DNA from: Maritimibacter fusiformis
GTDB taxonomy: Bacteria > Pseudomonadota > Alphaproteobacteria > Rhodobacterales > Rhodobacteraceae
Direction: 5' to 3'
NCBI RefSeq assembly: GCF_008086115.1
Contig: NZ_VSIY01000001.1
Location: 62,001 to 126,000 of the forward strand
DNA length: 64,000 nt
Shown here: one piece after another, positions 1 through 64,000 of the stretch
Layout: each line of letters opens with the position of its first letter
Position numbering within the stretch: the stretch's first letter is position 1
The notes under the pieces: model-generated
The model's database searches: none
What the model was told of the DNA's origin: nothing
What the model saw: only the letters and a program-made list of their open reading frames with translations
Made by a program: the position numbers and the translations under genes

Positions 1-434
1 GGCTGGTGGGCCAGGTGGGTCAGGCGCGTGGCCTCGAGAAACCGCTCGGCGGCTTCGGTCAGGTGGCCAAAGCGGCCCACGGGTCTGAGAATGCGCCAGC
101 CCTCGCCGGCGCGCGCCTGCACCGCGAGGCGGATGTTTTCAAGCACGCTGAGGGCGGGAAACAGGTTGGTCAGCTGAAACGCACGCCCGATGCCGTGGCG
201 CGCGCGGGTCGAGGGCGCCATGCCGGTCAGGTCGGTTCCGTCCTTGAGCACCTGGCCCGAGCTTGCCGCCAACTGCCCTGAAATCAGGTTGAAATAGGTG
301 GTCTTGCCAGCGCCGTTCGGTCCCACGATGGCCGTCAGCTCACCGGGTCGAAAGGCCGCCGAGACCCGGTTCACCGCGACATGGCCGCCGAACCTAATGG
401 TAAGATCGCGGGTTTCGAGAGAGGGCGTTGTCAT
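1..434 (-). CDS. Branched-chain amino acid type ABC transporter ATPase (LivG-like), 3' end cut by window edge
   Basis: Cytoplasmic ATPase subunit that would power import of an amino-acid-like solute. Reading leftwards from ATG at 434, the frame stays open to the window edge (about 144 residues). It begins MTTPSLETRDLTIRFGG, followed by a Walker A motif GPNGAGKTT near residue 37 and the LivG-type stretch GIGRAFQLTNLFPALSVLENIRLAV. The Q-loop glutamine is visible; the signature motif and Walker B lie outside the window. The binding-protein gene sits just upstream on the same strand, so the two belong to one importer, and permeases plus a second ATPase are expected to the left. LivG family assignment is firm; substrate is unknown. 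No stop codon is seen because the gene is truncated by the window, not broken. Confidence 0.85.
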   Translation of the reverse strand, partial: MTTPSLETRDLTIRFGGHVAVNRVSAAFRPGELTAIVGPNGAGKTTYFNLISGQLAASSGQVLKDGTDLTGMAPSTRARHGIGRAFQLTNLFPALSVLENIRLAVQARAGEGWRILRPVGRFGHLTEAAERFLEATRLTHLAHQ

Positions 435-466
435 GGGAAAATCCGCCGGGGCTTTGCGCGGGGGGT

Positions 467-491
467 GGCCCGGCCCGGACGATGCCGGGCC
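467..491 (-). promoter_or_regulatory. Hairpin between binding-protein gene and livG
   Basis: Perfect 8-bp arms GGCCCGGC and GCCGGGCC enclose a 9-nt loop, 10 nt after the stop codon of the binding-protein gene and before livG. There is no T-run, so a full terminator is unlikely. Hairpins here commonly stabilise the abundant binding-protein mRNA or attenuate downstream transport genes; that role is inference. Confidence 0.45.
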
Positions 492-501
492 GGAACGTGG
501 C

Positions 502-1701
502 TCAGTCGTTGGTGCGACCGATCGGGATGTCCATTTCGCCCGGTTCGATGATGCGCACAAGCTCGGGGATTGCCCAGTCCACGTCGTCATCCACGCGGAT
601 CTTGAAGTGCACCATGCTTTGCAGCGCCTGGTGATCCTCGGGGCGGAAGGTCATCTCGCCCTTGGGCGTGTCCCAGGACATGCCTTCCATCGCCGCGATC
701 AGGTCTTCGGTGTCGTAGCTGTCGGCGGTTTCCAGTGCCTTGACCACGGCCAGTGCGGCCGACATGCCGCCAGCGGTGAAGAAGTCGGGCGGGCTGTCAA
801 AGCGCTTCATGTGCTCTTCCACCAGCCAGTTGTTCACCGGGTTGTCGTAGGCTTCGTAGTAGTAATAGATCGCGCCTTCCATGCCGGGGAACCGCTTGTA
901 GGTCGGCAGAACCGCCAGGATATGCCCGCCCATCGAGATCTCGATGCCGTGCCGGCCCGGGTCCATCGCCTGGATCTTGCCCGGCGCATCGCCACCGCCG
1001 GCGATATAGATCAGGATGACCTTGCGGCCGTCCTTGTCTTTCAGCGCGTTGAACATCCGTTCCGCCGCGGCGGTGAAGTCGGCGGTGCCCTGCGGCACGT
1101 ATTCCTCGGTCACCACGGTCGCGCCGGAGCCGTCGAGCGCGGCCTTGAACGCCTCGATCCCGTCATGGCCGAAGGCATAGTCCTCGGCCAGGGTGGCGAC
1201 ATAGAGGTTTTCGTCCGGCTGCAACGCCAACGCCTGGGCCTGCATGTCCATCGACGAGTTGCGCGAGGTCTTGAAGACATAGCGGTTGCTGTCCGGCCCG
1301 GTCAGGCCATCGGCCACGGCGGGCTCGACGATCAGAAGCCGCTCGTATTCCTCTGCAATCGGCAACATGCCCAGCGTCACGCCGGACGAGGTTGCGCCCA
1401 CCGCCAAAAGCACCTCGTCGTCGCCGTAAGCCTCGGCCAGAACAGCACGGGCCACGTCGGGCTTGAACTGGGTGTCCTTCACGATGATCTCGATCGGGCG
1501 TCCGTCGATTTCGTTGGTGCCGCCGGTGGCATATTCGATGCCCATCTCGAACCCGGTCAGGGACTGGCGCGAAAACGCCTCGAGGCTCGAGCCTGACATG
1601 CCCTGCACCACCGCGATCTTGATCGGGTCCTGCGCCGCCGCCGGGCCTGCAAAGGCGATGGCGCCGGCCAGCACGGCAGCGAGCCGCGTGAATGCTTTCA
1701 T
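502..1701 (-). CDS. ABC transporter substrate-binding protein, branched-chain amino acid/amide type
   Basis: Periplasmic solute-binding protein of 399 aa for the transporter whose ATPase follows. The N-terminus MKAFTRLAAVLAGAIAFAG with cleavage after AAA-Q is a clear Sec signal peptide. The mature part starts DPIKIAVVQGMSGSS, the typical opening of the Peripla_BP_6 fold, and the length fits that family. I chose ATG 1701 over the longer frame to 1722 because GGGAGG lies just upstream and the signal peptide then starts properly. A hairpin at 467-491 separates it from the ATPase gene. A PAS-LuxR regulator is transcribed divergently across about 100 bp and is a likely controller. The ligand could be a branched-chain amino acid, amide, urea or related compound; sequence alone does not decide. 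Confidence 0.85.
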   Translation of the reverse strand: MKAFTRLAAVLAGAIAFAGPAAAQDPIKIAVVQGMSGSSLEAFSRQSLTGFEMGIEYATGGTNEIDGRPIEIIVKDTQFKPDVARAVLAEAYGDDEVLLAVGATSSGVTLGMLPIAEEYERLLIVEPAVADGLTGPDSNRYVFKTSRNSSMDMQAQALALQPDENLYVATLAEDYAFGHDGIEAFKAALDGSGATVVTEEYVPQGTADFTAAAERMFNALKDKDGRKVILIYIAGGGDAPGKIQAMDPGRHGIEISMGGHILAVLPTYKRFPGMEGAIYYYYEAYDNPVNNWLVEEHMKRFDSPPDFFTAGGMSAALAVVKALETADSYDTEDLIAAMEGMSWDTPKGEMTFRPEDHQALQSMVHFKIRVDDDVDWAIPELVRIIEPGEMDIPIGRTND

Positions 1702-1802
1702 GGTATCCTCCCTTGTCGACATCGCGCCGCTGTTGTGCCGGTGCGAGCGGTCGTCTAGTTTGTGTCCGCAACATTCAGCACAGGGCGCTTCGGGGCAAGC
1801 TG

Positions 1803-2414
1803 GTGGAAATACGTAACGAAGATCAGGAGGCTTTCGGCGGCGGCTCTCTGGCCGAGCTGGCCTATATGTATGCGCCGGTCGGGCTGGTGGTGACGGAAAA
1901 CCGGGTGATCCGCGACTGCAACACCGCCTTTGCCGAGATGTTCGGCTATGCCCGCGCCGAGCTGCGCGACCAGCTTTTCGTGATCCTCTACCCCTCCGAC
2001 GACGAGTTTCGCAACATCCGCGACCGGGGCATCAAGCAGTTGCAGGAAACCAACCGCTACTGGGACGAGCGCGTGATGGCGCGCCGCGACGGCACCCTGT
2101 TCTGGTGCCGGGTGCGTGGCCATTCCTTCACCCCCGACGCGCCCCTGCAACGTGCGGTCTGGAGCTTTGCCGACCTGTCGCCCACCCGCCCCTATTTTCC
2201 CCTGACCCGGCGTGAACGCGAGATTCTCAGCCATCTGTCCGAAGGACTGTCGAGCAAGGAAATCGCCCGAAAACTGGACATTTCGCACCGCACCGTCGAG
2301 GTCTACCGCGCCAAGCTCTTGAAAAAGTTCGAGGTCAAGAATACCTCTGCCCTGTTCAACGCGCTGGGGGCGATCGAGGGCGATCACATCATCTCCCACG
2401 GCCCCAAGGCCTGA
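1803..2414 (+). CDS. PAS domain and LuxR-type helix-turn-helix transcriptional regulator
   Basis: Cytoplasmic DNA-binding regulator of about 203 aa. Residues about 20-125 form a PAS fold (YAPVGLVVTENRVIRDCN, then FAEMFGY and the block around WDERVMARRDGTLFWC). The C-terminal 60 residues are a LuxR/GerE helix-turn-helix: LTRREREILSHLSEGLSSKE, then IARKLDISHRTVEVYRAKL. There is no receiver domain. The frame is open further upstream (to 1692), but that part overlaps the promoter region of the divergent binding-protein gene. GTG 1803 (VEIRNEDQEAF) is my best start; ATG 1866 would cut into the PAS domain. Position implies control of the adjacent transporter; this is inference. The PAS ligand is unknown. 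Confidence 0.75.
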   Translation: MEIRNEDQEAFGGGSLAELAYMYAPVGLVVTENRVIRDCNTAFAEMFGYARAELRDQLFVILYPSDDEFRNIRDRGIKQLQETNRYWDERVMARRDGTLFWCRVRGHSFTPDAPLQRAVWSFADLSPTRPYFPLTRREREILSHLSEGLSSKEIARKLDISHRTVEVYRAKLLKKFEVKNTSALFNALGAIEGDHIISHGPKA

Positions 2415-2502
2415 CGCCGTGCCCGCCCGGGGCGCAATACGCTTGAAACCCCCGCGCCCCCCCGTGTAAACCGGCATTCTCTCTACCTGATTGGGGATTA
2501 TC

Positions 2503-3555
2503 GTGCTCGACCTGGCAAATATCCGCGACGAACTCGCCAAACACTACGACCTTGCCCCGAACCCGGAGCTGGCGTCGCAGATGGGCGATATCTACGCGCG
2601 CATGGACCGGGTCGTGAACCCGGTCGACTGGGCGGTCCACGCGCCCTATGTCGCCGCGATCAACAAGCTCAAGGCCGAAAAGAACGCGGTCATCCTCGCG
2701 CATAACTACATGACGCCCGAGATCTACCACGGCGTTGCCGACGTGGTCGGCGACAGCCTGCAACTGGCGATCGCGGCCACCAAGGTCGAGGCCGACATCA
2801 TCGTGCAATGCGGCGTGCATTTCATGGCCGAGACCTCGAAGATCCTGAACCCCGAGAAGACCGTGCTGATCCCCGACATGGCGGCGGGCTGTTCGCTGGC
2901 CGAAAGCATCACCGCCGAAGGCGTGGCCGAAATGCGCGCGCGCTATCCGGGTGCGCCGGTGGTCAGCTACGTCAACACCACCGCCGAGGTCAAAGCCGCC
3001 TCGGATATCTGCTGCACCTCGTCCAACGCCGCCCAGATCGTCGCCGCCCTGCCCGAGGACACGATCATCATGACGCCCGACCAGTTCCTGGCCCAGAACG
3101 TCGCCAACCTGGTGCCCGAGAAAAAGGTGGTCTGGTGGGCCGGCTCGTGCATCGTGCATGAGCAATACACGGCCAACGACCTGCGCGAATACCGCGCGCT
3201 GCATCCCGACACCCGGATCATCGCGCACCCCGAATGCACCCCCGAGGTGATCGCGGAGGCGGATTTCTCCGGCTCGACCAGCGGTATCGTCAAATACGTC
3301 ACCGACGAGCAGCCGAAAGAGGCGATGCTGGTCACCGAATGCTCGATGGCCTCCAACATCGCCGACAACCTGCCGGGCGTCGATTTCGTCGGCCCGTGCA
3401 ACATGTGCCCCTACATGAAGAAGATCACGCTGGAAAAGATCCTGTGGTCGCTGCACACCGGGCGCGAAGAGGTCATCGTCGCCCCCGAGGTCGCAGGCAA
3501 AGCCCGCCGCGCGGTCGAGCGGATGATCGACATGAGCCGCGAGCTGGGCCTTTGA
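2503..3555 (+). CDS. nadA: Quinolinate synthase A
   Basis: Condenses iminoaspartate (from NadB) with dihydroxyacetone phosphate to quinolinate, the second step of de novo NAD synthesis in the cytoplasm. The enzyme carries one [4Fe-4S] cluster. Probable cysteine ligands are visible in QCGVHFMAE, WAGSCIVHEQ and GPCNMCPYMKK, with the substrate-binding AHNYMTPEIY segment near the N-terminus. The length of 350 aa matches the family. GTG 2503 has GGGGA five bases upstream and is preferred over the TTG at 2491 that would add four residues. It is first in a tight nadA-nadB-nadC operon (10-nt gap, then a 4-nt overlap). Confidence 0.96.
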   Translation: MLDLANIRDELAKHYDLAPNPELASQMGDIYARMDRVVNPVDWAVHAPYVAAINKLKAEKNAVILAHNYMTPEIYHGVADVVGDSLQLAIAATKVEADIIVQCGVHFMAETSKILNPEKTVLIPDMAAGCSLAESITAEGVAEMRARYPGAPVVSYVNTTAEVKAASDICCTSSNAAQIVAALPEDTIIMTPDQFLAQNVANLVPEKKVVWWAGSCIVHEQYTANDLREYRALHPDTRIIAHPECTPEVIAEADFSGSTSGIVKYVTDEQPKEAMLVTECSMASNIADNLPGVDFVGPCNMCPYMKKITLEKILWSLHTGREEVIVAPEVAGKARRAVERMIDMSRELGL

Positions 3556-3565
3556 GGGCAGGCAT

Positions 3566-5134
3566 GTGAGCCACACCATCGAGACCGGGCGCATCGTCAT
3601 CGTGGGCGCCGGGCTGGGCGCGCTCTATGCCGCGCTCGAGCTTGCGCCCCGCCCGGTCCTGATCGTGTCGCCCGAGACCCTGGGCCAGGGCGCGTCCTCG
3701 GCCTGGGCGCAGGGCGGCGTCGCCGCCGCGATGGCCGCCACCGACAGCGCCGAGGCCCATGCCGCCGACACCATCGGCGCGGGCGCGGGCACCGTTGACG
3801 CCGAGGTCGCGGCGATGGTCACCAAGGCCGCGCGCGAGCACATCATCGACCTGACCGACAAGGGCACGCCGTTCGACCGCACACCCGATGGCGGCTATGT
3901 CATGAGCCTCGAGGCCGCCCATACCGCCCCGCGCGTGGTGCGGGTCAAGGGCGACCAGGCGGGCGCGCGGATCATGGAAACGCTGATCGCGGCGGTGCGC
4001 GCGGCGCCCTCGGTGCAGGTCTGCGAACGCTCGATGGCCACCGGGCTCGAGGTCACCGATGGCCGCGTCACCGGCGTGCATGTCCGCGCCGCGGATCGCG
4101 AGTCCGGGACGGTCCTGCTGCGCGCGCCGGCGGTGCTGCTGGCCGGCGGCGGCTCGGGCGGGCTCTATGCCGTCACCACAAACCCGCCGCGCATCCGGGG
4201 CCAGGTGATCGGGCTGGCCGCGCGCGCCGGAGCTGTGATCGCGGACGCCGAATTCGTGCAGTTCCACCCGACCGCGATGGACGTGGGCGAAGACCCCGCA
4301 CCGCTGGCCACCGAGGCGCTGCGCGGCGAGGGTGCGCATCTGGTCAACAACCGAGGCGAGCGTTTCATGCTGGCGCTCGATCCGCGCGCCGAGCTTGCGC
4401 CGCGCGATATCGTGGCGCGCGGAATCTTTGCCGAAACCCAGGCCGGACGCCGCCCCGCGCTGGACACCCGCGCGGCCATCGGCGCGGCGATCCTCACCCG
4501 CTTTCCGGTGGTGGCCGAGGCCTGCCAGCGCAATGCCATCGACCCGGTGACCGAGACCATCCCGGTCGCCTGTGCCGCGCATTACCACATGGGCGGGATC
4601 GCGACCGACAAGTCCGGCCGCGCCAGCCTCAAGGGCCTGTGGGTCTGCGGCGAGGCCGCGTCGACCGGGCTGCACGGCGCCAACCGGCTGGCCTCGAACG
4701 GGCTGCTCGAGGCGCTGGTCTATGCCCGGCTTGCCGCCCGCGACATCGCCGCCGAAGTCGCCCCGACCGACGCGCCCGAAGCGGCGCTGACCTTTCCAAA
4801 GGGTGGCCACGACAGCTTTTCCGAGGCCTCGATGACCGCCCTGCGCCAGATCATGACCGATCATGTCGGCGTCCTGCGCGACGCGGCGGGCCTGTGCACG
4901 GCGCTCACCGGGATCGCCCGGCTGGAGGCCCGCGAAAGCCAGTCGCAGACTTTCGCCAACATGACCGCCACCGCCACCCTGATCGCCGCCGCCGCCTTTG
5001 ACCGCCGGGAATCGCGCGGCGGGCATTATCGCACCGACTACCCCGATGCCGACCCGGCCCAGGCCGAACGTAGCCATTTGACCCTGGCCGAGGCGCTGGC
5101 GATCCGCGCCCGCTGTGAGGAGACGCAGACATGA
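3566..5134 (+). CDS. nadB: L-aspartate oxidase
   Basis: FAD enzyme of 522 aa oxidising L-aspartate to iminoaspartate, the first step of de novo NAD synthesis. The N-terminal dinucleotide fold reads IVIVGAGLGALYAALEL. Succinate dehydrogenase flavoprotein-type features follow: SSAWAQGGVAAA, the FAD/substrate block EFVQFHPTAMD near residue 230, AAHYHMGGI, and GLHGANRLASNGLLEALV near residue 370. Start is GTG 3566 with GAGGGCAGG upstream; an ATG two bases earlier runs straight into a stop. Its stop overlaps the nadC start (ATGA), implying translational coupling. Nothing odd is seen. Confidence 0.96.
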   Translation: MSHTIETGRIVIVGAGLGALYAALELAPRPVLIVSPETLGQGASSAWAQGGVAAAMAATDSAEAHAADTIGAGAGTVDAEVAAMVTKAAREHIIDLTDKGTPFDRTPDGGYVMSLEAAHTAPRVVRVKGDQAGARIMETLIAAVRAAPSVQVCERSMATGLEVTDGRVTGVHVRAADRESGTVLLRAPAVLLAGGGSGGLYAVTTNPPRIRGQVIGLAARAGAVIADAEFVQFHPTAMDVGEDPAPLATEALRGEGAHLVNNRGERFMLALDPRAELAPRDIVARGIFAETQAGRRPALDTRAAIGAAILTRFPVVAEACQRNAIDPVTETIPVACAAHYHMGGIATDKSGRASLKGLWVCGEAASTGLHGANRLASNGLLEALVYARLAARDIAAEVAPTDAPEAALTFPKGGHDSFSEASMTALRQIMTDHVGVLRDAAGLCTALTGIARLEARESQSQTFANMTATATLIAAAAFDRRESRGGHYRTDYPDADPAQAERSHLTLAEALAIRARCEETQT

Positions 5135-5976
5135 TCCCCCCCCTGCCCGACCTCGTGCTCGACCCGATGGTGCGCGCCGCCCTTGCCGAAGACCTCGGCC
5201 AGTATGGCGACATCACCACCCGCACGGTGATCCCCGAGGGCGTGCGCTATACCGCGCGGCTCAATGCGCGCGAGGATGGCGTGGTGTCGGGAATGCAGGT
5301 CGCGCGCATGGCGTTTCACCTGGTCGACCCGGCGCTTTCGGTCGAAACCCTGCTGGCCGACGGGGCGCCCTGCGCCAAGGGCCAGACCCTTATGACGATC
5401 GAGGGCGCCGCCGCCTCGATCCTGTCGGCCGAGCGCGTCGCGCTCAACTTCGCCGGGCGGCTGTCGGGCATCGCCAGCCTGACCGCGCGCTTCGTGGCCG
5501 AGACGCGCGGGACCGACGCCCGCATCACCTGCACCCGCAAGACCACGCCGGGCCTCAGGATCGTCGAGAAACTGGCGGTGCTGCACGGCGGCGGTTTCAA
5601 CCACCGTTTCAGCCTGTCGGACGCGATCCTGATCAAGGACAACCACATCGCCGCCGCCGGTGGCATCAAGGCGGTGCTGGAGGCCACCAAGGCCAGCGCC
5701 AGCCACATGGTGCGGGTCGAGATCGAGGTCGACCGGCTTGATCAGCTGGCCGAAGTGCTGGACATCGGCGGCGCGGACGTGGTGCTCTTGGACAACATGG
5801 ACCCGGACACGCTGCGCGAAGCGGTGGCGATGGCCGGGGGCCGCGTGGTCACCGAGGCGTCGGGCAACATGGTGCTCGGGCGCATCGCCGAGGTGGCGGC
5901 GACCGGGGTCGACTACATCTCGTCGGGCGCGCTGACCCACTCGGCCCGTGCGCTGGACCTGGGGCTGGATTTCTGA
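5131..5976 (+). CDS. nadC: Nicotinate-nucleotide pyrophosphorylase (quinolinate phosphoribosyltransferase)
   Basis: Converts quinolinate and PRPP to nicotinate mononucleotide, CO2 and pyrophosphate, joining the NadAB product to the common NAD pathway. At 281 aa it has family length. Typical segments are LAEDLGQYGDITT at the N-terminus, ITCTRKTTPGLRIVEKLAV (basic quinolinate-binding residues) near residue 130, KDNHI near residue 170, EIEVD, and DVVLLDNM near residue 215. The end, VDYISSGALTHSARALDLGLDF, is also typical. It starts in a 4-nt overlap with nadB. It ends 60 bp from the convergent ABC ATPase gene; I see no convincing T-rich terminator between them. Confidence 0.96.
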   Translation: MIPPLPDLVLDPMVRAALAEDLGQYGDITTRTVIPEGVRYTARLNAREDGVVSGMQVARMAFHLVDPALSVETLLADGAPCAKGQTLMTIEGAAASILSAERVALNFAGRLSGIASLTARFVAETRGTDARITCTRKTTPGLRIVEKLAVLHGGGFNHRFSLSDAILIKDNHIAAAGGIKAVLEATKASASHMVRVEIEVDRLDQLAEVLDIGGADVVLLDNMDPDTLREAVAMAGGRVVTEASGNMVLGRIAEVAATGVDYISSGALTHSARALDLGLDF

Positions 5977-6036
5977 AGGATCGGCTTTTTGCGGGCCGGG
6001 CGGCGAGGCCGGACCAGCACCGACGAAAACGCCCCG

Positions 6037-7107
6037 TCAGGACTTTGCCGCAGGCCCCGCGATCCGCCTGCCCGCGGCATCGAACAGGTGCACCGGGCCA
6101 TCGCCGGGCGCGACGGTGACGGTCTCGCCGACCGTCAGGCTCAGCCCCGGGGCGATCTTGGCGACGGCCTGTTGCCCGTCCGCCAGCTTCAACTCGACAA
6201 GTATCTCGTCGCCCAAGTGTTCGATCAGAACCACCTGTGCCTCGGCCCCGCCAGCGGCGCCCAGCACCAGGTTCTCGGGCCGGATGCCCAGCGTCAGCGG
6301 ACCGGCCGGCACCCCACCCTCGGGCAGCGGCAGGCTGCCGAGCACACCGGTTTCGATCCGCTCCGCCCCCGCCTCTGCCGCGATCAGGTTCATCCGGGGC
6401 GAGCCGATGAAGCCCGCGACGAAGACATTGGCCGGCGCGTTGTAGAGATCGAGCGGCGATCCCATCTGCTGCACATGCCCGTCGTGCAGAACCACGATCT
6501 TGTCGGCCAGCGTCATCGCCTCGACCTGGTCATGGGTGACGTAGATCATCGTGGTCTTGAGCTGCCGGTGCAGGTCGGCGATCTCGCGGCGGGTGTCGAC
6601 CCGCAGCGCCGCGTCGAGATTGGACAGCGGCTCATCGAACAGAAACACCGCAGGTTCGCGCACGATGGCGCGGCCGATGGCGACACGCTGGCGCTGGCCG
6701 CCCGACAGTTGCGACGGGCGGCGCTCCAGGAGCGGCTCGATCTGGAGCATCCTGGCGGCGCGCATCACGCGGGCGTCGATCTCGGCGCGGCTCATGCGTG
6801 ACAGTTTCAGCCCGAACTCCATGTTGCCGCGCACCGTGCGGTGCGGGTAGAGCGCGTAGCTCTGGAACACCATCGCGATGCCGCGCTCCTTGGGCGAGGC
6901 ATCGTTGACCCGGCGCCCGCCGATCAGAAGATCGCCGCCGCTGAGGTCTTCCAGCCCCGCGATGATCCTGAGAAGCGTGGACTTGCCGCAGCCCGACGGG
7001 CCGACGAAGACCACGAACTCCCCGTCCGCGATCGACAGGTCGATGTCCTTGAGCACCTCTGCCGCGCCATAGGACTTGGATACCTTGTCGAGCCTTACGT
7101 CCGCCAT
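6037..7107 (-). CDS. Sugar ABC transporter ATPase of the MalK/UgpC type
   Basis: Cytoplasmic ATPase (356 aa) that energises the sugar importer encoded upstream. Walker A GPSGCGKST (residue about 37), Q-loop FQSYALYPHRTV, signature LSGGQRQRVAIGRAIVREP, Walker B VFLFDEPLSNLD and the switch histidine in YVTHDQVEAMTLADK are all intact. The region from about residue 235 is the TOBE/MalK regulatory extension (GIRPENL near residue 275). It is the last gene of the minus-strand amino-sugar operon, after the SIS-domain gene, with a stem-loop at 7127-7154 between them. The substrate follows from context (amino sugar), not from this protein. Confidence 0.9.
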   Translation of the reverse strand: MADVRLDKVSKSYGAAEVLKDIDLSIADGEFVVFVGPSGCGKSTLLRIIAGLEDLSGGDLLIGGRRVNDASPKERGIAMVFQSYALYPHRTVRGNMEFGLKLSRMSRAEIDARVMRAARMLQIEPLLERRPSQLSGGQRQRVAIGRAIVREPAVFLFDEPLSNLDAALRVDTRREIADLHRQLKTTMIYVTHDQVEAMTLADKIVVLHDGHVQQMGSPLDLYNAPANVFVAGFIGSPRMNLIAAEAGAERIETGVLGSLPLPEGGVPAGPLTLGIRPENLVLGAAGGAEAQVVLIEHLGDEILVELKLADGQQAVAKIAPGLSLTVGETVTVAPGDGPVHLFDAAGRRIAGPAAKS

Positions 7108-7126
7108 CGTCGCACCCTCTTGTGCG

Positions 7127-7154
7127 CGCCGCCCCCCGTTTCGGGAAGGCGGCG
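7127..7154 (-). promoter_or_regulatory. Stem-loop between SIS gene and ABC ATPase gene
   Basis: CGCCGCC and GGCGGCG arms enclose an inner CCCG-TTT-CGGG stem, giving a two-part hairpin in the 67-bp gap upstream of the ATPase gene. No T-run follows on the minus strand. It may be an mRNA processing or stability element; function is inference. Confidence 0.35.
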
Positions 7155-7174
7155 CCTGCCTTGGTGAGCCAGGA

Positions 7175-7966
7175 TCACGCCTTGCCGCTCATCCGGTCCT
7201 CGAAGAACGACAGGTGCTTTTTCTGCGCCTCGATCAGCCGCGCCTTGTAGGCGGCATAGGCCTTGTCGGTGTCGTTCAGCGTGACCCCGGGGATCGTCGG
7301 TGACGCAAAGACCGGCAGTTCGATGCCGCGATCGGCCAGGGTCTGCGCGGTGCGCGCGGCCATTTCGTGCATCAAGATCATCGCCAGCACGGTCGACGAG
7401 CCGCCGACCGGCCTGCTCCAGCCCTCCACCGGCACGATGGCGTCCTCGACCGGGGCGCAGGTGTCAATGGCGACATCGGCGCAATCGGCCAGCACCTTGC
7501 CCGAGGAATGGGTGGCCTTCTTGTCGCGGTTGGCAGCCGCGTTCACCGCGATCACCTTGACGCCGCGCGCCTTGCAGTAAAGCGCCGTGTCGATGCCCGA
7601 GGCGTTGGTGCCGGAATGACCGAACACCACCAGGGTATCGCCGGGATTGATCGGTTCGTGGTCAAGGAACTTCTCGGCATAGCCTTCGGTGCGCTCGAGC
7701 CACAGCAATTCGCGCACCCCGCCCGCGCCCAGCACCGAATGCCACATCAGCCTGGGATCGGTCAGCGGGTGAAAGGCGATGAAGGCACCGTAGCGCGGAA
7801 AGGTCTCCTGCGCCGGCAGGACCGAATGGCCGGAGCCGTAAAGGTGGATCAGTCCGCCATTCGCGGCGGTTTCGGCCATGATCGCGGCGGCCTCGGTCAT
7901 CGCCGCGTCGTTGACCTCGGCGGCCTTGGCGGCAAGCTCGGTCAGGCGACCTATGTAGAGAGACAT
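7175..7966 (-). CDS. SIS-domain (phospho)sugar-binding protein in amino-sugar operon
   Basis: Protein of 263 aa with a sugar isomerase (SIS) fold. Segments include GGLIHLYGSGHSVLPAQETF near residue 36 (the phosphosugar-binding loop) and DTLVVFGHSGTNASGIDTAL near residue 110 (the second SIS motif), then GVKVIAVNAA. It most resembles the COG4821-type SIS proteins rather than GlmS/NagB. In this operon it lies between a GntR regulator and the transporter ATPase, next to a ROK kinase and nagA, so it could act on an amino-sugar phosphate, perhaps in the place of a NagB deaminase, or on another phosphosugar. That is inference. ATG 7966 has AAGGAAC upstream. Confidence 0.75.
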   Translation of the reverse strand: MSLYIGRLTELAAKAAEVNDAAMTEAAAIMAETAANGGLIHLYGSGHSVLPAQETFPRYGAFIAFHPLTDPRLMWHSVLGAGGVRELLWLERTEGYAEKFLDHEPINPGDTLVVFGHSGTNASGIDTALYCKARGVKVIAVNAAANRDKKATHSSGKVLADCADVAIDTCAPVEDAIVPVEGWSRPVGGSSTVLAMILMHEMAARTAQTLADRGIELPVFASPTIPGVTLNDTDKAYAAYKARLIEAQKKHLSFFEDRMSGKA

Positions 7967-7983
7967 GTTCGTTCCTTTCGTTA

Positions 7984-8730
7984 TCAGTAAAAGAGTTTCG
8001 AGCGGATCTCGTAGCGGTCCGCCCGCATGGTTGACTCGACGTGTTCGAAGGGTCCGTGCGCGTCCGAGGTGGTGCGCCGCACCTCGAAGGCGGGGCTGCC
8101 GGGCGCGACCGCGAGGTCGGCGGCGTCCTCGGCGCTGACGGTGCCGGCGCGGTAAAGCTCTTCGGCCGATTGCGGCGCGATGCCCCAGCCTTCGCGCAGG
8201 AAATCGTAAAGCGATGTCAGCTCGCCCTTGAGCGGCAGGAACCCGGGCACCCGGTGGGCCGGCAGATAGGCGGTCTGCACCCCGATCGGGTTGCCGTTGG
8301 CCAGCCGCACCCGGCGCAGCTTGATCACCGGCTCGCCGGGCTTGAGGGCAAGCGCCTCGGCGATGTCATCCTCGGCGGGCATCTCGACCGCGCTGGTGCC
8401 GCGGGTGCCGACCTTGTCGCCGAGGTAGGCCATTTCCTCGGTAAAACTGGTCAACCCGCGAATACCGGCCACGATGGTCGAGCGCCGCACGAAGGTGCCG
8501 CGCCCGTGCTCGCGGCGCAGATGGCCGCTTTCCTCGAGCCGGCGCAGCGCGTGGCGCAGGGTGATGCGGCTGACGCCCAGCATTTCGGTCAGCCGGGTCT
8601 CGTTCGGCAACTGGTCGCCGTCCTGCCATTCGCCGCGCTGGATCATGTCGCGCAGCGATTGCTCGGTCTGGTGCCAGAGCGGCTCGGGGCGGTTGCGGTC
8701 GGGTCGGCGGATGGGCAGGTCTGTGCTCAT
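7984..8730 (-). CDS. GntR-family transcriptional regulator (HutC/UTRA type)
   Basis: DNA-binding regulator of 248 aa. The winged helix spans about residues 17-85: PLWHQTEQSLRDMIQRGEW, LPNETRLTEMLGVSRITL and the wing LRREHGRGTFV. A UTRA effector domain follows (about 100-240), with the LKPGEPVIKLRRVRLANGNP and AYLPAHRVPGF blocks. Such regulators usually sense a phosphorylated sugar such as GlcNAc-6-P. It overlaps the ROK kinase gene by 4 nt and lies within the operon, so autoregulation is likely. A palindrome at 12727-12744 between the two divergent promoters of the cluster is the obvious candidate operator. Ligand and site are inferred. Confidence 0.85.
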   Translation of the reverse strand: MSTDLPIRRPDRNRPEPLWHQTEQSLRDMIQRGEWQDGDQLPNETRLTEMLGVSRITLRHALRRLEESGHLRREHGRGTFVRRSTIVAGIRGLTSFTEEMAYLGDKVGTRGTSAVEMPAEDDIAEALALKPGEPVIKLRRVRLANGNPIGVQTAYLPAHRVPGFLPLKGELTSLYDFLREGWGIAPQSAEELYRAGTVSAEDAADLAVAPGSPAFEVRRTTSDAHGPFEHVESTMRADRYEIRSKLFY

Positions 8731-9602
8731 GTGCGGTTTTCCTCCCAGGCAGGATGGCCGATGGCGGCGATGGCCGCCCCGGCAAGGCTGGCCGACCGGC
8801 CGAAGGCGGCGGGTGAAATGGTGGTGTCGCGCAAGTGGCGGGGCAGATGCTCGCGAAGCCGGGCCAGGACCGGCGGCCCAAGCACGTCGAGGGCGCTGGA
8901 GACACCCCCCGCGACGATCACCCGTTCGGCCCCGGTCAGGGCGACCGCCCCGGCCAGCGCCGTTCCCAGCGCCGCGATGGCGGGGGCAAGGGCTTTCGTC
9001 GCCGCCACGTCGCCCGCCCGGGCAGCCGCGATCAGCGCCGGGCCGTCGGCCAGCCCGATCTGCCGTGCTGCGCGGTCCAGCGCCCGGCCCGCCGCCACGC
9101 TTTCCAGCCAGCCATCGTTGGGCGTGCCGGGCGCGTTCATGTCGGCGCAGGCCCAGCCGAACGAGGTGGCGCCGCCCCGGATCACCCGGCCCCCGGCAAG
9201 CAGGCCCGAGCCGATGCCGGTGCCGATGGCGATCAGGATCGCGTTTTCCAGCCCGCGCGCAGCCCCGGCGGCGACCTCGGCCAGCAGCGCCAGTTGCGCG
9301 TCATTGCCCAGCCGCACCTTGAGGCCGGGAAAGACCCGCGCCATGTCGACCCCGTCGAGCCACGGCAGGTTCGGCACCCATTGGCAGACCTGCCCCTGTG
9401 CATGGCCGGGAATGGCCAAGCCGATGGCCGCGGGGCGATGTTCGGCGATCAGCCCAGACAGCACCGCCCGAAACGCCGCAAGCCCGTCCGGCGCGCGGTC
9501 GCGCAACAGCAGGCGCGGCGGCGCATCCGGTGTGACCTCCGGCCCCTCGGCCAGCGCCACGCGCAGGTTGGTTCCCCCAAGGTCGATGGCCAGAACCCTC
9601 AT
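8727..9602 (-). CDS. ROK-family sugar kinase, probable N-acetylglucosamine kinase
   Basis: Expected to phosphorylate an imported amino sugar (probably GlcNAc) with ATP, giving the NagA substrate. The 291-aa protein starts MRVLAIDLGGTNLRVALAEG (phosphate-binding loop) and has GLAIPGHAQG, the catalytic-region block RLGNDAQLALLAE near residue 117, the ROK block AIGTGIGSGLLAGGRVIRGG and the adenosine-loop VIVAGGVSSA. The usual ROK zinc cluster CxCGxxGCxE is absent: the equivalent place reads SFGWACADMNAPGTP. This protein is therefore a zinc-motif-less ROK member. Operon position (after the permeases, before GntR) supports the role. Confidence 0.8.
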   Translation of the reverse strand: MRVLAIDLGGTNLRVALAEGPEVTPDAPPRLLLRDRAPDGLAAFRAVLSGLIAEHRPAAIGLAIPGHAQGQVCQWVPNLPWLDGVDMARVFPGLKVRLGNDAQLALLAEVAAGAARGLENAILIAIGTGIGSGLLAGGRVIRGGATSFGWACADMNAPGTPNDGWLESVAAGRALDRAARQIGLADGPALIAAARAGDVAATKALAPAIAALGTALAGAVALTGAERVIVAGGVSSALDVLGPPVLARLREHLPRHLRDTTISPAAFGRSASLAGAAIAAIGHPAWEENRT

Positions 9603-10435
9603 CCCTTCACCGCCGCACTGACCATGCTGTCAACGAAGAAGCGTTGCAGGAACACGAACAGAACCAGCGGCGGCAGCACCGCCATGGTCGCGCCCGCCAT
9701 CACCAGGGGCGTGTTCATGGCACCGCGATTGTAGCTCAGAAGCCGCCCGAGGCTCAGCACGATGGGATAGTCCTCGCTGGCCCCCTGAAGCACCGTGAGC
9801 GGCCACAGATAGGTGTTCCAGTGATAGACGAAGGCAAACAGCGCCAGCGCCGCGATCGCCGGAACGATGGCCGGCGCCACCACCGAGAACACCACCCGCA
9901 ACTCCGACGCGCCATCGACTCGGGCCGCGTCGATCAGGTCGTCGGGCACGCCTGCGATGAACTGGCGCATCAGGAAGATGCCGAACGCATTGGCGAGGTT
10001 GGGCAGGATCACCCCGACCAGGCTGGCCGAGAACCCCATCGCGCTGACCATCCGGTAAAGCGGGATCAGGGTCACGATCGGCGGCAGGAACATGGTGGCG
10101 ATCATCACCGCGAACAGGGCGTTGCGGCCCCGAAAGCGGTATTTGGCAAAGGCGAACCCGGCCATCAGCGAGGTCACGAGGATGCCGGTGGTCGTCACCG
10201 TCGCGATCACCGCCGAATTCCACAGCGAGCGCCCGGCCTGAATGACCTCGGACACCGCCCCGTAGGCCGAAAGGTTCAACGATCCCGGTATCCAGACCGG
10301 CGGCGTCTGCATCGATTCCTCGGGTGTCTTGAAGCTCGACAGCACCATCCAGACCAGTGGAAAGGCCGAGGCCACCGCCAGCGCGATGATGAGCAGCAGG
10401 ATCAGCCCGTGGGTCGGGCGCGGCAGGCGGGTCAT
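9599..10435 (-). CDS. Sugar ABC transporter permease, MalG type
   Basis: Inner-membrane permease of 278 aa with about six hydrophobic segments, starting with LILLLIIALAVASAFPLVWM. The EAA loop that contacts the ATPase is visible as DDLIDAARVDGASELRVVFS near residue 170. The N-terminal half has the MalG-type SFKTPEE motif. It overlaps both neighbours by 4 nt (ATGA), so expression with the MalF-type partner and the ROK kinase is coupled. The substrate is inferred from context to be an amino sugar or its oligomer. Confidence 0.9.
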   Translation of the reverse strand: MTRLPRPTHGLILLLIIALAVASAFPLVWMVLSSFKTPEESMQTPPVWIPGSLNLSAYGAVSEVIQAGRSLWNSAVIATVTTTGILVTSLMAGFAFAKYRFRGRNALFAVMIATMFLPPIVTLIPLYRMVSAMGFSASLVGVILPNLANAFGIFLMRQFIAGVPDDLIDAARVDGASELRVVFSVVAPAIVPAIAALALFAFVYHWNTYLWPLTVLQGASEDYPIVLSLGRLLSYNRGAMNTPLVMAGATMAVLPPLVLFVFLQRFFVDSMVSAAVKG

Positions 10436-11319
10436 TCGCGCCCCCCCCTGCGGTTGGCCGCGAAGATCGCGAACACCGTGACGATCAGCGCCAGCATCAG
10501 CGTCACCGCCATCGCCGACCCCAGCCCGCCTTGCGAGCGTTCGATGCCGACGCGCCGGATATGGAAGGTCAGCACGTTGGTCGACCCCGCCGGCCCGCCT
10601 TGCGTGATCAGCGCCACCGGCTCGAACACCTGCACCGCGTTGATGATCGCGATCACGGCGGAAAACAGCAGGGTGCGCCGCATCAAGGGCAGGGTGACCC
10701 CGAAAAAGCTTTGCACCGGCCCGGCCCCGTCAATGCGCGCGGCCTCGTAAAGCGTGTTGGGAATCTGCGTCAGCCCCGCCACCGCCAGCACCGTGAAATA
10801 GCCGATCTGCTGCCAGACGTTGAGCAGGACCAGCGAATAAAGCGCGGTGTCGGGCGCGGCGAGCCAGGTCTGCGGCCCGATGCCGACCCAGCCCAGGATC
10901 TGGTTCAACGGCCCCTCGGTCGGGGCATAGAGCTTGGACCAGACCAGCGCCACCGCGATCATCGGCACCATGTAGCTGGCAAAGAGCACGGTGCGCAAAA
11001 ACTGCCCCCCGGCGACCGCGCGCTGATAGACCAAAAGCCCCAGCAGCACCGACAGCGGCAGCAGGATCGCCACCGACAGCGCGGTGTAGATCGCGGTATT
11101 GCGCAGCGCGGTCTTGAAGTCGCGCCCGACCGACAGGGCGCTGAAAATGTCTTCGTAGTTGCGCAGCCCGACCCATTCGGCGGTGGAGAACGGCGTCTGC
11201 GTCGACCATTGGTGAAACGACAGCCAGATGGTCAGAACCATCGGCACCAGGATGAACACGCCGATGAACCCGGCAGCGGGGCCAATCATCAGGATCGGAG
11301 AGAGGCGGGCGCGGGGCAT
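10432..11319 (-). CDS. Sugar ABC transporter permease, MalF type
   Basis: Inner-membrane permease of 295 aa with six predicted membrane spans, the first being ILMIGPAAGFIGVFILVPMV. The EAA loop appears as NTLYEAARIDGAGPVQSFFG near residue 190. Partner of the downstream MalG-type permease, with which it overlaps by 4 nt. It lies 75 bp after the binding-protein gene, separated by a strong GC hairpin at 11346-11371, as is common where the binding protein must outnumber the membrane complex. Confidence 0.9.
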   Translation of the reverse strand: MPRARLSPILMIGPAAGFIGVFILVPMVLTIWLSFHQWSTQTPFSTAEWVGLRNYEDIFSALSVGRDFKTALRNTAIYTALSVAILLPLSVLLGLLVYQRAVAGGQFLRTVLFASYMVPMIAVALVWSKLYAPTEGPLNQILGWVGIGPQTWLAAPDTALYSLVLLNVWQQIGYFTVLAVAGLTQIPNTLYEAARIDGAGPVQSFFGVTLPLMRRTLLFSAVIAIINAVQVFEPVALITQGGPAGSTNVLTFHIRRVGIERSQGGLGSAMAVTLMLALIVTVFAIFAANRRGGRE

Positions 11320-11345
11320 GTCGGCGGTCTTCGCTGGCTGAGGGG

Positions 11346-11371
11346 GCGGCGCGCCCGCAAGAGCGCGCCGC
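11346..11371 (-). promoter_or_regulatory. GC hairpin between sugar-binding-protein gene and permease genes
   Basis: Perfect 9-bp arms GCGGCGCGC and GCGCGCCGC with an 8-nt loop lie in the gap between the two genes. No T-run follows on the minus strand. It is well placed for partial attenuation or 3' protection of the binding-protein message. That role is inferred from position only. Confidence 0.45.
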
Positions 11372-11394
11372 GTTTGCTTGGTCTTGGCGCGGCC

Positions 11395-12675
11395 CTAGCG
11401 GGCGGCGCGTTCGAGGATCGACAGCGCGTCGGCCTGTGCGGCTTCCTGCGCCTGGGCGGCCGTGATCTGGCCATATTCCAGCGATTCCAGCGTCTGCTGC
11501 AACGCCTCGGTGAACTCCTGCCCGCCCAGCACGATCGGGAAGGCCCGGGCGTTCTCGAGCACGCTGACATAACCGGCAAGGAAATCGCGGCCCAGAACGT
11601 CCTGGTTCGCGGCCACGTCCGAGCTGCGCGACGGCAGGATGCCCATCGACATCAGGATATCGGACATCGCCGAGGCATCGCCCTCGCCGGTGCCTTCACC
11701 GTTGAGCCAGGCCAGGAAATCCCAGGCCGCGGCCTGTTCCTCGGCGCTGGCGGTGGCGCTGACCACGGTTTGCCAGGTGTAGGAGATCGAGCTTGCGACC
11801 TCGCCCGACGGGCCGACCGGGATCGGCGCGGTGGCGACGTTTGCGAAATCGTCGCCCATGCCCGCCTTGAGCGCGCTTTCCCACCAGTTGGCCATGATGA
11901 TCATGCCGGTCTTGCCCGACACGAAGTTGTCGAGGAACGGCCCGGTGGTGTTGGCGTCCGCCGTGCCCATCGCGGGCACCGACCAGCCGTTGCTGACCAG
12001 TTCCTTGTAAAGCGCGAAGGTCTCGCCCGCCTCGGCGCTGTCCAGCGTCGGCTTGCCATCGGTGATCAGCGCGCCACCGTTCGAGACCAGCAGCGAGGCA
12101 AAGGGATGCACCACGCCCGCCGACCACGAGTTGATCAGGCCAAAGCCCTGACGCCCGGCGCCCGCATCGGTCAGCGCGGCGGCGGCGGCGGTGAACTCTT
12201 CCCAGGTCGCCGGGGCGGCGTCGATACCCGCCTCGGCGAACAGCGCCTTGTTGTAGTTCAGCGCATAGACGTTGACCTCGTTCGGGATGCCGTAAAGCGT
12301 GCCGCCGACCTGGGCCGCGGCGGCGATCCCGTCGGGCCAGGCCGCGCGCACCTCGGAGGCGACACCGTCCGGTGCGGGCGCGACAAGGTCGTCGCGGACC
12401 AGTTCCGGCAGCCACAGATCATAGATGCCCGAGATTGTCGGGGCCGACGCCCCGGCGGATGAACGGATCGTGGTCAGCAGATCGCCGAACGGAACCGCCC
12501 GGACCGAGATCGAGACATCGGGATGCGTCTCCTGGTATTTTTCGGCCGCCGCTTCCAGAAGCGCCACGGTCTCGGGCGACCAGTGGGTCAGGTAGCTGAC
12601 TTCTACGGACTGCGCCGAGACGGCGGTGGCAGCGCAGCTCAGCATGAGGGCAGGCAGGGCCTTCCAAGGTTTCAT
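11395..12675 (-). CDS. Sugar ABC transporter substrate-binding protein
   Basis: Periplasmic binding protein of 426 aa for the importer encoded downstream. The signal peptide MKPWKALPALMLSCAATAVS with AQS at the cleavage site is clear. The mature region VEVSYLTHWSPETVALLEAA and the block GKTGMIIMANWW belong to the family-1 (MalE/UgpB-like) binding proteins. ATG 12675 is chosen because AGGAGAT lies seven bases upstream; the frame runs further back to 12903, but that would overlap the divergent nagA gene. First gene of the seven-gene minus-strand operon. Likely ligand is GlcNAc, chitobiose or similar, by association with nagA. Confidence 0.88.
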   Translation of the reverse strand: MKPWKALPALMLSCAATAVSAQSVEVSYLTHWSPETVALLEAAAEKYQETHPDVSISVRAVPFGDLLTTIRSSAGASAPTISGIYDLWLPELVRDDLVAPAPDGVASEVRAAWPDGIAAAAQVGGTLYGIPNEVNVYALNYNKALFAEAGIDAAPATWEEFTAAAAALTDAGAGRQGFGLINSWSAGVVHPFASLLVSNGGALITDGKPTLDSAEAGETFALYKELVSNGWSVPAMGTADANTTGPFLDNFVSGKTGMIIMANWWESALKAGMGDDFANVATAPIPVGPSGEVASSISYTWQTVVSATASAEEQAAAWDFLAWLNGEGTGEGDASAMSDILMSMGILPSRSSDVAANQDVLGRDFLAGYVSVLENARAFPIVLGGQEFTEALQQTLESLEYGQITAAQAQEAAQADALSILERAAR

Positions 12676-12712
12676 TTCAGCGATCTCCTCTTTCGCAGCG
12701 GCGTGATGCCGC

Positions 12713-12744
12713 TTGTGCGAAAGGTTATAACGACATATCGTCAT
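12713..12744. promoter_or_regulatory. Divergent promoter region with palindromic candidate GntR operator
   Basis: Between the binding-protein start (12675) and nagA (12770), ATAACGACATATCGTCAT at 12727-12744 is an imperfect palindrome matching its reverse complement at 14 of 18 positions. On the plus strand TTGTGC (12713-12718) and TATCGT (12736-12741) are spaced by 17 bp and suit nagA. On the minus strand TTGACA (12749-12744) and TATAAC (12729-12724) lie on either side of the palindrome but only 14 bp apart. A repressor bound here could block both promoters. The operator assignment is inference from position and symmetry. Confidence 0.45.
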
Positions 12745-12769
12745 GTCAAGAAAATTCACGGAGACCCCG

Positions 12770-13849
12770 ATGCAGGATATCCTGGGAACGGCCATGACCC
12801 CGCATGGCCCGCGCGCGGTGCGGATTGCGGTCGCGGAAGGCCGGATCGCTGAAATCACGCCGGACTCGGCGGCGGGCGACGCGCTGATCCTGCCGGGGTT
12901 CATCGACCTGCATTGTCACGGCGGCGGAGGCGATGACGTGATGGACGGCGACGGCGCGGCGGCGCGCATCGCCGTCTATCATGCCCAGACCGGCACCACG
13001 GCGATGCTCGCCACCACCATGACCGCGCCGGTCGACCGGATTCGTTCGGTTCTGGGGGACGTGGGCCGCGCGATGGCCGCTCCCGCGCCCGGTGCCGCCG
13101 AGATCCTTGGCGTCCACCTGGAGGGACCGTTCATCAGCCCCGACATGCTCGGTGCCCAGCCCGCCTGCGCGCGCGAGATCGACCTCGGCCTCCTTGACGC
13201 GTTCGACGCCCTCGCACCGCTTCGGGTGCTGACCTACGCCCCGGAAGCCGACCCCGAGGGCCGGTTGCTCGCCTTCGCCCGCGCCCGGGGCATCCGCGCC
13301 CAACTCGGCCACAGCCCCTGCCCCTACGAGACCGCCGAGGCGGCCTTTCGTGACGGCGCGGGCGGCGCGACGCATCTGTTCAACGCCATGTCTCCGCTGC
13401 ACCACCGCGCGCCCGGACTGGTCGGGGCGGCGCTGGCCCATGCCGATCACGCCGAGCTGATCCCCGACCTTCTGCACGTCCATCCCGGCGCCATCCGCGC
13501 CGCCCTGCGCGCGATCCCCGGCCTCTACGCGGTCACCGATGCAACCCGCGCGACGGGCATGCCCGACGGCAGCTATCCGTTCGGAGAGATCACGGCCACG
13601 AAATGCGGCAACGGGCTCAGGCTCGCCGATGGCACGCTGGCCGGGTCGTGCCTGTCGATGCTTCAGGCCTTCCGAAACCTCGTGGAAATCGGCCTGCCCC
13701 CCAGCGAAGCCGCCCGGCGCTGCGCGACCCTGCAGGCCGATTATCTCGGACTTTATGACCGGGGTCGCATCGCCACGGGCGCAGTGGCCGACCTTGTGAT
13801 CCTCGCCCCCGATCTTACGCTGCGCGAGGTTGTCCTGCGCGGACGGTAA
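12770..13849 (+). CDS. nagA: N-acetylglucosamine-6-phosphate deacetylase
   Basis: Hydrolyses GlcNAc-6-P to glucosamine-6-P and acetate in the cytoplasm. The 359-aa protein shows the amidohydrolase metal motif LPGFIDLHCHGGGGDD near residue 45, LGVHLEGPFISPDMLGA near residue 115, QLGHSPCPYETAEAAF, ATHLFNAMSPLHHRAPG near residue 205, and the catalytic aspartate region LYAVTDATRATGMPDG. ATG 12770 (MQDILGTAM) has GGAGA five bases upstream; an in-frame ATG at 12743 lacks a ribosome site and sits inside the putative operator. It is transcribed away from the transporter operon and ends 9 bp from the convergent rnj. No nagB gene is present nearby. Confidence 0.92.
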   Translation: MQDILGTAMTPHGPRAVRIAVAEGRIAEITPDSAAGDALILPGFIDLHCHGGGGDDVMDGDGAAARIAVYHAQTGTTAMLATTMTAPVDRIRSVLGDVGRAMAAPAPGAAEILGVHLEGPFISPDMLGAQPACAREIDLGLLDAFDALAPLRVLTYAPEADPEGRLLAFARARGIRAQLGHSPCPYETAEAAFRDGAGGATHLFNAMSPLHHRAPGLVGAALAHADHAELIPDLLHVHPGAIRAALRAIPGLYAVTDATRATGMPDGSYPFGEITATKCGNGLRLADGTLAGSCLSMLQAFRNLVEIGLPPSEAARRCATLQADYLGLYDRGRIATGAVADLVILAPDLTLREVVLRGR

Positions 13850-13858
13850 GCGGGCCGG

Positions 13859-15523
13859 TCAACCCTCCAGCCGGCTCACCACCACCGTGACTTCGGGCTT
13901 GCGGCCGATTTCGTCTTCGCAGGTCTTGCGCGCGGTGCGGCGCAGCTCTTCCTCGAGCTTGGCATCGTCGGCCAGCGTCTTGCGGCCGGCGCGGGCGATG
14001 AACTGGCCAAGGTCCTCTTCCAGCACGTCGACCAGTGCGGCGCGCGAGCGGCCGGTTTCGGGCAGCCCCATGATCTCGACCCAGGGGTCGCCCAGGGCGT
14101 CGTTGTCCTCGAGGATCACGTTCACGATCACATGGCCGTTCAGCGCCAGCCGGATGCGGTCGCGCACCACCCCGTCGAGCGCGCCGATCAGGATGTCGCC
14201 GTCGAGATAGATCCGGTCGGCCTCGACATGCTCGACGATATGCGGCGTCGCGCCGGTCAGATCGCAGACCGCGCCGTTGGGGACGATCATCGAGGCGCGC
14301 CCATTGGCGGCGGCAAGGTTGGCATGTTCGCGCAGATGCCGGTGTTCGCCGTGCATCGGCAACACGATCTCGGGATCGACCAGCGCGTGCATCCGCTCGA
14401 GGTCGGGCCGGTTGGCGTGGCCGGAGACATGATAGCGGTCGTCCTCGGCCACCACGTCGACGCCCATCTCGGAAAACGCGTTGTGGATGCGCCCGACGCC
14501 GCGTTCGTTGCCGGGGATGGTCTTGGAGGAAAACAGGAACATGTCGCCCTCGGCCATCGACATGCCGAGGTATTTGCCACGGGCAAGCTGGGCCGAGGCG
14601 GCGCGGCGCTCGCCCTGGCTGCCGGTGACGATCAGCATCAACTCCTCGCGCGCGAGGTCGCGGGCGTCCTCCGGCGTGATCGTATGCGGGAAATCGGTGA
14701 CGATGCCGGTCTTGACCGCGACCTCGATCATTCGGCGCATGGCGCGGCCCAACAGGCAGACCGAACGGCCCGCCGCGCGCCCGGCCTCGGCCAGCGTCTT
14801 TACCCGCGCGACGTTCGAGGCGAAGGTGGTCGCCACCACCATGTGCGGCGCCTTGGCGATCAGGTCCGAAATCGGCTCGGCCAGCCCGGCCTCGGAGCGG
14901 CCGGGATGGGGCGAGAACACGTTGGTCGAATCGCACACCAGCGCGCGCACCCGGCCCTTGGTCGCTTCACCCCAGAGGTCGAAGTCGAACGGCTCGCCCA
15001 CCCCCGGTGTCGGGTCGATCTTGAAATCGCCCGTATGCACGATCCGCCCTGCCGGCGTGTCGATCACCAGGCCCGCGCTTTCGGGGATCGAATGCGACAG
15101 CGGCACGAAGCTGACCGTGAACGGCCCCGCCTCGGTGGTGGCGGGATACGGCTGGGTGATCCGAACGATATCCGGGTCCTGGCCGGAATCCTCGAGCTTG
15201 AGCCGCGCCAACTCGCCGGTGAAGGCACGGGCATAGACCGGCACCCGCAGATCGGACCACAGCCGCCCGATGGCGCCGACATGATCCTCGTGCCCGTGGG
15301 TGATGAAGATCGCCTCCAGCCGGTCGCGGTTTTCTTTCAGAAAGCCGATGTCGGGCATGATCAGGTTGACGCCGGGCGTGGTGTCCATGTCGGGGAAGGT
15401 CACGCCCAGATCGACCAGGATCAGGCGTTCCTTGCCCTTGGGGCCGTAGCCGTAGACATAGGCGTTCATGCCGATCTCGCCCGCGCCGCCGAGGGGGAGA
15501 TAGATCAACCGGTTCTTGCTCAT
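13859..15523 (-). CDS. rnj: Ribonuclease J
   Basis: Metallo-beta-lactamase-fold RNase (endo and 5'-to-3' exo) acting in mRNA turnover and rRNA maturation in alphaproteobacteria. At 554 aa it has full length. The zinc-ligand motif reads FITHGHEDHVGAIG near residue 75, followed by PLSHSIPES and IVHTGDFKIDPTP near residue 165. The beta-CASP part includes LIVTGSQGERRA near residue 290 and VLPMHGEHRHLREHA near residue 380. Its start overlaps the end of coaX by 4 nt, so it is coupled to the coaX-birA pair. Confidence 0.93.
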   Translation of the reverse strand: MSKNRLIYLPLGGAGEIGMNAYVYGYGPKGKERLILVDLGVTFPDMDTTPGVNLIMPDIGFLKENRDRLEAIFITHGHEDHVGAIGRLWSDLRVPVYARAFTGELARLKLEDSGQDPDIVRITQPYPATTEAGPFTVSFVPLSHSIPESAGLVIDTPAGRIVHTGDFKIDPTPGVGEPFDFDLWGEATKGRVRALVCDSTNVFSPHPGRSEAGLAEPISDLIAKAPHMVVATTFASNVARVKTLAEAGRAAGRSVCLLGRAMRRMIEVAVKTGIVTDFPHTITPEDARDLAREELMLIVTGSQGERRAASAQLARGKYLGMSMAEGDMFLFSSKTIPGNERGVGRIHNAFSEMGVDVVAEDDRYHVSGHANRPDLERMHALVDPEIVLPMHGEHRHLREHANLAAANGRASMIVPNGAVCDLTGATPHIVEHVEADRIYLDGDILIGALDGVVRDRIRLALNGHVIVNVILEDNDALGDPWVEIMGLPETGRSRAALVDVLEEDLGQFIARAGRKTLADDAKLEEELRRTARKTCEDEIGRKPEVTVVVSRLEG

Positions 15524-16299
15524 ATGCTGCCCTGTTCCTTGTTGTAATTATAGATGTCGAGCAACCCCTGCATGGTCAGCGTGTCCTCGGTCACGTCGAA
15601 CAGATCTTCGCCCTGCTGGAACAGGGGTGCCAGACCGCCGGTGCCGATCACTTTCATCGGGCGGGCGTGTTCGGCCTTGATGCGGGCGCAGATCTCCTTG
15701 ATCAGCCCGATGTAGCCCCAGTAGACGCCCGACTGCATGCAGGCAACCGTATTGGTGCCGATCACCCGTTCGGGCCGCGAGATATCGACATGCGGCAGCG
15801 CGGCGGCGGCCATGTGCAGCGCCTCCAGCGACAGGTTCACGCCGGGCGCGATCACGCCGCCGATATAGGCGCCGTCATGGTCGGCCACGTCGAAGGTGGT
15901 GGCGGTGCCGAAATCGACGATGATCAGATCGCCGCCATATTGCCGAAAGCCCGCCACGGTGTTGACCAGCCGGTCGGGCCCGACCTGGGTGCCGGCATCG
16001 ACGCGCACGCCGATCGGAAGCAGGCACTCGGGCTTGCCCACCACCAGCGGACGCAGGCCGAAATAGCGGTCCGAGAAGACCCGCAGGTTGAACACCACGC
16101 GCGGCACGGTGGACGAGATGATGACGCCGGTGATCTCGGGGGTGATGCCGTGATGGCGGGTCAGCGTGTCCCACCAGACGAAATACTGGTCGGCGGTGCG
16201 CTGATGCTCGGTCGAGGTGCGCAGGGTGCAGAGGATCTTTTCGCCGTCCCAGATCGAGAAGACGGTGTTGGTGTTGCCGGTGTCGATGGCGAGCAGCAT
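15520..16299 (-). CDS. coaX: Type III pantothenate kinase
   Basis: Phosphorylates pantothenate in the first step of coenzyme A synthesis. The type III enzyme is an acetate/sugar-kinase-like fold unrelated to CoaA. The 259-aa protein opens MLLAIDTGNTNTVFSIWDG (phosphate loop), has GPDRLVNTVAGF near residue 105, DFGTATTFDVAD near residue 127 and GGVIAPGVNLSLEALH near residue 145. The final block VIGTGGLAPLF is typical. It lies 9 bp after birA and overlaps rnj by 4 nt. Confidence 0.95.
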   Translation of the reverse strand: MLLAIDTGNTNTVFSIWDGEKILCTLRTSTEHQRTADQYFVWWDTLTRHHGITPEITGVIISSTVPRVVFNLRVFSDRYFGLRPLVVGKPECLLPIGVRVDAGTQVGPDRLVNTVAGFRQYGGDLIIVDFGTATTFDVADHDGAYIGGVIAPGVNLSLEALHMAAAALPHVDISRPERVIGTNTVACMQSGVYWGYIGLIKEICARIKAEHARPMKVIGTGGLAPLFQQGEDLFDVTEDTLTMQGLLDIYNYNKEQGSI

Positions 16300-16308
16300 G
16301 GTGCGCTC

Positions 16309-17073
16309 CTAAAAGAAGATGTCGCCCGCCGCGATGCGCCGGGTGCCGTGGGGCGTTGATAGGACAAGCTGGCCGTCCTCGTCCACATCGCGGAAGGTTC
16401 CGGTGATGTCCTCGCCCGGCAGCCGCGCGGTGATCGGCTGGCCGATCCGGGCGGCACGGGCAAGCCATGCGCTGCGGATCGGGGCGAAACCGTAGCTGGA
16501 AAACTGCGCCTCCCAGGCGGCATAGGCGGGGGCGAGGGTTTCGAGAAAGTCCTCGGGCGTGACCTGCAACCCGGTTTCTCCGGCCAGCGACACCGGGGCC
16601 AGCGCGCCGGGTTCGACCTGGTCCGGCGCGGGAGCCTTGGCCAGGTTCACGCCGATGCCGATGGCCAGGCCAGAGGGCAACAGCCCTTCCAGCAGGATGC
16701 CCGCCAGCTTGCCGCCGTTCAAAAGCACGTCGTTGGGCCATTTCAGCGCCAGCGCCCCGGGCCTGCCGGTCAGCGTGGCCAGCACATCGAACAACGCCAG
16801 CGCGGCGACGAAGCTGCGCAGCGCCGCGCGCGCCGGATCGCTCGGATCGGGCAGCACAAGGGCGGCTGCGAAATTGCCCTCGGGGTTGGCCCAGGCCCGG
16901 CCCCGCCTGCCCCGCGCGCGGGTCTGCGCACGCGCGCTGATCCAGGTCGGGCCGGCCAGTTCGGGCAGCCGGCGCGCGGCCTCGTCCAGTGTCGAGGTCA
17001 CGCTGTCGAGCGCGAGGTGGCCGTAGCCGCGCGGCCAGGCGGCTTCGGGCCGCCGGCCTGCGTCAGTTGACAA
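16309..17073 (-). CDS. birA: Biotin--[acetyl-CoA-carboxylase] ligase
   Basis: Attaches biotin to the lysine of biotin carboxyl-carrier domains, including MccA at 36934-38868. The 254-aa protein is a ligase without an N-terminal repressor helix-turn-helix (group I). [12 protein letters not shown] near residue 24 is the substrate serine/threonine region. [15 protein letters not shown] near residue 55 is the biotinyl-AMP loop, and [20 protein letters not shown] near residue 110 is the catalytic lysine block. Its 5' end overlaps the 3' end of nuoN by 11 nt, which places it at the tail of the nuo transcript together with coaX and rnj. Confidence 0.93.
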
Positions 17074-18505
17074 GGATCAGTGCCGCTGCCGCCGCCGCGC
17101 TTTCGACGCCAAACAGGTTCACCACCCCCAGCACCATCGCCGTGGCCGATCCGACCAGCATCACCCAGGCCGCGGGCGACATCGGGGTCTCAATGGTCGT
17201 CTCGCTCTCGCCGAAATACATGTAGTAGACGATGCGCAGGTAGTAGAACGCGCCGATCACCGAGGCGATCACCCCCGCCACCGCCAGCCACATCAGGTCG
17301 GCCTGCACCGCGGCATTGAGCACGTAGAGCTTGCCGAAGAAGCCGACCAGCGGCGGCACCCCGGCCAGCGAGAACAAGAGCACCAGCATCGCCGCGGCCT
17401 TGACCGGCTCGGCCTTGGCGTATTGGTTGAGCGACCGGATATCGACCACGTGCTTGCCGTCGCGCTCCATCGACATGATGAAGGCGAAGGTGCCCACGTT
17501 CATGGTCAGGTAGATCGCCATATAGACCAGCATCGCCTGCACGCCGTAGGCATCGCCCGCCGCCAGGCCCATCAGCGCAAAGCCCATGTGCCCGATCGAG
17601 GAATAGGCCATCAGCCGCTTGAAATCGGTCTGCGCGATGGCCGCCACCGCGCCCAGGAACATCGAGCCCAGCGAGATCAGCACCAGCACCTGTTGCCAGT
17701 CGGCCACCGCCGCCCCGAAGGCGTCGAACAGCACCCGGGCGAACAGCACCATCGCCGCCAGTTTCGGCGCGGTGGCGAAGAAGGCGGCAACCGGCGTCGG
17801 CGCACCTTCGTAGACATCGGGCGTCCACATGTGGAACGGCACTGCCGAGACCTTGAAGGCCAGTGCCGAGATCACGAAGACGAGGCCGAACAGCAGCCCA
17901 AGCCCGACATGCCCGTCGGTCGCCGCGGCGATGATGCCCGAGAACAGCGTGGTTCCGGCATAGCCATAGACCAGCGAGGCACCGTAGAGCAGCAGCCCCG
18001 ACGAGAGCGCGCCGAGGACGAAGTATTTCAGCCCCGCCTCGCTCGACTTCACGCTGTCGCGGTTCATAGCGGCGATGACGTAAAGCGACAGCGATTGCAG
18101 CTCGAGCCCCATGTAGAGCAGCATCAGGTCGCCCGCCGAGACCATCACCATCATCCCCACCGTCGCCAGCGCGACCAGGATCGGGTATTCGAACCGCGCC
18201 ATGCCGCGCCGGGCCAGCACCGCCTCGCCCGCCAGCAGCACCGCGCCGGCGGCGATCAGGATCGCGATCTTGGCAAAGCGCGCATAGCCGTCGTCGAGGA
18301 ACATGCCGCCGAACGCCGCCCCCGGCGTTGCCGTATTGGCCAGGCCGATCCACAGCGCCAGCGCGCCCATCACCCCGGCGGTCAGCCAGGTGAGGGTGCC
18401 GGTCAGCTTGTCCTTGCCGGTGTAGACCGCTCCGATCAGCGCGATCATCGCGTAGACCGCGAGAAGCAGCTCGGGCAGGACGGCTTGAAGGTCGGTCGAG
18501 GTCAT
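17063..18505 (-). CDS. nuoN: NADH-quinone oxidoreductase subunit N
   Basis: Antiporter-like membrane subunit of respiratory complex I, one of three proton-pumping units. The 480-aa protein has about 14 hydrophobic spans. It carries the proton-antiporter core ([20 protein letters not shown] with its glutamate near residue 135, and [20 protein letters not shown] near residue 223), including the buried lysine-rich segment [20 protein letters not shown] near residue 295. Last complex I gene in the operon; it overlaps birA by 11 nt. Confidence 0.96.
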
Positions 18506-18516
18506 CGTCTCACCCC

Positions 18517-20055
18517 TTAATGCGAGGTCTGGGCCATTTCCGCGGCTGCGGGAATGGCGGCGTGATATTGGTCGAGAAGCGCGCTGACCGAAGGCCCGAT
18601 GATATCGGTCACCAGGCTCGGATAGACGCCGAGGATCAGGGTCATGGCCACCAGGGGCGCGAAGATCGCCTTTTCACGGCCGGACAGGTCGGTGATGGCC
18701 TTGAGGCTTTCCTTGATCAGGTCCCCCAGCACCACCCGGCGATAGAGCCAGAGCGCGTAAGCCGCCGACAGGATCATCCCCGAGGTGGCAAAAAGCGCGA
18801 CCCAGGTGTTGGCGTGGAACAGGCCCACGAGGGTCAGGAACTCGCCGACAAAGCCCGAGGTGCCGGGCAGGCCGACGTTGGCCATGGTGAAGAACATGAA
18901 CACCAGCGCATAGGCCGGCATCCGGTTCACCAGGCCGCCATAGGCCGAGATATCGCGGGTGTGCATCCGGTCATAGATCACGCCGACGATCAAAAACAGC
19001 GCGGCAGAGACGAAACCGTGGCTGAGCATCTGGAAGATCGCGCCGTCCAGACCCTGCTGGTTCGCCGCGAAGATGCCCGCCGTGACATAGCCCATGTGCG
19101 CCACCGACGAATAGGCGATCAGCTTTTTCATGTCCTCCTGCACCAACGCCACCAGCGAGGTGTAGACGATCGCGATCGCCGCCAGCCACAGCATGAAGGT
19201 CGCCATCACGTCCGCGCCCACCGGGAACATCGGCAGGCTGAAGCGCAGGAAACCGTAGCCGCCCATCTTCAGAAGGATCGCCGCCAGCACCACCGAACCT
19301 GCCGTCGGCGCCTGCACGTGGGCATCCGGCAACCAGGTGTGCACCGGCCACATCGGCAGCTTGACCGCAAAACTCGCAAAAAACGCCAGGAACAGGAGCG
19401 TCTGCGCCCCGCCGACGATCTGGATACCAAGCAGGCTGAAAGTGTCGGAGCCGAAGCTGTGGTTCATCAGGGTCGGAATGTCGGTCGTGCCGGCCTGGGT
19501 GAACATGTAGATCATCGCCACCAGCATCAGCACCGAGCCGAGGAAGGTGTAGAGGAAGAACTTGAACGCGGCATAGATCCGGTCCTTGCCGCCCCAGATG
19601 CCGATGATCAGGAACATCGGGATCAGACCGCCCTCGAAGAACAGGTAGAACAGCACCAGGTCCAGCGCCACGAACACGCCGATCATCAGCGTCTCGAGCA
19701 GGAGGAAGGCGATCATGTATTCCTTGACCCGCGTGGTCACGCCCCAGCAGGCGGCGATGGTGATCGGCATCAGGAAGGTGGTCAGCATCAGAAACAGCAC
19801 CGAGATGCCGTCGACGCCCAGCTTGTAGGTAAAGCCCATGATCCAGGAATATTCCTCGACCATCTGAAAGCCGGTGTCGGCCGGGTCGAAGCGGATCAGA
19901 ACCGCCAGCGAGATCAGGAAGGTCGCCGAGGTCGCCGCCAGCGCCACCCATTTGGCGTTGCGCTGCGCCGCAGGGTCGTCACCGCGCAGAAAGAGCGCCA
20001 GGATCACCGCCGCGACCAGGGGCACGAAGGTGATGATCGAAAGCAGGTTGTCCAT
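18517..20055 (-). CDS. nuoM: NADH-quinone oxidoreductase subunit M
   Basis: Second antiporter-like, proton-translocating membrane subunit of complex I (512 aa, about 14 spans). Family blocks are [20 protein letters not shown] near residue 140, [20 protein letters not shown] near residue 230 and [20 protein letters not shown] near residue 310, with the lysines and glutamate expected on the pumping path. It overlaps the nuoL stop by one base and lies 11 bp before nuoN. Confidence 0.96.
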
Positions 20056-22121
20056 CAGTGCGCCCCTCCGGACATAGCGATAATTGTGACAAACACGACG
20101 ATGCCGAGGACCATCGCAAAGGCGTAGGTGAACAGGTAGCCCGACTGCCAGCGTCCGGCGAGCTTGGTGAAGTAGGGCACCGCGCCCATCGCCAGCCAGT
20201 TGATCAGCCCGTCGATGACCGAGCCGTCACCGCGCTTCCACAGGAAACGGCCAAGCGCCCTGGCGGGCCGCACGAAGACGACGTCGTAGATCTCGTCGAA
20301 ATACCACTTGTTGAGCAGGAAGCGGTAGAGATGCGGCTGTGCCTCGGCCAGTCGGCGCGGCATGGCGGGGTTCACGATGTAGAACCACCAGGCCACCAAA
20401 AGGCCGGTCAGCATCGCCACGAAGGGCGAGACCTTGACCCAGGTGGGGGCGTGGTGGGCCTCGTCGATCACGTGGTTGTCCGGGCCCATGAAGATCGCGC
20501 CGACCGGGGCGGTGCCACCGTGCAGATCGGCCGCGGCGGCGTCATCGGTTGCGCCCTCGGCGGGGGCGGCAGCGCCCTCGGCGGCCTCCGCATGCGCCTC
20601 GATCCCGAAGAACGCGTTGACCTTGTCGTGGTCGCCGAAGAACGAGCCATACCAGATCATCCCCGAGAACACCGCGCCAAGCGCCAGCACGCCCAGCGGA
20701 ATGGTCATGACAGCCGGGCTTTCATGCGCATGCTCGTGCGTGTGCTTGTCGCCGCGCGGCTTGCCCCAGAAGGTCATGAACATCAGCCGCCAGCTGTAGA
20801 AACTGGTGAACATCGCCGCGATGACCAGAAGCCAGAAGGCATAGCCGCCCTGGGTGCCGGCCCATGCGCTCTCGATGATCGCGTCCTTGGACAGGAAACC
20901 GGCAAAGCCGATGGTGGTCAGCGGAATGCCGACCCCTGTGATCGCCAGCGTGCCGATCAGCATCGCCCAGAAGGTATAGGGGAACTTCTGACGCAGCCCG
21001 CCGTAATTGCGCATGTCCTGTTCGTGGTGCATCCCGTGGATGATCGAACCGGCGCCAAGAAACAGCATCGCCTTGAAGAAGGCATGCGTCAGCAGGTGGA
21101 ACATCGCCACCGAATAGACGCCGACACCGGCGGCCACGAACATGTAGCCAAGCTGCGACATGGTGGAATAGGCGATCACCCGCTTGATGTCGTTCTGGAC
21201 AAGCCCGATGGTCGCCGCGACGAATGCCGTGGCCGAACCGATCAGCACGATGAAGCCCAGCGTCCAGGGCGCGTATTCCATCAGGGGCGACATCCGGCTG
21301 ACCAGGAAGACACCCGCCGTCACCATCGTCGCGGCGTGGATCAGCGCCGACACCGGGGTCGGGCCTTCCATCGCGTCGGGAAGCCAGGTGTGCAGGAACA
21401 GTTGCGCCGACTTGCCCATCGCGCCGACGAACAAGAGGAACGCCAGCAGGTTGGCGGCGTTCCAGTCGCGCCAGAGGAAATGGAGGTCGGTCTCGGCCAG
21501 CGCCGGCGCGGCGGCGAAGATGTCGTCGAACCGGATCGAGTCGGTCAACAGGAACAGCCCGAAGATCCCCAGCGCAAAGCCGAAGTCGCCGACCCGGTTG
21601 ACCACGAAAGCCTTGATCGCGGCGGCGTTGGCAGAGGGCTTCTTATAGTAGAACCCGATCAGCAGATACGAGGCGAGGCCGACGCCCTCCCAGCCGAAGA
21701 ACATCTGGATCAGGTTGTCCGCCGTCACCAGCGCCAGCATCGCGAAGGTAAAGAGGCTGAGATAGGCAAAGAAACGCGGGCGATAGCTTTCGCCCTCGAA
21801 CTGCGGATCGTCCGCCATGTAGCCGATGGAATAGAGGTGCACGAGGCTCGACACCGTGGTCACGACGACCAGCATGATCGCGGTCAGCCGGTCCAGCCGG
21901 ATGCCCCAGTCGACCGAGAAACTGCCGCTGTCGATCCAGCGCATGATCTGGATGTGCTGCGTGCCCTCGGGCAGGGTCAGGAACACGATCCAGCTCAGGA
22001 AGGCCGCGAGGAACAAGAGCCCCGTGGTCAGGTATTGCGCGCCCTTGTCGCCGATCACCCGGTGGCCAAAGCCCGCGATGATGGCACCCAGAAGCGGGGC
22101 AAAGAGAATGATGCTCGTCAT
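20055..22121 (-). CDS. nuoL: NADH-quinone oxidoreductase subunit L
   Basis: Distal antiporter-like subunit of complex I with the long lateral helix at its C-terminus (688 aa). Signature stretches are [20 protein letters not shown] near residue 125 and [20 protein letters not shown] near residue 240, then [20 protein letters not shown] near residue 320. A hydrophilic, Ala/Glu-rich loop at about residues 515-550 ([20 protein letters not shown]) precedes the final membrane part. Histidine-rich HTHEHAHES near residue 455 is a lineage feature with no known role. Five bases follow nuoK. Confidence 0.96.
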
Positions 22122-22126
22122 CTGGG

Positions 22127-22432
22127 TCAGCCTTTCATCACGTTGACATCTTCCACCGCGATGGTGCCGCGGTTGCGGAAGAAGCTCACCAGGATCGCCA
22201 GGCCGATCGCCGCTTCGGCGGCGGCGACCGTCAGCACGAAGAGGGTAAAGACCTGCCCGACCAGATCGCCAAGATAGGAGGAGAAGGCCACCAGGTTGAT
22301 ATTGACCGCCAGCAGCATCAACTCGATCGACATGAGCAGGATGATGACGTTCTTGCGGTTCAGGAAAAGCCCGAAGATGCCGATGACGAACAACGCCGCG
22401 GCGACCGCCAGGTAATGTTCAAGTCCAACCAT
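22127..22432 (-). CDS. nuoK: NADH-quinone oxidoreductase subunit K
   Basis: Small three-span membrane subunit of complex I (101 aa, the family length). The second helix [17 protein letters not shown] carries the conserved glutamate near residue 36, and [20 protein letters not shown] carries the second near residue 72. It is followed by nuoL after 5 bp. An 82-bp gap with a hairpin separates it from nuoJ. Confidence 0.97.
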
Positions 22433-22472
22433 AGTGTCCCTCTGGGCCCTTGGCCCGTTTCCTTGTCGTCCC

Positions 22473-22490
22473 GGCCCGGCAATCCGGGCC
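22473..22490 (-). promoter_or_regulatory. Intra-operon hairpin between nuoJ and nuoK
   Basis: GGCCCGG and CCGGGCC are perfect 7-bp arms around a CAAT loop, in the longest gap (82 bp) between core subunit genes of the nuo operon's 3' half. There is no T-run. It could be an RNA-processing or stability element; nothing in the sequence proves this. Confidence 0.35.
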
Positions 22491-22514
22491 TGTTGTCGTC
22501 ACGCGAGGCGGGTC

Positions 22515-23129
22515 TTAAAGCCCCTGCCCCGGTTTCACGTCGATCATCTCCAGCGACTTGGCCGGGTCGCGATACATCTGTGACAGCACGTCCTGACGCT
22601 TGACGTTGGTGCGGTGGCGCAGGGTCAGCAGGATGGCCCCGATCATCGCCACCAGCAGGATCAGCCCGGCCAGTTGGAACAGGATCAGGTAGTCGTCGTA
22701 GATCACCAGCCCGAGCGCCGCGGTGTTGTGGATCTCGTCCATCGCCGGGGTCAACGAGGCACGCGCCGCCTCGGCCCCGTCGGAGAACTGCCAGGTGCCG
22801 AAGATCATGCCAAGCTCGATCAGCAGGACCACGCCGATCAGCATCGCGATCGGGATCTGCTTGGCCATGCCGGCGCGCAACGCCGCGAAATCGACGTCGA
22901 GCATCATCACCACGAACAGGAACAGCACCGCCACCGCGCCGACGTAGACGATCATCATCAGCATGGCGAGGAACTCGGCGCCGAGCAGCACGAACAGCCC
23001 CGCCGAGCCGACGAAAGCGGTGATCAGCCACAGGACCGAATGCACCGGGTTGCGGCTGAGAACGGTGAACATCCCGCCCGCGACCGTGGTCAGCGCGAAA
23101 ACGTAAAAGGCGAAATCGGCAACGCTCAT
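22515..23129 (-). CDS. nuoJ: NADH-quinone oxidoreductase subunit J
   Basis: Membrane subunit of complex I (204 aa, five spans) at the junction of the proton channel. [20 protein letters not shown] at the N-terminus and [20 protein letters not shown] near residue 55 (with the pi-bulge glycine/tyrosine) are typical. It overlaps the upstream carboxymuconolactone-decarboxylase-like gene by 4 nt, so the two are translationally coupled. Confidence 0.96.
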
Positions 23130-23539
23130 GCGCCTCCCTCCTCTTTGTCAGTCTCGGCAAAGACGCCCTGGGCCAGTTCGAGCGCACGGTTCATCGCCGG
23201 CAACCCGCCCAGCATCGACATCTGATAGATCACCTCGGCGATCTCCTTCTGGCTGGCGCCCGCCTCGACCAGGTGGCGCACTGTCACCTTGATCTGCGGC
23301 TCGGCCATCGAACCTTGCGCGACCAGGCCGGCCAGCGTGATCATCAGACGGGTCTTGGCGTCCAGCCCGTCGGGGTTGAAGGCATTGCCGAACATCGCCT
23401 CCATCCAGTCGCGCGGCATGGTCGGAAACATCGCCTCCATGCCCTGCGGCTTGAAGGTCTCGAGCGCCGGGTTGAACGCGCGCAGCATCGCGGCCCCCTG
23501 CTCCATCATCGCGCTGTATGTCTTGGCGAAATCGTTCAT
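23126..23539 (-). CDS. Carboxymuconolactone decarboxylase-family protein within nuo operon
   Basis: Protein of 137 aa with a CMD/AhpD-like fold, [19 protein letters not shown] followed by [20 protein letters not shown] and [20 protein letters not shown]. The CxxC pair of AhpD peroxidases is absent, so it is unlikely to be an alkylhydroperoxidase. ATG 23539 overlaps the nuoI stop by 4 nt, and its own stop overlaps nuoJ by 4 nt, locking it between two core subunit genes. A role in complex I assembly or quinone handling is possible but only inferred from position. The longer frame upstream lies inside nuoI and was rejected. Confidence 0.85.
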
Positions 23540-24030
23540 CGGTAGGGCGCATCCAGTTCGAGGTTGCGGGCGATTTCGGCCTCCCAGCGTTCGCCGTTCG
23601 CCAGCAGCTTGTCCTTGTCGTAGAACAGCTCTTCGCGGGTCTCGGTCGAGTATTCGAAATTCGGCCCCTCGACGATGGCATCGACCGGGCAGGCCTCTTC
23701 GCAGAAGCCGCAGTAGATGCACTTGGTCATGTCGATGTCATAGCGCGTGGTGCGGCGGCTGCCGTCCTCGCGGGGTTCCGCATCGATGGTGATCGCCTGG
23801 GCCGGGCAGATCGCCTCGCACAGCTTGCAGGCGATGCAGCGTTCCTCGCCGTTGGGATAGCGGCGCAGCGCGTGTTCGCCGCGAAAACGCGGGCTCAGCG
23901 GGCCTTTTTCATGCGGGTAGTTCAGCGTGGCCTTGGGCTTGAAGAAGTATTTCAGCCCGACCTTGAACCCCAGGATCCAGTCACCCAGCAGGAAATACCA
24001 CGCCGCGCGCCGATAATCAGTCGTCGCCAT
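23536..24030 (-). CDS. nuoI: NADH-quinone oxidoreductase subunit I
   Basis: Peripheral-arm subunit with two [4Fe-4S] clusters (N6a, N6b) that carries electrons toward the quinone site; 164 aa. The two ferredoxin motifs are [17 protein letters not shown] near residue 60 and [16 protein letters not shown] near residue 100. ATG 24030 (MATTDYRR) has GGAGG four bases before it; the frame four residues longer has no ribosome site. One base separates it from nuoH. Confidence 0.97.
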
Positions 24031-24031
24031 G

Positions 24032-25069
24032 TCAGCCTCCAATGGTCCAGCGGGCCCAGAAGCCCCCCAGAACCTCGTATTTTGCCAGGAATGCCACGAT
24101 CACCACCCAGGCCAGGCTGAGCGGCAGGAACACTTTCCAACCGATCCGCATCAACTGGTCGTAGCGGTAACGCGGCGTGATCGCCTTCACCATCGCGAAG
24201 ATGAAGAAGAAGAAGAAGATCTTGGCGAGCAGCCACAGGATGCCGTCCGGCAAGCCCGGGATGGGCGACAGCCAGCCGCCGAAGAACAGGATCGAGATCA
24301 GCGTGCACATCAGCACGATGGCAACGTATTCGCCGATCATGAACAGCAGGTAGGGGGTCGAGGAATACTCGACCATGAAGCCCGCCACCAGTTCCGATTC
24401 CGCCTCCGGCAGGTCGAATGGCGGGCGGTTGGTCTCGGCCAGCGCCGAGATCAGGAACAGGAACACCATCGGGAAATGCGGCAGCCAATACCAGCTCAGA
24501 AGCCCCGCGCCGGCCTGTGCGTTGACGATGTCGCCGAAGTTGAGCGAGCCGGTCGAGATGATCACGCCGATGATGATCAGCCCGATCGACACCTCGTAGG
24601 AGATCATCTGCGCCGCCGAACGCAGCGCGCCCATGAACGGGTATTTCGAGTTCGACGCCCAGCCGCCCATGATCACGCCGTAGACCTCGAGCGAGGACAC
24701 CGCGAAGACGAAGAGGATCGCCACGTTGATATCGGCCAGAACCCAGCCATCGTTGAACGGGATCACCGCCCAGGCGACCAGGGCCAGCACCAGGCTCAGC
24801 ATCGGGGCGAGGAAAAAGACGAACTTGTCCGCCCCCGCCGGCACTACGATTTCCTTGAACACGAACTTGAAGAAGTCGGCGAAGCTCTGCAGCAGACCGA
24901 AGGCACCGACCACGTTCGGACCCCGGCGCAGCTGCACCGCCGCCCAGACCTTGCGGTCGAACCACAGAAGGAACGCCAACGCCACCAGAAGCGGCACGAC
25001 GATCAGCAGCACCAGCCCGAGGGTCACCAGCGCGATCCCCAAATTCGTTGTCGTAAAGAACTCAATCAT
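24032..25069 (-). CDS. nuoH: NADH-quinone oxidoreductase subunit H
   Basis: Membrane subunit that, with NuoB and NuoD, builds the quinone-binding chamber (345 aa, eight spans). [20 protein letters not shown] near residue 40, [20 protein letters not shown] near residue 145, and [20 protein letters not shown] near residue 213 are the conserved, acidic-residue-rich loops. An 11-bp gap follows the small lipoprotein gene upstream. Confidence 0.97.
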
Positions 25070-25080
25070 CTGGTCATGCC

Positions 25081-25506
25081 TCAGATCGTCGGGATTCGGT
25101 TTTCTTCGCAGGCCGCGACGGTGACTTCCGCGTCAATCGTCCGCAGCCCCTCTGGCAGCGCGTCGGAGATGACGAATACCGCGTCGCCTTCCCACATGCC
25201 GCCTCTCATGTCCACATTGGTCCGCACGTGGCGGGCAAATCCGTAGCCCCGGATCAGCGCGTATTGCGCCGCGGCGCATTCGCCGTATTTCGCCACGTCC
25301 TCGTTGTCGCGCGCACCCTTCATCTTCACCCGGAACGACACCAGGTCGCCGTCCAGCAGCGCGGTCTCGATCCCGAGGTATTCGGGATTGAACGGCGCAT
25401 CGGCCCGCGTCGCCGGATCGGCCTCCGGCTCGCAGGCCGCCAGCCCGAGCAGGGCAACCGCCCCGAATGTCGCGCGCGACAGGATATGGCGGGTGCCAAG
25501 GGTCAT
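25081..25506 (-). CDS. Small putative lipoprotein between nuoG and nuoH
   Basis: Uncharacterised 141-aa protein. The N-terminus ends in [15 protein letters not shown], a lipobox (LAAC) that predicts lipidation at cysteine 25 and export. The mature part has [20 protein letters not shown], then [10 protein letters not shown], and three further cysteines (GECAAAQ, VAACEEN), compatible with one disulfide. Its ATG overlaps the nuoG stop by 4 nt, so it is expressed with complex I. I do not recognise a named domain. An envelope protein made with the complex, or a lineage-specific passenger, are both possible. Confidence 0.7.
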
Positions 25507-27524
25507 TCCGCCGCCATCTCTCCGCGCGCCTGGGCTTTCGCCAGCGCCGAGGCGTCGGCCATCACGGTCGAGGCCCGCGCGATCGGGTTGGTCAGGTAGA
25601 AGTCCTTGATCGGGTTGCGGAACGTGGCCTTGCCCGGGGTCTTGGCCGGCAACGGCTGCCAGTCGTTTTCCGGCACCCGGTCGACTTCGGCCAGATGCGG
25701 CACGGCCTGAACCAATGCGCCGCGCAGCGCGATCAGGCTGTCCCAGGGCAGGGTCGCGCCAAGCTCGGCGGAGAGCGCGCGCAGGATCGCCCAGTTTTCC
25801 TTGGCCTGGCCCGGCGGGAAGTTCGCCCGAAGCGCCAGTTGCGGCCGCCCCTCGGTGTTGACGAACAGCCCCGATTCCTCGGTATAGGCCGCGCCCGGCA
25901 GGATGATGTCGGCCCGGTGCGCGCCGCGGTCGCCGTGCGAACCCATGTAGATCACGGTGGGCCCGGCGTCGATGTCGATCTCGTCGGCCCCCATGTTGAA
26001 GATCACGTCGGCGCCGTCGGTGGCGGCCGCCATGCCCCCCTCGCAGGTGGCGCCCACGTCCATCGCGCCGACCCGGCCCGCCGCCGTGTGCAGCACCATG
26101 AATTTCGACCCCGTGGCCTCGGCCAGTTGCATCGCGGCGGCCAGCACCGCCTCGCCATCGGCCTCGTTGATCGCGCCCTGACCGATCACCACCACCGAAG
26201 GCACGTCGAGCACCTTGGTGAAGTCACGATCCAGCAGCCCCATCAGCGCCGCCCGGTCGCCGCCCACATAGGAATAATCATAGGTCAGATCGACCTGTTC
26301 CCCGACCAGCCCGATCTCGGCGCCACGCAGCCACGCCTTGCGGATGCGCGCGTTCAGAACCGGGGATTCGTCACGCGGATTGGTGCCGATCAGTTGGATC
26401 ATCATTGCGTGTTCAAGATCTTCGATGGTCGCGGTGCCGACATAGCCCGAACGGTTGCCCGCCGGCAACCTGGCCCCGTCGGTGCGGCACTCGACATTGC
26501 CGCCCAGCCCCTCGATCACCTGTTTCAGGCTGAACGCGGCCTCGGTCGGGGCAAGGTCGCCCACGAGACCGGCCAGTTTGGTCGCCCCCTTCATCGCGGC
26601 GGCGGTGGCGGCCAGAGCCTCGGGCCAGTCGACCGGGGTCAGCTTGCCGTCCTTGCGCACATAGGGCCGGTCGAGCCGCTGGCGGCGCAGCCCGTCCCAG
26701 ACAAAGCGCGTCTTGTCGGAAATCCATTCCTCGTTCACGCCGTCATGGTTGCGCGGCAGGATGCGCATCACTTCGCGGCCCTTGGCATCGACCCGGATGT
26801 TCGACCCGAGCGCGTCCATCACGTCGATGGTCTCGGTCTTGCGCAGCTCCCAGGGCCTTGCGTTGAAGGCATAGGGCTTGGATGTCAGCGCCCCGACCGG
26901 GCACAGGTCGATGATGTTGCCCTGCAGGTTCGAGCCCAGCGTCTGGTTCAGATAGCTGGTGATCTCGGCGTCCTCGCCACGTCCGGTCTGGCCCATCTGC
27001 GAGATCCCGGCGACCTCGGTGGTGAAGCGCACGCAGCGGGTGCAGGAAATGCAGCGCGTCATCGTGGTGGCCACCAGCGGGCCGAGGTCCAGATCCTCGG
27101 ATGCGCGCTTGGGTTCGCGGAAGCGCGAGAAATCGACGCCGTAGGCAATCGCCTGGTCCTGCAGGTCGCATTCGCCGCCCTGGTCGCAGATCGGGCAGTC
27201 GAGCGGGTGGTTGATGAGCAGGAACTCCATCACCCCTTCGCGCGCCTTCTTGACCATCGGGCTGTTGGTGCGCACCACCGGCGGCTCGCCCTCGGGCCCG
27301 GGGCGCAGATCCTTGACCTGCATGGCGCAGGAAGCGGTCGGCTTGGGCGGGCCGCCCACGACCTCGACCAGGCACATGCGGCAGTTGCCGGCGATCGACA
27401 GGCGCTCGTGATAGCAGAACCGCGGCACCTCGATGCCCGCGATGTCACAAGCCTGCAGGATGGTCATCGCGCCATCCACCTCAAGCTCTTCACCGTCGAT
27501 GACGATTTTTTTCAGGTCGCTCAT
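25503..27524 (-). CDS. nuoG: NADH-quinone oxidoreductase subunit G
   Basis: Large Fe-S subunit of the NADH-oxidising module (673 aa). N-terminal [2Fe-2S] cysteines are in [20 protein letters not shown], the His-Cys3 [4Fe-4S] motif is [17 protein letters not shown] near residue 110, and [16 protein letters not shown] with [14 protein letters not shown] supplies the next cluster. The remainder is the molybdopterin-oxidoreductase-like domain without catalytic role. ATG 27524 has AGAAGG upstream. It follows an uncharacterised 159-aa gene and is followed by the lipoprotein gene with a 4-nt overlap. Confidence 0.96.
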
Positions 27525-27614
27525 TTCAAACCTTCTCGACTTTGCCGCCGCATCGGGCGGTATCCGCATTGTCGCAGCCAATTCCGGGGGTCGGCAGGGT
27601 CCACATCCGGCACA

Positions 27615-28094
27615 TCATTGCCACCACTCCGCATCGACCGCGGGGCACTGCGCGTCCACCCGGTAGAGGCCCGGCTCCGCATGCTCGACCCGGACACCGG
27701 ACAGGGCATCGGCGTCGACCGACGGGCAGACCGCCGTGATCGCGCCGCGCACGAACAGCAGCGTGTCGGCGGGGGCAAGGCCGGACGCCTCGATGAATTC
27801 CACCTCGAACACGCCCTTGACCCCGTCCCAGTGCAGCCGCGCCTCTTCGCCGTTCTCGTCGATGAAACGCTCTTCTCCGCCGGTCACGATCTCGGGGAAA
27901 TATGACACAGCCGCGCGCGCGCCGCTGTCCGTGTCGCGCACAGTCTTGGTCAGGGCAGAGGTCCAGCCGTCATCGGCCAGGCTGCCGGCAACGGACGCGC
28001 CGGCCATCAAGGCCGACACCACCCAGACACCGCCCGGCAACGCGTATCCCCGCGCGCCCGGCATCCGGTGAGCTGTTGTGGCTGCCCGCATCAT
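27615..28094 (-). CDS. Uncharacterised protein between nuoF and nuoG
   Basis: Hypothetical protein of 159 aa (158 if the second ATG is used). A hydrophobic segment VWVVSALMAGASVAGSLA at residues 23-40 suggests a membrane anchor or signal sequence preceded by a basic stretch. The rest is acidic and soluble, with FEVEFIEASGLAPADTLLFV and two cysteines (AVCPSV, AQCPAV). Its frame is free of overlap with core genes and lies 6 bp after nuoF, so it is transcribed with complex I. No family recognised; codon usage looks like its neighbours. Confidence 0.6.
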   Translation of the reverse strand: MMRAATTAHRMPGARGYALPGGVWVVSALMAGASVAGSLADDGWTSALTKTVRDTDSGARAAVSYFPEIVTGGEERFIDENGEEARLHWDGVKGVFEVEFIEASGLAPADTLLFVRGAITAVCPSVDADALSGVRVEHAEPGLYRVDAQCPAVDAEWWQ

Positions 28095-28100
28095 CCGCCG

Positions 28101-29390
28101 TTACTCCGCCGCCATCCGGCCCGTTTTCTGGGCCTTGATCCGGTCCTCGATCTCGTCACGGAAGTTGCGGATCAGGCCCTGCACCGGCCAGGCCGCCGCG
28201 TCGCCAAGGGCGCAGATGGTGTGGCCCTCGACCTGCTTGGAGACATCGAACAGCATGTCGATTTCCTCGACCTCGGCCTCGCCGCGCACCAGGCGCTCCA
28301 TCACCCGCATCATCCAGCCGGTGCCTTCGCGGCACGGTGTGCACTGGCCGCAGCTTTCGTGCTTGTAGAACTTCGACAGGCGCCAGATCGCCTTGATGAT
28401 GTCGACCGACTGATCCATCACGATCACCGCCGCGGTGCCGAGGCCCGAGCCAAGCTCGTCGCGCAGGTAGTCGAAATCCATGATCGCGTCGCGCATGTTC
28501 TCGCCGCGCACCACCGGCACGGACGAGCCGCCGGGGATCACCGCCTTGAGGTTGTCCCAGCCGCCGCGAATGCCGCCGCAATGCTTTTCGATCAACTCCT
28601 CGAACGAGATCGACATCGATTCCTCGACCACGCAGGGGTTGTTCACATGGCCCGAGATGGCAAAAATCTTGGTGCCCGAGTTGTTGGCCCGGCCAAAGCC
28701 CGCGAACCACTCCGGCCCGCGCCGCAGGATCGTCGGGACCACCGCGATGCTTTCCACGTTGTTGACCGTGGTCGGCGAACCATAGAGGCCCGCGCCCGCC
28801 GGGAACGGCGGCTTCATCCGCGGCATGCCCTTCTTGCCCTCGAGGCTTTCCAGCAGCGCGGTTTCCTCGCCGCAGATATAGGCGCCCGCGCCGTGGGTGA
28901 TGTGCAGGTCGAAGTCGAACCCGGTGCCGCAGGCGTTGCGGCCGATCAGCCCGGCGTCATAGGCCTCGTCGATCGCGGCCTGAAGTGCTTCGCGTTCGCG
29001 GATGTATTCACCGCGGATGTAGATATGCGCCGTGTGCGCGCCCATCGCGAACGAGGCGATCAGGCAGCCCTCGATCAGCGTGTGCGGATCGTGGCGCATG
29101 ATCTCGCGGTCCTTGCAGGTGCCGGGTTCGGATTCGTCGGCGTTGACCACCAGGTAGGCCGGGCGTCCGTCGCTTTCCTTGGGCATGAACGACCACTTGA
29201 GGCCGGTCGGAAAGCCCGCACCGCCGCGACCGCGCAGGCCCGAGGCCTTCATCTGGCTCACGATCCAGTCGCGGCCTTTTTCGATGATCCCGGCGGTTCC
29301 GTCCCAATGGCCGCGCGCCCTTGCCCCCGCGAGGGTCCGGTCGTGCATGCCATAGAGGTTGGTGAATATCCGGTCCTGATCCTTCAGCAT
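28101..29390 (-). CDS. nuoF: NADH-quinone oxidoreductase subunit F
   Basis: NADH- and FMN-binding subunit (429 aa) where electrons enter complex [17 protein letters not shown] near residue 50 is the NADH/FMN glycine-rich loop, [16 protein letters not shown] near residue 90 contacts FMN, and [14 protein letters not shown] near residue 345 with [10 protein letters not shown] near residue 390 gives the four cysteines of cluster N3. Six bases separate its stop from the next gene, and it follows the DUF5337 gene by 6 bp. Confidence 0.97.
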
Positions 29391-29396
29391 CCGCGT

Positions 29397-29624
29397 CTAT
29401 CCTTCATCCTTCCGGCGTGCCCGCCAGATCCGAAACGTCACGATCAGCGCAAAGACGAACCCGCCCAGTGCCGCCAGATCAATCAGGGCGCGGGTGCGCA
29501 TGGGCCAATCCCAATGGCTCCCCGCCCAGGTCGCCACGACCCAGAGCGCGCCGGTGGCCGCAATGACCAGACCCGCAAGTCTGCCTTGCCGCGCCAGCGC
29601 CTGATGCTCCGGGTCGGTGCCCAT
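29397..29624 (-). CDS. DUF5337-type small membrane protein in nuo operon
   Basis: Protein of 75 aa with two transmembrane segments (LAGLVIAATGALWVVATWAG and LIDLAALGGFVFALIVTFRI) and a basic tail. It resembles the DUF5337 proteins found beside nuo genes in Rhodobacteraceae; that match is from memory, not a search. It lies between the HhH-type gene and nuoF. Function unknown; a two-helix accessory subunit of complex I would fit size and position. Confidence 0.7.
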   Translation of the reverse strand: MGTDPEHQALARQGRLAGLVIAATGALWVVATWAGSHWDWPMRTRALIDLAALGGFVFALIVTFRIWRARRKDEG

Positions 29625-29660
29625 CTTCGTCCTTCACTCCGGCGCCTGCTCGGCGCCGCC

Positions 29661-30326
29661 TTACTTGTTGCGCGACGAGAACTCGGTCTCGCCGCCGTCC
29701 GCCAGGGTCTTGGCCTGGCCGATCCAGTCGTCGCGCATGATGCGGCCGCGAAAGCTGAGCTGGTCGTCGACCCAGGCCACTTCGGCGGCACTCCACCCGG
29801 CGATCTGGCGGAAATGCCAGACCCCCAGCGCGTTCAGTTTTTCCTCGAGCTTCGGCCCGACGCCCTTGATCAGCTTGAGGTCGTCGGCCTCGCCCTCGGG
29901 GGCATCCAGCAGCGCGGGCTTGTCGCCCTCGTCGGGCGTCGCGGGGGCGGCGGCCGGTTCGGCCACGGCGGGCTCTTCCGGCTCGCTCGGCACGTCCTCG
30001 ACGGTCTCGGCCTCGGCTGCCGCCGCTTCGGCCTTGTCGGCGATCACCTCGGGCTTGGCGGTCACCGCCGAGGCCGCAGCCGCAGCCGCGCCCGTGGTCA
30101 CAGCAGCGCCCGTGCCGGTCGCGCCGCCGGTGGTGCCCGCCGGCACACCGGCGCAGAACAGGCGGTTCAGCAACAGCGCCAGCGCCACCGCCAGCACGAC
30201 GCCGATCAGCAGCGCCAGGAACCATCCCGACTTGAGCAACAACAGGAACGCGGCCAGCCCAAGAAGGCCTCCGGCGATCCAGCAGATGTTCCGGCATGTG
30301 AACATGCCACCCTCCGTATCACTCAT
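29661..30326 (-). CDS. Membrane-anchored protein with NuoE-tail-like helix-hairpin-helix module
   Basis: Uncharacterised 221-aa protein. It opens with a possible CxxC (TCRNICWI) and two hydrophobic spans (IAGGLLGLAAFLLLLKSGWF, LALLIGVVLAVALALLLNRL), then a long Ala/Glu/Pro-rich linker (about residues 75-150). The last 70 residues ([20 protein letters not shown] onward) form a helix-hairpin-helix-like module. The same module ends NuoE, encoded immediately upstream: both share KGVGPKLE, WxxAEVAWVD, FxGR, DxW and GGETxF. Duplication within the operon is therefore likely. It might tether to complex I or RNA/DNA; unknown. Confidence 0.75.
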   Translation of the reverse strand: MSDTEGGMFTCRNICWIAGGLLGLAAFLLLLKSGWFLALLIGVVLAVALALLLNRLFCAGVPAGTTGGATGTGAAVTTGAAAAAASAVTAKPEVIADKAEAAAAEAETVEDVPSEPEEPAVAEPAAAPATPDEGDKPALLDAPEGEADDLKLIKGVGPKLEEKLNALGVWHFRQIAGWSAAEVAWVDDQLSFRGRIMRDDWIGQAKTLADGGETEFSSRNK

Positions 30327-30422
30327 TCTCGATCCCCTTTCCTGTTGGACGTTGTGCGCGAACCCGATGCCCCGGGGTTTTCCCCTGTCTTCACCGGTCG
30401 CCCGTCACTGGTAACATGGCGC

Positions 30423-31559
30423 CTAGTAGACGTCGCCTTTCTTCACCTTCTTCGAGAACGCGGTCTCGCCGCCTTCGGACAGGGTTCTGGCCTGGTCGAC
30501 CCAGCCATCGCGGCTGACCCGGCCCTTGAAGCCTTCGAGATTCTCATCGACCCAGGCCACCTCGGCCTCGGTCCATTTCGCCACCTGGTCGAAATGATAA
30601 AAGCCCATCGAGTTGAGCAGCGACTCGAGCTTCGGCCCGACCCCCTTGATCTGCTTGAGGTCGTCGGCCCCGGTCTCGCGCGGGCCCGACATGGTCTTCG
30701 GCTTGGCCGGGGTCGCCTCGGTCGCGGCCATCGCCTCGGAGGTGACGGCGGGGCGGCCCTTGTCCTGCGCGGTAGTCTTGGCCGCCTTGGCATTGGCGTC
30801 GGCCACGTTCCTGGCCGGCGTCTTCCTGGCCTTCACCTCGACGGTGCGCCCCTTGCCCAGCCACGGCGCGGTCAGCGGCACCTCGGTGCCGTCGATCCGC
30901 TTGAGCGTGTCGCCCAACTCGACCGCGCGCGCCACCGAGGCGTTATACTGCGTGCGTCCGCTGTCGTATTCGGTCAGCGAGGTCAGCCCGTCCAGCGGCT
31001 CGGCGGCGTAGCGGCCGTTCTGCGGGCCCGGCACCGGCACCTCGCCCGCCGCCATCCGGTCGATCAGGTCTGAGAAACTCTCGACCGTCAGATCTTCGTA
31101 GTAATCCTTGCCGATCTGCGCCATCGGGGCGTTCGAGCAGGCCCCGAGGCATTCGACCTCTTCCCACGAGAACTTGCCATCCGCCGACAGCATGTGCGGC
31201 TCGGGCGCGATCTTTTCCTTGCAGACCGCGATCAGGTCTTCGGCGCCCATGATCATGCACGACAGGGTGCCGCAGATCTGGAAATTGGCGACCGAGCCGA
31301 CCGGCTTGAGCTGGAACATGAAATAGAAGGTCGCGACCTCGAGGGCACGAATCCTGGCCATGCCCAGCATGTCCGCGACGTATTCGATCGCCGGGCGGCT
31401 GAGCCAGCCCTCCTGTTCCTGCGCGCGCCACAAGAGCGCGATCACCGCCGAGGCCTGGCGGCCCTCGGGATACTTGGTGATCTGGGTCTCGGCCCAGGCG
31501 AGGTTCGCGGGCGTGAAAGCAAAGCTCTCGGGCTGTTCATGGTGCAGGCGGCGCAGCAT
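30423..31559 (-). CDS. nuoE: NADH-quinone oxidoreductase subunit E with C-terminal HhH-type extension
   Basis: Carries the off-path [2Fe-2S] cluster N1a of the NADH module. Residues about 1-170 are ordinary Nuo[21 protein letters not shown], then [20 protein letters not shown], and the cluster cysteines in ICGTLSCM and [14 protein letters not shown]. The protein is 378 aa, about twice the usual size. After about residue 230 comes a Lys/Ala/Thr-rich linker and then a 75-residue helix-hairpin-helix-like module ([20 protein letters not shown]) shared with the next gene. ATG 31559 overlaps the upstream stop by one base; the longer open frame to 32126 lies in other genes and is rejected. Confidence 0.93.
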
Positions 31560-31924
31560 CAGGCGGCTCCGTTGGTTTGTGCGAGAAAGGCCACCAGCGC
31601 CACGCCGGCAGCCGCGATCCCGGCAATCAGATGCGGAAGAAAGGGTTGCTTGACGCGGAGATAGATCACCGCGTCGGCCAGCGCCATGAAGGCGAAGACC
31701 GCGAAAAGATAGGCGATCACGGCCAGGTCGCCATACCAGGTGGCCCCCGCTGCCAGCGCCATGAAGGCGACGTAGCGATCGGCCATGACCTTGGGCAGAT
31801 CCTCGGTCCGGTGGTTGACCAGGACCATGCCACGGGCCGGGTTGACCACGAAGATCGCGGCCAGCCAGCCGGTCACCAGGACGCCGCCCGCCGAGAGGTA
31901 TATGGCCAGCAGGGAGAGGCTCAT
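31559..31924 (-). CDS. Uncharacterised four-span membrane protein between nuoD and nuoE
   Basis: Protein of 121 aa made almost wholly of four hydrophobic segments: [59 protein letters not shown] and [20 protein letters not shown]. Its start overlaps the nuoD stop (ATGA) and its stop overlaps the nuoE start by one base, so translation is coupled on both sides. No family recognised. Tight coupling to core genes argues for a real membrane protein made with complex I. Confidence 0.7.
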
Positions 31925-33165
31925 CACCGGTCGATCTCCCCGAACACGACATCGAGCGAGCCGATGATCGCGGCCACGTCGGCCAGTTGGTGACCGGTGG
32001 CGATGTGGTCCATCGCCTGCAGGTGCTGGAACCCCGGCGCGCGGATCTTGGCGCGGTAGGGCTTGTTGGTGCCATCGGCCACGAGGAACACGCCGAATTC
32101 GCCCTTGGGCGCCTCGACGGCGGCATAGACTTCGCCGGCGGGGACGTGGAAGCCCTCGGTATAGAGTTTGAAGTGGTGAATCAGCGCTTCCATCGAGGTC
32201 TTCATGTCGCCGCGCTTGGGCGGCGTGATCTTGCCGCGCGCCAGCACGTCGCCCTGCCCATCCGGGGCGCGCAGCTTGTCGATGGCCTGCAACATGATCT
32301 TGGCCGATTCGATCATCTCGGCCATGCGCACCAGGTAGCGGTCGTAGCAGTCGCCGTGCTTGCCCACCGCGATCTCGAAATCGAACTCGTCATAGCATTC
32401 GTAGGGCTGCGAGCGGCGCAGATCCCAGGCCAGGCCAGAGCCGCGCACCATCACGCCCGAGAACCCCCAGTCGAGGATGTCCTGTTCGCTGACCACGCCG
32501 ATATCGGCGTTGCGCTGCTTGAACACGCGGTTTTCGGTCAGCAGCGTGTGGATGTCGTCGATCACCTTGGGAAAGGCATGCGCCCAGGCTTCGATATCGT
32601 CGAGCAACTCGGGCGGAAGATCCTGATGCACACCGCCGGGGCGGAAATAGTTCGCGTGCAGCCGCGCGCCGCAGGCCCGCTCGTAGAAGATCATCAGCTT
32701 CTCGCGTTCCTCGAAGCCCCACAGCGGCGGCGTCAGCGCGCCCACGTCCATCGCCTGGGTGGTCACGTTGAGAAGGTGGCTGAGGATGCGTCCGATCTCG
32801 GAGAAAAGCACCCGGATCAGGCTGGCCCGGCGCGGCACTTCGGTGCCCGTCAGCTTTTCGATGGCCAGGCACCAGGCATGTTCCTGGTTCATCGGCGCCA
32901 CGTAGTCCAGCCGGTCGAAATAAGGCAGGTTCTGCAGGTAGGTGCGGCTTTCCATCAGCTTTTCGGTGCCGCGATGCAACAGGCCGATATGCGGATCGGC
33001 GCGCTCGACCAGTTCGCCGTCAAGCTCCAGCACCATGCGCAACACGCCGTGCGCGGCGGGGTGCTGGGGGCCGAAGTTGATGTTGAAATTGCGGATGCGC
33101 TGCTCGCCGGTGAGGGCGTCGCGCGATCCGTCGTCGAACGTGGTGCTGCGAATGTCGGCGTCCAT
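31924..33165 (-). CDS. nuoD: NADH-quinone oxidoreductase subunit D
   Basis: 49-kDa-type subunit (413 aa) descended from the NiFe-hydrogenase large subunit; with NuoB it forms the quinone-binding site. [20 protein letters not shown] near residue 30 holds the conserved histidines of the quinone pocket. [20 protein letters not shown] and [18 protein letters not shown] are typical, and the hydrogenase-type metal cysteines are missing, as expected. ATG 33165 overlaps the stop of the 90-aa gene upstream by one base; the extra frame to 33459 overlaps that gene and was rejected. Confidence 0.96.
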
Positions 33166-33437
33166 CACTTCGATACCTTTCCCATCATCCGGCGAAACGC
33201 GAGGTGCCCCAGCGCGCTCCACAACGAAAACGCGGCGAGACCGGCCAGGAACGGACCGATCGCGAATCCGTCGACCCGTTCCATGCGGATCAGCAACCAA
33301 TCGGTGATCGCGGCGGCCACCAGACCGCCGATCAGGATGATCCATTTCGACTTGCCGAACGACCCGATGGTCAGGGCGATCAACGCCCCGATCGGGTCGA
33401 ACAGCCGTGCAAGGAATATGGTCCAGAGCGCGCTCAT
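33165..33437 (-). CDS. Small membrane protein between nuoC and nuoD
   Basis: Protein of 90 aa with two or three hydrophobic stretches ([55 protein letters not shown]) and a basic end [12 protein letters not shown] 33437 overlaps the nuoC stop by 4 nt, and its stop overlaps the nuoD start by one base. No family recognised; position alone suggests a complex-I-associated or assembly role. Confidence 0.65.
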
Positions 33438-34042
33438 TCCGGCGCCTCCCCCTTCTCATCGCCCGGAAGCACGTATTGCGCGCCTTCCCACGGGCTCATG
33501 AAATCGAACTGCCGGTATTCCTGCACCAGGCTCACCGGCTCATAGACCACGCGCTTTTCGACCTCGTCGTAGCGCACTTCGGTATAGCCGGTGGTCGGAA
33601 AGTCCTTGCGCAGCGGATGGCCGCGAAAGCCGTAGTCGGTCAGAATGCGGCGCAGATCCGGGTGGCCCGAGAACACGATGCCGAACATGTCGAACACCTC
33701 GCGCTCGAACCAGTTGGCGCCGGGATGGATCGAGGTGATCGATGGCACCATCTCATCCTCGTCGACCGCGCATTTGATGCGGATGCGGTGGTTCTGATAC
33801 ATCGACAGCAGGTGATAGACCACGTCGAAGCGCTGTTCGCGCTCGGGATAGTCGACCGCGGTAAGGTCGATCAGCGTCGAGAACTGGCAGGACCGGTCGG
33901 CCCTGAGAAACTCGATGATGCCGGGCAGCGCGCCGGCGCGGATCTCGACCGTCAGCTCGCCGAACGCGACCTGCCAGCCGACCACCTGTTCCGGGCGCCT
34001 GGCCTCGATCAGCGCGCCAAGTTCGTTCAGGGCCTCGGACAT
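33434..34042 (-). CDS. nuoC: NADH-quinone oxidoreductase subunit C
   Basis: 30-kDa-type peripheral-arm subunit that scaffolds NuoD, NuoB and NuoI (202 aa). The signature [20 protein letters not shown] near residue 115 and [19 protein letters not shown] are the conserved complex I 30-kDa motif, preceded by [23 protein letters not shown] 34042 is preferred over the adjacent GTG at 34045. Four bases separate it from nuoB. Confidence 0.96.
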
Positions 34043-34046
34043 CACT

Positions 34047-34571
34047 CTACCTCACGATCGTGCCGGTGCGGCGGATTTTGCGTTGCAGTTGCAGCAGGCC
34101 ATAGACCAGCGCCTCGGCCGAGGGCGGGCAGCCGGGCACATAGACATCGACCGGCACCACCCGGTCACAACCGCGCACCACCGAATAGGAATAATGGTAA
34201 TACCCGCCGCCGTTGGCGCAGGACCCCATCGAGATCACGTAACGCGGCTCTGGCATCTGGTCGTAGACCTTGCGCAGCGCCGGCGCCATCTTGTTGGTCA
34301 GCGTGCCGGCCACGATCATCAGGTCGGACTGGCGCGGGCTGGCGCGGGGCGCGGTGCCATAACGCTCGATGTCGTAGCGCGGCATCGACGCCTGCATCAT
34401 CTCGACCGCACAACAGGCCAGCCCGAAGGTCATCCACATCAGCGAGCCGGTGCGCGCCCAGTTGATCACCTCGTCGGTCGAGGTCAGCAAAAACCCCTTG
34501 TCGGCCAGTTGCTCGCCCAGCAGGCGGGTGGCGTGCTCACGGTCACCGCCCGCGGTGTTCACCCCGGTCAT
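34047..34571 (-). CDS. nuoB: NADH-quinone oxidoreductase subunit B
   Basis: Carries cluster N2, the last Fe-S centre before quinone (174 aa). The four ligands are visible in [11 protein letters not shown] near residue 55, [20 protein letters not shown] near residue 120 and [16 protein letters not shown] near residue 150. I chose ATG 34571 because it overlaps the nuoA stop (TGATG) and gives the short [10 protein letters not shown]-terminus usual for the group; ATG 34580 would add three residues. Confidence 0.96.
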
Positions 34572-34936
34572 CACTCCCATTCCAGCGCCCCCTTCTTCCA
34601 TTCATAGGCGAACCCGATCGTCAGAACCGCCAGGAACACGATCATCGACCAGAACGCCACCAGCCCGAGATCCTTGAACGCCACCGCCCAGGGAAACAGG
34701 AACGCGATTTCCAGGTCGAAGATGATGAACAGGATCGCGACCAGGTAGTAGCGCACGTCGAATTTCATCCGTGCGTCGTCGAAGGCATTGAAGCCGCATT
34801 CATAGGCCGACACCTTTTCCGGATCGGGGTTCTTGACCGCGATCAGGGCGGCGGCGATCAGAAAGACGAGCCCCAGCGCCACGGCCACGGCCAGGAAAAT
34901 GACGATGGGCATATATTCCCTGAGAAGGTCGTCCAC
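34571..34936 (-). CDS. nuoA: NADH-quinone oxidoreductase subunit A
   Basis: Three-span membrane subunit (121 aa) next to NuoH, first gene of the nuo operon. [20 protein letters not shown] near residue 38 is the conserved loop with the cysteine that flips near the quinone cavity. [20 protein letters not shown] is the second helix with its acidic residues. The start is a GTG with GGAGAGC upstream. Confidence 0.95.
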
Positions 34937-34984
34937 GTTGCTCTCCTTTGGCGGGGTCCGCCCGCGTCGGTTTGGCTCTGCGGC

Positions 34985-35013
34985 GGTTTACTCCCGTGGG
35001 TCGGGGCGGTCAA
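34985..35013 (-). promoter_or_regulatory. Candidate sigma-70-type promoter of the nuo operon
   Basis: In the 287-bp gap between the enoyl-CoA hydratase gene and nuoA, the minus strand has TTGACC (35013-35008) and TAAACC (34990-34985) with a 17-bp spacer, about 50 bp before nuoA. The -35 box is good; the -10 box is weak. The remainder of the gap (34937-35223) shows no gene I can support and no clear terminator for the leucine operon. Confidence 0.4.
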
Positions 35014-35223
35014 CCGAACCCCTCTCACATTCCCCAGTGTGAATATGACTTGTTTGCAAGGGTCTTCGCCCCTGCCTGCGACATTCCATCCCGGGGGTAT
35101 GGCGGAATTTTTCTGCATTGCGGCACCATCCGGCGGCCAGACTCGCGCGGTGCCGGGCCGGGTCAGAAATCCGACCGAAATGCTTGGGTCCGGCTTCGCC
35201 GGGCGCGATGTCCGAAACGGCGG

Positions 35224-36012
35224 TCAGCCGGTGCGCCAAGGCGGGCGCGTCTTGTCGAAGAACGCCGCGATCCCAGCGCGCGCCTCGTCGCTTTCCCAAC
35301 GCGCCACCAGGTCCGCAATGGTCGCGTCGATCAGCGCCTCGGTGATCGGCGCACCGAGCCTGCGCGTCAGCGCCTTGGCCTCGGCCACCGCCCCCGGGGC
35401 GCAGGCCAGGTAGGGCGCGACCTCGGCCTCGACCGCCGCGTCGAGGTCCGCCGCCGGCACCGCGCGCGCCAAAACGCCGAGCGTCACCGCTTCATCCGCG
35501 TCGAAAATCCGCGCCGACATGAACACCCGGCGCGCCATCGCCTCGCCCATCCGCGCCAGCACATAGGGGCCGATGGTCGCCGGGATCAGGCCCAGCCGGG
35601 TTTCGGTCAGCCCGAATTTCGCGCCCTCCACCCCGATCGCCACGTCGCAGACGCAGGCCATGCCGATGCCACCGCCGAACGCCTGCCCCTGCACCCGCCC
35701 GATCAGGGGCTTGGGCATTTCGTTCAACGCCTTGAGCATCATCGCCAGCGCCCGCGCCTCGCGAAACCGGGTCTCGGCATCGGCGGCCATCTGGTCGCGC
35801 ATCCAGCCCAGATCGCCGCCGGCGCAAAAGCTCGCACCCGCGCCGGTCAGCACCACCACCCGCACCGCCGGGTCATCGCCCAGGCGCGCCGCCGCCTCGG
35901 TCAACTCCGCGATCATCACCGCGGACAACGCGTTGTGCTTGTCCGCCCGGTCCAGCGTCAGCGTGGCGACGCCCCGCGCGTCGGTCGCGATCGAAATCGT
36001 TTGAAAACTCAT
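35224..36012 (-). CDS. Enoyl-CoA hydratase, probable methylglutaconyl-CoA hydratase
   Basis: Crotonase-fold hydratase of 262 aa. In this cluster it should add water to 3-methylglutaconyl-CoA, giving HMG-CoA. The acyl-CoA binding and oxyanion segments read TGAGASFCAGGDLGWMRDQM near residue 58 and GQAFGGGIGMACVCDVAIG near residue 105. A catalytic-type glutamate lies in FGLTETRLGLIPATIGPYVL. It overlaps the HMG-CoA lyase gene by 4 nt and is the last gene of the leucine cluster. Crotonase membership is certain; the precise substrate is inferred from neighbours. Confidence 0.85.
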   Translation of the reverse strand: MSFQTISIATDARGVATLTLDRADKHNALSAVMIAELTEAAARLGDDPAVRVVVLTGAGASFCAGGDLGWMRDQMAADAETRFREARALAMMLKALNEMPKPLIGRVQGQAFGGGIGMACVCDVAIGVEGAKFGLTETRLGLIPATIGPYVLARMGEAMARRVFMSARIFDADEAVTLGVLARAVPAADLDAAVEAEVAPYLACAPGAVAEAKALTRRLGAPITEALIDATIADLVARWESDEARAGIAAFFDKTRPPWRTG

Positions 36013-36866
36013 CTTTCCTCCCGCATCCGGCGCGCCATTGCCGCCGCCTGCTCCAGCACCTCGCGGTCCAACCCGGTCTCGTAGCCCAGTGCGACCAGCC
36101 GGTCGTGCACCGCCTCGGTCGCCACGTTGCCCTTGGCCCCCGGCGCATAGGGGCAGCCGCCAAGCCCGCCCACGGCCGCGTCAAACACCCTCAGCCCGGC
36201 CGAAAGCGAGACCTCGATATTCTCCAGCGCCCGCCCGCCGGTGTCATGATAATGCCCGGCCAGCATTGCCGCCGGAACCTCGCCCAGCACCGCGTCGAGC
36301 ATCGCGCCGATGGTCTCCGGCGTGCCCTTGCCGATGGTATCGCCAAGGCTGATCTCGTAGCACCCCATGTCGTGCAGCCGCGCCGCCACCCAAGCAACCC
36401 TGGCGGGGTCCGTCGGCCCGTCATAGGGGCAATCGGTGACGCAGGAGATATACCCGCGGACTTTCACTTTTCGAACATTTGCGGCGGCAATTATCGGTTC
36501 AAACCGCTTGAGGCTGTCATCAATCGAACAATTTATGTTTGCCTGCGAAAAACCCTCGCTGGCCGCGCCGAAGATCGCCACCTCGTCCGCCCCGGCCTCC
36601 ATGGCGCGCTCGAACCCGATCATGTTGGGCGTCAGCGCGGCATAGGACACGCCCGTCACGCGCCGGATACCGGCCAGAACCTCGGCGCTGTCGGCCATCT
36701 GCGGCACCCATTTCGGGCTGACGAAACTCGCCACCTCGATGCGCCGGAACCCGGCCCGGCCAAGCAGGTCGACCAGCGCGATCTTCTCTTCCGTCGGGAT
36801 CAGGCGCGCCTCGTTCTGCAACCCGTCGCGCGGCCCCATCTCGAAAATCTCGACCGTTTCGGCCAT
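36009..36866 (-). CDS. Hydroxymethylglutaryl-CoA lyase
   Basis: Cleaves HMG-CoA to acetoacetate and acetyl-CoA, the final step of leucine degradation (285 aa, TIM barrel). EIFEMGPRDGLQNEARLIPT at the N-terminus holds the catalytic arginine and metal aspartate, HYHDTGGRALENI near residue 225 holds the metal histidines, and GGLGGCPYAPGAKGNVATE near residue 255 is the active-site cysteine loop. ATG 36866 is used; the frame is open to 36899, but those extra residues are encoded by an interspersed repeat (36876-36897) that ends just before the ribosome site AGGGGCAGG. Confidence 0.93.
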   Translation of the reverse strand: MAETVEIFEMGPRDGLQNEARLIPTEEKIALVDLLGRAGFRRIEVASFVSPKWVPQMADSAEVLAGIRRVTGVSYAALTPNMIGFERAMEAGADEVAIFGAASEGFSQANINCSIDDSLKRFEPIIAAANVRKVKVRGYISCVTDCPYDGPTDPARVAWVAARLHDMGCYEISLGDTIGKGTPETIGAMLDAVLGEVPAAMLAGHYHDTGGRALENIEVSLSAGLRVFDAAVGGLGGCPYAPGAKGNVATEAVHDRLVALGYETGLDREVLEQAAAMARRMREER

Positions 36867-36875
36867 GACCTGCCC

Positions 36876-36897
36876 CTTCATCTTGGCAAAAATACTC
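36876..36897 (-). repeat. Interspersed repeat copy A (GAGTATTT...AAGATGAAG module)
   Basis: On the minus strand this reads GAGTATTTTTGCC then AAGATGAAG, immediately upstream of the HMG-CoA lyase start. The same module occurs at 44828-44849 and 62613-62635, and degenerately at 60002-60024. In this copy the companion GC hairpin is not evident. Short intergenic motifs of this kind are, as I remember them, common in Rhodobacteraceae genomes. Confidence 0.7.
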
Positions 36898-36933
36898 ACG
36901 TCGCGGCGATGGCCGCCCGCACGAGGTGCCGGC

Positions 36934-38868
36934 TCATTCCTCCTCGAGCGCCACCAGCGCCGCCCCGGCCTCCACCTGCTGTCCGGCCACCGCCAGAACC
37001 TCGGAAATCACCCCGTCGCGCGGTGCGACCAGCGTATGCTCCATCTTCATCGCCTCCAGCACCGCCAGCTTGTCGCCCGCGACCACCGCCTGCCCGGCCT
37101 CGGCGAACACCGCCTTGACCAGCCCCGGCATCGGCGCCTCGACCAGGTTGCCCCCGGCCCCGGCCGCCGCCGCCACCGCCAGCGGGTCGACGATGTCGAA
37201 CCCGTGCCCGGCACCCGAGAAGACCGTGACCAGCCCCCCGGTCACCACCACCGAAGGCGCGCGAACCCCGTCAAGCACCCAGCCCGCCGCACCGCGCCGC
37301 GCCTCGACCACGTCGTCGCGGATGGTCACCCGCGCCGCATTGGGCCCGGCCAGCGCGATCACCACCGCGAAGCTGTCCCCGCCGCGCGCCAGCCGGATCG
37401 TGCGTTTGAGAGGCGCCCAGAGCGTGAAGCCGGTTTCGCCCTGCGCCGCCCCGGTCAGCCCCGCCGCTGCCAGCGCCGCGAGCGCCACGTCGCGCGGTGT
37501 GGGCCCGGGTGCATCCACCAGCGCCGCCAGGTCACGCTCGATCAACCCGGTGTCGACCTCGCCCGAGGCAAAGCCCTCATGCGCGCAAAGCGCCGAGAGA
37601 AAACCGATATTGGTGACCGTTCCGGCCACCTCGGTGCCCGCCAGCGCCGCGCGCATCTTCGCCAGAGCCACCGCCCGGGTCGGGCCGTGGGTGACGATCT
37701 TGGCGATCATCGGGTCGTAGAACGGGCTGACCGCATCGCCCGAGCGCACGCCCGTGTCGGCCCGGCACCCGGGCGCGAAGGCCAGGTGCGCAAGCGTGCC
37801 GGTGGCGGGCAGAAAGCCTTTGGGCACGTCCTCGGCATAAAGCCGCGCCTCGAAGGAATGGCCGTTTATCGTGAGGTCGGCCTGCGTCGCGGGCAAGCTC
37901 TCGCCTGCCGCCACACGCAATTGCCATTCGACGAGATCGACGCCGGTGATCGCCTCGGTCACCGGATGTTCGACTTGGAGCCGCGTGTTCATCTCCATGA
38001 ACCAGAAGCCCTCGGGGTGCAGCCCCCTGGCCCCGTCGACGATGAACTCCACCGTCCCCGCGCCGCTGTAGCCGATCGCCTCGGCGGCACGCACCGCCGC
38101 GCGCCCCATTGCGGCGCGCATGTCCTCGGTCATGCCGGGTGCCGGGGCTTCCTCGATCACCTTCTGGTGGCGGCGCTGGAGCGAGCAGTCGCGCTCGAAC
38201 AGATGCAGCGCGCGGTTGCCGTCGCCGAACACCTGCACCTCGATATGGCGCGGTTTTTCCACGAATTTCTCGACCAGCACGGCGTCGTTGCCAAAGGCGG
38301 TCCTGGCCTCGCCGCGCGCCGAGGCCAGGGCTTCGGCAAAATCCCCGGCCCGCGTCACCTTGCGCATGCCCTTGCCGCCGCCGCCCGCCACCGCCTTGAT
38401 CAGGACCGGGTAGCCGATGGCCTCCGCCGCCCCCGCCAGATGTTCGTCGTCCTGGTTTTCACCGTGATAGCCCGGCACCACCGGCACCCCGGCCTCTTCC
38501 ATCAGCGCCTTGGCCGCGTCCTTCAGCCCCATCGCCCGGATCGCGCTGGCCGAGGGGCCGATGAACACCAGCCCGGCAGCCTCGACCGCCTCGACGAAGG
38601 CGGGGTTCTCGGACAGGAAGCCGTAGCCCGGATGGATCGCCTGCGCGCCGGTCGCCCTGGCCGCCGCGATGATGGTGTCGCCGCGCAGGTAGCTGTCGGC
38701 GGGGGCGGCCCCGCCGATATGCACCGCCTCGTCCGCCATCGCCACATGGCGCGCGGCCGCGTCGGCGTCGGAATAGACCGCGACGGTTGCCACCCCCATC
38801 CGGCGGGCGCTGTCGATCACCCGGCAGGCGATTTCGCCCCGGTTGGCAATCAGGATCTTGTCAAACAT
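36934..38868 (-). CDS. mccA: Methylcrotonyl-CoA carboxylase, biotin-containing alpha subunit
   Basis: Carboxylates biotin with ATP and bicarbonate for the beta subunit, in the 3-methylcrotonyl-CoA step of leucine degradation; 644 aa. The biotin carboxylase domain starts [20 protein letters not shown], with the ATP-grasp loop [14 protein letters not shown] near residue 160 and [20 protein letters not shown] near residue 288. The biotin carrier domain at the C-terminus has [11 protein letters not shown] near residue 610 (lysine is the biotin site). Its 5' end overlaps the macro-domain gene by 8 nt. It depends on BirA (16309-17073) for activation. Confidence 0.93.
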
Positions 38869-39376
38869 CTCGCCTCTCTTTCAGGGCCAGACGATGCGCC
38901 TCGGCGCTCGCCTCGGAATAACAGCACATGACGATGCGGCGGGGCCGTTCGTGGCTTTCGGACCAGGCCAGAACCTCGGCCATGGCGACCTGCGCGGCGG
39001 CCTGTGGCGGGTAGCCGTAAACCCCGGTCGAGATCGCCGGAAAGGCGATGCTGTCGCAGCCGGCGGCTTCCGCCAGCGTCAGGCTCTGGCGGTAGCAGGA
39101 CGACAGGAACACCGCCTCGCCCTTGTCGCCGCCGTTCCAGACCGGGCCGACGGTGTGGATGACGTGGCGCGCGGGCAGATCATAGCCCGCGGTGATCCGC
39201 GCCTGCCCTGTCGGGCAACCGCCAAGCTGGCGGCATTCCTCCAGCAGCCCTGGCCCGGCGGCGCGGTGAATGGCCCCGTCGACCCCGCCGCCGCCAAGAA
39301 GCGTTTCGTTGGCCGCGTTGACGATGGCGTCCACCTTGAGCGTGGTGATATCGGCGGTGATGATGTCGATACTCAT
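38861..39376 (-). CDS. Macro-domain protein, probable O-acetyl-ADP-ribose deacetylase
   Basis: A 171-aa protein that is a single macro domain (YmdB/MacroD type). [20 protein letters not shown] then [20 protein letters not shown] is the ADP-ribose binding and catalytic block, and [20 protein letters not shown] near residue 115 is the second loop. Such enzymes remove acetyl or ADP-ribose groups. It lies between mccB and mccA, overlapping mccA by 8 nt, so it is made with the leucine pathway. A link to acyl-CoA/sirtuin metabolism is speculative. The start at ATG 39376 overlaps a tiny upstream reading frame by 4 nt. Confidence 0.9.
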
Positions 39377-39483
39377 GGCCGGCGCACCTCGCCCTGCGCA
39401 ATCCGGCGGCGCGCGCCGCCGGGGCAAGCGGGCGCGCGCCCGCTTTTGCGCCACGACCGCAAGGCAGGAATGCGCCGCATCAT
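39373..39483 (-). CDS. Possible 36-aa basic peptide between mccB and macro-domain gene
   Basis: A reading frame too short for routine calling fills the gap after mccB. Two tandem ATGs (39483, 39480) start [15 protein letters not shown] and the frame ends in a 4-nt ATGA overlap with the macro-domain gene. The peptide is arginine-rich with one cysteine. GAGG lies 6 nt before the first ATG. The overlap favours a translated leader or coupling peptide, but in GC-rich DNA such frames arise by chance. Confidence 0.3.
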
Positions 39484-39487
39484 CGCC

Positions 39488-41092
39488 TCACATCCTGAAC
39501 ACGCCGAACCGCGTGTCCTCGATCGGGGCGTTCAGCGCCGCGGTGAGCGACAGGAACAAGACATCGCGCGATTTGCGCGGGTCGATGATGCCGTCGTCCC
39601 AGAGCCGGGCAGAGGCATAGAGCGGGTGCGACTGGCGCTCGAACATCTCGATAGTGGGGCGCTTGAATTCGGCCTCGTCCTCGGCCGACCACTCTTCGCC
39701 TGCCCGCTCGATGGCATCGCGCTTGACCGTCGCCAGCACCCCCGCCGCCTGTTCGCCGCCCATCACGCTGATGCGTGAATTGGGCCAGGTCCACAGGAAC
39801 CGGGGCTGGTAGGCGCGCCCCGCCATGCCGTAGTTGCCCGCCCCGAACGAGCCGCCGACCAGCATGGTGATCTTGGGCACGTTGGTCGAGGCCACCGCCG
39901 TCACCATCTTGGCGCCGTGACGCGCGATGCCTTCGTTCTCGTATTTGCGCCCGACCATGAAGCCGGTGATGTTCTGCAGGAAAATCAGCGGGATGCGGCG
40001 CTGGCTGCAAAGTTCGATGAAATGCGCGCCCTTTTGTGCGGCTTCGGAAAACAGGACACCGTTGTTGGCCACGATCCCCACCGGGCAACCCTTGAGATGG
40101 GCGAACCCCGTCACCAGAGTCTCGCCAAAGCGCGGCTTGAACTCGTCGAAGCGCGAGCCGTCGACCAGCCGCGCGATCACCTCGCGGATGTCGTAGGGCG
40201 TGCGCAGGTCGGGGGGAACCACGCCCAGCAGTTCCTCGGGGTCATAGGCCGGGTCTTCGGGCGTTTGCCAGACCACGGTGTCGGGCCTGGCCCGGTTCAG
40301 GTGCCCGAGCGCGCGCCGGGCCAGCGCCAGCGCATGTTCATCGTCCTCGGCGAGGTAATCGGCCACGCCCGACAGCCGTGTATGCACGTCGCCGCCGCCC
40401 AGGTCTTCGGCGGTCACCACCTCGCCGGTCGCGGCCTTGACCAGCGGCGGCCCGGCCAGGAAAATCGTCCCCTGTTCCTTGACGATGATGGTCACGTCCG
40501 ACATCGCCGGCACATAGGCCCCGCCCGCCGTGCAAGACCCCATCACCACCGCGATCTGCGGGATGCCCTTGGCCGACATCCGCGCCTGGTTGTAGAAGAT
40601 GCGCCCGAAATGGTCGCGGTCGGGAAAGACCTCGTCCTGGTTGGGCAGGTTGGCCCCACCCGAGTCGACCAGATAGACGCAGGGCAGGTTGCATTCCTCG
40701 GCGATCTCCTGGGCGCGCAGGTGCTTCTTGACGGTCATCGGATAGTAGGTGCCGCCCTTCACGGTGGCGTCGTTGGCGATCACCATGACCTCTTGCCCGT
40801 GAACCTGACCGATGCCCGCGATCACACCCGCCGCCGGGGCCGCGCCGTCATACATGCCATGCGCCGCCGTCGCGCCGACCTCGAGAAACGGCGCGCCGGG
40901 GTCGAGCAGGTTGGCCACCCGCTGACGCGGCAGCATCTTGCCGCGCGACACGTGGCGTGCGCGCGCCTTGTCGCCGCCGCCAAGCGCCGCGGCCTGCGCC
41001 GCCTCGTGGATGACAGCCAGCGCGTCGAGATGTCCTGCGCGGTTGGCCGCGAAGGCGTCCGAACCGGGCAGCGCCTGGGATTGGAGTTTCAT
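39488..41092 (-). CDS. mccB: Methylcrotonyl-CoA carboxylase, carboxyltransferase beta subunit
   Basis: Transfers CO2 from carboxybiotin to 3-methylcrotonyl-CoA; 534 aa. It shows the carboxyltransferase fold with [20 protein letters not shown] near residue 100, [19 protein letters not shown] near residue 185 (oxyanion loop), [19 protein letters not shown] near residue 230 and [20 protein letters not shown] near residue 370. It pairs with MccA, separated from it only by the macro-domain gene and the short frame. Confidence 0.94.
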
Positions 41093-41119
41093 GCGTGCAT
41101 CACCTTCTGCCCGTGGCCT

Positions 41120-41605
41120 TCAATAGAGCCCCACACCTTCGAGATAGATCACCTGTTCGGCGGTCATCTGCAGCAGGCACCCCGCCGTCGCCGGTCCGCC
41201 GCCGGTGCCGCCGCCCCACCACGACCGCTCATAGGCGCAGCGCCCGTCGCGGAACGCGATCCAGGCGCGTTGCATTTCGAGCAGCGCGTCGGCCTGGCTG
41301 GGGGCATAGTCGCCCGCGGTCGCGTCCATGTCGCGGGCCGCGGTCCGAACCTCGCGGTAGACCTCGTTCAGCCGCGCATCCCACCAGTCAAGCTCCAGCC
41401 CGAGGCAGGCGGACATGCCGGCGGTGGAAATGCCGCCCTCGGTCTCGGACATGCACCGCTCGGCCTCGACGCCGATGCAGGCCTTTGGGTCGTTTCCCGG
41501 CGGTGCGGCGCGACAGGCGGCGATCCGTGCGCCGTCGAACACCATGTCCTGCGCGGCGGCGGGGCTGGCGGTCAGCGCGAGGGCAAGCGCCAGATAGCGT
41601 TTCAT
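41120..41605 (-). CDS. Secreted DUF1311/LprI-like protein
   Basis: Exported protein of 161 aa. The signal peptide MKRYLALALALTASPAAAQD is clear, and ATG 41605 has GGAGTATC upstream. The mature part has six cysteines and the LprI/DUF1311 pattern CLGLELDWWDARLNEVYREV, then LLEMQRAWIAFRDGRCAYER and a final CLLQMTAEQVIYLE. Members of the family include lysozyme inhibitors; activity here is unproven. It overlaps the flavodoxin-family gene by 4 nt within the leucine cluster, where its role is not obvious. Confidence 0.8.
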   Translation of the reverse strand: MKRYLALALALTASPAAAQDMVFDGARIAACRAAPPGNDPKACIGVEAERCMSETEGGISTAGMSACLGLELDWWDARLNEVYREVRTAARDMDATAGDYAPSQADALLEMQRAWIAFRDGRCAYERSWWGGGTGGGPATAGCLLQMTAEQVIYLEGVGLY

Positions 41606-42360
41606 GCGCGATACTCCGGGTTCTCGTAGTCGAACCGGCAGCCCGCGTCCCAGGCGCGCCGGTCGTTGCCGTGGTTGGAATAGCCGCCCGCCGCTTTCAG
41701 CATCGCGGCCAGGTGCATCAGGTTCCATGTCATGATCGTGGTGTTCTTCTGGGTGAACTCGTTGTCGAACCCGGCCGGTTTGCCGTCGACCTCGTCGCCA
41801 TAACTCGGTCCCGGCCCGGCCTCGCCGATCCAGCCGCAATCGGCCTGCGGCGGGATGGAATAGCCGAGGTGGCTTAGCGCGAACCCCGTGGTCATCGCCA
41901 CATGCTTGATGCCGTCCTCGTTGCCGGTCACCACGGTGCCGCCGACCTTGCCGTAAAAGATCGACTGGCCCTTGTCGTTCAGTTCGCCCGACATGCCGTA
42001 GAGCCGTTCGATCAGCACCCGGCAGACCGAGCTTTCCTCGCCCAGCCAGATCGGCGTGCCGATCACCAGGATGTCGGCCGCCATGACCTTGTCCCAGAGC
42101 ATCGGCCAGTCGTCACGGTCCCAGCCGTGTTCGGTCATGTCGGGATAGATGCCCGGCGGCACATGGTGGTCGAGCATATGCACATGTTCGACCGTCACGC
42201 CGGATTTCTCCATGATCGCCGCCGACACGCCAAGCAGCGTTCGGGTGTGGCTTTCCTGTGCGTTCTTCTTCAGCGAGGTGTTGACAAAAAGCGCCTTCAA
42301 CCCGCTGTAATCATGCGGATTGTCGCGGCATAGCTGGTTCTGCTGGTCGGTGAGCGTCAT
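41602..42360 (-). CDS. Flavodoxin-family NAD(P)H-dependent oxidoreductase
   Basis: FMN-binding reductase of 252 aa. GLKALFVNTSLKKNAQESHT near residue 20 is the phosphate-binding loop and ADILVIGTPIWLGEESSVCR near residue 95 is the second flavin contact, as in the NADPH-dependent FMN reductase/flavodoxin-like family. GKVGGTVVTGNEDG follows. The last 70 residues are an extension (PSYGDEVDGKPAGFDNEFTQ onward). A good AGGAGG precedes ATG 42360. It lies between ivd and mccB; substrate unknown. Confidence 0.8.
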   Translation of the reverse strand: MTLTDQQNQLCRDNPHDYSGLKALFVNTSLKKNAQESHTRTLLGVSAAIMEKSGVTVEHVHMLDHHVPPGIYPDMTEHGWDRDDWPMLWDKVMAADILVIGTPIWLGEESSVCRVLIERLYGMSGELNDKGQSIFYGKVGGTVVTGNEDGIKHVAMTTGFALSHLGYSIPPQADCGWIGEAGPGPSYGDEVDGKPAGFDNEFTQKNTTIMTWNLMHLAAMLKAAGGYSNHGNDRRAWDAGCRFDYENPEYRA

Positions 42361-42447
42361 GATCGCCTCCTTTTACCTACTGCCCCAGTCCAGCGCTTCG
42401 GCGCGCAACTTGTTCCGAAAAACCGCACCGGCCGCGCGCGCTTCATC

Positions 42448-43611
42448 TTACCCCATCGCCGCCATCAACTCCCGTCCGATCAGCATCCGCCTGATCTCCG
42501 AGGTGCCCGCGCCGATCTCCATCAGCTTGGCGTCGCGGAAGATGCGGCTGACCGGGGTTTCGTTCATGAAGCCCATGCCGCCCATCGCCTGCACCGCCTG
42601 GTGTGCCACCACCATCGCCTCCTCGGAGGCATAGAGCACGCAGGCCGCCGCGTCCTGGCGCGTGACCTGGCCGCGATCGCAGGCCTTGGCCACTTCGTAG
42701 ACATAGGCGCGGGCCGAGTTCATCTTGGTATACATGTCGGCGATCTTGCCCTGCATGAGCTGGAAATCCCCAATCCGCTGGCCGAACTGCTTGCGCTGGA
42801 CCAGGTAGGGCATGATCTCGTCCATGCAGGCGGCCATGATGCCGGTGCCGATGCCCGACAGCACCACGCGCTCGTAATCGAGCCCCGACATCAGCACGCG
42901 CACGCCCTTGCCCTCTTCGCCCAGCACGTTGTCGAAGGGCACGTCCACATCCTCGAAGAAAAGCTGCGCGGTGTTCGAGCCGCGCATCCCGAGCTTGTCG
43001 AAATGCGGGCCAACGGAAAAGCCCTTCATGTCCTTCTCGACGATGAAGGCGGTCATGCCCTTCGACCCCGCGCCCGGATCGGTCTTGGCATAGACCACCA
43101 GCGTATCGGCATCCGGGCCGTTGGTGATCCAGAACTTGGTGCCGTTGAGGGTGTAGTAGCCGTTCTTCTTCTCGGCCCGAAGCTGCATCGACACCACGTC
43201 CGACCCCGCCCCCGGCTCTGACATGGCCAGCGCGCCGACATGCTCGCCCGACAGAAGCCCGGGCAGGTATTTCTGCTTCTGCTCCTCGTTGCCATTGAGC
43301 TTGATCTGGTTCACGCAAAGGTTGGAATGCGCACCGTAGGACAAGCTGACCGAGGCCGAGGCGCGGGCGATTTCCTCGGTCGCGACGACATGCGCGAGAT
43401 AGCTCATCCCCGCGCCGCCGTATTCCTCGGGGACGGTGATGCCCAGGAGGCCAAGCTCACCCATCTCGCGCCACAGGCTCGCGGGAAACTCGTTGGTCCG
43501 GTCGATCTCGGCGGCGATCGGCTTGATCCGGTCCTGGGCGAAACGGTGCACCATGTCGCGCAGCGCCGCGATGTCCTCGCCAAGGTCGAAGTTCATGGAT
43601 GCGGTGAACAT
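42448..43611 (-). CDS. ivd: Isovaleryl-CoA dehydrogenase
   Basis: FAD acyl-CoA dehydrogenase (387 aa) that oxidises isovaleryl-CoA to 3-methylcrotonyl-CoA and passes electrons to ETF. Family blocks are [20 protein letters not shown] near residue 58, [20 protein letters not shown] near residue 135 and [12 protein letters not shown] near residue 300. [20 protein letters not shown] near residue 342 and the end [14 protein letters not shown] follow. The isovaleryl specificity is inferred from the adjacent mcc and lyase genes. ATG 43611 has GGGAGGAGG upstream. A TGAAC-GCTT-GTTCA palindrome lies about 25 bp further upstream. Confidence 0.9.
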
Positions 43612-43635
43612 GGGGCCTCCTCCCAGGGGCTTTAT

Positions 43636-43649
43636 TGAACGCTTGTTCA
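43636..43649. promoter_or_regulatory. Candidate TetR-type operator upstream of ivd
   Basis: TGAACGCTTGTTCA is an inverted repeat with perfect 5-bp arms TGAAC/GTTCA and a 4-nt centre, 25 bp before the ivd start. It resembles the GAAC-centred sites of TetR-family regulators of acyl-CoA and branched-chain amino acid catabolism. No such regulator gene is in the window. It could equally be used on the plus strand upstream of pyrC; assignment is inferential. Confidence 0.45.
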
Positions 43650-43727
43650 TTTCTAGGCGCGCGCCCGAGTCGGGTCAAGCACGATTGGCTCTGGCCCCCT
43701 GCCCCGGGCTGCGCTATTTCAGCCCCG

Positions 43728-44768
43728 ATGACCGAGAAACTGACGCTCCGCCGCCCCGACGACTGGCACCTGCATTTGCGCGACGGGGCCATGCTGCGCG
43801 CCGTTCTCCCCGAGACCGCGCGCCATTTCGCCCGCGCCATCGTGATGCCGAACCTCGTGCCGCCGGTGGTGACGGGGGCCGATGCCGCCACCTATCTCGA
43901 ACGCATCCTCGCGGCCCTGCCCGAGGGCATGGCATTCACGCCGCTGATGACGCTCTACCTGACCGAACAGACCGACCCGGCGGATGTGCGCGCGGCGGCG
44001 CAGAGCGGGCTTGTCACGGCGGTCAAGCTCTACCCGGCCGGGGCCACCACCAACTCGGCCTCGGGCGTGCGCGATTTCGACCGGGTGCGCGGCGTGCTCG
44101 AGGTGATGGCCGAGATCGGGTTGCCGCTCTGCGTGCATGGCGAGGTGACGACACCCGAGGTCGACATCTTCGACCGCGAGGCGGTGTTCATCGAGACCGT
44201 GCTCGACCCCCTGCGCCGGGCGACGCCCAGCCTGCGCGTGGTGATGGAGCATATCACCACGAAGGACGGCGCCGACTACGTGCGCGCGGGCGGCGACGAC
44301 ATCGCGGGCACGATCACCACGCATCACCTGATCATCAACCGCAACCACATCCTGGTCGGCGGGATCAGGCCGCATTACTACTGCCTGCCGGTGGCCAAAC
44401 GCGAGGAACACCGGCTGGCGCTGCGCGCCGCCGCCACCTCGGGGGATGCGCATTTCTTCCTGGGCACCGATTCCGCGCCGCACACCGACGCGCTCAAGGA
44501 ACACGCCTGCGGCTGTGCTGGGGTGTTCTCGGCCACCAACACGATGTCCTGCCTGGCCGAAGTGTTCGACCAGGACGGCGCGCTGGGGGCGCTGGAGGCG
44601 TTCACGTCGCTCAATGGCCCGGCCTTCTACGGGCTGCCGGCGAATGACGAGACCATCACGCTGGTCAAGGGCGACCCCGTCGCCTATCCGAAAAAGATCG
44701 AGACCGGCGATGGCCCGGTGACCCTGTTCGACCCCGGTTTCGCGCTGCATTGGCGGGTGGAGGCCTGA
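43728..44768 (+). CDS. pyrC: Dihydroorotase (class II)
   Basis: Cyclises carbamoyl-aspartate to dihydroorotate in pyrimidine synthesis (346 aa, zinc enzyme). [20 protein letters not shown] holds the first metal histidines, [20 protein letters not shown] near residue 98 the carboxylated lysine, and [16 protein letters not shown] near residue 170 and [20 protein letters not shown] near residue 245 the remaining ligands. ATG 43728 is chosen; the frame extends to 43635, but that upstream part is the promoter/operator region of ivd. It is followed by repeat copy B and pyrE. Confidence 0.95.
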
Positions 44769-44772
44769 GTGC

Positions 44773-44850
44773 AGGGGGCGCTGCCCCCTACGTTCAGTTT
44801 GCCAAGGCAAACTGAACGCCACCCCCGGAGTATTTCGGCCAAGATGAAGG
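44773..44850 (+). repeat. Composite interspersed repeat copy B (two hairpins plus GAGTATTT module)
   Basis: Three parts in order: AGGGGGC-GCT-GCCCCCT hairpin (44773-44789); CGTTCAGTTTGCC and its exact reverse complement around AA (44791-44818, 13-bp arms); and GAGTATTTCGGCC then AAGATGAAG (44828-44849). The same three parts, inverted, lie at 60001-60074. The element fills the pyrC-pyrE gap, and its final AAGATGAAGG sits 7-8 nt before the pyrE ATG, where it may serve as ribosome site. Confidence 0.8.
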
Positions 44851-44857
44851 ACCACGC

Positions 44858-45538
44858 ATGATCCCCGCCGCTTTCCCGCCCAAGGATGAAATCGCCCGCC
44901 TGACCGCCCGGATGCTGCTGGAAATCGGCGCGGTCAATTTCCGGCCCGAAGACCCGTTCATCCTGGCCTCGGGCCTGCCCTCGCCCACCTATATCGACTG
45001 CCGCAAGCTGATCAGCTATCCGCGCATCCGCAGCGTGCTGATGGATTTCCTCGCCGTCACGGTGATGCGCGAGGCCGGGTTCGAGGCGTTCGACAACATC
45101 GCGGGGGGCGAGACGGCAGGTATTCCGTTTGCCGCCCTGGTGGCGGAGCGGCTTGCGTTGCCCATGACTTACGTTCGAAAGAAGCCCAAGGGCTACGGCA
45201 GGAACGCCCGGATCGAGGGCGCGATGGGCGAAGGCCAGCGGGTGCTGCTGATCGAGGATCTGACCACCGACGGCGGCTCCAAGCTGAGTTTCGTCGACGC
45301 GATTCGCGACACCGGGGCGACCTGCGGGCACACGGCGGTCATCTTCTATTACGACATTTTCCCCGAGACCGAGAAAACTCTTGGGGATCATGGGGTTCGC
45401 CTGCATCATCTGGCGACGTGGTGGGATGTGCTGGCCGAGGCACGCGCGCATGGCGCCTTTGACGAGGCCACGCTGGCCGAGGTCGAAACCTTCCTGAACG
45501 CACCGCGCGCCTGGCAGGATGCGCATAAAAAAGCCTGA
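44858..45538 (+). CDS. pyrE: Orotate phosphoribosyltransferase
   Basis: Joins orotate to PRPP, giving orotidine 5'-phosphate (226 aa). [20 protein letters not shown] near residue 38 is the orotate-side segment, [20 protein letters not shown] near residue 78 and [16 protein letters not shown] near residue 105 bind substrate/pyrophosphate, and [20 protein letters not shown] near residue 130 is the PRPP motif. Spaced from pyrC by a repeat element but on the same strand, so probably co-transcribed. Confidence 0.95.
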
Positions 45539-45618
45539 ACATCGGCACCGTTGGGCGGAAGGGCGCGCAATATCGGCCAAGTCCCTCGGCTGATCCCACC
45601 AGATGTGGTAGGGTGAAC

Positions 45619-45638
45619 TTGTGCACAGGTCATCCACA
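45619..45638. promoter_or_regulatory. Two DnaA-box-like sequences upstream of dnaB
   Basis: TTGTGCACA (45619-45627) and TCATCCACA (45630-45638) lie 60-80 bp before dnaB; the second differs from the canonical TTATCCACA at one base. The rest of the gap 45539-45698 holds no gene. Two near-matches can arise by chance, so the regulatory reading is weak. Confidence 0.3.
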
Positions 45639-45698
45639 GGAACATACATTTTGCACCCGGCACCCGGTTTGCCTAAACCGACGCCCTGAGGGGACAGC

Positions 45699-47192
45699 AT
45701 GAACGAAATCCGCGCAATCCAGAACCAGGGCGACGCGGCCGGCGAAGACGCCGCCGACGTGATGCCGCACAACATCGAGGCCGAGCAGCAGTTGCTCGGC
45801 GCGATCCTGACCAACAACGACGTCTATGACCGGGTGGCCCAGATCATCCGGCCCGAGCATTTCTATGATCCGGTGCATGGCCGCATCTACCAGATCGCGG
45901 AAGAGCGGATAACCGCCAACATGCTGGCGTCGCCGGTGACGCTCAAGGCCTACATGGCCGATGACGAGGGGTTGAAAAGCCTCGGCGGCGCGGCCTACCT
46001 GGCACGGCTGGCGGGTGCCGCGATCTCGTCCTTCGCGGCGCGTGACTATGCCCAGATGGTCTATGAGATGCATGTGCGCCGCCAGCTCATGCATCTTGGC
46101 GCCGACATTTCCGCCAAGGCCGCCAAGATGGAGGCCAAGGGCGACCCGAAAGAGCAGATCACCGAGGCTGAACAGGCGCTCTACAAGCTGGCCGAGACCG
46201 GCAGCGCCACCACCGGGTTCCAGAGCTTTCTGACCGCCGTGACCGATGCGGTGCGGGTTGCCAACGCGGCCCAACAGCGCGGCGGCGGGCTGGCGGGGAT
46301 TTCGACCGGGCTGACCGATCTCGACAAGAAGCTGGGCGGGCTGCATCCCTCCGACCTTCTGATCCTCGCCGGGCGCCCTTCGATGGGCAAGACCTCGCTG
46401 GCCACCAACATCGCCTTCAACATGGCGCGCGCCTACAAGCGCGGCAAGCGGCCCGATGGCAGCGAAGGGGCGATCAACGGCGGCGTGGTCGGGTTCTTCT
46501 CGCTCGAGATGTCCGCCGAGCAGCTTGCCACGCGGATCCTGTCGGAAGCCTCCGAGGTTCCCTCCGAGCAGATCCGGCGCGGCGACATGACCGAGGGCGA
46601 GTTCCGCCGCTTCATCGACGCCGCCAAGGCGCTGGAGGCCTGCCCGCTCTATATCGACGACACGCCGGCGCTGCCGATCAGCCAGTTGGCCGCCCGCGCG
46701 CGCCGCCTGAAACGCGAACACGGGCTGGATGCGATCTTTGTCGACTACCTGCAGCTTGTCCGCCCCGCCACCGCCAAGGACAGCCGGGTGAACGAGGTGT
46801 CTGAGATCACCCAGGGCCTGAAGGCCATCGCCAAGGAACTCGACGTGCCGGTGGTGGCACTGAGCCAGTTGTCGCGCCAGGTCGAGAACCGCGAGGACAA
46901 GCGCCCGCAATTGTCCGACCTGCGCGAATCCGGCTCGATCGAGCAGGACGCCGACGTGGTGATGTTCGTGTTCCGCGAGGAATACTATGCCGAACGCGAA
47001 CAGCCCTCCGAGGACAAGCTCGAGGAAATGGCCGCCTGGCAGGACCGGATGGAGCGGCTGCACGGCAAGGCCGAGGTCATCATCGGCAAGCAGCGCCACG
47101 GCCCGATCGGCAACGTCGAACTCAGCTTCGAAGGCCGCTTCACCCGCTTCGGAAACCTCGTGAAATCCTGGCAGCAGGGCGACGGGTTCTGA
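45699..47192 (+). CDS. dnaB: Replicative DNA helicase DnaB
   Basis: Hexameric 5'-3' helicase that unwinds DNA at the replication fork (497 aa). MPHNIEAEQQLLGAILTNND opens the N-terminal collar domain. The RecA-like core has GGLHPSDLLILAGRPSMGKT (Walker A) near residue 215, FFSLEMSAEQLATRILSEAS near residue 265, LDAIFVDYLQLVRPAT (Walker B) near residue 345, and ALSQLSRQVENREDKRPQLS near residue 385. No intein is present. It follows pyrE after a 160-bp gap and is followed by a 22-nt palindrome. Confidence 0.97.
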   Translation: MNEIRAIQNQGDAAGEDAADVMPHNIEAEQQLLGAILTNNDVYDRVAQIIRPEHFYDPVHGRIYQIAEERITANMLASPVTLKAYMADDEGLKSLGGAAYLARLAGAAISSFAARDYAQMVYEMHVRRQLMHLGADISAKAAKMEAKGDPKEQITEAEQALYKLAETGSATTGFQSFLTAVTDAVRVANAAQQRGGGLAGISTGLTDLDKKLGGLHPSDLLILAGRPSMGKTSLATNIAFNMARAYKRGKRPDGSEGAINGGVVGFFSLEMSAEQLATRILSEASEVPSEQIRRGDMTEGEFRRFIDAAKALEACPLYIDDTPALPISQLAARARRLKREHGLDAIFVDYLQLVRPATAKDSRVNEVSEITQGLKAIAKELDVPVVALSQLSRQVENREDKRPQLSDLRESGSIEQDADVVMFVFREEYYAEREQPSEDKLEEMAAWQDRMERLHGKAEVIIGKQRHGPIGNVELSFEGRFTRFGNLVKSWQQGDGF

Positions 47193-47218
47193 GCATGCGG
47201 GCGGGCAAACATGGCAAA

Positions 47219-47240
47219 ACGCCGCCCCTAGGGGCGGCGT
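47219..47240. terminator. Perfect 22-nt palindrome between dnaB and convergent gene
   Basis: ACGCCGCCCC-TA-GGGGCGGCGT is exactly self-complementary. On the minus strand a TTTT run follows the stem, which suits termination of the small secreted-protein gene at 47269-47655. On the plus strand no good T-run follows, so dnaB may use it only in part. Confidence 0.65.
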
Positions 47241-47268
47241 CCCTGTTCTCTATCAGTCTGGAGCCGCT

Positions 47269-47655
47269 TCAGAAGCTCTGGTAGCAGGCAACCGCCCGTC
47301 CACCCAGCCCCGCGACGATGCCGATCACGTGCATCTGCCCGTTGGGCGACACCTGCGTCACCTCGGTTCCCTCGACATCGATCATTACCCGCTCGCCAGC
47401 GGCCAGTCGGGCCTCGATGTCGGCAAGCAGCGCGGGATTGTCGACGTAAGCGATCAGGCCGAATCCACCAGGCAGTTCGCAAGTGGCCGTGTAGGTGATC
47501 GGCTTGTCATTCGGCGCCTCGCTCGAGCCTTCGTATTTGGGCGGCTCGTTACCGTTGCCGGGTGGCCCGTCCCCGTCTCCGGGCGGAATGCCCTGAGCCA
47601 TCGCGGCACCGGCGAGCATTGCCAGAACCGCCGCCTATTTGAAGGTGTTTTTCAT
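47269..47655 (-). pseudogene. Small secreted protein with stop codon in its signal peptide (paralogue of the next gene)
   Basis: From ATG 47655, with GGAGGAAGAC just upstream, translation gives MKNTFK, then TAG at 47637-47635, then AAVLAMLAGAAMAQG in the same frame and about 100 further residues. Without the stop this would be a normal signal peptide and a 128-residue secreted protein. The mature part (TATCELPGGFGLIAY, VMIDVEGTEVTQVSPNGQMH, ending ACYQSF) parallels the intact paralogue at 47875-48261. The open frame from internal ATG 47619 lacks a ribosome site and has too short a leader. Recent nonsense mutation, sequencing error or suppressor readthrough are the options. Function unknown. 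Confidence 0.7.
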
Positions 47656-47689
47656 GTCTTCCTCCGTTCTGTTCTGCCATGCTCTCTGC

Positions 47690-47719
47690 ATTGGCGTGTC
47701 GATCTCTCGACGCGCCAAT
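47690..47719 (-). promoter_or_regulatory. Long stem-loop in the 5' leader of the broken secreted-protein gene
   Basis: ATTGGCGTGTCGA and TCGACGCGCCAAT pair over 13 positions (one G-U/T-G mismatch) around a TCTC loop, about 35 nt upstream of the ATG at 47655. A perfect 12-nt palindrome TGATCCGGATCA lies further up at 47747-47758. The stem-loop would be transcribed in the leader on the minus strand and could regulate translation or decay; unproven. The rest of 47656-47786 has no gene. Confidence 0.4.
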
Positions 47720-47786
47720 TGTTTCATTTTTCGTGGTTTCTGTCATTGATCCGGATCAGAACCAGATCAACGTCACCCCCCCAAAA

Positions 47787-47820
47787 ATGCCAAGGCCCGA
47801 AGCTGACCGGGCCTTGGCAT
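47787..47820 (-). terminator. Rho-independent terminator of the intact secreted-protein gene
   Basis: ATGCCAAGGCCCG and its exact reverse complement CGGGCCTTGGCAT form a 13-bp stem around an 8-nt loop. On the minus strand the stem runs into TTTTT, 55 bp after the stop of the gene at 47875-48261. Confidence 0.8.
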
Positions 47821-47874
47821 GCCACGGTTCGCAAGCGCGGCAAACGTGACTTGCCACCGCGTCCCCTGGCGGGT

Positions 47875-48261
47875 TCAGAATGTCTGGTAACAAACCACCG
47901 GACGCCCGCCCGGCCCGTCGACCACGGCGATCACCCGCATCTGGCCGTCGGGCGAGACGCCGGTCACGCTGGTCCCCTCGACATCCGCCATCACCGCCTC
48001 TCCGGCGTTCAGGCGAGTGCGGATCAGGTTGGCAAGCCGGGCACTTTCGGGAAAGGCCATCAGGCCGAAACCGCCTTCGGTTTCACAAGTCGCGGTCAAG
48101 TCCAACGGCGTGTCGTTGGGCGCTTGTGGAACGACCAGGATCTTTTCGCACTCCTTTTCGCCCTCCTTGCATTGCGGCGCCTCGATGCCGGCTGCCGACG
48201 CAATGGCGCCGATGCTGGCAAAGGTCGCAAATGTGGCGGAAAACTTGAGAATGTTCATCAT
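47875..48261 (-). CDS. Small secreted protein, unknown function (intact tandem paralogue)
   Basis: Protein of 128 aa with a signal peptide (MNILKFSATFATFASIGAIA, then SAA at the probable cleavage site) and a mature domain with four cysteines. TATCETEGGFGLMAFPESAR, VMADVEGTSVTGVSPDGQMR and the end VCYQTF are shared with the neighbouring broken copy, so the pair arose by tandem duplication. No family recognised. Either of two adjacent ATGs (48261, 48258) follows GAGGGGTT. It has its own strong terminator and lies downstream of bioY on the same strand but behind the bioY terminator. Confidence 0.75.
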   Translation of the reverse strand: MMNILKFSATFATFASIGAIASAAGIEAPQCKEGEKECEKILVVPQAPNDTPLDLTATCETEGGFGLMAFPESARLANLIRTRLNAGEAVMADVEGTSVTGVSPDGQMRVIAVVDGPGGRPVVCYQTF

Positions 48262-48412
48262 AACCCCTCACTTTCAAACATGGCCCCCGCAATGTGCGCG
48301 GGCCGGACACCCATCCCCAAGCTCTCAAAATAGCATAATTCGTCGCAAATTTCACCGTTCTTGACCCGACCGCGCTGCGCGCGCCCGGCGCGGCGGTGAG
48401 CGAATGGCAAAA

Positions 48413-48436
48413 GGGCGCGGAGTTTCCTCCGCGCCC
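48413..48436 (-). terminator. Rho-independent terminator of bioY
   Basis: GGGCGCGGAG and CTCCGCGCCC form a perfect 10-bp stem with a 4-nt loop, 24 bp after the bioY stop. On the minus strand TTTT follows directly. Confidence 0.75.
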
Positions 48437-48459
48437 CCGACAATGAATTCAGGCTCGGA

Positions 48460-49044
48460 TCAGCGCGTGAGCTTCCACAGACCCGGCACCACCAGCGCCG
48501 CCAGCACCAGTTTCAGCGCGTCGCCGATTAGGAAGTTGGTCATGCCATACTGCATCACCCAAGCCGCGCCCTTGTCGGCCAGGAACAGGTAAGCCATCCA
48601 CGACAGCCCGAAAGCATAGATCACCCCGGTGCCCACCAGCATCGCCCCGGCCATGCCGGTGACGGTCTTGTCCCAACCGCGCCGGGCCAGGAGGCCCATC
48701 ACGCCGGCCGCGACCGCGAAGCCCACGAGATAGCCGCCGGTCGGTCCCGCGAAATAGGCCAGCCCCGCATTCTCGCCCGAGAACACCGCAAAACCCGCGG
48801 CCCCCAGCACCAGCCAGCCCACCAGCGTGGCAAGCCCAAGGCGCGTGCCGTAGGCCGCGCCGATGGTCAGCACCGCGAAGGTCTGCATCGTCACCGGCAC
48901 CGGCCACATCGGCACCCGGATGTTCGAGGCCACGACCAGCGCCACGATCCCGGCCACGACCAGCCCGACCTGTTTCGCGCGCAGTCCGGCGCCGGTTGTC
49001 GGCCCGAAGCTCTCGCCCAGCACCCTGTTCATCGTGATCGCCAT
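48460..49044 (-). CDS. bioY: Biotin transporter substrate-binding subunit BioY
   Basis: Integral membrane S-component that imports biotin, alone or with an ECF ATPase module (194 aa, six spans). VPMWPVPVTMQTFAVLTIGA near residue 44 and FAGPTGGYLVGFAVAAGVMG near residue 98 are the BioY signature blocks. MTNFLIGDALKLVLAALVVP forms the last span. ATG 49044 has GGGAG seven bases upstream; a much longer open frame upstream belongs to the antisense of purB. No BioM/BioN genes are nearby. Biotin is needed here for MccA. A short palindrome overlies the leader at 49057-49068. Confidence 0.92.
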   Translation of the reverse strand: MAITMNRVLGESFGPTTGAGLRAKQVGLVVAGIVALVVASNIRVPMWPVPVTMQTFAVLTIGAAYGTRLGLATLVGWLVLGAAGFAVFSGENAGLAYFAGPTGGYLVGFAVAAGVMGLLARRGWDKTVTGMAGAMLVGTGVIYAFGLSWMAYLFLADKGAAWVMQYGMTNFLIGDALKLVLAALVVPGLWKLTR

Positions 49045-49056
49045 GGGTATCTCCCT

Positions 49057-49068
49057 GTGAATGTTCAC
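49057..49068. promoter_or_regulatory. Palindrome at the bioY translation start region
   Basis: GTGAA-TG-TTCAC lies 13 bp before the bioY ATG, with a second TTCA-ACGG-TGAA arrangement beside it on the minus strand (about 49065-49076). It does not match the TTATMKATAA consensus of the alphaproteobacterial regulator BioR, so the identity of any regulator is open. Confidence 0.3.
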
Positions 49069-49211
49069 CGTTGAAAGGTGTTTTGCCGCAGCCCCGACGC
49101 ATGTGCAAGCGTGTTGACGCGAAACCGCCCCAGAACTCGTGCGGGCTTTGCAAAACCCACGATGGTATTCTGCGAACCTGCGAAGACCGCCCGGATTTGC
49201 AAAAGCCGTGC

Positions 49212-49625
49212 CTAAATTCTGGTCAGATCCGAGATCGCCACGTAGTCCTTGCGCGGCCCCTTGACCTTCCAGATGACCCGCCAGTCGGGCCAGCGGGTGA
49301 AATTGTAGGTCACCTCGTAGGTGTCGGGCATGCAGTCGTGCCAGTCGCGCGCCACCCGCACCCCGCCCGTGATCCGGTGAAACCAGCGCCCGTCGGTGAA
49401 ATAGACCCCGATCCCGTCGCCATCGTGCCGCCACAGGTAGTCGCGCGACGCCGCCAGCGTCGCCTCGAACGGCAGCCGCAGCTCGCCGGTCTCGCGATAG
49501 GCCAGCCCGACGCCGTCCGGGGTAAAGCGGGCAACGCCGTCGAACAGCCCGGTGGTGCCGGCCCATTCGTCCTCGATCCGCCGGGCGATGCGCCACTGGC
49601 CCTCGAATTCGCTCAACTGCGGCAT
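49212..49625 (-). CDS. DUF6314-family protein
   Basis: Soluble protein of 137 aa. FEGQWRIARRIEDEWAGTTG at the N-terminus, GLAYRETGELRLPFEATLAA, YFTDGRWFHRITGG and the block HDCMPDTYEVTYNFTRWPDW with WKVKGPRKDYVAISDLTR are what I associate with the DUF6314 lipocalin-like family; this is from memory, not a search. Start at ATG 49625 with GGCGGGG upstream. Divergent from purB with about 70 bp between. No function known. Confidence 0.65.
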   Translation of the reverse strand: MPQLSEFEGQWRIARRIEDEWAGTTGLFDGVARFTPDGVGLAYRETGELRLPFEATLAASRDYLWRHDGDGIGVYFTDGRWFHRITGGVRVARDWHDCMPDTYEVTYNFTRWPDWRVIWKVKGPRKDYVAISDLTRI

Positions 49626-49698
49626 GACCCCGCCTTGTTCCTGTCCCGAGGTGAGGATATGACGCCCGCGACCGCGCCACAAACCGAAAGGCCCGCCG

Positions 49699-51006
49699 AT
49701 GATCCCCCGCTATGCCCGCCCCGAGATGACCCAGGTCTGGGAGCCCGCCACCAAGTTCCGCATCTGGTACGAGATCGAGGCCCACGCCTGCGACGCCATG
49801 GCCGAGCTTGGGGTGATCCCGAAAGCCAATGCCGAGGCGGTCTGGAAGGCGCGCGACGTGGAGTTCGACGTGGCCCGGATCGACGAGATCGAGGCCGTCA
49901 CCAAGCATGACGTGATCGCCTTTCTCACCCACCTGGCCGAACATATCGGCGCCGATGACGCGCGCTTCGTGCACCAGGGCATGACCTCGTCGGACGTGCT
50001 CGACACCACCTTCAACCTGCAACTGGTGCGCGCCGCCGACATCCTGCTGGCCGACATGGACAAGCTGCTGGCGGCCCTCAAGAAACGAGCCTACGAGCAC
50101 AAGGACACGGTGCGCATCGGGCGCTCGCACGGTATCCATGCCGAGCCGACCACGATGGGCCTGACCTTCGCGCGTTTCTATGCCGAGATGGACCGGAACA
50201 AGAACCGTCTGGAAAAGGCTCGTTGGGAGATTGCCACCGGCGCGATCTCGGGCGCGGTCGGCACCTTCGCCAATATCGACCCCTTCGTCGAGGAACACGT
50301 CTGCGCCCAGCTTGGCCTGCGGCCAGAGCCGATCTCGACCCAGGTGATCCCGCGCGACCGCCACGCGATGTTCTTCGCCACGCTGGGGGTGATCGCAAGC
50401 TCGATCGAGAACGTCGCCACCGAGATCCGCCACATGCAGCGCACCGAGGTGCTGGAGGCCGAGGAGTTCTTCTCGGCCGGGCAAAAGGGCTCGTCCGCGA
50501 TGCCGCACAAGCGCAACCCGGTCCTGACCGAGAACCTGACCGGCCTTGCGCGCCTCGTGCGCATGGCGGTGGTGCCGGCGATGGAGAACGTGGCGCTCTG
50601 GCACGAGCGCGACATCTCGCATTCCTCGGTCGAACGCGGCATCGGGCCGGATGCCACCATCACGCTCGATTTCGCGCTGAACCGCCTGGCCGGCGTGATC
50701 GAGAAACTGGTGGTCTATCCCGACAACATGCTGGCCAACATGAACAAGTTCCGGGGCCTCGTGATGAGCCAGCGGGTGCTTCTGGCGCTGACCCAGGCGG
50801 GCGTGTCGCGCGAGGACGCCTACCGTCTGGTGCAGCGCAACGCCATGAAGGTCTGGGAGCAAGGCAAGGATTTCAAGACCGAGCTTCTGGCCGATCCCGA
50901 GGTCACGGCCGCCCTGACCCCTGCCGAAATCGAAGAGAAATTCGACCTCGGCTATCACACCAAACACGTCGACACGATCTTTCGCCGGGTGTTCGGCGAG
51001 GGCTGA
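49699..51006 (+). CDS. purB: Adenylosuccinate lyase
   Basis: Splits SAICAR and adenylosuccinate in purine synthesis (435 aa, fumarase superfamily). The signature GQKGSSAMPHKRNPVLTENL near residue 260 carries the catalytic serine loop. RIGRSHGIHAEPTTMGLTFA near residue 135 has the conserved histidine and TSSDVLDTTFNLQLVRAADI near residue 95 the substrate-binding threonine/serine pair. It is followed by a 51-aa secreted peptide gene 67 bp on. Confidence 0.96.
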   Translation: MIPRYARPEMTQVWEPATKFRIWYEIEAHACDAMAELGVIPKANAEAVWKARDVEFDVARIDEIEAVTKHDVIAFLTHLAEHIGADDARFVHQGMTSSDVLDTTFNLQLVRAADILLADMDKLLAALKKRAYEHKDTVRIGRSHGIHAEPTTMGLTFARFYAEMDRNKNRLEKARWEIATGAISGAVGTFANIDPFVEEHVCAQLGLRPEPISTQVIPRDRHAMFFATLGVIASSIENVATEIRHMQRTEVLEAEEFFSAGQKGSSAMPHKRNPVLTENLTGLARLVRMAVVPAMENVALWHERDISHSSVERGIGPDATITLDFALNRLAGVIEKLVVYPDNMLANMNKFRGLVMSQRVLLALTQAGVSREDAYRLVQRNAMKVWEQGKDFKTELLADPEVTAALTPAEIEEKFDLGYHTKHVDTIFRRVFGEG

Positions 51007-51073
51007 ACGGCGCACATTCGGCGGACAGGCGATTCTGTGCTATGATTGCGGCTCCTAACAAGGGAGACACGCG

Positions 51074-51229
51074 ATGAAAGGCATCTCGATCCTGCTCGCG
51101 GCGCTTCTGGCGGTGCTGCCCGCGGCGGCATTCGCGCGCCAATGCAGCCACGAAACCGCGAACCGCTGCGAAGCCGGGTTCATCTGGGACGAAACCAGCG
51201 CCACCTGCGTCGAAATCGTCACCGGCTAG
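51074..51229 (+). CDS. Tiny secreted cysteine-containing protein (51 aa)
   Basis: Not found by length-limited gene calling. ATG 51074 has AGGGAGACACGCG upstream. The signal peptide MKGISILLAALLAVLPAAAF is cleaved after AFA. The mature peptide of about 30 residues has three cysteines (RQCSHETANRCEAGFIWDE, then ATCVEIVTG) with the spacing of one lobe of a chitin-binding (CBM14-like) module, a resemblance only. It lies between purB and fliG. Good ribosome site, signal peptide and codon use support it as real. Confidence 0.65.
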   Translation: MKGISILLAALLAVLPAAAFARQCSHETANRCEAGFIWDETSATCVEIVTG

Positions 51230-51299
51230 CCCCGGGTTAGCGCCCTGTTAACACCTCTCTGCCAGTCTGCCCGAAGGGGGACCGGACCGGAGGGATGAT

Positions 51300-52376
51300 G
51301 TGACGACGGCGCTTGCGACGATCGGTGAAGATGCGGCCGGGCGGCACGGCGCCGCCGGCGGCCCGCCCACCGCCGCGATCCGCAACCTCAGCCGCCGGCA
51401 GAAGGCCGCGATCATCGTGCGGCTGCTTTTGGCCGAGGGCGTGAAACTGCCGCTTGCCGACCTGCCCGAGGCGTTGCAGGGCGAACTGGCGCAGCAGATG
51501 GCGACCATGCGCTTCGTCGACCGCGCCACGCTGCGCGCCGTGGTGGCCGAGTTCGTGTCCGAAATCGAGGATGTCGGCCTCAGCTTTCCCGCCGGGCTCG
51601 AAGGCGCGCTCAGCGTGCTCGACGGCACCATCAGCGCCAGCACCGCCGCGCGCATCCGCAAGGCACGCGGGGTGGAGTTCACCGGCGATCCCTGGGCCAC
51701 CATCGCGGGGCTCGACCCCGACCTGTTGATGCCGGTGCTCGAAAACGAAAGCACCGAGGTGGCCGCCGTTCTGCTGTCCAAGCTCAAGGTCGCCACCGCG
51801 GCCTCGCTGCTTGGCCGCCTGCCCGGCCCGCGCGCCCGGCGCGTCGCCTACGCGGTGTCGCTGACCGGCACGATCTCGCCCGACATGGTCGCGCGGATCG
51901 GTCGTGCGCTCCTGGCCGAGCTTGAGGCGCAGCCGCCGCGCGCTTTTGCCGACGGGCCGGTGGAACGGGTCGGCGCGATCCTCAATTTCTCGCCCGCCGC
52001 CACCCGCGACGAGGTGCTGACCGGGCTGGACGAAGACGACCGCGGCTTTGCCGAAGAGGTGCGGCGCGCGATCTTCACCTTCGCCAACATCCCCGCCCGC
52101 ATCGACCCGCGCGACGTGCCCAAAATCGCCCGCGACACCGACCAGGCCACCCTGATCACCGCGCTGGCGGGGGCCACCGGCGACCTCGCCCCGGCGGCCG
52201 AGTTCATCCTCGGCGCGATGTCCAAACGCATGGCCGACCAGTTGCGCGACGAGATCGAGACGCTGGGCACGGTCAAACCCAGGGACGCCGAGGCCGCCAT
52301 GAACGCCGTCATCGCCACGATCCGCGAACTCGAAGCCGCCGGGGAGATCCTGCTGATCACCGAAGAGGAGGACTGA
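51300..52376 (+). CDS. fliG: FliG-like flagellar motor switch protein, away from other flagellar genes
   Basis: Torque-generating and direction-switching ring protein of the flagellar rotor (358 aa). An N-terminal domain (LSRRQKAAIIVRLLLAEG), a middle domain (LDPDLLMPVLENESTEVAAV, then LLGRLPGPRARRVAYAVS) and a C-terminal domain (RAIFTFANIPARIDPRDVPK, then MSKRMADQLRDEIETLG) follow the FliG plan. The last shows the charged helix that faces the stator. GTG 51300 has GGAGGG upstream. No other flagellar gene lies within the 64 kb. Sequence looks divergent, so a FliG paralogue with another role cannot be excluded. Confidence 0.8.
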   Translation: MTTALATIGEDAAGRHGAAGGPPTAAIRNLSRRQKAAIIVRLLLAEGVKLPLADLPEALQGELAQQMATMRFVDRATLRAVVAEFVSEIEDVGLSFPAGLEGALSVLDGTISASTAARIRKARGVEFTGDPWATIAGLDPDLLMPVLENESTEVAAVLLSKLKVATAASLLGRLPGPRARRVAYAVSLTGTISPDMVARIGRALLAELEAQPPRAFADGPVERVGAILNFSPAATRDEVLTGLDEDDRGFAEEVRRAIFTFANIPARIDPRDVPKIARDTDQATLITALAGATGDLAPAAEFILGAMSKRMADQLRDEIETLGTVKPRDAEAAMNAVIATIRELEAAGEILLITEEED

Positions 52377-52432
52377 ACAGACAACACCGCCACCGACCCC
52401 GAAGGTGCCCAGTGAAGCCTATCCGCGCCCGA

Positions 52433-55400
52433 TCACTCGGCGGCCTTCGCGGTCGGGGTGCCGCCCGACCGGAACTCGGCCAGAAGCTCGTCGCGGCGCT
52501 TCGCGGCGGCCTCGGCATTGGCCGCCTTGACCGGCCCGAAGCCCCGGATCTGCAGCGGCAATTCGGCCAGCGCCACCGCCGCGCCCTGCGAGGCCGGGCT
52601 GTAGCCCGCCAGCACCTCCTCCATGTCGGCCTCGTATTGCCGGATCAACTCGCGCTCCAGCTTGCGGTCGTGCGAGCGCGCGAACGGATCGAACATCGTG
52701 CCGCGCAGCCCCTTGAAACGGGCCAGCCAGTTGGTCGCCGTCAGCATCCACGGGCCGAATTCGCGCTTGATCGGGCGTCCGTCCGGGCCGATCTTCTCGA
52801 TGATCGGCGGGGCCATGTGGAAGGTGAACTTGAGGTCGCCGTCGAACTCCTCGCGCGCCTTGGCCTCGGTCGTGCGCATCAGCCGCGCGACCTCGTATTC
52901 ATCCTTGTAGGCCAGCACCTTGTGATAGCCCAGCGCCAGCGCCTCGCGCATCGCCGCGTCCGGCGCGCGCTCGACCAGCTTGCGGTAGCGTTTGGCCAGC
53001 CGCTTGTTCTGGTAGGCCGTCAGGTGATCGGCGCGAAACGCGATACGCTCATCCAGCGTTTTCGGCTTGTCGGCCACGTCGCCGGTGATGTGGCGCTGCG
53101 CCTCGTCGGGGTAGAGCGCGGCCCAGCGGCCAAGCTCGAAAGCGCGTTTGTTTCTCTCGACCGCCTGGCCGTTCAACTCGATGGCGCGCATCAGCGCCGC
53201 ATGGCTCAGCGGCACGAAGCCCTTCTGCCAGGCCGCCCCCAGCACCATCATGTTCGAATAGATCGAATCGCCTAGCAGGACCGTGGCCAGTTCGGTCGCG
53301 TCGATCAGCATCAGCCGGTCCGTCAGCCGCGCCTCGAGCGCCAGCGCCAGGCGGTCGCCGGGGATGGTGAACTCGGTGTCGCGGGTGAAATCGCCGGTCA
53401 CGGTCTCGTGGCTGTCGACCACGCCGCCGGTGCGCCCGGTCTTCATCAGGCCCAGCGTCTTGGCGCCAGCCGACACCACCAGCTCGCCGCCGATCAGCGC
53501 GTCGCATTCGCCGGTGGCCACGCGGATCGCGGAGATGTCCTCGGGCTTTTCCGCAATCCGCAGATGCACCGTGACCGCGCCGCCTTTCTGCGCCAGCCCC
53601 GCCATTTCCATCATGCCCGCGCCCTTGCCGTCGATATGGGCGGCCTGGGCCATGATCGCGCCGATGGTGACGACGCCGGTGCCGCCGACGCCGGTGATGA
53701 CGCTGTTGTGGGTGCCGTCGATCGCCGGAAGCTCGGGTTCGGGCACGTCCGGCAACGCGATCTCGGCGGCGGCCTGCTTGCGGATCTGCGCGCCCTCGAC
53801 GGTGACGAAGCTGGGGCAGAAGCCCTTGACGCAGGAAAAATCCTTGTTGCAGGACGATTGGTCAATGGCGCGTTTGCGGCCAAGTTCGGTTTCCACCGGC
53901 ACGATCGAGACGCAGTTCGACTGCACGCCGCAATCGCCGCAGCCCTCGCAGATGTCGGTGTTGATGAACACCCGCTTGTCGGGGTCGGGGAAGGTGCCGC
54001 GCTTGCGCCGGCGGCGTTTCTCGGCGGCACAGGTCTGCACGTAGAGCAGCACGGTCACGCCGGGAATGTCGCGCAACTCCTTCTCGACCGTCATCAGGTC
54101 ATCGCGGGTGCGCGTCTCGACCTCGCGCGGGAAGGCGGCAAGGTCCACGTCTTCCTTGGGGTCATAGACCATGACCACCTTTTTCACCCCGGCCGCGACC
54201 ATCTCGCGCGCGATGCGCGGGGCGTCCAGCGCGCCCTCGTTGGGCTGGCCGCCGGTCATCGCCACTGCGTCGTTGTAGAGGATCTTGTAGGTGATGTTGG
54301 TGCCCGCGGCGATGGCGGCGCGAATCGCCAGGTAGCCCGAGTGGTTATAGGTGCCGTCGCCCAGGTTCTGAAACACGTGCGGGCGGGTCGAGAACGGCGC
54401 CTCGCCGATCCAGTTTGCGCCCTCGGCCCCCATATGGGTAAAGCCGGTGGTCTCGCGGTCCATCCACTGCACCATGTAATGACAGCCGATCCCGGCATAG
54501 CCGCGCGAACCATCGGGCAGCTTGGTCGAGGTGTTGTGCGGGCAGCCCGAGCAGAAATAGGGCAGGCGCGCGGCGATTTCCTCGGCGTTGTCGGCCTTCT
54601 TGGCCTCGCGCACAGCGCCCAGCCCGGCCTTGATGCCATCGGTGACGCGGCCTTCCTCGAGAAAGATCTCGCCCAGCTTCTCGGCGATCCACATCGGGTC
54701 GAGCGCGCCGCGTGTCGGAAACAGCTCCTCGCGGTGCATCCCGCCGGCGCCGCCCTTGTACCAGCCATAGACGCGCCGTCCCTGCCGGTCGTCGAAGATC
54801 GCCTCCTTGATCTGCACCTCGATCAGCTTGCGCTTTTCCTCGATCACCACGATCAGGTCGAGCCCCTCGGCCCAGGCGTGAAACCCCTTCATGTCGAGCG
54901 GGAAGGTCTGGCCGATCTTGTAGGTGGTCAGCCCCAGCCGCTCGGCCTCGGCCTCGTCGATGTTCAGAAGGCGCAGCGCGTGCACGAGGTCGAGCCAGTT
55001 CTTGCCCGCCGCGACAAGGCCGATCCTGGCGCCGGGTTTGCCCCAGACGCGCTTGTCCATCTTGTTGGCATGCGAAAACGCCTCGGCGGCAAAGCGTTTG
55101 TAGTCGATCATCCGCGCTTCCTGCGCATGCGGCGTGTCGCCAAGGCGGATGTTCAGCCCGCCCTCGGGCATGGTGAAATCCTCGGGCATGATCAATTTCA
55201 GGCGGTCCGGGCGGCCATCGACCACGGCGGTCGCCTCGATCGTGTCCTTCATGGTCTTGAGACCGACCCACAGCCCGGAAAACCGGCTGAGCGCCCAGCC
55301 GTAGATGCCGAAATCGAGGATCTCCTGAACCCCCGCAGGCGAGACCACCGGCATGTAAGCGTCGATCAGCGCCCATTCCGACTGGTGCAGCACCGTCGAG

Positions 55401-55855
55401 CTTTCGCCGGTGTGGTCGTCGCCCATCGCCAGCAGCACACCGCCATGGCGCGAGGTGCCGGCCATGTTGGCATGGCGCAGCGCGTCGCCGGAGCGGTCGA
55501 CCCCCGGCCCCTTGCCATACCAGAGGCCAAAAACGCCGTCATACTTGCCTTCGCCGCGCAACTCGGCCTGTTGCGCACCCCAGAGCGCGGTGGCGGCGAG
55601 GTCTTCGTTCAGACCGGGCTGGAACAGCACGTCGGAGGCCGCCAGTTCCTTTTTCGCCCGCGTCATCCAGATGTCGACCGCGCCCAAGGGCGAGCCGCGA
55701 TAGCCGGTGACATAGCCCGCCGTATTCAGCCCGGCGGCGCGGTCGCGGGCCTTTTGCATCAGCATCAGCCGCACCAGCGCCTGGGTGCCATTGAGCAGCA
55801 CCGGGCTCTTGTCCAGATCGAACCGGTCATGCAGGGAGATATCCTGGCGGGTCAT
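52433..55855 (-). CDS. Indolepyruvate ferredoxin oxidoreductase, fused alpha-beta-type chain
   Basis: TPP and Fe-S enzyme (1140 aa) that oxidatively decarboxylates aryl- or branched 2-oxo acids to acyl-CoA, reducing ferredoxin. Order of parts: pyrimidine-binding domain (YVTGYRGSPLGAVDIWMTRA near residue 45), TPP-binding domain (PYFCSGCPHNTSTKLPDGS near residue 430), an Fe-S region (CEGCGDCGVQSNC near residue 640, then SCNKDFSCVKGFCPSF), and the C-terminal gamma-type domain (GVGGTGVVTIGAIMAQAAHI near residue 715). ATG 55855 has GGAGGAGC upstream. Divergent to a LysR gene across about 117 bp. Likely used in aromatic amino acid (phenylacetate/indoleacetate) catabolism. Confidence 0.9.
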   Translation of the reverse strand: MTRQDISLHDRFDLDKSPVLLNGTQALVRLMLMQKARDRAAGLNTAGYVTGYRGSPLGAVDIWMTRAKKELAASDVLFQPGLNEDLAATALWGAQQAELRGEGKYDGVFGLWYGKGPGVDRSGDALRHANMAGTSRHGGVLLAMGDDHTGESSTVLHQSEWALIDAYMPVVSPAGVQEILDFGIYGWALSRFSGLWVGLKTMKDTIEATAVVDGRPDRLKLIMPEDFTMPEGGLNIRLGDTPHAQEARMIDYKRFAAEAFSHANKMDKRVWGKPGARIGLVAAGKNWLDLVHALRLLNIDEAEAERLGLTTYKIGQTFPLDMKGFHAWAEGLDLIVVIEEKRKLIEVQIKEAIFDDRQGRRVYGWYKGGAGGMHREELFPTRGALDPMWIAEKLGEIFLEEGRVTDGIKAGLGAVREAKKADNAEEIAARLPYFCSGCPHNTSTKLPDGSRGYAGIGCHYMVQWMDRETTGFTHMGAEGANWIGEAPFSTRPHVFQNLGDGTYNHSGYLAIRAAIAAGTNITYKILYNDAVAMTGGQPNEGALDAPRIAREMVAAGVKKVVMVYDPKEDVDLAAFPREVETRTRDDLMTVEKELRDIPGVTVLLYVQTCAAEKRRRRKRGTFPDPDKRVFINTDICEGCGDCGVQSNCVSIVPVETELGRKRAIDQSSCNKDFSCVKGFCPSFVTVEGAQIRKQAAAEIALPDVPEPELPAIDGTHNSVITGVGGTGVVTIGAIMAQAAHIDGKGAGMMEMAGLAQKGGAVTVHLRIAEKPEDISAIRVATGECDALIGGELVVSAGAKTLGLMKTGRTGGVVDSHETVTGDFTRDTEFTIPGDRLALALEARLTDRLMLIDATELATVLLGDSIYSNMMVLGAAWQKGFVPLSHAALMRAIELNGQAVERNKRAFELGRWAALYPDEAQRHITGDVADKPKTLDERIAFRADHLTAYQNKRLAKRYRKLVERAPDAAMREALALGYHKVLAYKDEYEVARLMRTTEAKAREEFDGDLKFTFHMAPPIIEKIGPDGRPIKREFGPWMLTATNWLARFKGLRGTMFDPFARSHDRKLERELIRQYEADMEEVLAGYSPASQGAAVALAELPLQIRGFGPVKAANAEAAAKRRDELLAEFRSGGTPTAKAAE

Positions 55856-55972
55856 CGCGCTCCTCCGATCTACGATTGGCCTCGTGTCATAATAGGTCAA
55901 AAAAGCTGACCTGTAAAAGGATATCCCGGCGCGCGCGGCGGTAGCTTTTCACATCCGCTTGAGGGTAAGGAT

Positions 55973-56917
55973 ATGCGCGGTCGTGATTGGCAAGGGTTCG
56001 AGAATTACACCATGGATTGGGACAAGCTCAGAATATTTCACGCTGTGGCCGACGCCGGCAGCCTGACCCATGCCGGCGAAACGCTGAACCTCAGCCAATC
56101 GGCGGTATCGCGCCAGATTCGTTCGCTCGAGGAAAGCCTGAACGCCACCCTGTTCCACCGTCATGCGCGCGGACTGATTCTCACCGAGCAGGGCGAGCTT
56201 CTGTTCGACGCAAGCCGGGCGATGTCACAGCGGCTCGAGGCCGCCGAGGCGCGCATTCGCGATTCAAAGGAAGAGATCTTCGGCGAGCTGCGCGTCACCA
56301 CCACCACCGGCTTCGGCTCGCTCTGGCTGGCGCCGCGCCTGCCCAAGCTCTATGCCCAGCATCCCGACCTCAAGATCGACCTGATGCTCGAGGAACGCGT
56401 GCTCGACCTGCCGATGCGCGAGGCCGACGTGGCCATCCGCATGAAGGAACCCAGCCAGGCCGACCTGATCCGCAAGCGCCTGATGAGCGTCAACATGCGC
56501 CTTTATGCCATGCCCGCCTATCTCGACGAACACGGGCGTCCCTCGACCATGGCCGATCTTGCCCAGCACCGGCTGATCTGCATGAACACCACCTCGACCC
56601 AGGTCAGCGCCGGGTCGAGCTTCACCCAGGAAATCCTGACCCACGACATCCAGTCGATGCTGACGGTGAACAACTATTTCGGGGTGTTGCAGGCGGTTCT
56701 GAACGGGTTGGGCATCGGTGTCCTGCCCGACTACGTGGTGCAGGATTTTCCCGAGCTCGAGCGCGTGCTGCCACAGGATGAATCGATCGAGATCCCGGTG
56801 TTCCTGGCCTATCCCGAGGAATTGCGGCACTCCAAACGGGTGGCGGCGTTCCGCGATTTCGTCACCGAGGAAATCTTCGAGTTCCGCAAGAAGATGCAGC
56901 GGCTGGGGCTGCGCTGA
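55973..56917 (+). CDS. LysR-family transcriptional regulator
   Basis: DNA-binding regulator of 314 aa. The winged helix reads WDKLRIFHAVADAGSLTHAG, then ETLNLSQSAVSRQIRSLEES near residues 25-60, and a LysR effector domain follows (RVTTTTGFGSLWLAPRLPKL near residue 103). ATG 55973 has AAGG close upstream and adds 13 residues to the usual LysR N-terminus; ATG 56012 is an alternative with a poorer ribosome site. Divergent arrangement with the indolepyruvate oxidoreductase gene suggests it controls that gene. Inducer unknown. Confidence 0.88.
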   Translation: MRGRDWQGFENYTMDWDKLRIFHAVADAGSLTHAGETLNLSQSAVSRQIRSLEESLNATLFHRHARGLILTEQGELLFDASRAMSQRLEAAEARIRDSKEEIFGELRVTTTTGFGSLWLAPRLPKLYAQHPDLKIDLMLEERVLDLPMREADVAIRMKEPSQADLIRKRLMSVNMRLYAMPAYLDEHGRPSTMADLAQHRLICMNTTSTQVSAGSSFTQEILTHDIQSMLTVNNYFGVLQAVLNGLGIGVLPDYVVQDFPELERVLPQDESIEIPVFLAYPEELRHSKRVAAFRDFVTEEIFEFRKKMQRLGLR

Positions 56918-56969
56918 CCCGGGCGCTCAGCCATGCGTGTGGCGCATAGCCGCATTGCAGCAATTTCAC

Positions 56970-56998
56970 TTGAACCAGCGGCCCCCGCCTCTTAATTC
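56970..56998 (+). promoter_or_regulatory. Candidate promoter of the small RNA
   Basis: TTGAAC (56970-56975) and TAATTC (56993-56998) are separated by exactly 17 bp. They are followed within 6-8 nt by a purine start region and, 80 nt on, by a strong terminator, with no convincing reading frame between. Box quality is moderate. Confidence 0.45.
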
Positions 56999-57003
56999 AG
57001 GGT

Positions 57004-57084
57004 CAAAGGCGGCCCGGAGGAAACTTCGAGCGTCTTTTACCTCCCTGTTGGACTTAGGCCGGGCCTTGTGCCCGGCTTTTTTTT
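57004..57084 (+). ncRNA. Candidate small RNA with anti-Shine-Dalgarno-like motif
   Basis: Between lysR and the DUF302 gene a transcript of about 80 nt is predicted from the promoter-like boxes to the T-run. It contains GGAGGAAAC (57016-57024) that can pair with TTTTACCTCC (57035-57044), leaving a loop, and then CTGTTGGACTTA before the terminator stem. An ACCTCCC motif in a hairpin resembles the anti-SD loops of known alphaproteobacterial trans-acting small RNAs such as the CCUCCUCCC families. Alternatives are a 3'-UTR of lysR processed into an RNA. Not a tRNA or 6S RNA. Confidence 0.5.
57058..57084 (+). terminator. Strong rho-independent terminator
   Basis: GCCGGGC-CTTGT-GCCCGGC is a 7-bp perfect stem with a 5-nt loop, followed directly by eight T residues (57077-57084). 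It ends either the lysR message or the candidate small RNA. Confidence 0.9.
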
Positions 57085-57159
57085 GGCCGCGCGCCACAAG
57101 GCCGTTTGCCGCAGGATCGCATTCATGTATCGTTATTCCGGCATATCAGGGAGGGTTGC

Positions 57160-57747
57160 ATGACGTGGATCATCCGTCTGTTGGCGCTTGTCGGGGTTCT
57201 CGCGCTTGGCGCCGGTCTCTGGATCGGACCGGACCTGTGGCGCTACAAGACGGCGCTGGACGGGTTCGACGATCAGGCCTGGGCGACCTACAAGGGCCTT
57301 GCCGATCGGCTGGCCGACACCGGCAACGCCGCCGCCGCGACGGTCTGGACCGTCAAGGTCGCCGACGGGCTGAGCTTTGAAGAGGTCGACGAGTCGATCA
57401 AGGCTGTGGCGATCGACCGCAACATCCGCGGCGTCGGCGAACTGCCTCTGGGCGACCAGGTCGCCGCGATGAACGGCACGCCTTGGCGCAAGCTCAACAT
57501 CTATCTCTATTGCAACCCGCTGACCGCGGCCCGGATGATCGAGCATCACATCGCCTATGCCGCCTACCTGCCCTGCCGGGTGTCACTGGTCGAGGATGCG
57601 GCGGGCGATCTGTGGATAACCTCGCTCGACATGGACATGATGATCCACGGCGGCCGCGAATTGCCGCCCGAACTCAAGGCCGAGGCGCTGGCGGTCAAGG
57701 ACATCATCCTCGACATCATGAACCGCGCTGCCGAAGGCGATTTCTGA
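57160..57747 (+). CDS. DUF302-domain membrane-anchored or exported protein
   Basis: Protein of 195 aa. [20 protein letters not shown] is an N-terminal membrane anchor or signal sequence. The rest matches the DUF302 pattern in its second half ([60 protein letters not shown]). ATG 57160 has CAGGGAGGG upstream and lies 75 nt after the terminator, so it must have its own promoter. Function of DUF302 is unknown; it is often found in envelope or respiratory settings. Confidence 0.75.
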
Positions 57748-57836
57748 GCGCCACGCCGCACCCAAAGCCCCTTTCCCCTGCCCGTCCCTTCCCGTATGAC
57801 ACCGGCCAAGGACGACAGTGCTGGGGAAAGGCCGTC

Positions 57837-59999
<2,163 letters not shown>

Positions 60000-60000
60000 C

Positions 60001-60074
60001 CCTTCATCCTGGCCGCAAAACTACGGGGGTCGTTCAGTTTGCCTGCAAGCTGAACGTGAGGGGCAGAGCCCCTC
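60001..60074 (-). repeat. Composite interspersed repeat copy D (inverted)
   Basis: Read on the minus strand it runs: GAGGGGC-TCT-GCCCCTC hairpin, then the stem CGTTCAGCTTGCAGGCAAACTGAACG (60056-60031, arms CGTTCAG and CTGAACG with partial pairing between), then GTAGTTTTGCGGCC and AGGATGAAGG, a degenerate version of the GAGTATTT module. It lies one base after the purL stop and is the inverse of copy B between pyrC and pyrE. Confidence 0.75.
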
Positions 60075-60153
60075 GGGCATGGCGGCTGCGCCCCGCGCGG
60101 CGCCGGGCCGATTTCCCCTTGCCGCGCCCCCGGCTTTGCGCCATCCAGACCGC

Positions 60154-60663
60154 ATGGCGACGATCCCGGATTTTGCCCCCGATTGCGGTGTCTGCGCGGC
60201 GCTCTGCTGCCTGGCGCTGTCGTTCGACGCGGGCGAGGATTTCGCCATCGACAAGCCCGCCGGCCTGCCCTGCCCCAACCTCGAGGCCGATTTCGGCTGC
60301 GCGCTCTATGATCGTCTTGCCGACGCAGGCTTTGCCGGCTGCACCCGCTACGATTGCCACGGCGCCGGGCAGCGGGTGGTGCAGGAGGTGTTCGACGGCG
60401 CCAACTGGCGCGACCAGCCGGCCCTGGCCGAGCCGATGATTGCCGCCTTCGCGGCGATGCGAAAGGTGCACGAGGGGCTCGAGCTTCTGCTCGCCGCCGG
60501 TCGGCTCGACCTGCCCGACGATCTCGAGGAAGAGCGCGAGGCGCTGATCGAGGCACACGCCCCCGAGGGCGGCTGGGACGAGGCGACGCTGGCACGGTTC
60601 CTCGCGGACGGAACGCCGGCCCGGCTGGCCGCCTTCCTGCCCCGGCTGCGCGCCCATGTGTGA
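60154..60663 (+). CDS. Cysteine-rich protein, YkgJ-like
   Basis: Soluble protein of 169 aa whose N-terminal 75 residues carry cysteines in a metal-binding arrangement: APDCGVCAALCCLALSFDAG, GLPCPNLEADFGCALYDRLA and GCTRYDCHGAG. This resembles YkgJ/zinc- or iron-chelating proteins. The second half is helical and acidic without motif (LDLPDDLEEEREALIEAH). ATG 60154 is used; the frame is open to 60079, which would add 25 Pro/Arg-rich residues near the repeat. It follows purL and precedes bolA and grxD, a setting for Fe-S or iron metabolism. Function unproven. Confidence 0.65.
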   Translation: MATIPDFAPDCGVCAALCCLALSFDAGEDFAIDKPAGLPCPNLEADFGCALYDRLADAGFAGCTRYDCHGAGQRVVQEVFDGANWRDQPALAEPMIAAFAAMRKVHEGLELLLAAGRLDLPDDLEEEREALIEAHAPEGGWDEATLARFLADGTPARLAAFLPRLRAHV

Positions 60664-60737
60664 CCTCTCCCCCCTTGCAGCCCCCGCGCCCCGGCTTTAC
60701 ATCTGCCGGGACTGACAGGCATTGGGGGACCGCGCGC

Positions 60738-60980
60738 ATGGCTATTGAAGGACAGGAAATCGAAGACCTCATACGCGAGGCCTTTCCCGATGCGAAAATC
60801 ACCATCACCGACCTGGCCGGCGACGGCAATCACTGGGCCGCCGAGGTGATCGACGCCAGTTTCAAGGACATGAACCGGGTGCAGCAGCAACGCGCTGTCT
60901 ATGCCGCCCTCAAGGGCAAGATGGACGGCAAGCACGGCGAATTGCACGCACTGGCGCTGACCACCAAGGCCCCCGACTGA
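60738..60980 (+). CDS. BolA-family protein
   Basis: Small protein (80 aa) of the BolA family that pairs with monothiol glutaredoxins through a shared [2Fe-2S] cluster. EIEDLIREAFPDAKITITDL begins it. DGNHWAAEVIDASFKDMNRV holds the conserved histidine/aspartate, and RVQQQRAVYAALKGKMDGKH is the closing helix. It lies 27 bp upstream of the monothiol glutaredoxin gene, the classic pair. ATG 60738 chosen because the longer frame belongs to the preceding gene's opposite reading. Confidence 0.9.
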   Translation: MAIEGQEIEDLIREAFPDAKITITDLAGDGNHWAAEVIDASFKDMNRVQQQRAVYAALKGKMDGKHGELHALALTTKAPD

Positions 60981-61007
60981 CAGACGAGAACAAGATAGGA
61001 CATTGCT

Positions 61008-61367
61008 ATGAACGCGCAGGACACGATCAAGGAAACCGTCACCTCGAATGACGTGGTGCTCTACATGAAAGGCACCAAGGAAATGCCGCAATGCGGGTTT
61101 TCGTCCCGCGTCGCCGGCGTTCTGAATTTCATGGGGGTCGAGTTCACCGATGTGAACGTTCTGGCCGACGACGCGATCCGCCAGGGCATCAAGGACTATT
61201 CCGACTGGCCGACCATCCCGCAGCTCTACGTCAAGGGCGAGTTCGTTGGCGGCTCGGACATCATCACCGAGATGACGCTGTCGGGCGAGCTGGACAAGCT
61301 GTTCGACGACAAGGGCATCGGCTATTCCAAGGAAGCCGCCGAAAAGATCCGCGAAGCCAACGGCTGA
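61008..61367 (+). CDS. grxD: Monothiol glutaredoxin (Grx4 type)
   Basis: Binds and transfers [2Fe-2S] clusters (119 aa) and partners with BolA. The single active cysteine is in the CGFS motif: [20 protein letters not shown] near residue 27. [20 protein letters not shown] then [20 protein letters not shown] and the following helix complete the family pattern. 5' spacing of 27 bp from bolA suggests one operon. A role in iron signalling is established for this pair elsewhere, not shown here. Confidence 0.95.
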
Positions 61368-61512
61368 GGCGGCCGGTCTTTTTGACCCGGGACCGCGCGC
61401 GCGGGTCCGTGCGCACCCTGCTCCGGGCCAGACCGGGGCCGCTGCTCGATACGGTTTGCACCGTCCCGGGTTCCGTGGCACGTAGCCATGAGACCCATAG
61501 CTCACGAGGCCC

Positions 61513-62547
61513 ATGATGACCGCCGCCGCCCCGCAAGACGCCCTGAACCGCCTTCTGGCGGAAAACGACTGGCTGATGGCGGACGGGGCCACCGGCACCA
61601 CGCTGTTCAACATGGGGCTGACCTCGGGCGAGGCGCCGGAGTTGTGGAACGTCGAGCATCCGGACCGTATCCGCGCGCTCTATCAGGGGGCAGTCGATGC
61701 GGGGTCGGACATCTTCCTGACGAACTCGTTCGGCGGCACCGCCGCCCGGCTGAAACTGCACGACGCGCAGAACCGGGTCGGTGAGCTGAACCGCATCGCC
61801 GCCGAGATCGGCCGCGAGGTTGCCGACAAGGCCGGGCGCGTGGTGGTCGTGGCCGGGTCGGTGGGGCCGACCGGCGAGATCATGCAGCCGATGGGGCCGC
61901 TGACCTTCGAGGGGGCGGTGGAACTGTTTCACGAGCAGGCCGAGGCGCTCAAGGCCGGCGGGGCCGACGTGCTCTGGGTCGAGACGATCTCGTCGCCCGA
62001 CGAATACAAGGCCGCCGCAAGGGCAGCGGAACTGGCCGACATGCCCTGGTGCGGCACCATGAGTTTCGACACCGCCGGACGCACCATGATGGGCGTGACC
62101 TCGGCCGACCTGGCCGCCCTGGTCGAGACCCTGCCCAACCCGCCGATCGGCTTTGGCGCCAATTGCGGCGTCGGGGCCTCGGACCTGCTGCGCACCATCC
62201 TGGGCTTTGCCGCCTCGGGGACGGAACGCCCGATCATCGCCAAGGGCAACGCCGGCATCCCGAAATTCGTGCATGGCCACATCCATTACGACGGCACCCC
62301 GCCGTTGATGGCCGACTACGCGGTGCTGGCGCGCGACTGCGGCGCGCGCATCATCGGCGGCTGCTGCGGCACCACCACCGAGCATCTGGCGGCGATGCGC
62401 GAGGCGCTGGAAACCCGCCCGACCGGAAAGGTGCGCCCAACGCTGGACGAGATCGCGGCCAAGCTGGGCGCGTTTTCCTCGGCCTCGGACGGCACCGGCG
62501 GGGCCACCGGCCGCCAGCGCGTGCGCCGCGGCCGCCGGCGCGGCTGA
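61513..62547 (+). CDS. Homocysteine S-methyltransferase (BmtA/MetH-type N-terminal module)
   Basis: Zinc-dependent methyl transfer to homocysteine (344 aa). MADGATGTTLFNMGLTSGEA near residue 22, TNSFGGTAARLKL near residue 75, FGANCGVGASDLLRTILGFA near residue 215 (first zinc cysteine) and IIGGCCGTTTEHLAAM near residue 280 (the Cys-Cys zinc ligands) are the family signature. The C-terminus is Arg-rich (RRGRRRG). It may use betaine or, with the corrinoid protein at 62821, act as the first part of a split methionine synthase. The start could also be ATG 61516. Confidence 0.88.
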   Translation: MMTAAAPQDALNRLLAENDWLMADGATGTTLFNMGLTSGEAPELWNVEHPDRIRALYQGAVDAGSDIFLTNSFGGTAARLKLHDAQNRVGELNRIAAEIGREVADKAGRVVVVAGSVGPTGEIMQPMGPLTFEGAVELFHEQAEALKAGGADVLWVETISSPDEYKAAARAAELADMPWCGTMSFDTAGRTMMGVTSADLAALVETLPNPPIGFGANCGVGASDLLRTILGFAASGTERPIIAKGNAGIPKFVHGHIHYDGTPPLMADYAVLARDCGARIIGGCCGTTTEHLAAMREALETRPTGKVRPTLDEIAAKLGAFSSASDGTGGATGRQRVRRGRRRG

Positions 62548-62590
62548 CGCCCTTTCAACGAATTGTGCGCCTGCGGCGCGCTCTGTTCTG

Positions 62591-62635
62591 GTGGGGGCAA
62601 GCCCCCACGGGTGAGTATTTGCCACCAAGATGAAG
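62591..62635 (+). repeat. Interspersed repeat copy C (hairpin plus GAGTATTT module)
   Basis: GTGGGGGC-AA-GCCCCCAC (62591-62608, perfect 8-bp arms) is followed by GAGTATTTGCCACC then AAGATGAAG (62613-62635). It lacks the middle CGTTCAG hairpin seen in copies B and D. It lies in the 273-bp gap after the homocysteine methyltransferase gene. Confidence 0.7.
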
Positions 62636-62654
62636 CGCAGATGCAGCGCGTTCA

Positions 62655-62756
62655 TGTTTGAAATGAGAATTATTCGCTCATCCTGGGCGGCATCAGCCGC
62701 TATAGGTCGTCCTGAGCCCCGGCCATGTCGCAAATCGGACAGTCGGGTTGCGACAT
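62655..62756. promoter_or_regulatory. Inverted repeat ATGTCGCAA / TTGCGACAT upstream of corrinoid gene
   Basis: ATGTCGCAA (62725-62733) and TTGCGACAT (62748-62756) are exact inverted 9-mers around 14 nt that contain a further CGGACA half-site. They lie 65-96 bp before the corrinoid protein. At 62655-62673, ATGAGAATTATTCGCTCAT has ATGAG/CTCAT ends and a GAATTATTC core somewhat like an iron-regulator box. Either could be an operator; the 273-bp gap 62548-62820 contains no gene, and I recognise no riboswitch in it. Confidence 0.4.
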
Positions 62757-62820
62757 TCCGGCACATGCTGGGGCAAATCCACCGTGGCCACAGGCGGCCC
62801 CGAAGACGAGGACATCGGCG

Positions 62821-63525
62821 ATGGCGGACGACGACGAAGAGATCATCCTGGCGGACCTCGACGACGAAGAACTCGTGTTGCAGATGCAGGACGACCTGTA
62901 TGACGGCATGAAGGAAGAAATCGAGGAAGGCACGCGCATCCTGCTCGAACGCGGCTGGGCGCCCTACAAGGTGCTGACCGAGGCGCTGGTGTCGGGCATG
63001 AAGGTGGTGGGCGACGACTTCCGCGATGGCATCCTGTTCGTCCCCGAGGTTCTGCTGGCCGCCGGCGCGATGAAGGGCGGCATGGCGATCCTCAAGCCGC
63101 TTCTGGCCGAAACCGGCGCGCCGACCATCGGGCGCATCGTGATCGGGACCGTCAAGGGCGACATCCACGACATCGGACAGAACCTTGTCACCATGATGAT
63201 GGAAGGCGCCGGGTTCGAGGTGAAGAACATCGGCATCAACAACCCGGTGGAGGCCTATATCGAGGCGCTGGAGGAGTTCGACGCCGATTTCCTCGGCATG
63301 TCCGCGCTTCTGACCACCACCATGCCCTACATGAAGGTGGTGATCGACACACTGGTCGCCGAGGGCAAGCGCGACAAGTATATCGTGCTGGTCGGCGGCG
63401 CCCCCCTGAACGAGGAATTCGGCCGCGCCATCGGGGCGGATGCCTATTGCCGCGACGCCGCCGTCGCGGTCGAGACCGCCAAGGAATTCATGCACCGCAA
63501 GCACAACCGGATGGCGGCGGGCTGA
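62821..63525 (+). CDS. Cobalamin (corrinoid)-binding protein of a methyltransferase system
   Basis: B12-carrying protein of 234 aa. A helical cap domain (LYDGMKEEIEEGTRILLERG, then LVSGMKVVGDDFRDGILFVP and EVLLAAGAMKGGM) precedes the cobalamin Rossmann domain. The histidine ligand motif is GTVKGDIHDIGQNLVTMMME near residue 110, with the loops MSALLTTTMPYMKVVIDTL near residue 160 and YIVLVGGAPLNEEFGRAIGA near residue 185. It matches the middle modules of MetH. Together with the homocysteine methyltransferase upstream it suggests a split methionine synthase; the methyl-tetrahydrofolate-binding part is not in the window. ATG 62821 chosen because GAGGAC lies upstream; the longer frame crosses the inverted repeat. 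Confidence 0.9.
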   Translation: MADDDEEIILADLDDEELVLQMQDDLYDGMKEEIEEGTRILLERGWAPYKVLTEALVSGMKVVGDDFRDGILFVPEVLLAAGAMKGGMAILKPLLAETGAPTIGRIVIGTVKGDIHDIGQNLVTMMMEGAGFEVKNIGINNPVEAYIEALEEFDADFLGMSALLTTTMPYMKVVIDTLVAEGKRDKYIVLVGGAPLNEEFGRAIGADAYCRDAAVAVETAKEFMHRKHNRMAAG

Positions 63526-63532
63526 TCCCGTC

Positions 63533-63715
63533 ATGTCCGGCGCGCGGCGGCTGTTTCTGTGGCTGTTGGCGGCGCTATCGGCGGCAGCGGCGATCTGGGT
63601 TCTGGTGGCCGCGATGCGGGCCGAGGCGCTGAGCGGACAGGTGTTTTTTGCCGTCCTGCCGCTGCTCATGCTGTTCTCGATCGCCTGGCGCGGCCTGTCG
63701 GACAAGGACGACTGA
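63533..63715 (+). CDS. Small two-span membrane protein
   Basis: Protein of 60 aa starting MSGARRLFLWLLAALSAAAA, with two hydrophobic helices (LLAALSAAAAIWVLVAAM; GQVFFAVLPLLMLFSIAWRG) and an acidic end SDKDD. ATG 63533 lies 8 bp after the corrinoid protein stop, with a weak ribosome site. The longer open frame upstream lies inside the corrinoid gene. No family recognised. Confidence 0.5.
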   Translation: MSGARRLFLWLLAALSAAAAIWVLVAAMRAEALSGQVFFAVLPLLMLFSIAWRGLSDKDD

Positions 63716-63766
63716 GCCTTGCCGCGCCCCGGGCCCGCCCCCATCTGGGGTAGACAGGAGGAGATC

Positions 63767-63982
63767 ATGCCGCTCGACAAGTTCGTTCTGATCCTTGTGA
63801 TCGTGATCGGCGCCGCCGGCGTGACGGTCTGGCTGGGCACGATGATCGCGGCCTCGATGCAGCTTCCCTTCGGCTGGCTGGTGTTCCTGCCAGCCGCACT
63901 CGTTGCCTATGTCGTCTGGCGGGTGATCGCCGAGCGGCTGGCGAACCGTGACGACGATCATTACGACGGAATCGAAAAATGA
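63767..63982 (+). CDS. Small two-span membrane protein
   Basis: Protein of 71 aa with two membrane helices (FVLILVIVIGAAGVTVWLGT; FGWLVFLPAALVAYVVWRVI) and a charged tail (RDDDHYDGIEK). ATG 63767 has an excellent AGGAGGAG seven bases before it. Its stop overlaps an ATG that appears to begin the next gene, so it is part of the corrinoid-gene operon. Unrecognised family. Confidence 0.65.
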   Translation: MPLDKFVLILVIVIGAAGVTVWLGTMIAASMQLPFGWLVFLPAALVAYVVWRVIAERLANRDDDHYDGIEK

Positions 63983-64000
63983 TGCTGACGACGACGGATA
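63979..64000 (+). other. Probable start of the next gene, cut by the window edge
   Basis: ATG 63979 overlaps the preceding stop (ATGA), and a second in-frame ATG lies at 63982; only MMLTTTD is readable. Overlap spacing suggests a real gene in the same operon; in a split methionine-synthase locus a corrinoid reactivation protein or another module would be expected, but nothing here shows that. Confidence 0.4.

Follow-up and report, generated by a model that had tools for sequence, protein, structure and literature searches.

According to Belinky et al. (2021, PMC7918605), in-frame stop codons are widespread in bacterial genes, and many of them are argued to lower expression rather than to mark pseudogenes; an identical stop was required in at least two genomes in order to reduce sequencing error. 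The locus described below resembles these cases in its in-frame TAG that is followed by an open, coding-like frame, but differs in that its stop is found in one genome instead of at least two. It likewise resembles the ordinary nonsense-inactivated tandem paralogue, with a single stop near the start, an intact sister gene next to it and no recoding machinery found, except that here an orthologue displaying the ancestral sense codon is lacking. Neither the loss of one paralogue of a pair to a nonsense change nor a single-base error in an assembly is anything unusual.

Within the window, i. e. the whole stretch of 64,000 nucleotides from Maritimibacter fusiformis that was analysed, the interrupted gene and its neighbour comprise the following features, as read from the sequence, its translation and, for the intact copy, frame and alignment:

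47269–47655, minus strand: interrupted paralogue, encoding MKNTFK, an amber as codon 7 and then 121 open codons
47655–47653, minus strand: start codon ATG
47635–47637, minus strand: in-frame TAG (amber) that separates the charged start of a signal-peptide-like leader from its hydrophobic core
47661–47665, minus strand: GGAGG ribosome-binding site, 5 bases 5′ of ATG 47655
47271–47269, minus strand: TGA, the natural end of the frame
47269–47619, minus strand: frame from the internal ATG 47619, 116 amino acids, with the leader MLAGAAMA and a weak ribosome site 5′ of it
47875–48261, minus strand: intact tandem paralogue of 128 amino acids with its own signal-peptide-like N-terminus

The interrupted copy translates into MKNTFK, the stop and then AAVLAMLAGAAMAQG, continuing to a terminal CYQSF, and the translated frame holds no second stop between the TAG and the TGA at 47271–47269. 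Sequence and translation confirm the ribosome site and place ATG 47655, MKNTFK and the TAG (47637–47635) exactly where the initial annotation had put them. As in a nonsense pseudogene, an in-frame stop truncates a recognisable gene. The coding score 3′ of the TAG is modest though positive (0.13), compared with 0.26 for the intact copy and 0.45–0.60 for the three genes at 43635–47192.

The two copies align without gaps over their C-terminal 82 residues, 50 of which are identical. Base differences within this domain number 20, 24 and 41 at codon positions 1, 2 and 3, respectively, and the two genes use different codons for 22 of their 50 shared residues. This pattern, together with the synonymous codon differences, points to two diverged coding genes instead of a chance resemblance. 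Considered with the dN and dS between the copies (0.37 and 0.81 by NG86; 0.36 and 1.26 by YN00), which average over the whole period that has passed since the duplication and therefore do not date the stop, it indicates that both copies evolved as coding sequences. The match of a full mature domain to the intact neighbour, as originally proposed, thus holds for the C-terminal 82 residues, but not for the linker that joins the signal-peptide-like part to the domain; this linker is poorly alignable and comprises 26 residues in the interrupted and 23 in the intact copy. Two cysteines are common to both domains, located in TATCE and CYQ[ST]F, and may form a disulphide in an exported protein. The domain also constitutes the sole long direct repeat (147 nt, 71%). 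On these sequence comparisons, the best reading is that both genes are real and arose by an old tandem duplication.

By eye, the leader consists of the charged MKNTFK, a 13-residue core with a mean hydropathy of 2.14 and a small-residue cleavage site, AMA-Q. It may serve as an export signal, and the encoded protein is probably a small, exported envelope protein. Neither paralogue matches a Pfam family, the best PHROGs match has an E-value of 0.12, and among PDB sequences there is none at E ≤ 1. The AlphaFold models are poor (mean pLDDT 43.0 and 56.5), and with these models Foldseek returned no match at E ≤ 0.001, the best being 0.9. The sole NCBIfam match, a weak one to MarB (NF007508; E 0.0053), covers residues 11–56 of the intact copy and spans its signal-peptide-like part; membership of MarB was rejected, as the intact copy scores 16.6 bits where 87 are required and the interrupted copy has no match.

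Relatives were sought at several levels. A protein search for orthologues in 61 genomes, including the own genome, matched only its own two copies. With a two-row profile, again only the own-genome copies were retrieved from 394 genomes of the family (393 others), 385 of the class (384 others) and 398 of the phylum (397 others), samples that overlap and represent larger groups, scoring being limited to 11 candidates or fewer for most of the genomes listed; at the genus level, the sample was the own genome alone. Searches of a genome contig collection (searched twice), viral contigs, plasmids and phages yielded no relative outside the own genome either, an absence that is not proof, since these collections may omit records very near the source genome and the contig scans rest on short seed peptides. 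The neighbouring dnaB provided a further handle, its C-terminal part being found in 36 of 37 genomes. When both paralogues were compared by tblastn with 30 dnaB loci, one of them the own locus, the best matches outside the latter had E-values of 0.20 and 0.75 and are taken as chance. These loci, in 15 of which dnaB lies on the minus strand, extend 1.4–1.5 kb past the dnaB match, apart from a single one with only 0.24 kb (L056). Look-alike frames beside dnaB, defined as ATG frames of 80–180 residues that carry a cysteine close to their end, with at most two listed per locus, were absent outside the own locus among those listed for the 30 loci. One other genome (G003, contig C1) contains a second match to the DnaB C-terminus at 1183165–1183257 (71% identity over 31 residues, E 1.9e-8), at a distance of about 1.5 kb from its dnaB and past the gene (match 1184743–1185324, locus L057), possibly a partial duplication of the gene end. 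As far as the searched collections go, the two-gene family at 47269–48261 appears to be lineage-specific, although short secreted proteins may diverge so fast that relatives escape recognition.

Three candidate transcription signals surround the pair:

47787–47820, minus strand: 14-pair hairpin followed by TTTTT, the probable terminator of the intact copy (sequence and fold)
47718–47746, minus strand: sigma-70-like promoter match ATGACA-17-AACAAT, 9 of 12 positions, 5′ of the interrupted copy (consensus match only)
47219–47240, minus strand: palindrome ACGCCGCCCCTAGGGGCGGCGT followed by TTT, a possible terminator between the interrupted copy and the convergent dnaB (sequence)

There is one promoter-like match 5′ of the interrupted copy, where 0.1 would be expected from shuffled sequences. 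Since the hairpin between the two genes is a probable terminator, the interrupted copy is likely transcribed separately, and the consensus matches suggest that it probably has its own transcript. The hairpin at 47787–47820 is absent from the listing of the consensus terminator scan, which includes a plus-strand site at 47229–47245 that overlaps the palindrome at 47219–47240 and does not give the latter in that form. On the minus strand at 47746–47759, the near-palindrome CTGATCCGGATCAA deviates by one mismatch from TTGATNNNNATCAA, which we take to be the FNR-type box consensus. It is situated at the promoter-like site and would lie about 42 bases 5′ of the transcription start, if the latter is 7 bases past the second hexamer. 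CTGATCCGGATCAA is the sole such match in the window, with 0.63 expected by chance and one present in 45 of 100 shuffles. An inverted repeat with a 13-pair stem occupies 47690–47719 in the leader region of the interrupted copy; it is terminator-like on the plus strand and may act as an operator or else end transcripts that come from the opposite strand.

How the TAG is to be understood depends on whether it is read as a stop at all. Genome-wide reassignment or suppression of amber in this organism is hardly credible: beyond the in-frame TAG itself nothing speaks for it, apart from an incomplete tRNA list, and RF1 is present with 486.6 bits, over the family cut-off of 423.25. Moreover, TAG is in use as a terminator of ordinary genes, ending five of the 56 script-predicted genes of the window, among them birA and nuoB. 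With TIGR00121, the birA product scores over the cut-off in a match that reaches position 232 of the 235 in the profile, after which it ends at TAG, and coaX starts 9 bases 3′ of this TAG in the same frame; as fused BirA-CoaX families exist, the example is strong, not absolute, and both BirA and CoaX score far below the cut-off of the fused family NF009862. An amber suppressor tRNA, which the initial annotation had suggested looking for, finds no support: the Rfam tRNA model detects 42 tRNA genes, and ARAGORN, applied to all of them (30 loci and the other 12), assigns the anticodon CTA, TTA or TCA to none, in a list that must be incomplete because it contains no tRNA-Tyr. The genome is estimated to be 94.78% complete, and the tRNA-Tyr gene perhaps lies in the missing part of the assembly. 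A CUA anticodon-loop pattern is seen at eight places versus 30 for the reversed control; as suppressor candidates these were discarded, since one is tRNA-Arg(TCT) and ARAGORN recognises no tRNA at the other seven. Pyrrolysine-type decoding by PylS with tRNA-Pyl fares no better, as the PylS model gives a match of 20.6 bits, below the cut-off of 178.15. Such matches also appear in 13 of 14 control genomes, in one of them over the cut-off, and cross-matching among class II synthetases would explain their wide occurrence. The stop might also precede the gene proper, if translation truly begins at ATG 47619, as was initially considered, and the protein is not exported via its leader. This start is in frame and gives 116 amino acids, and reinitiation there, 15 bases past the TAG, is conceivable. 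The resulting leader, however, has 8 residues up to the likely cleavage site and carries no positive charge, though it is hydrophobic (mean 1.80), and the purine-rich site before it is weak compared with the GGAGG before ATG 47655. For an exported protein this is a poor start, and we deem it very improbable.

If TAG is a stop in the main frame, the main rival to a real lesion is a base-calling or consensus error in the draft assembly (17 contigs), with the gene intact in the organism. We rank this explanation second; it is unlikely, with a chance that is by no means negligible. A single base accounts for everything, the frame has no other stop, and a consensus error would give the same picture as a real nonsense substitution. 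Against it, such errors do not appear to be frequent in the window: a scan for in-frame stops with 30 open, coding-like codons on each side, which is blind to frameshifts and to stops this near a gene start, returned four places, namely the birA end, two that are antisense to predicted genes and one at 63713. At the latter, on the plus strand, an in-frame TGA lies between coding-like flanks of 30 codons just past a predicted gene end, and may mark either a further interrupted gene or the boundary of two neighbouring genes that share a frame. Ranked third, and rather improbable, is a genuine but leaky stop, where low-level readthrough or reinitiation yields some secreted protein and the amber serves to hold expression down. 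The frame that stays open past the TAG to its natural end would suit this explanation, as would the many bacterial in-frame stops for which Belinky et al. (2021, PMC7918605) argue a non-pseudogene, expression-lowering role. However, none of the searched genomes except its own contains the gene, as opposed to at least two genomes in the cases of those authors, no suppressor tRNA was found, PylS is matched only below the cut-off and RF1 is present.

Recent nonsense inactivation of one paralogue, with the other left intact, is the most likely reading of the locus and one that we consider reasonably probable. The gene of a small, probably exported protein would have undergone tandem duplication long ago, and the downstream copy would then have acquired one recent amber substitution in its signal peptide, past the charged start but ahead of the hydrophobic core. 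Ribosomes loading at the strong site would produce a six-residue peptide and stop. With termination after six residues, little or no exported protein would be made from the interrupted copy, which may be silent. The upstream copy, intact and probably separately terminated, would retain whatever role the pair has. The original proposal, a nonsense codon that interrupts the signal peptide in one member of a tandem pair, fits the sequence, and one substitution does suffice for the TAG. The base itself, which gains no support from orthologues, as none were found, is regarded here as probably real and recent. The clean frame dates the lesion weakly and excludes only a long-decayed relic, because just 31 of the 1089 single substitutions possible 3′ of the TAG, about 1 in 35, create a stop.

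As it stands, the finding matters little, and its mild interest lies in a protein pair present in no searched genome but its own. There is a slim prospect that a lineage-specific secreted protein is throttled here by a leaky amber in its signal peptide, in which case one gene of the pair would supply an ordinary product and the other a product that is low-level or condition-dependent. Should the stop prove to be both retained and leaky, the locus would become a clean test case for the control of expression by in-frame stops.
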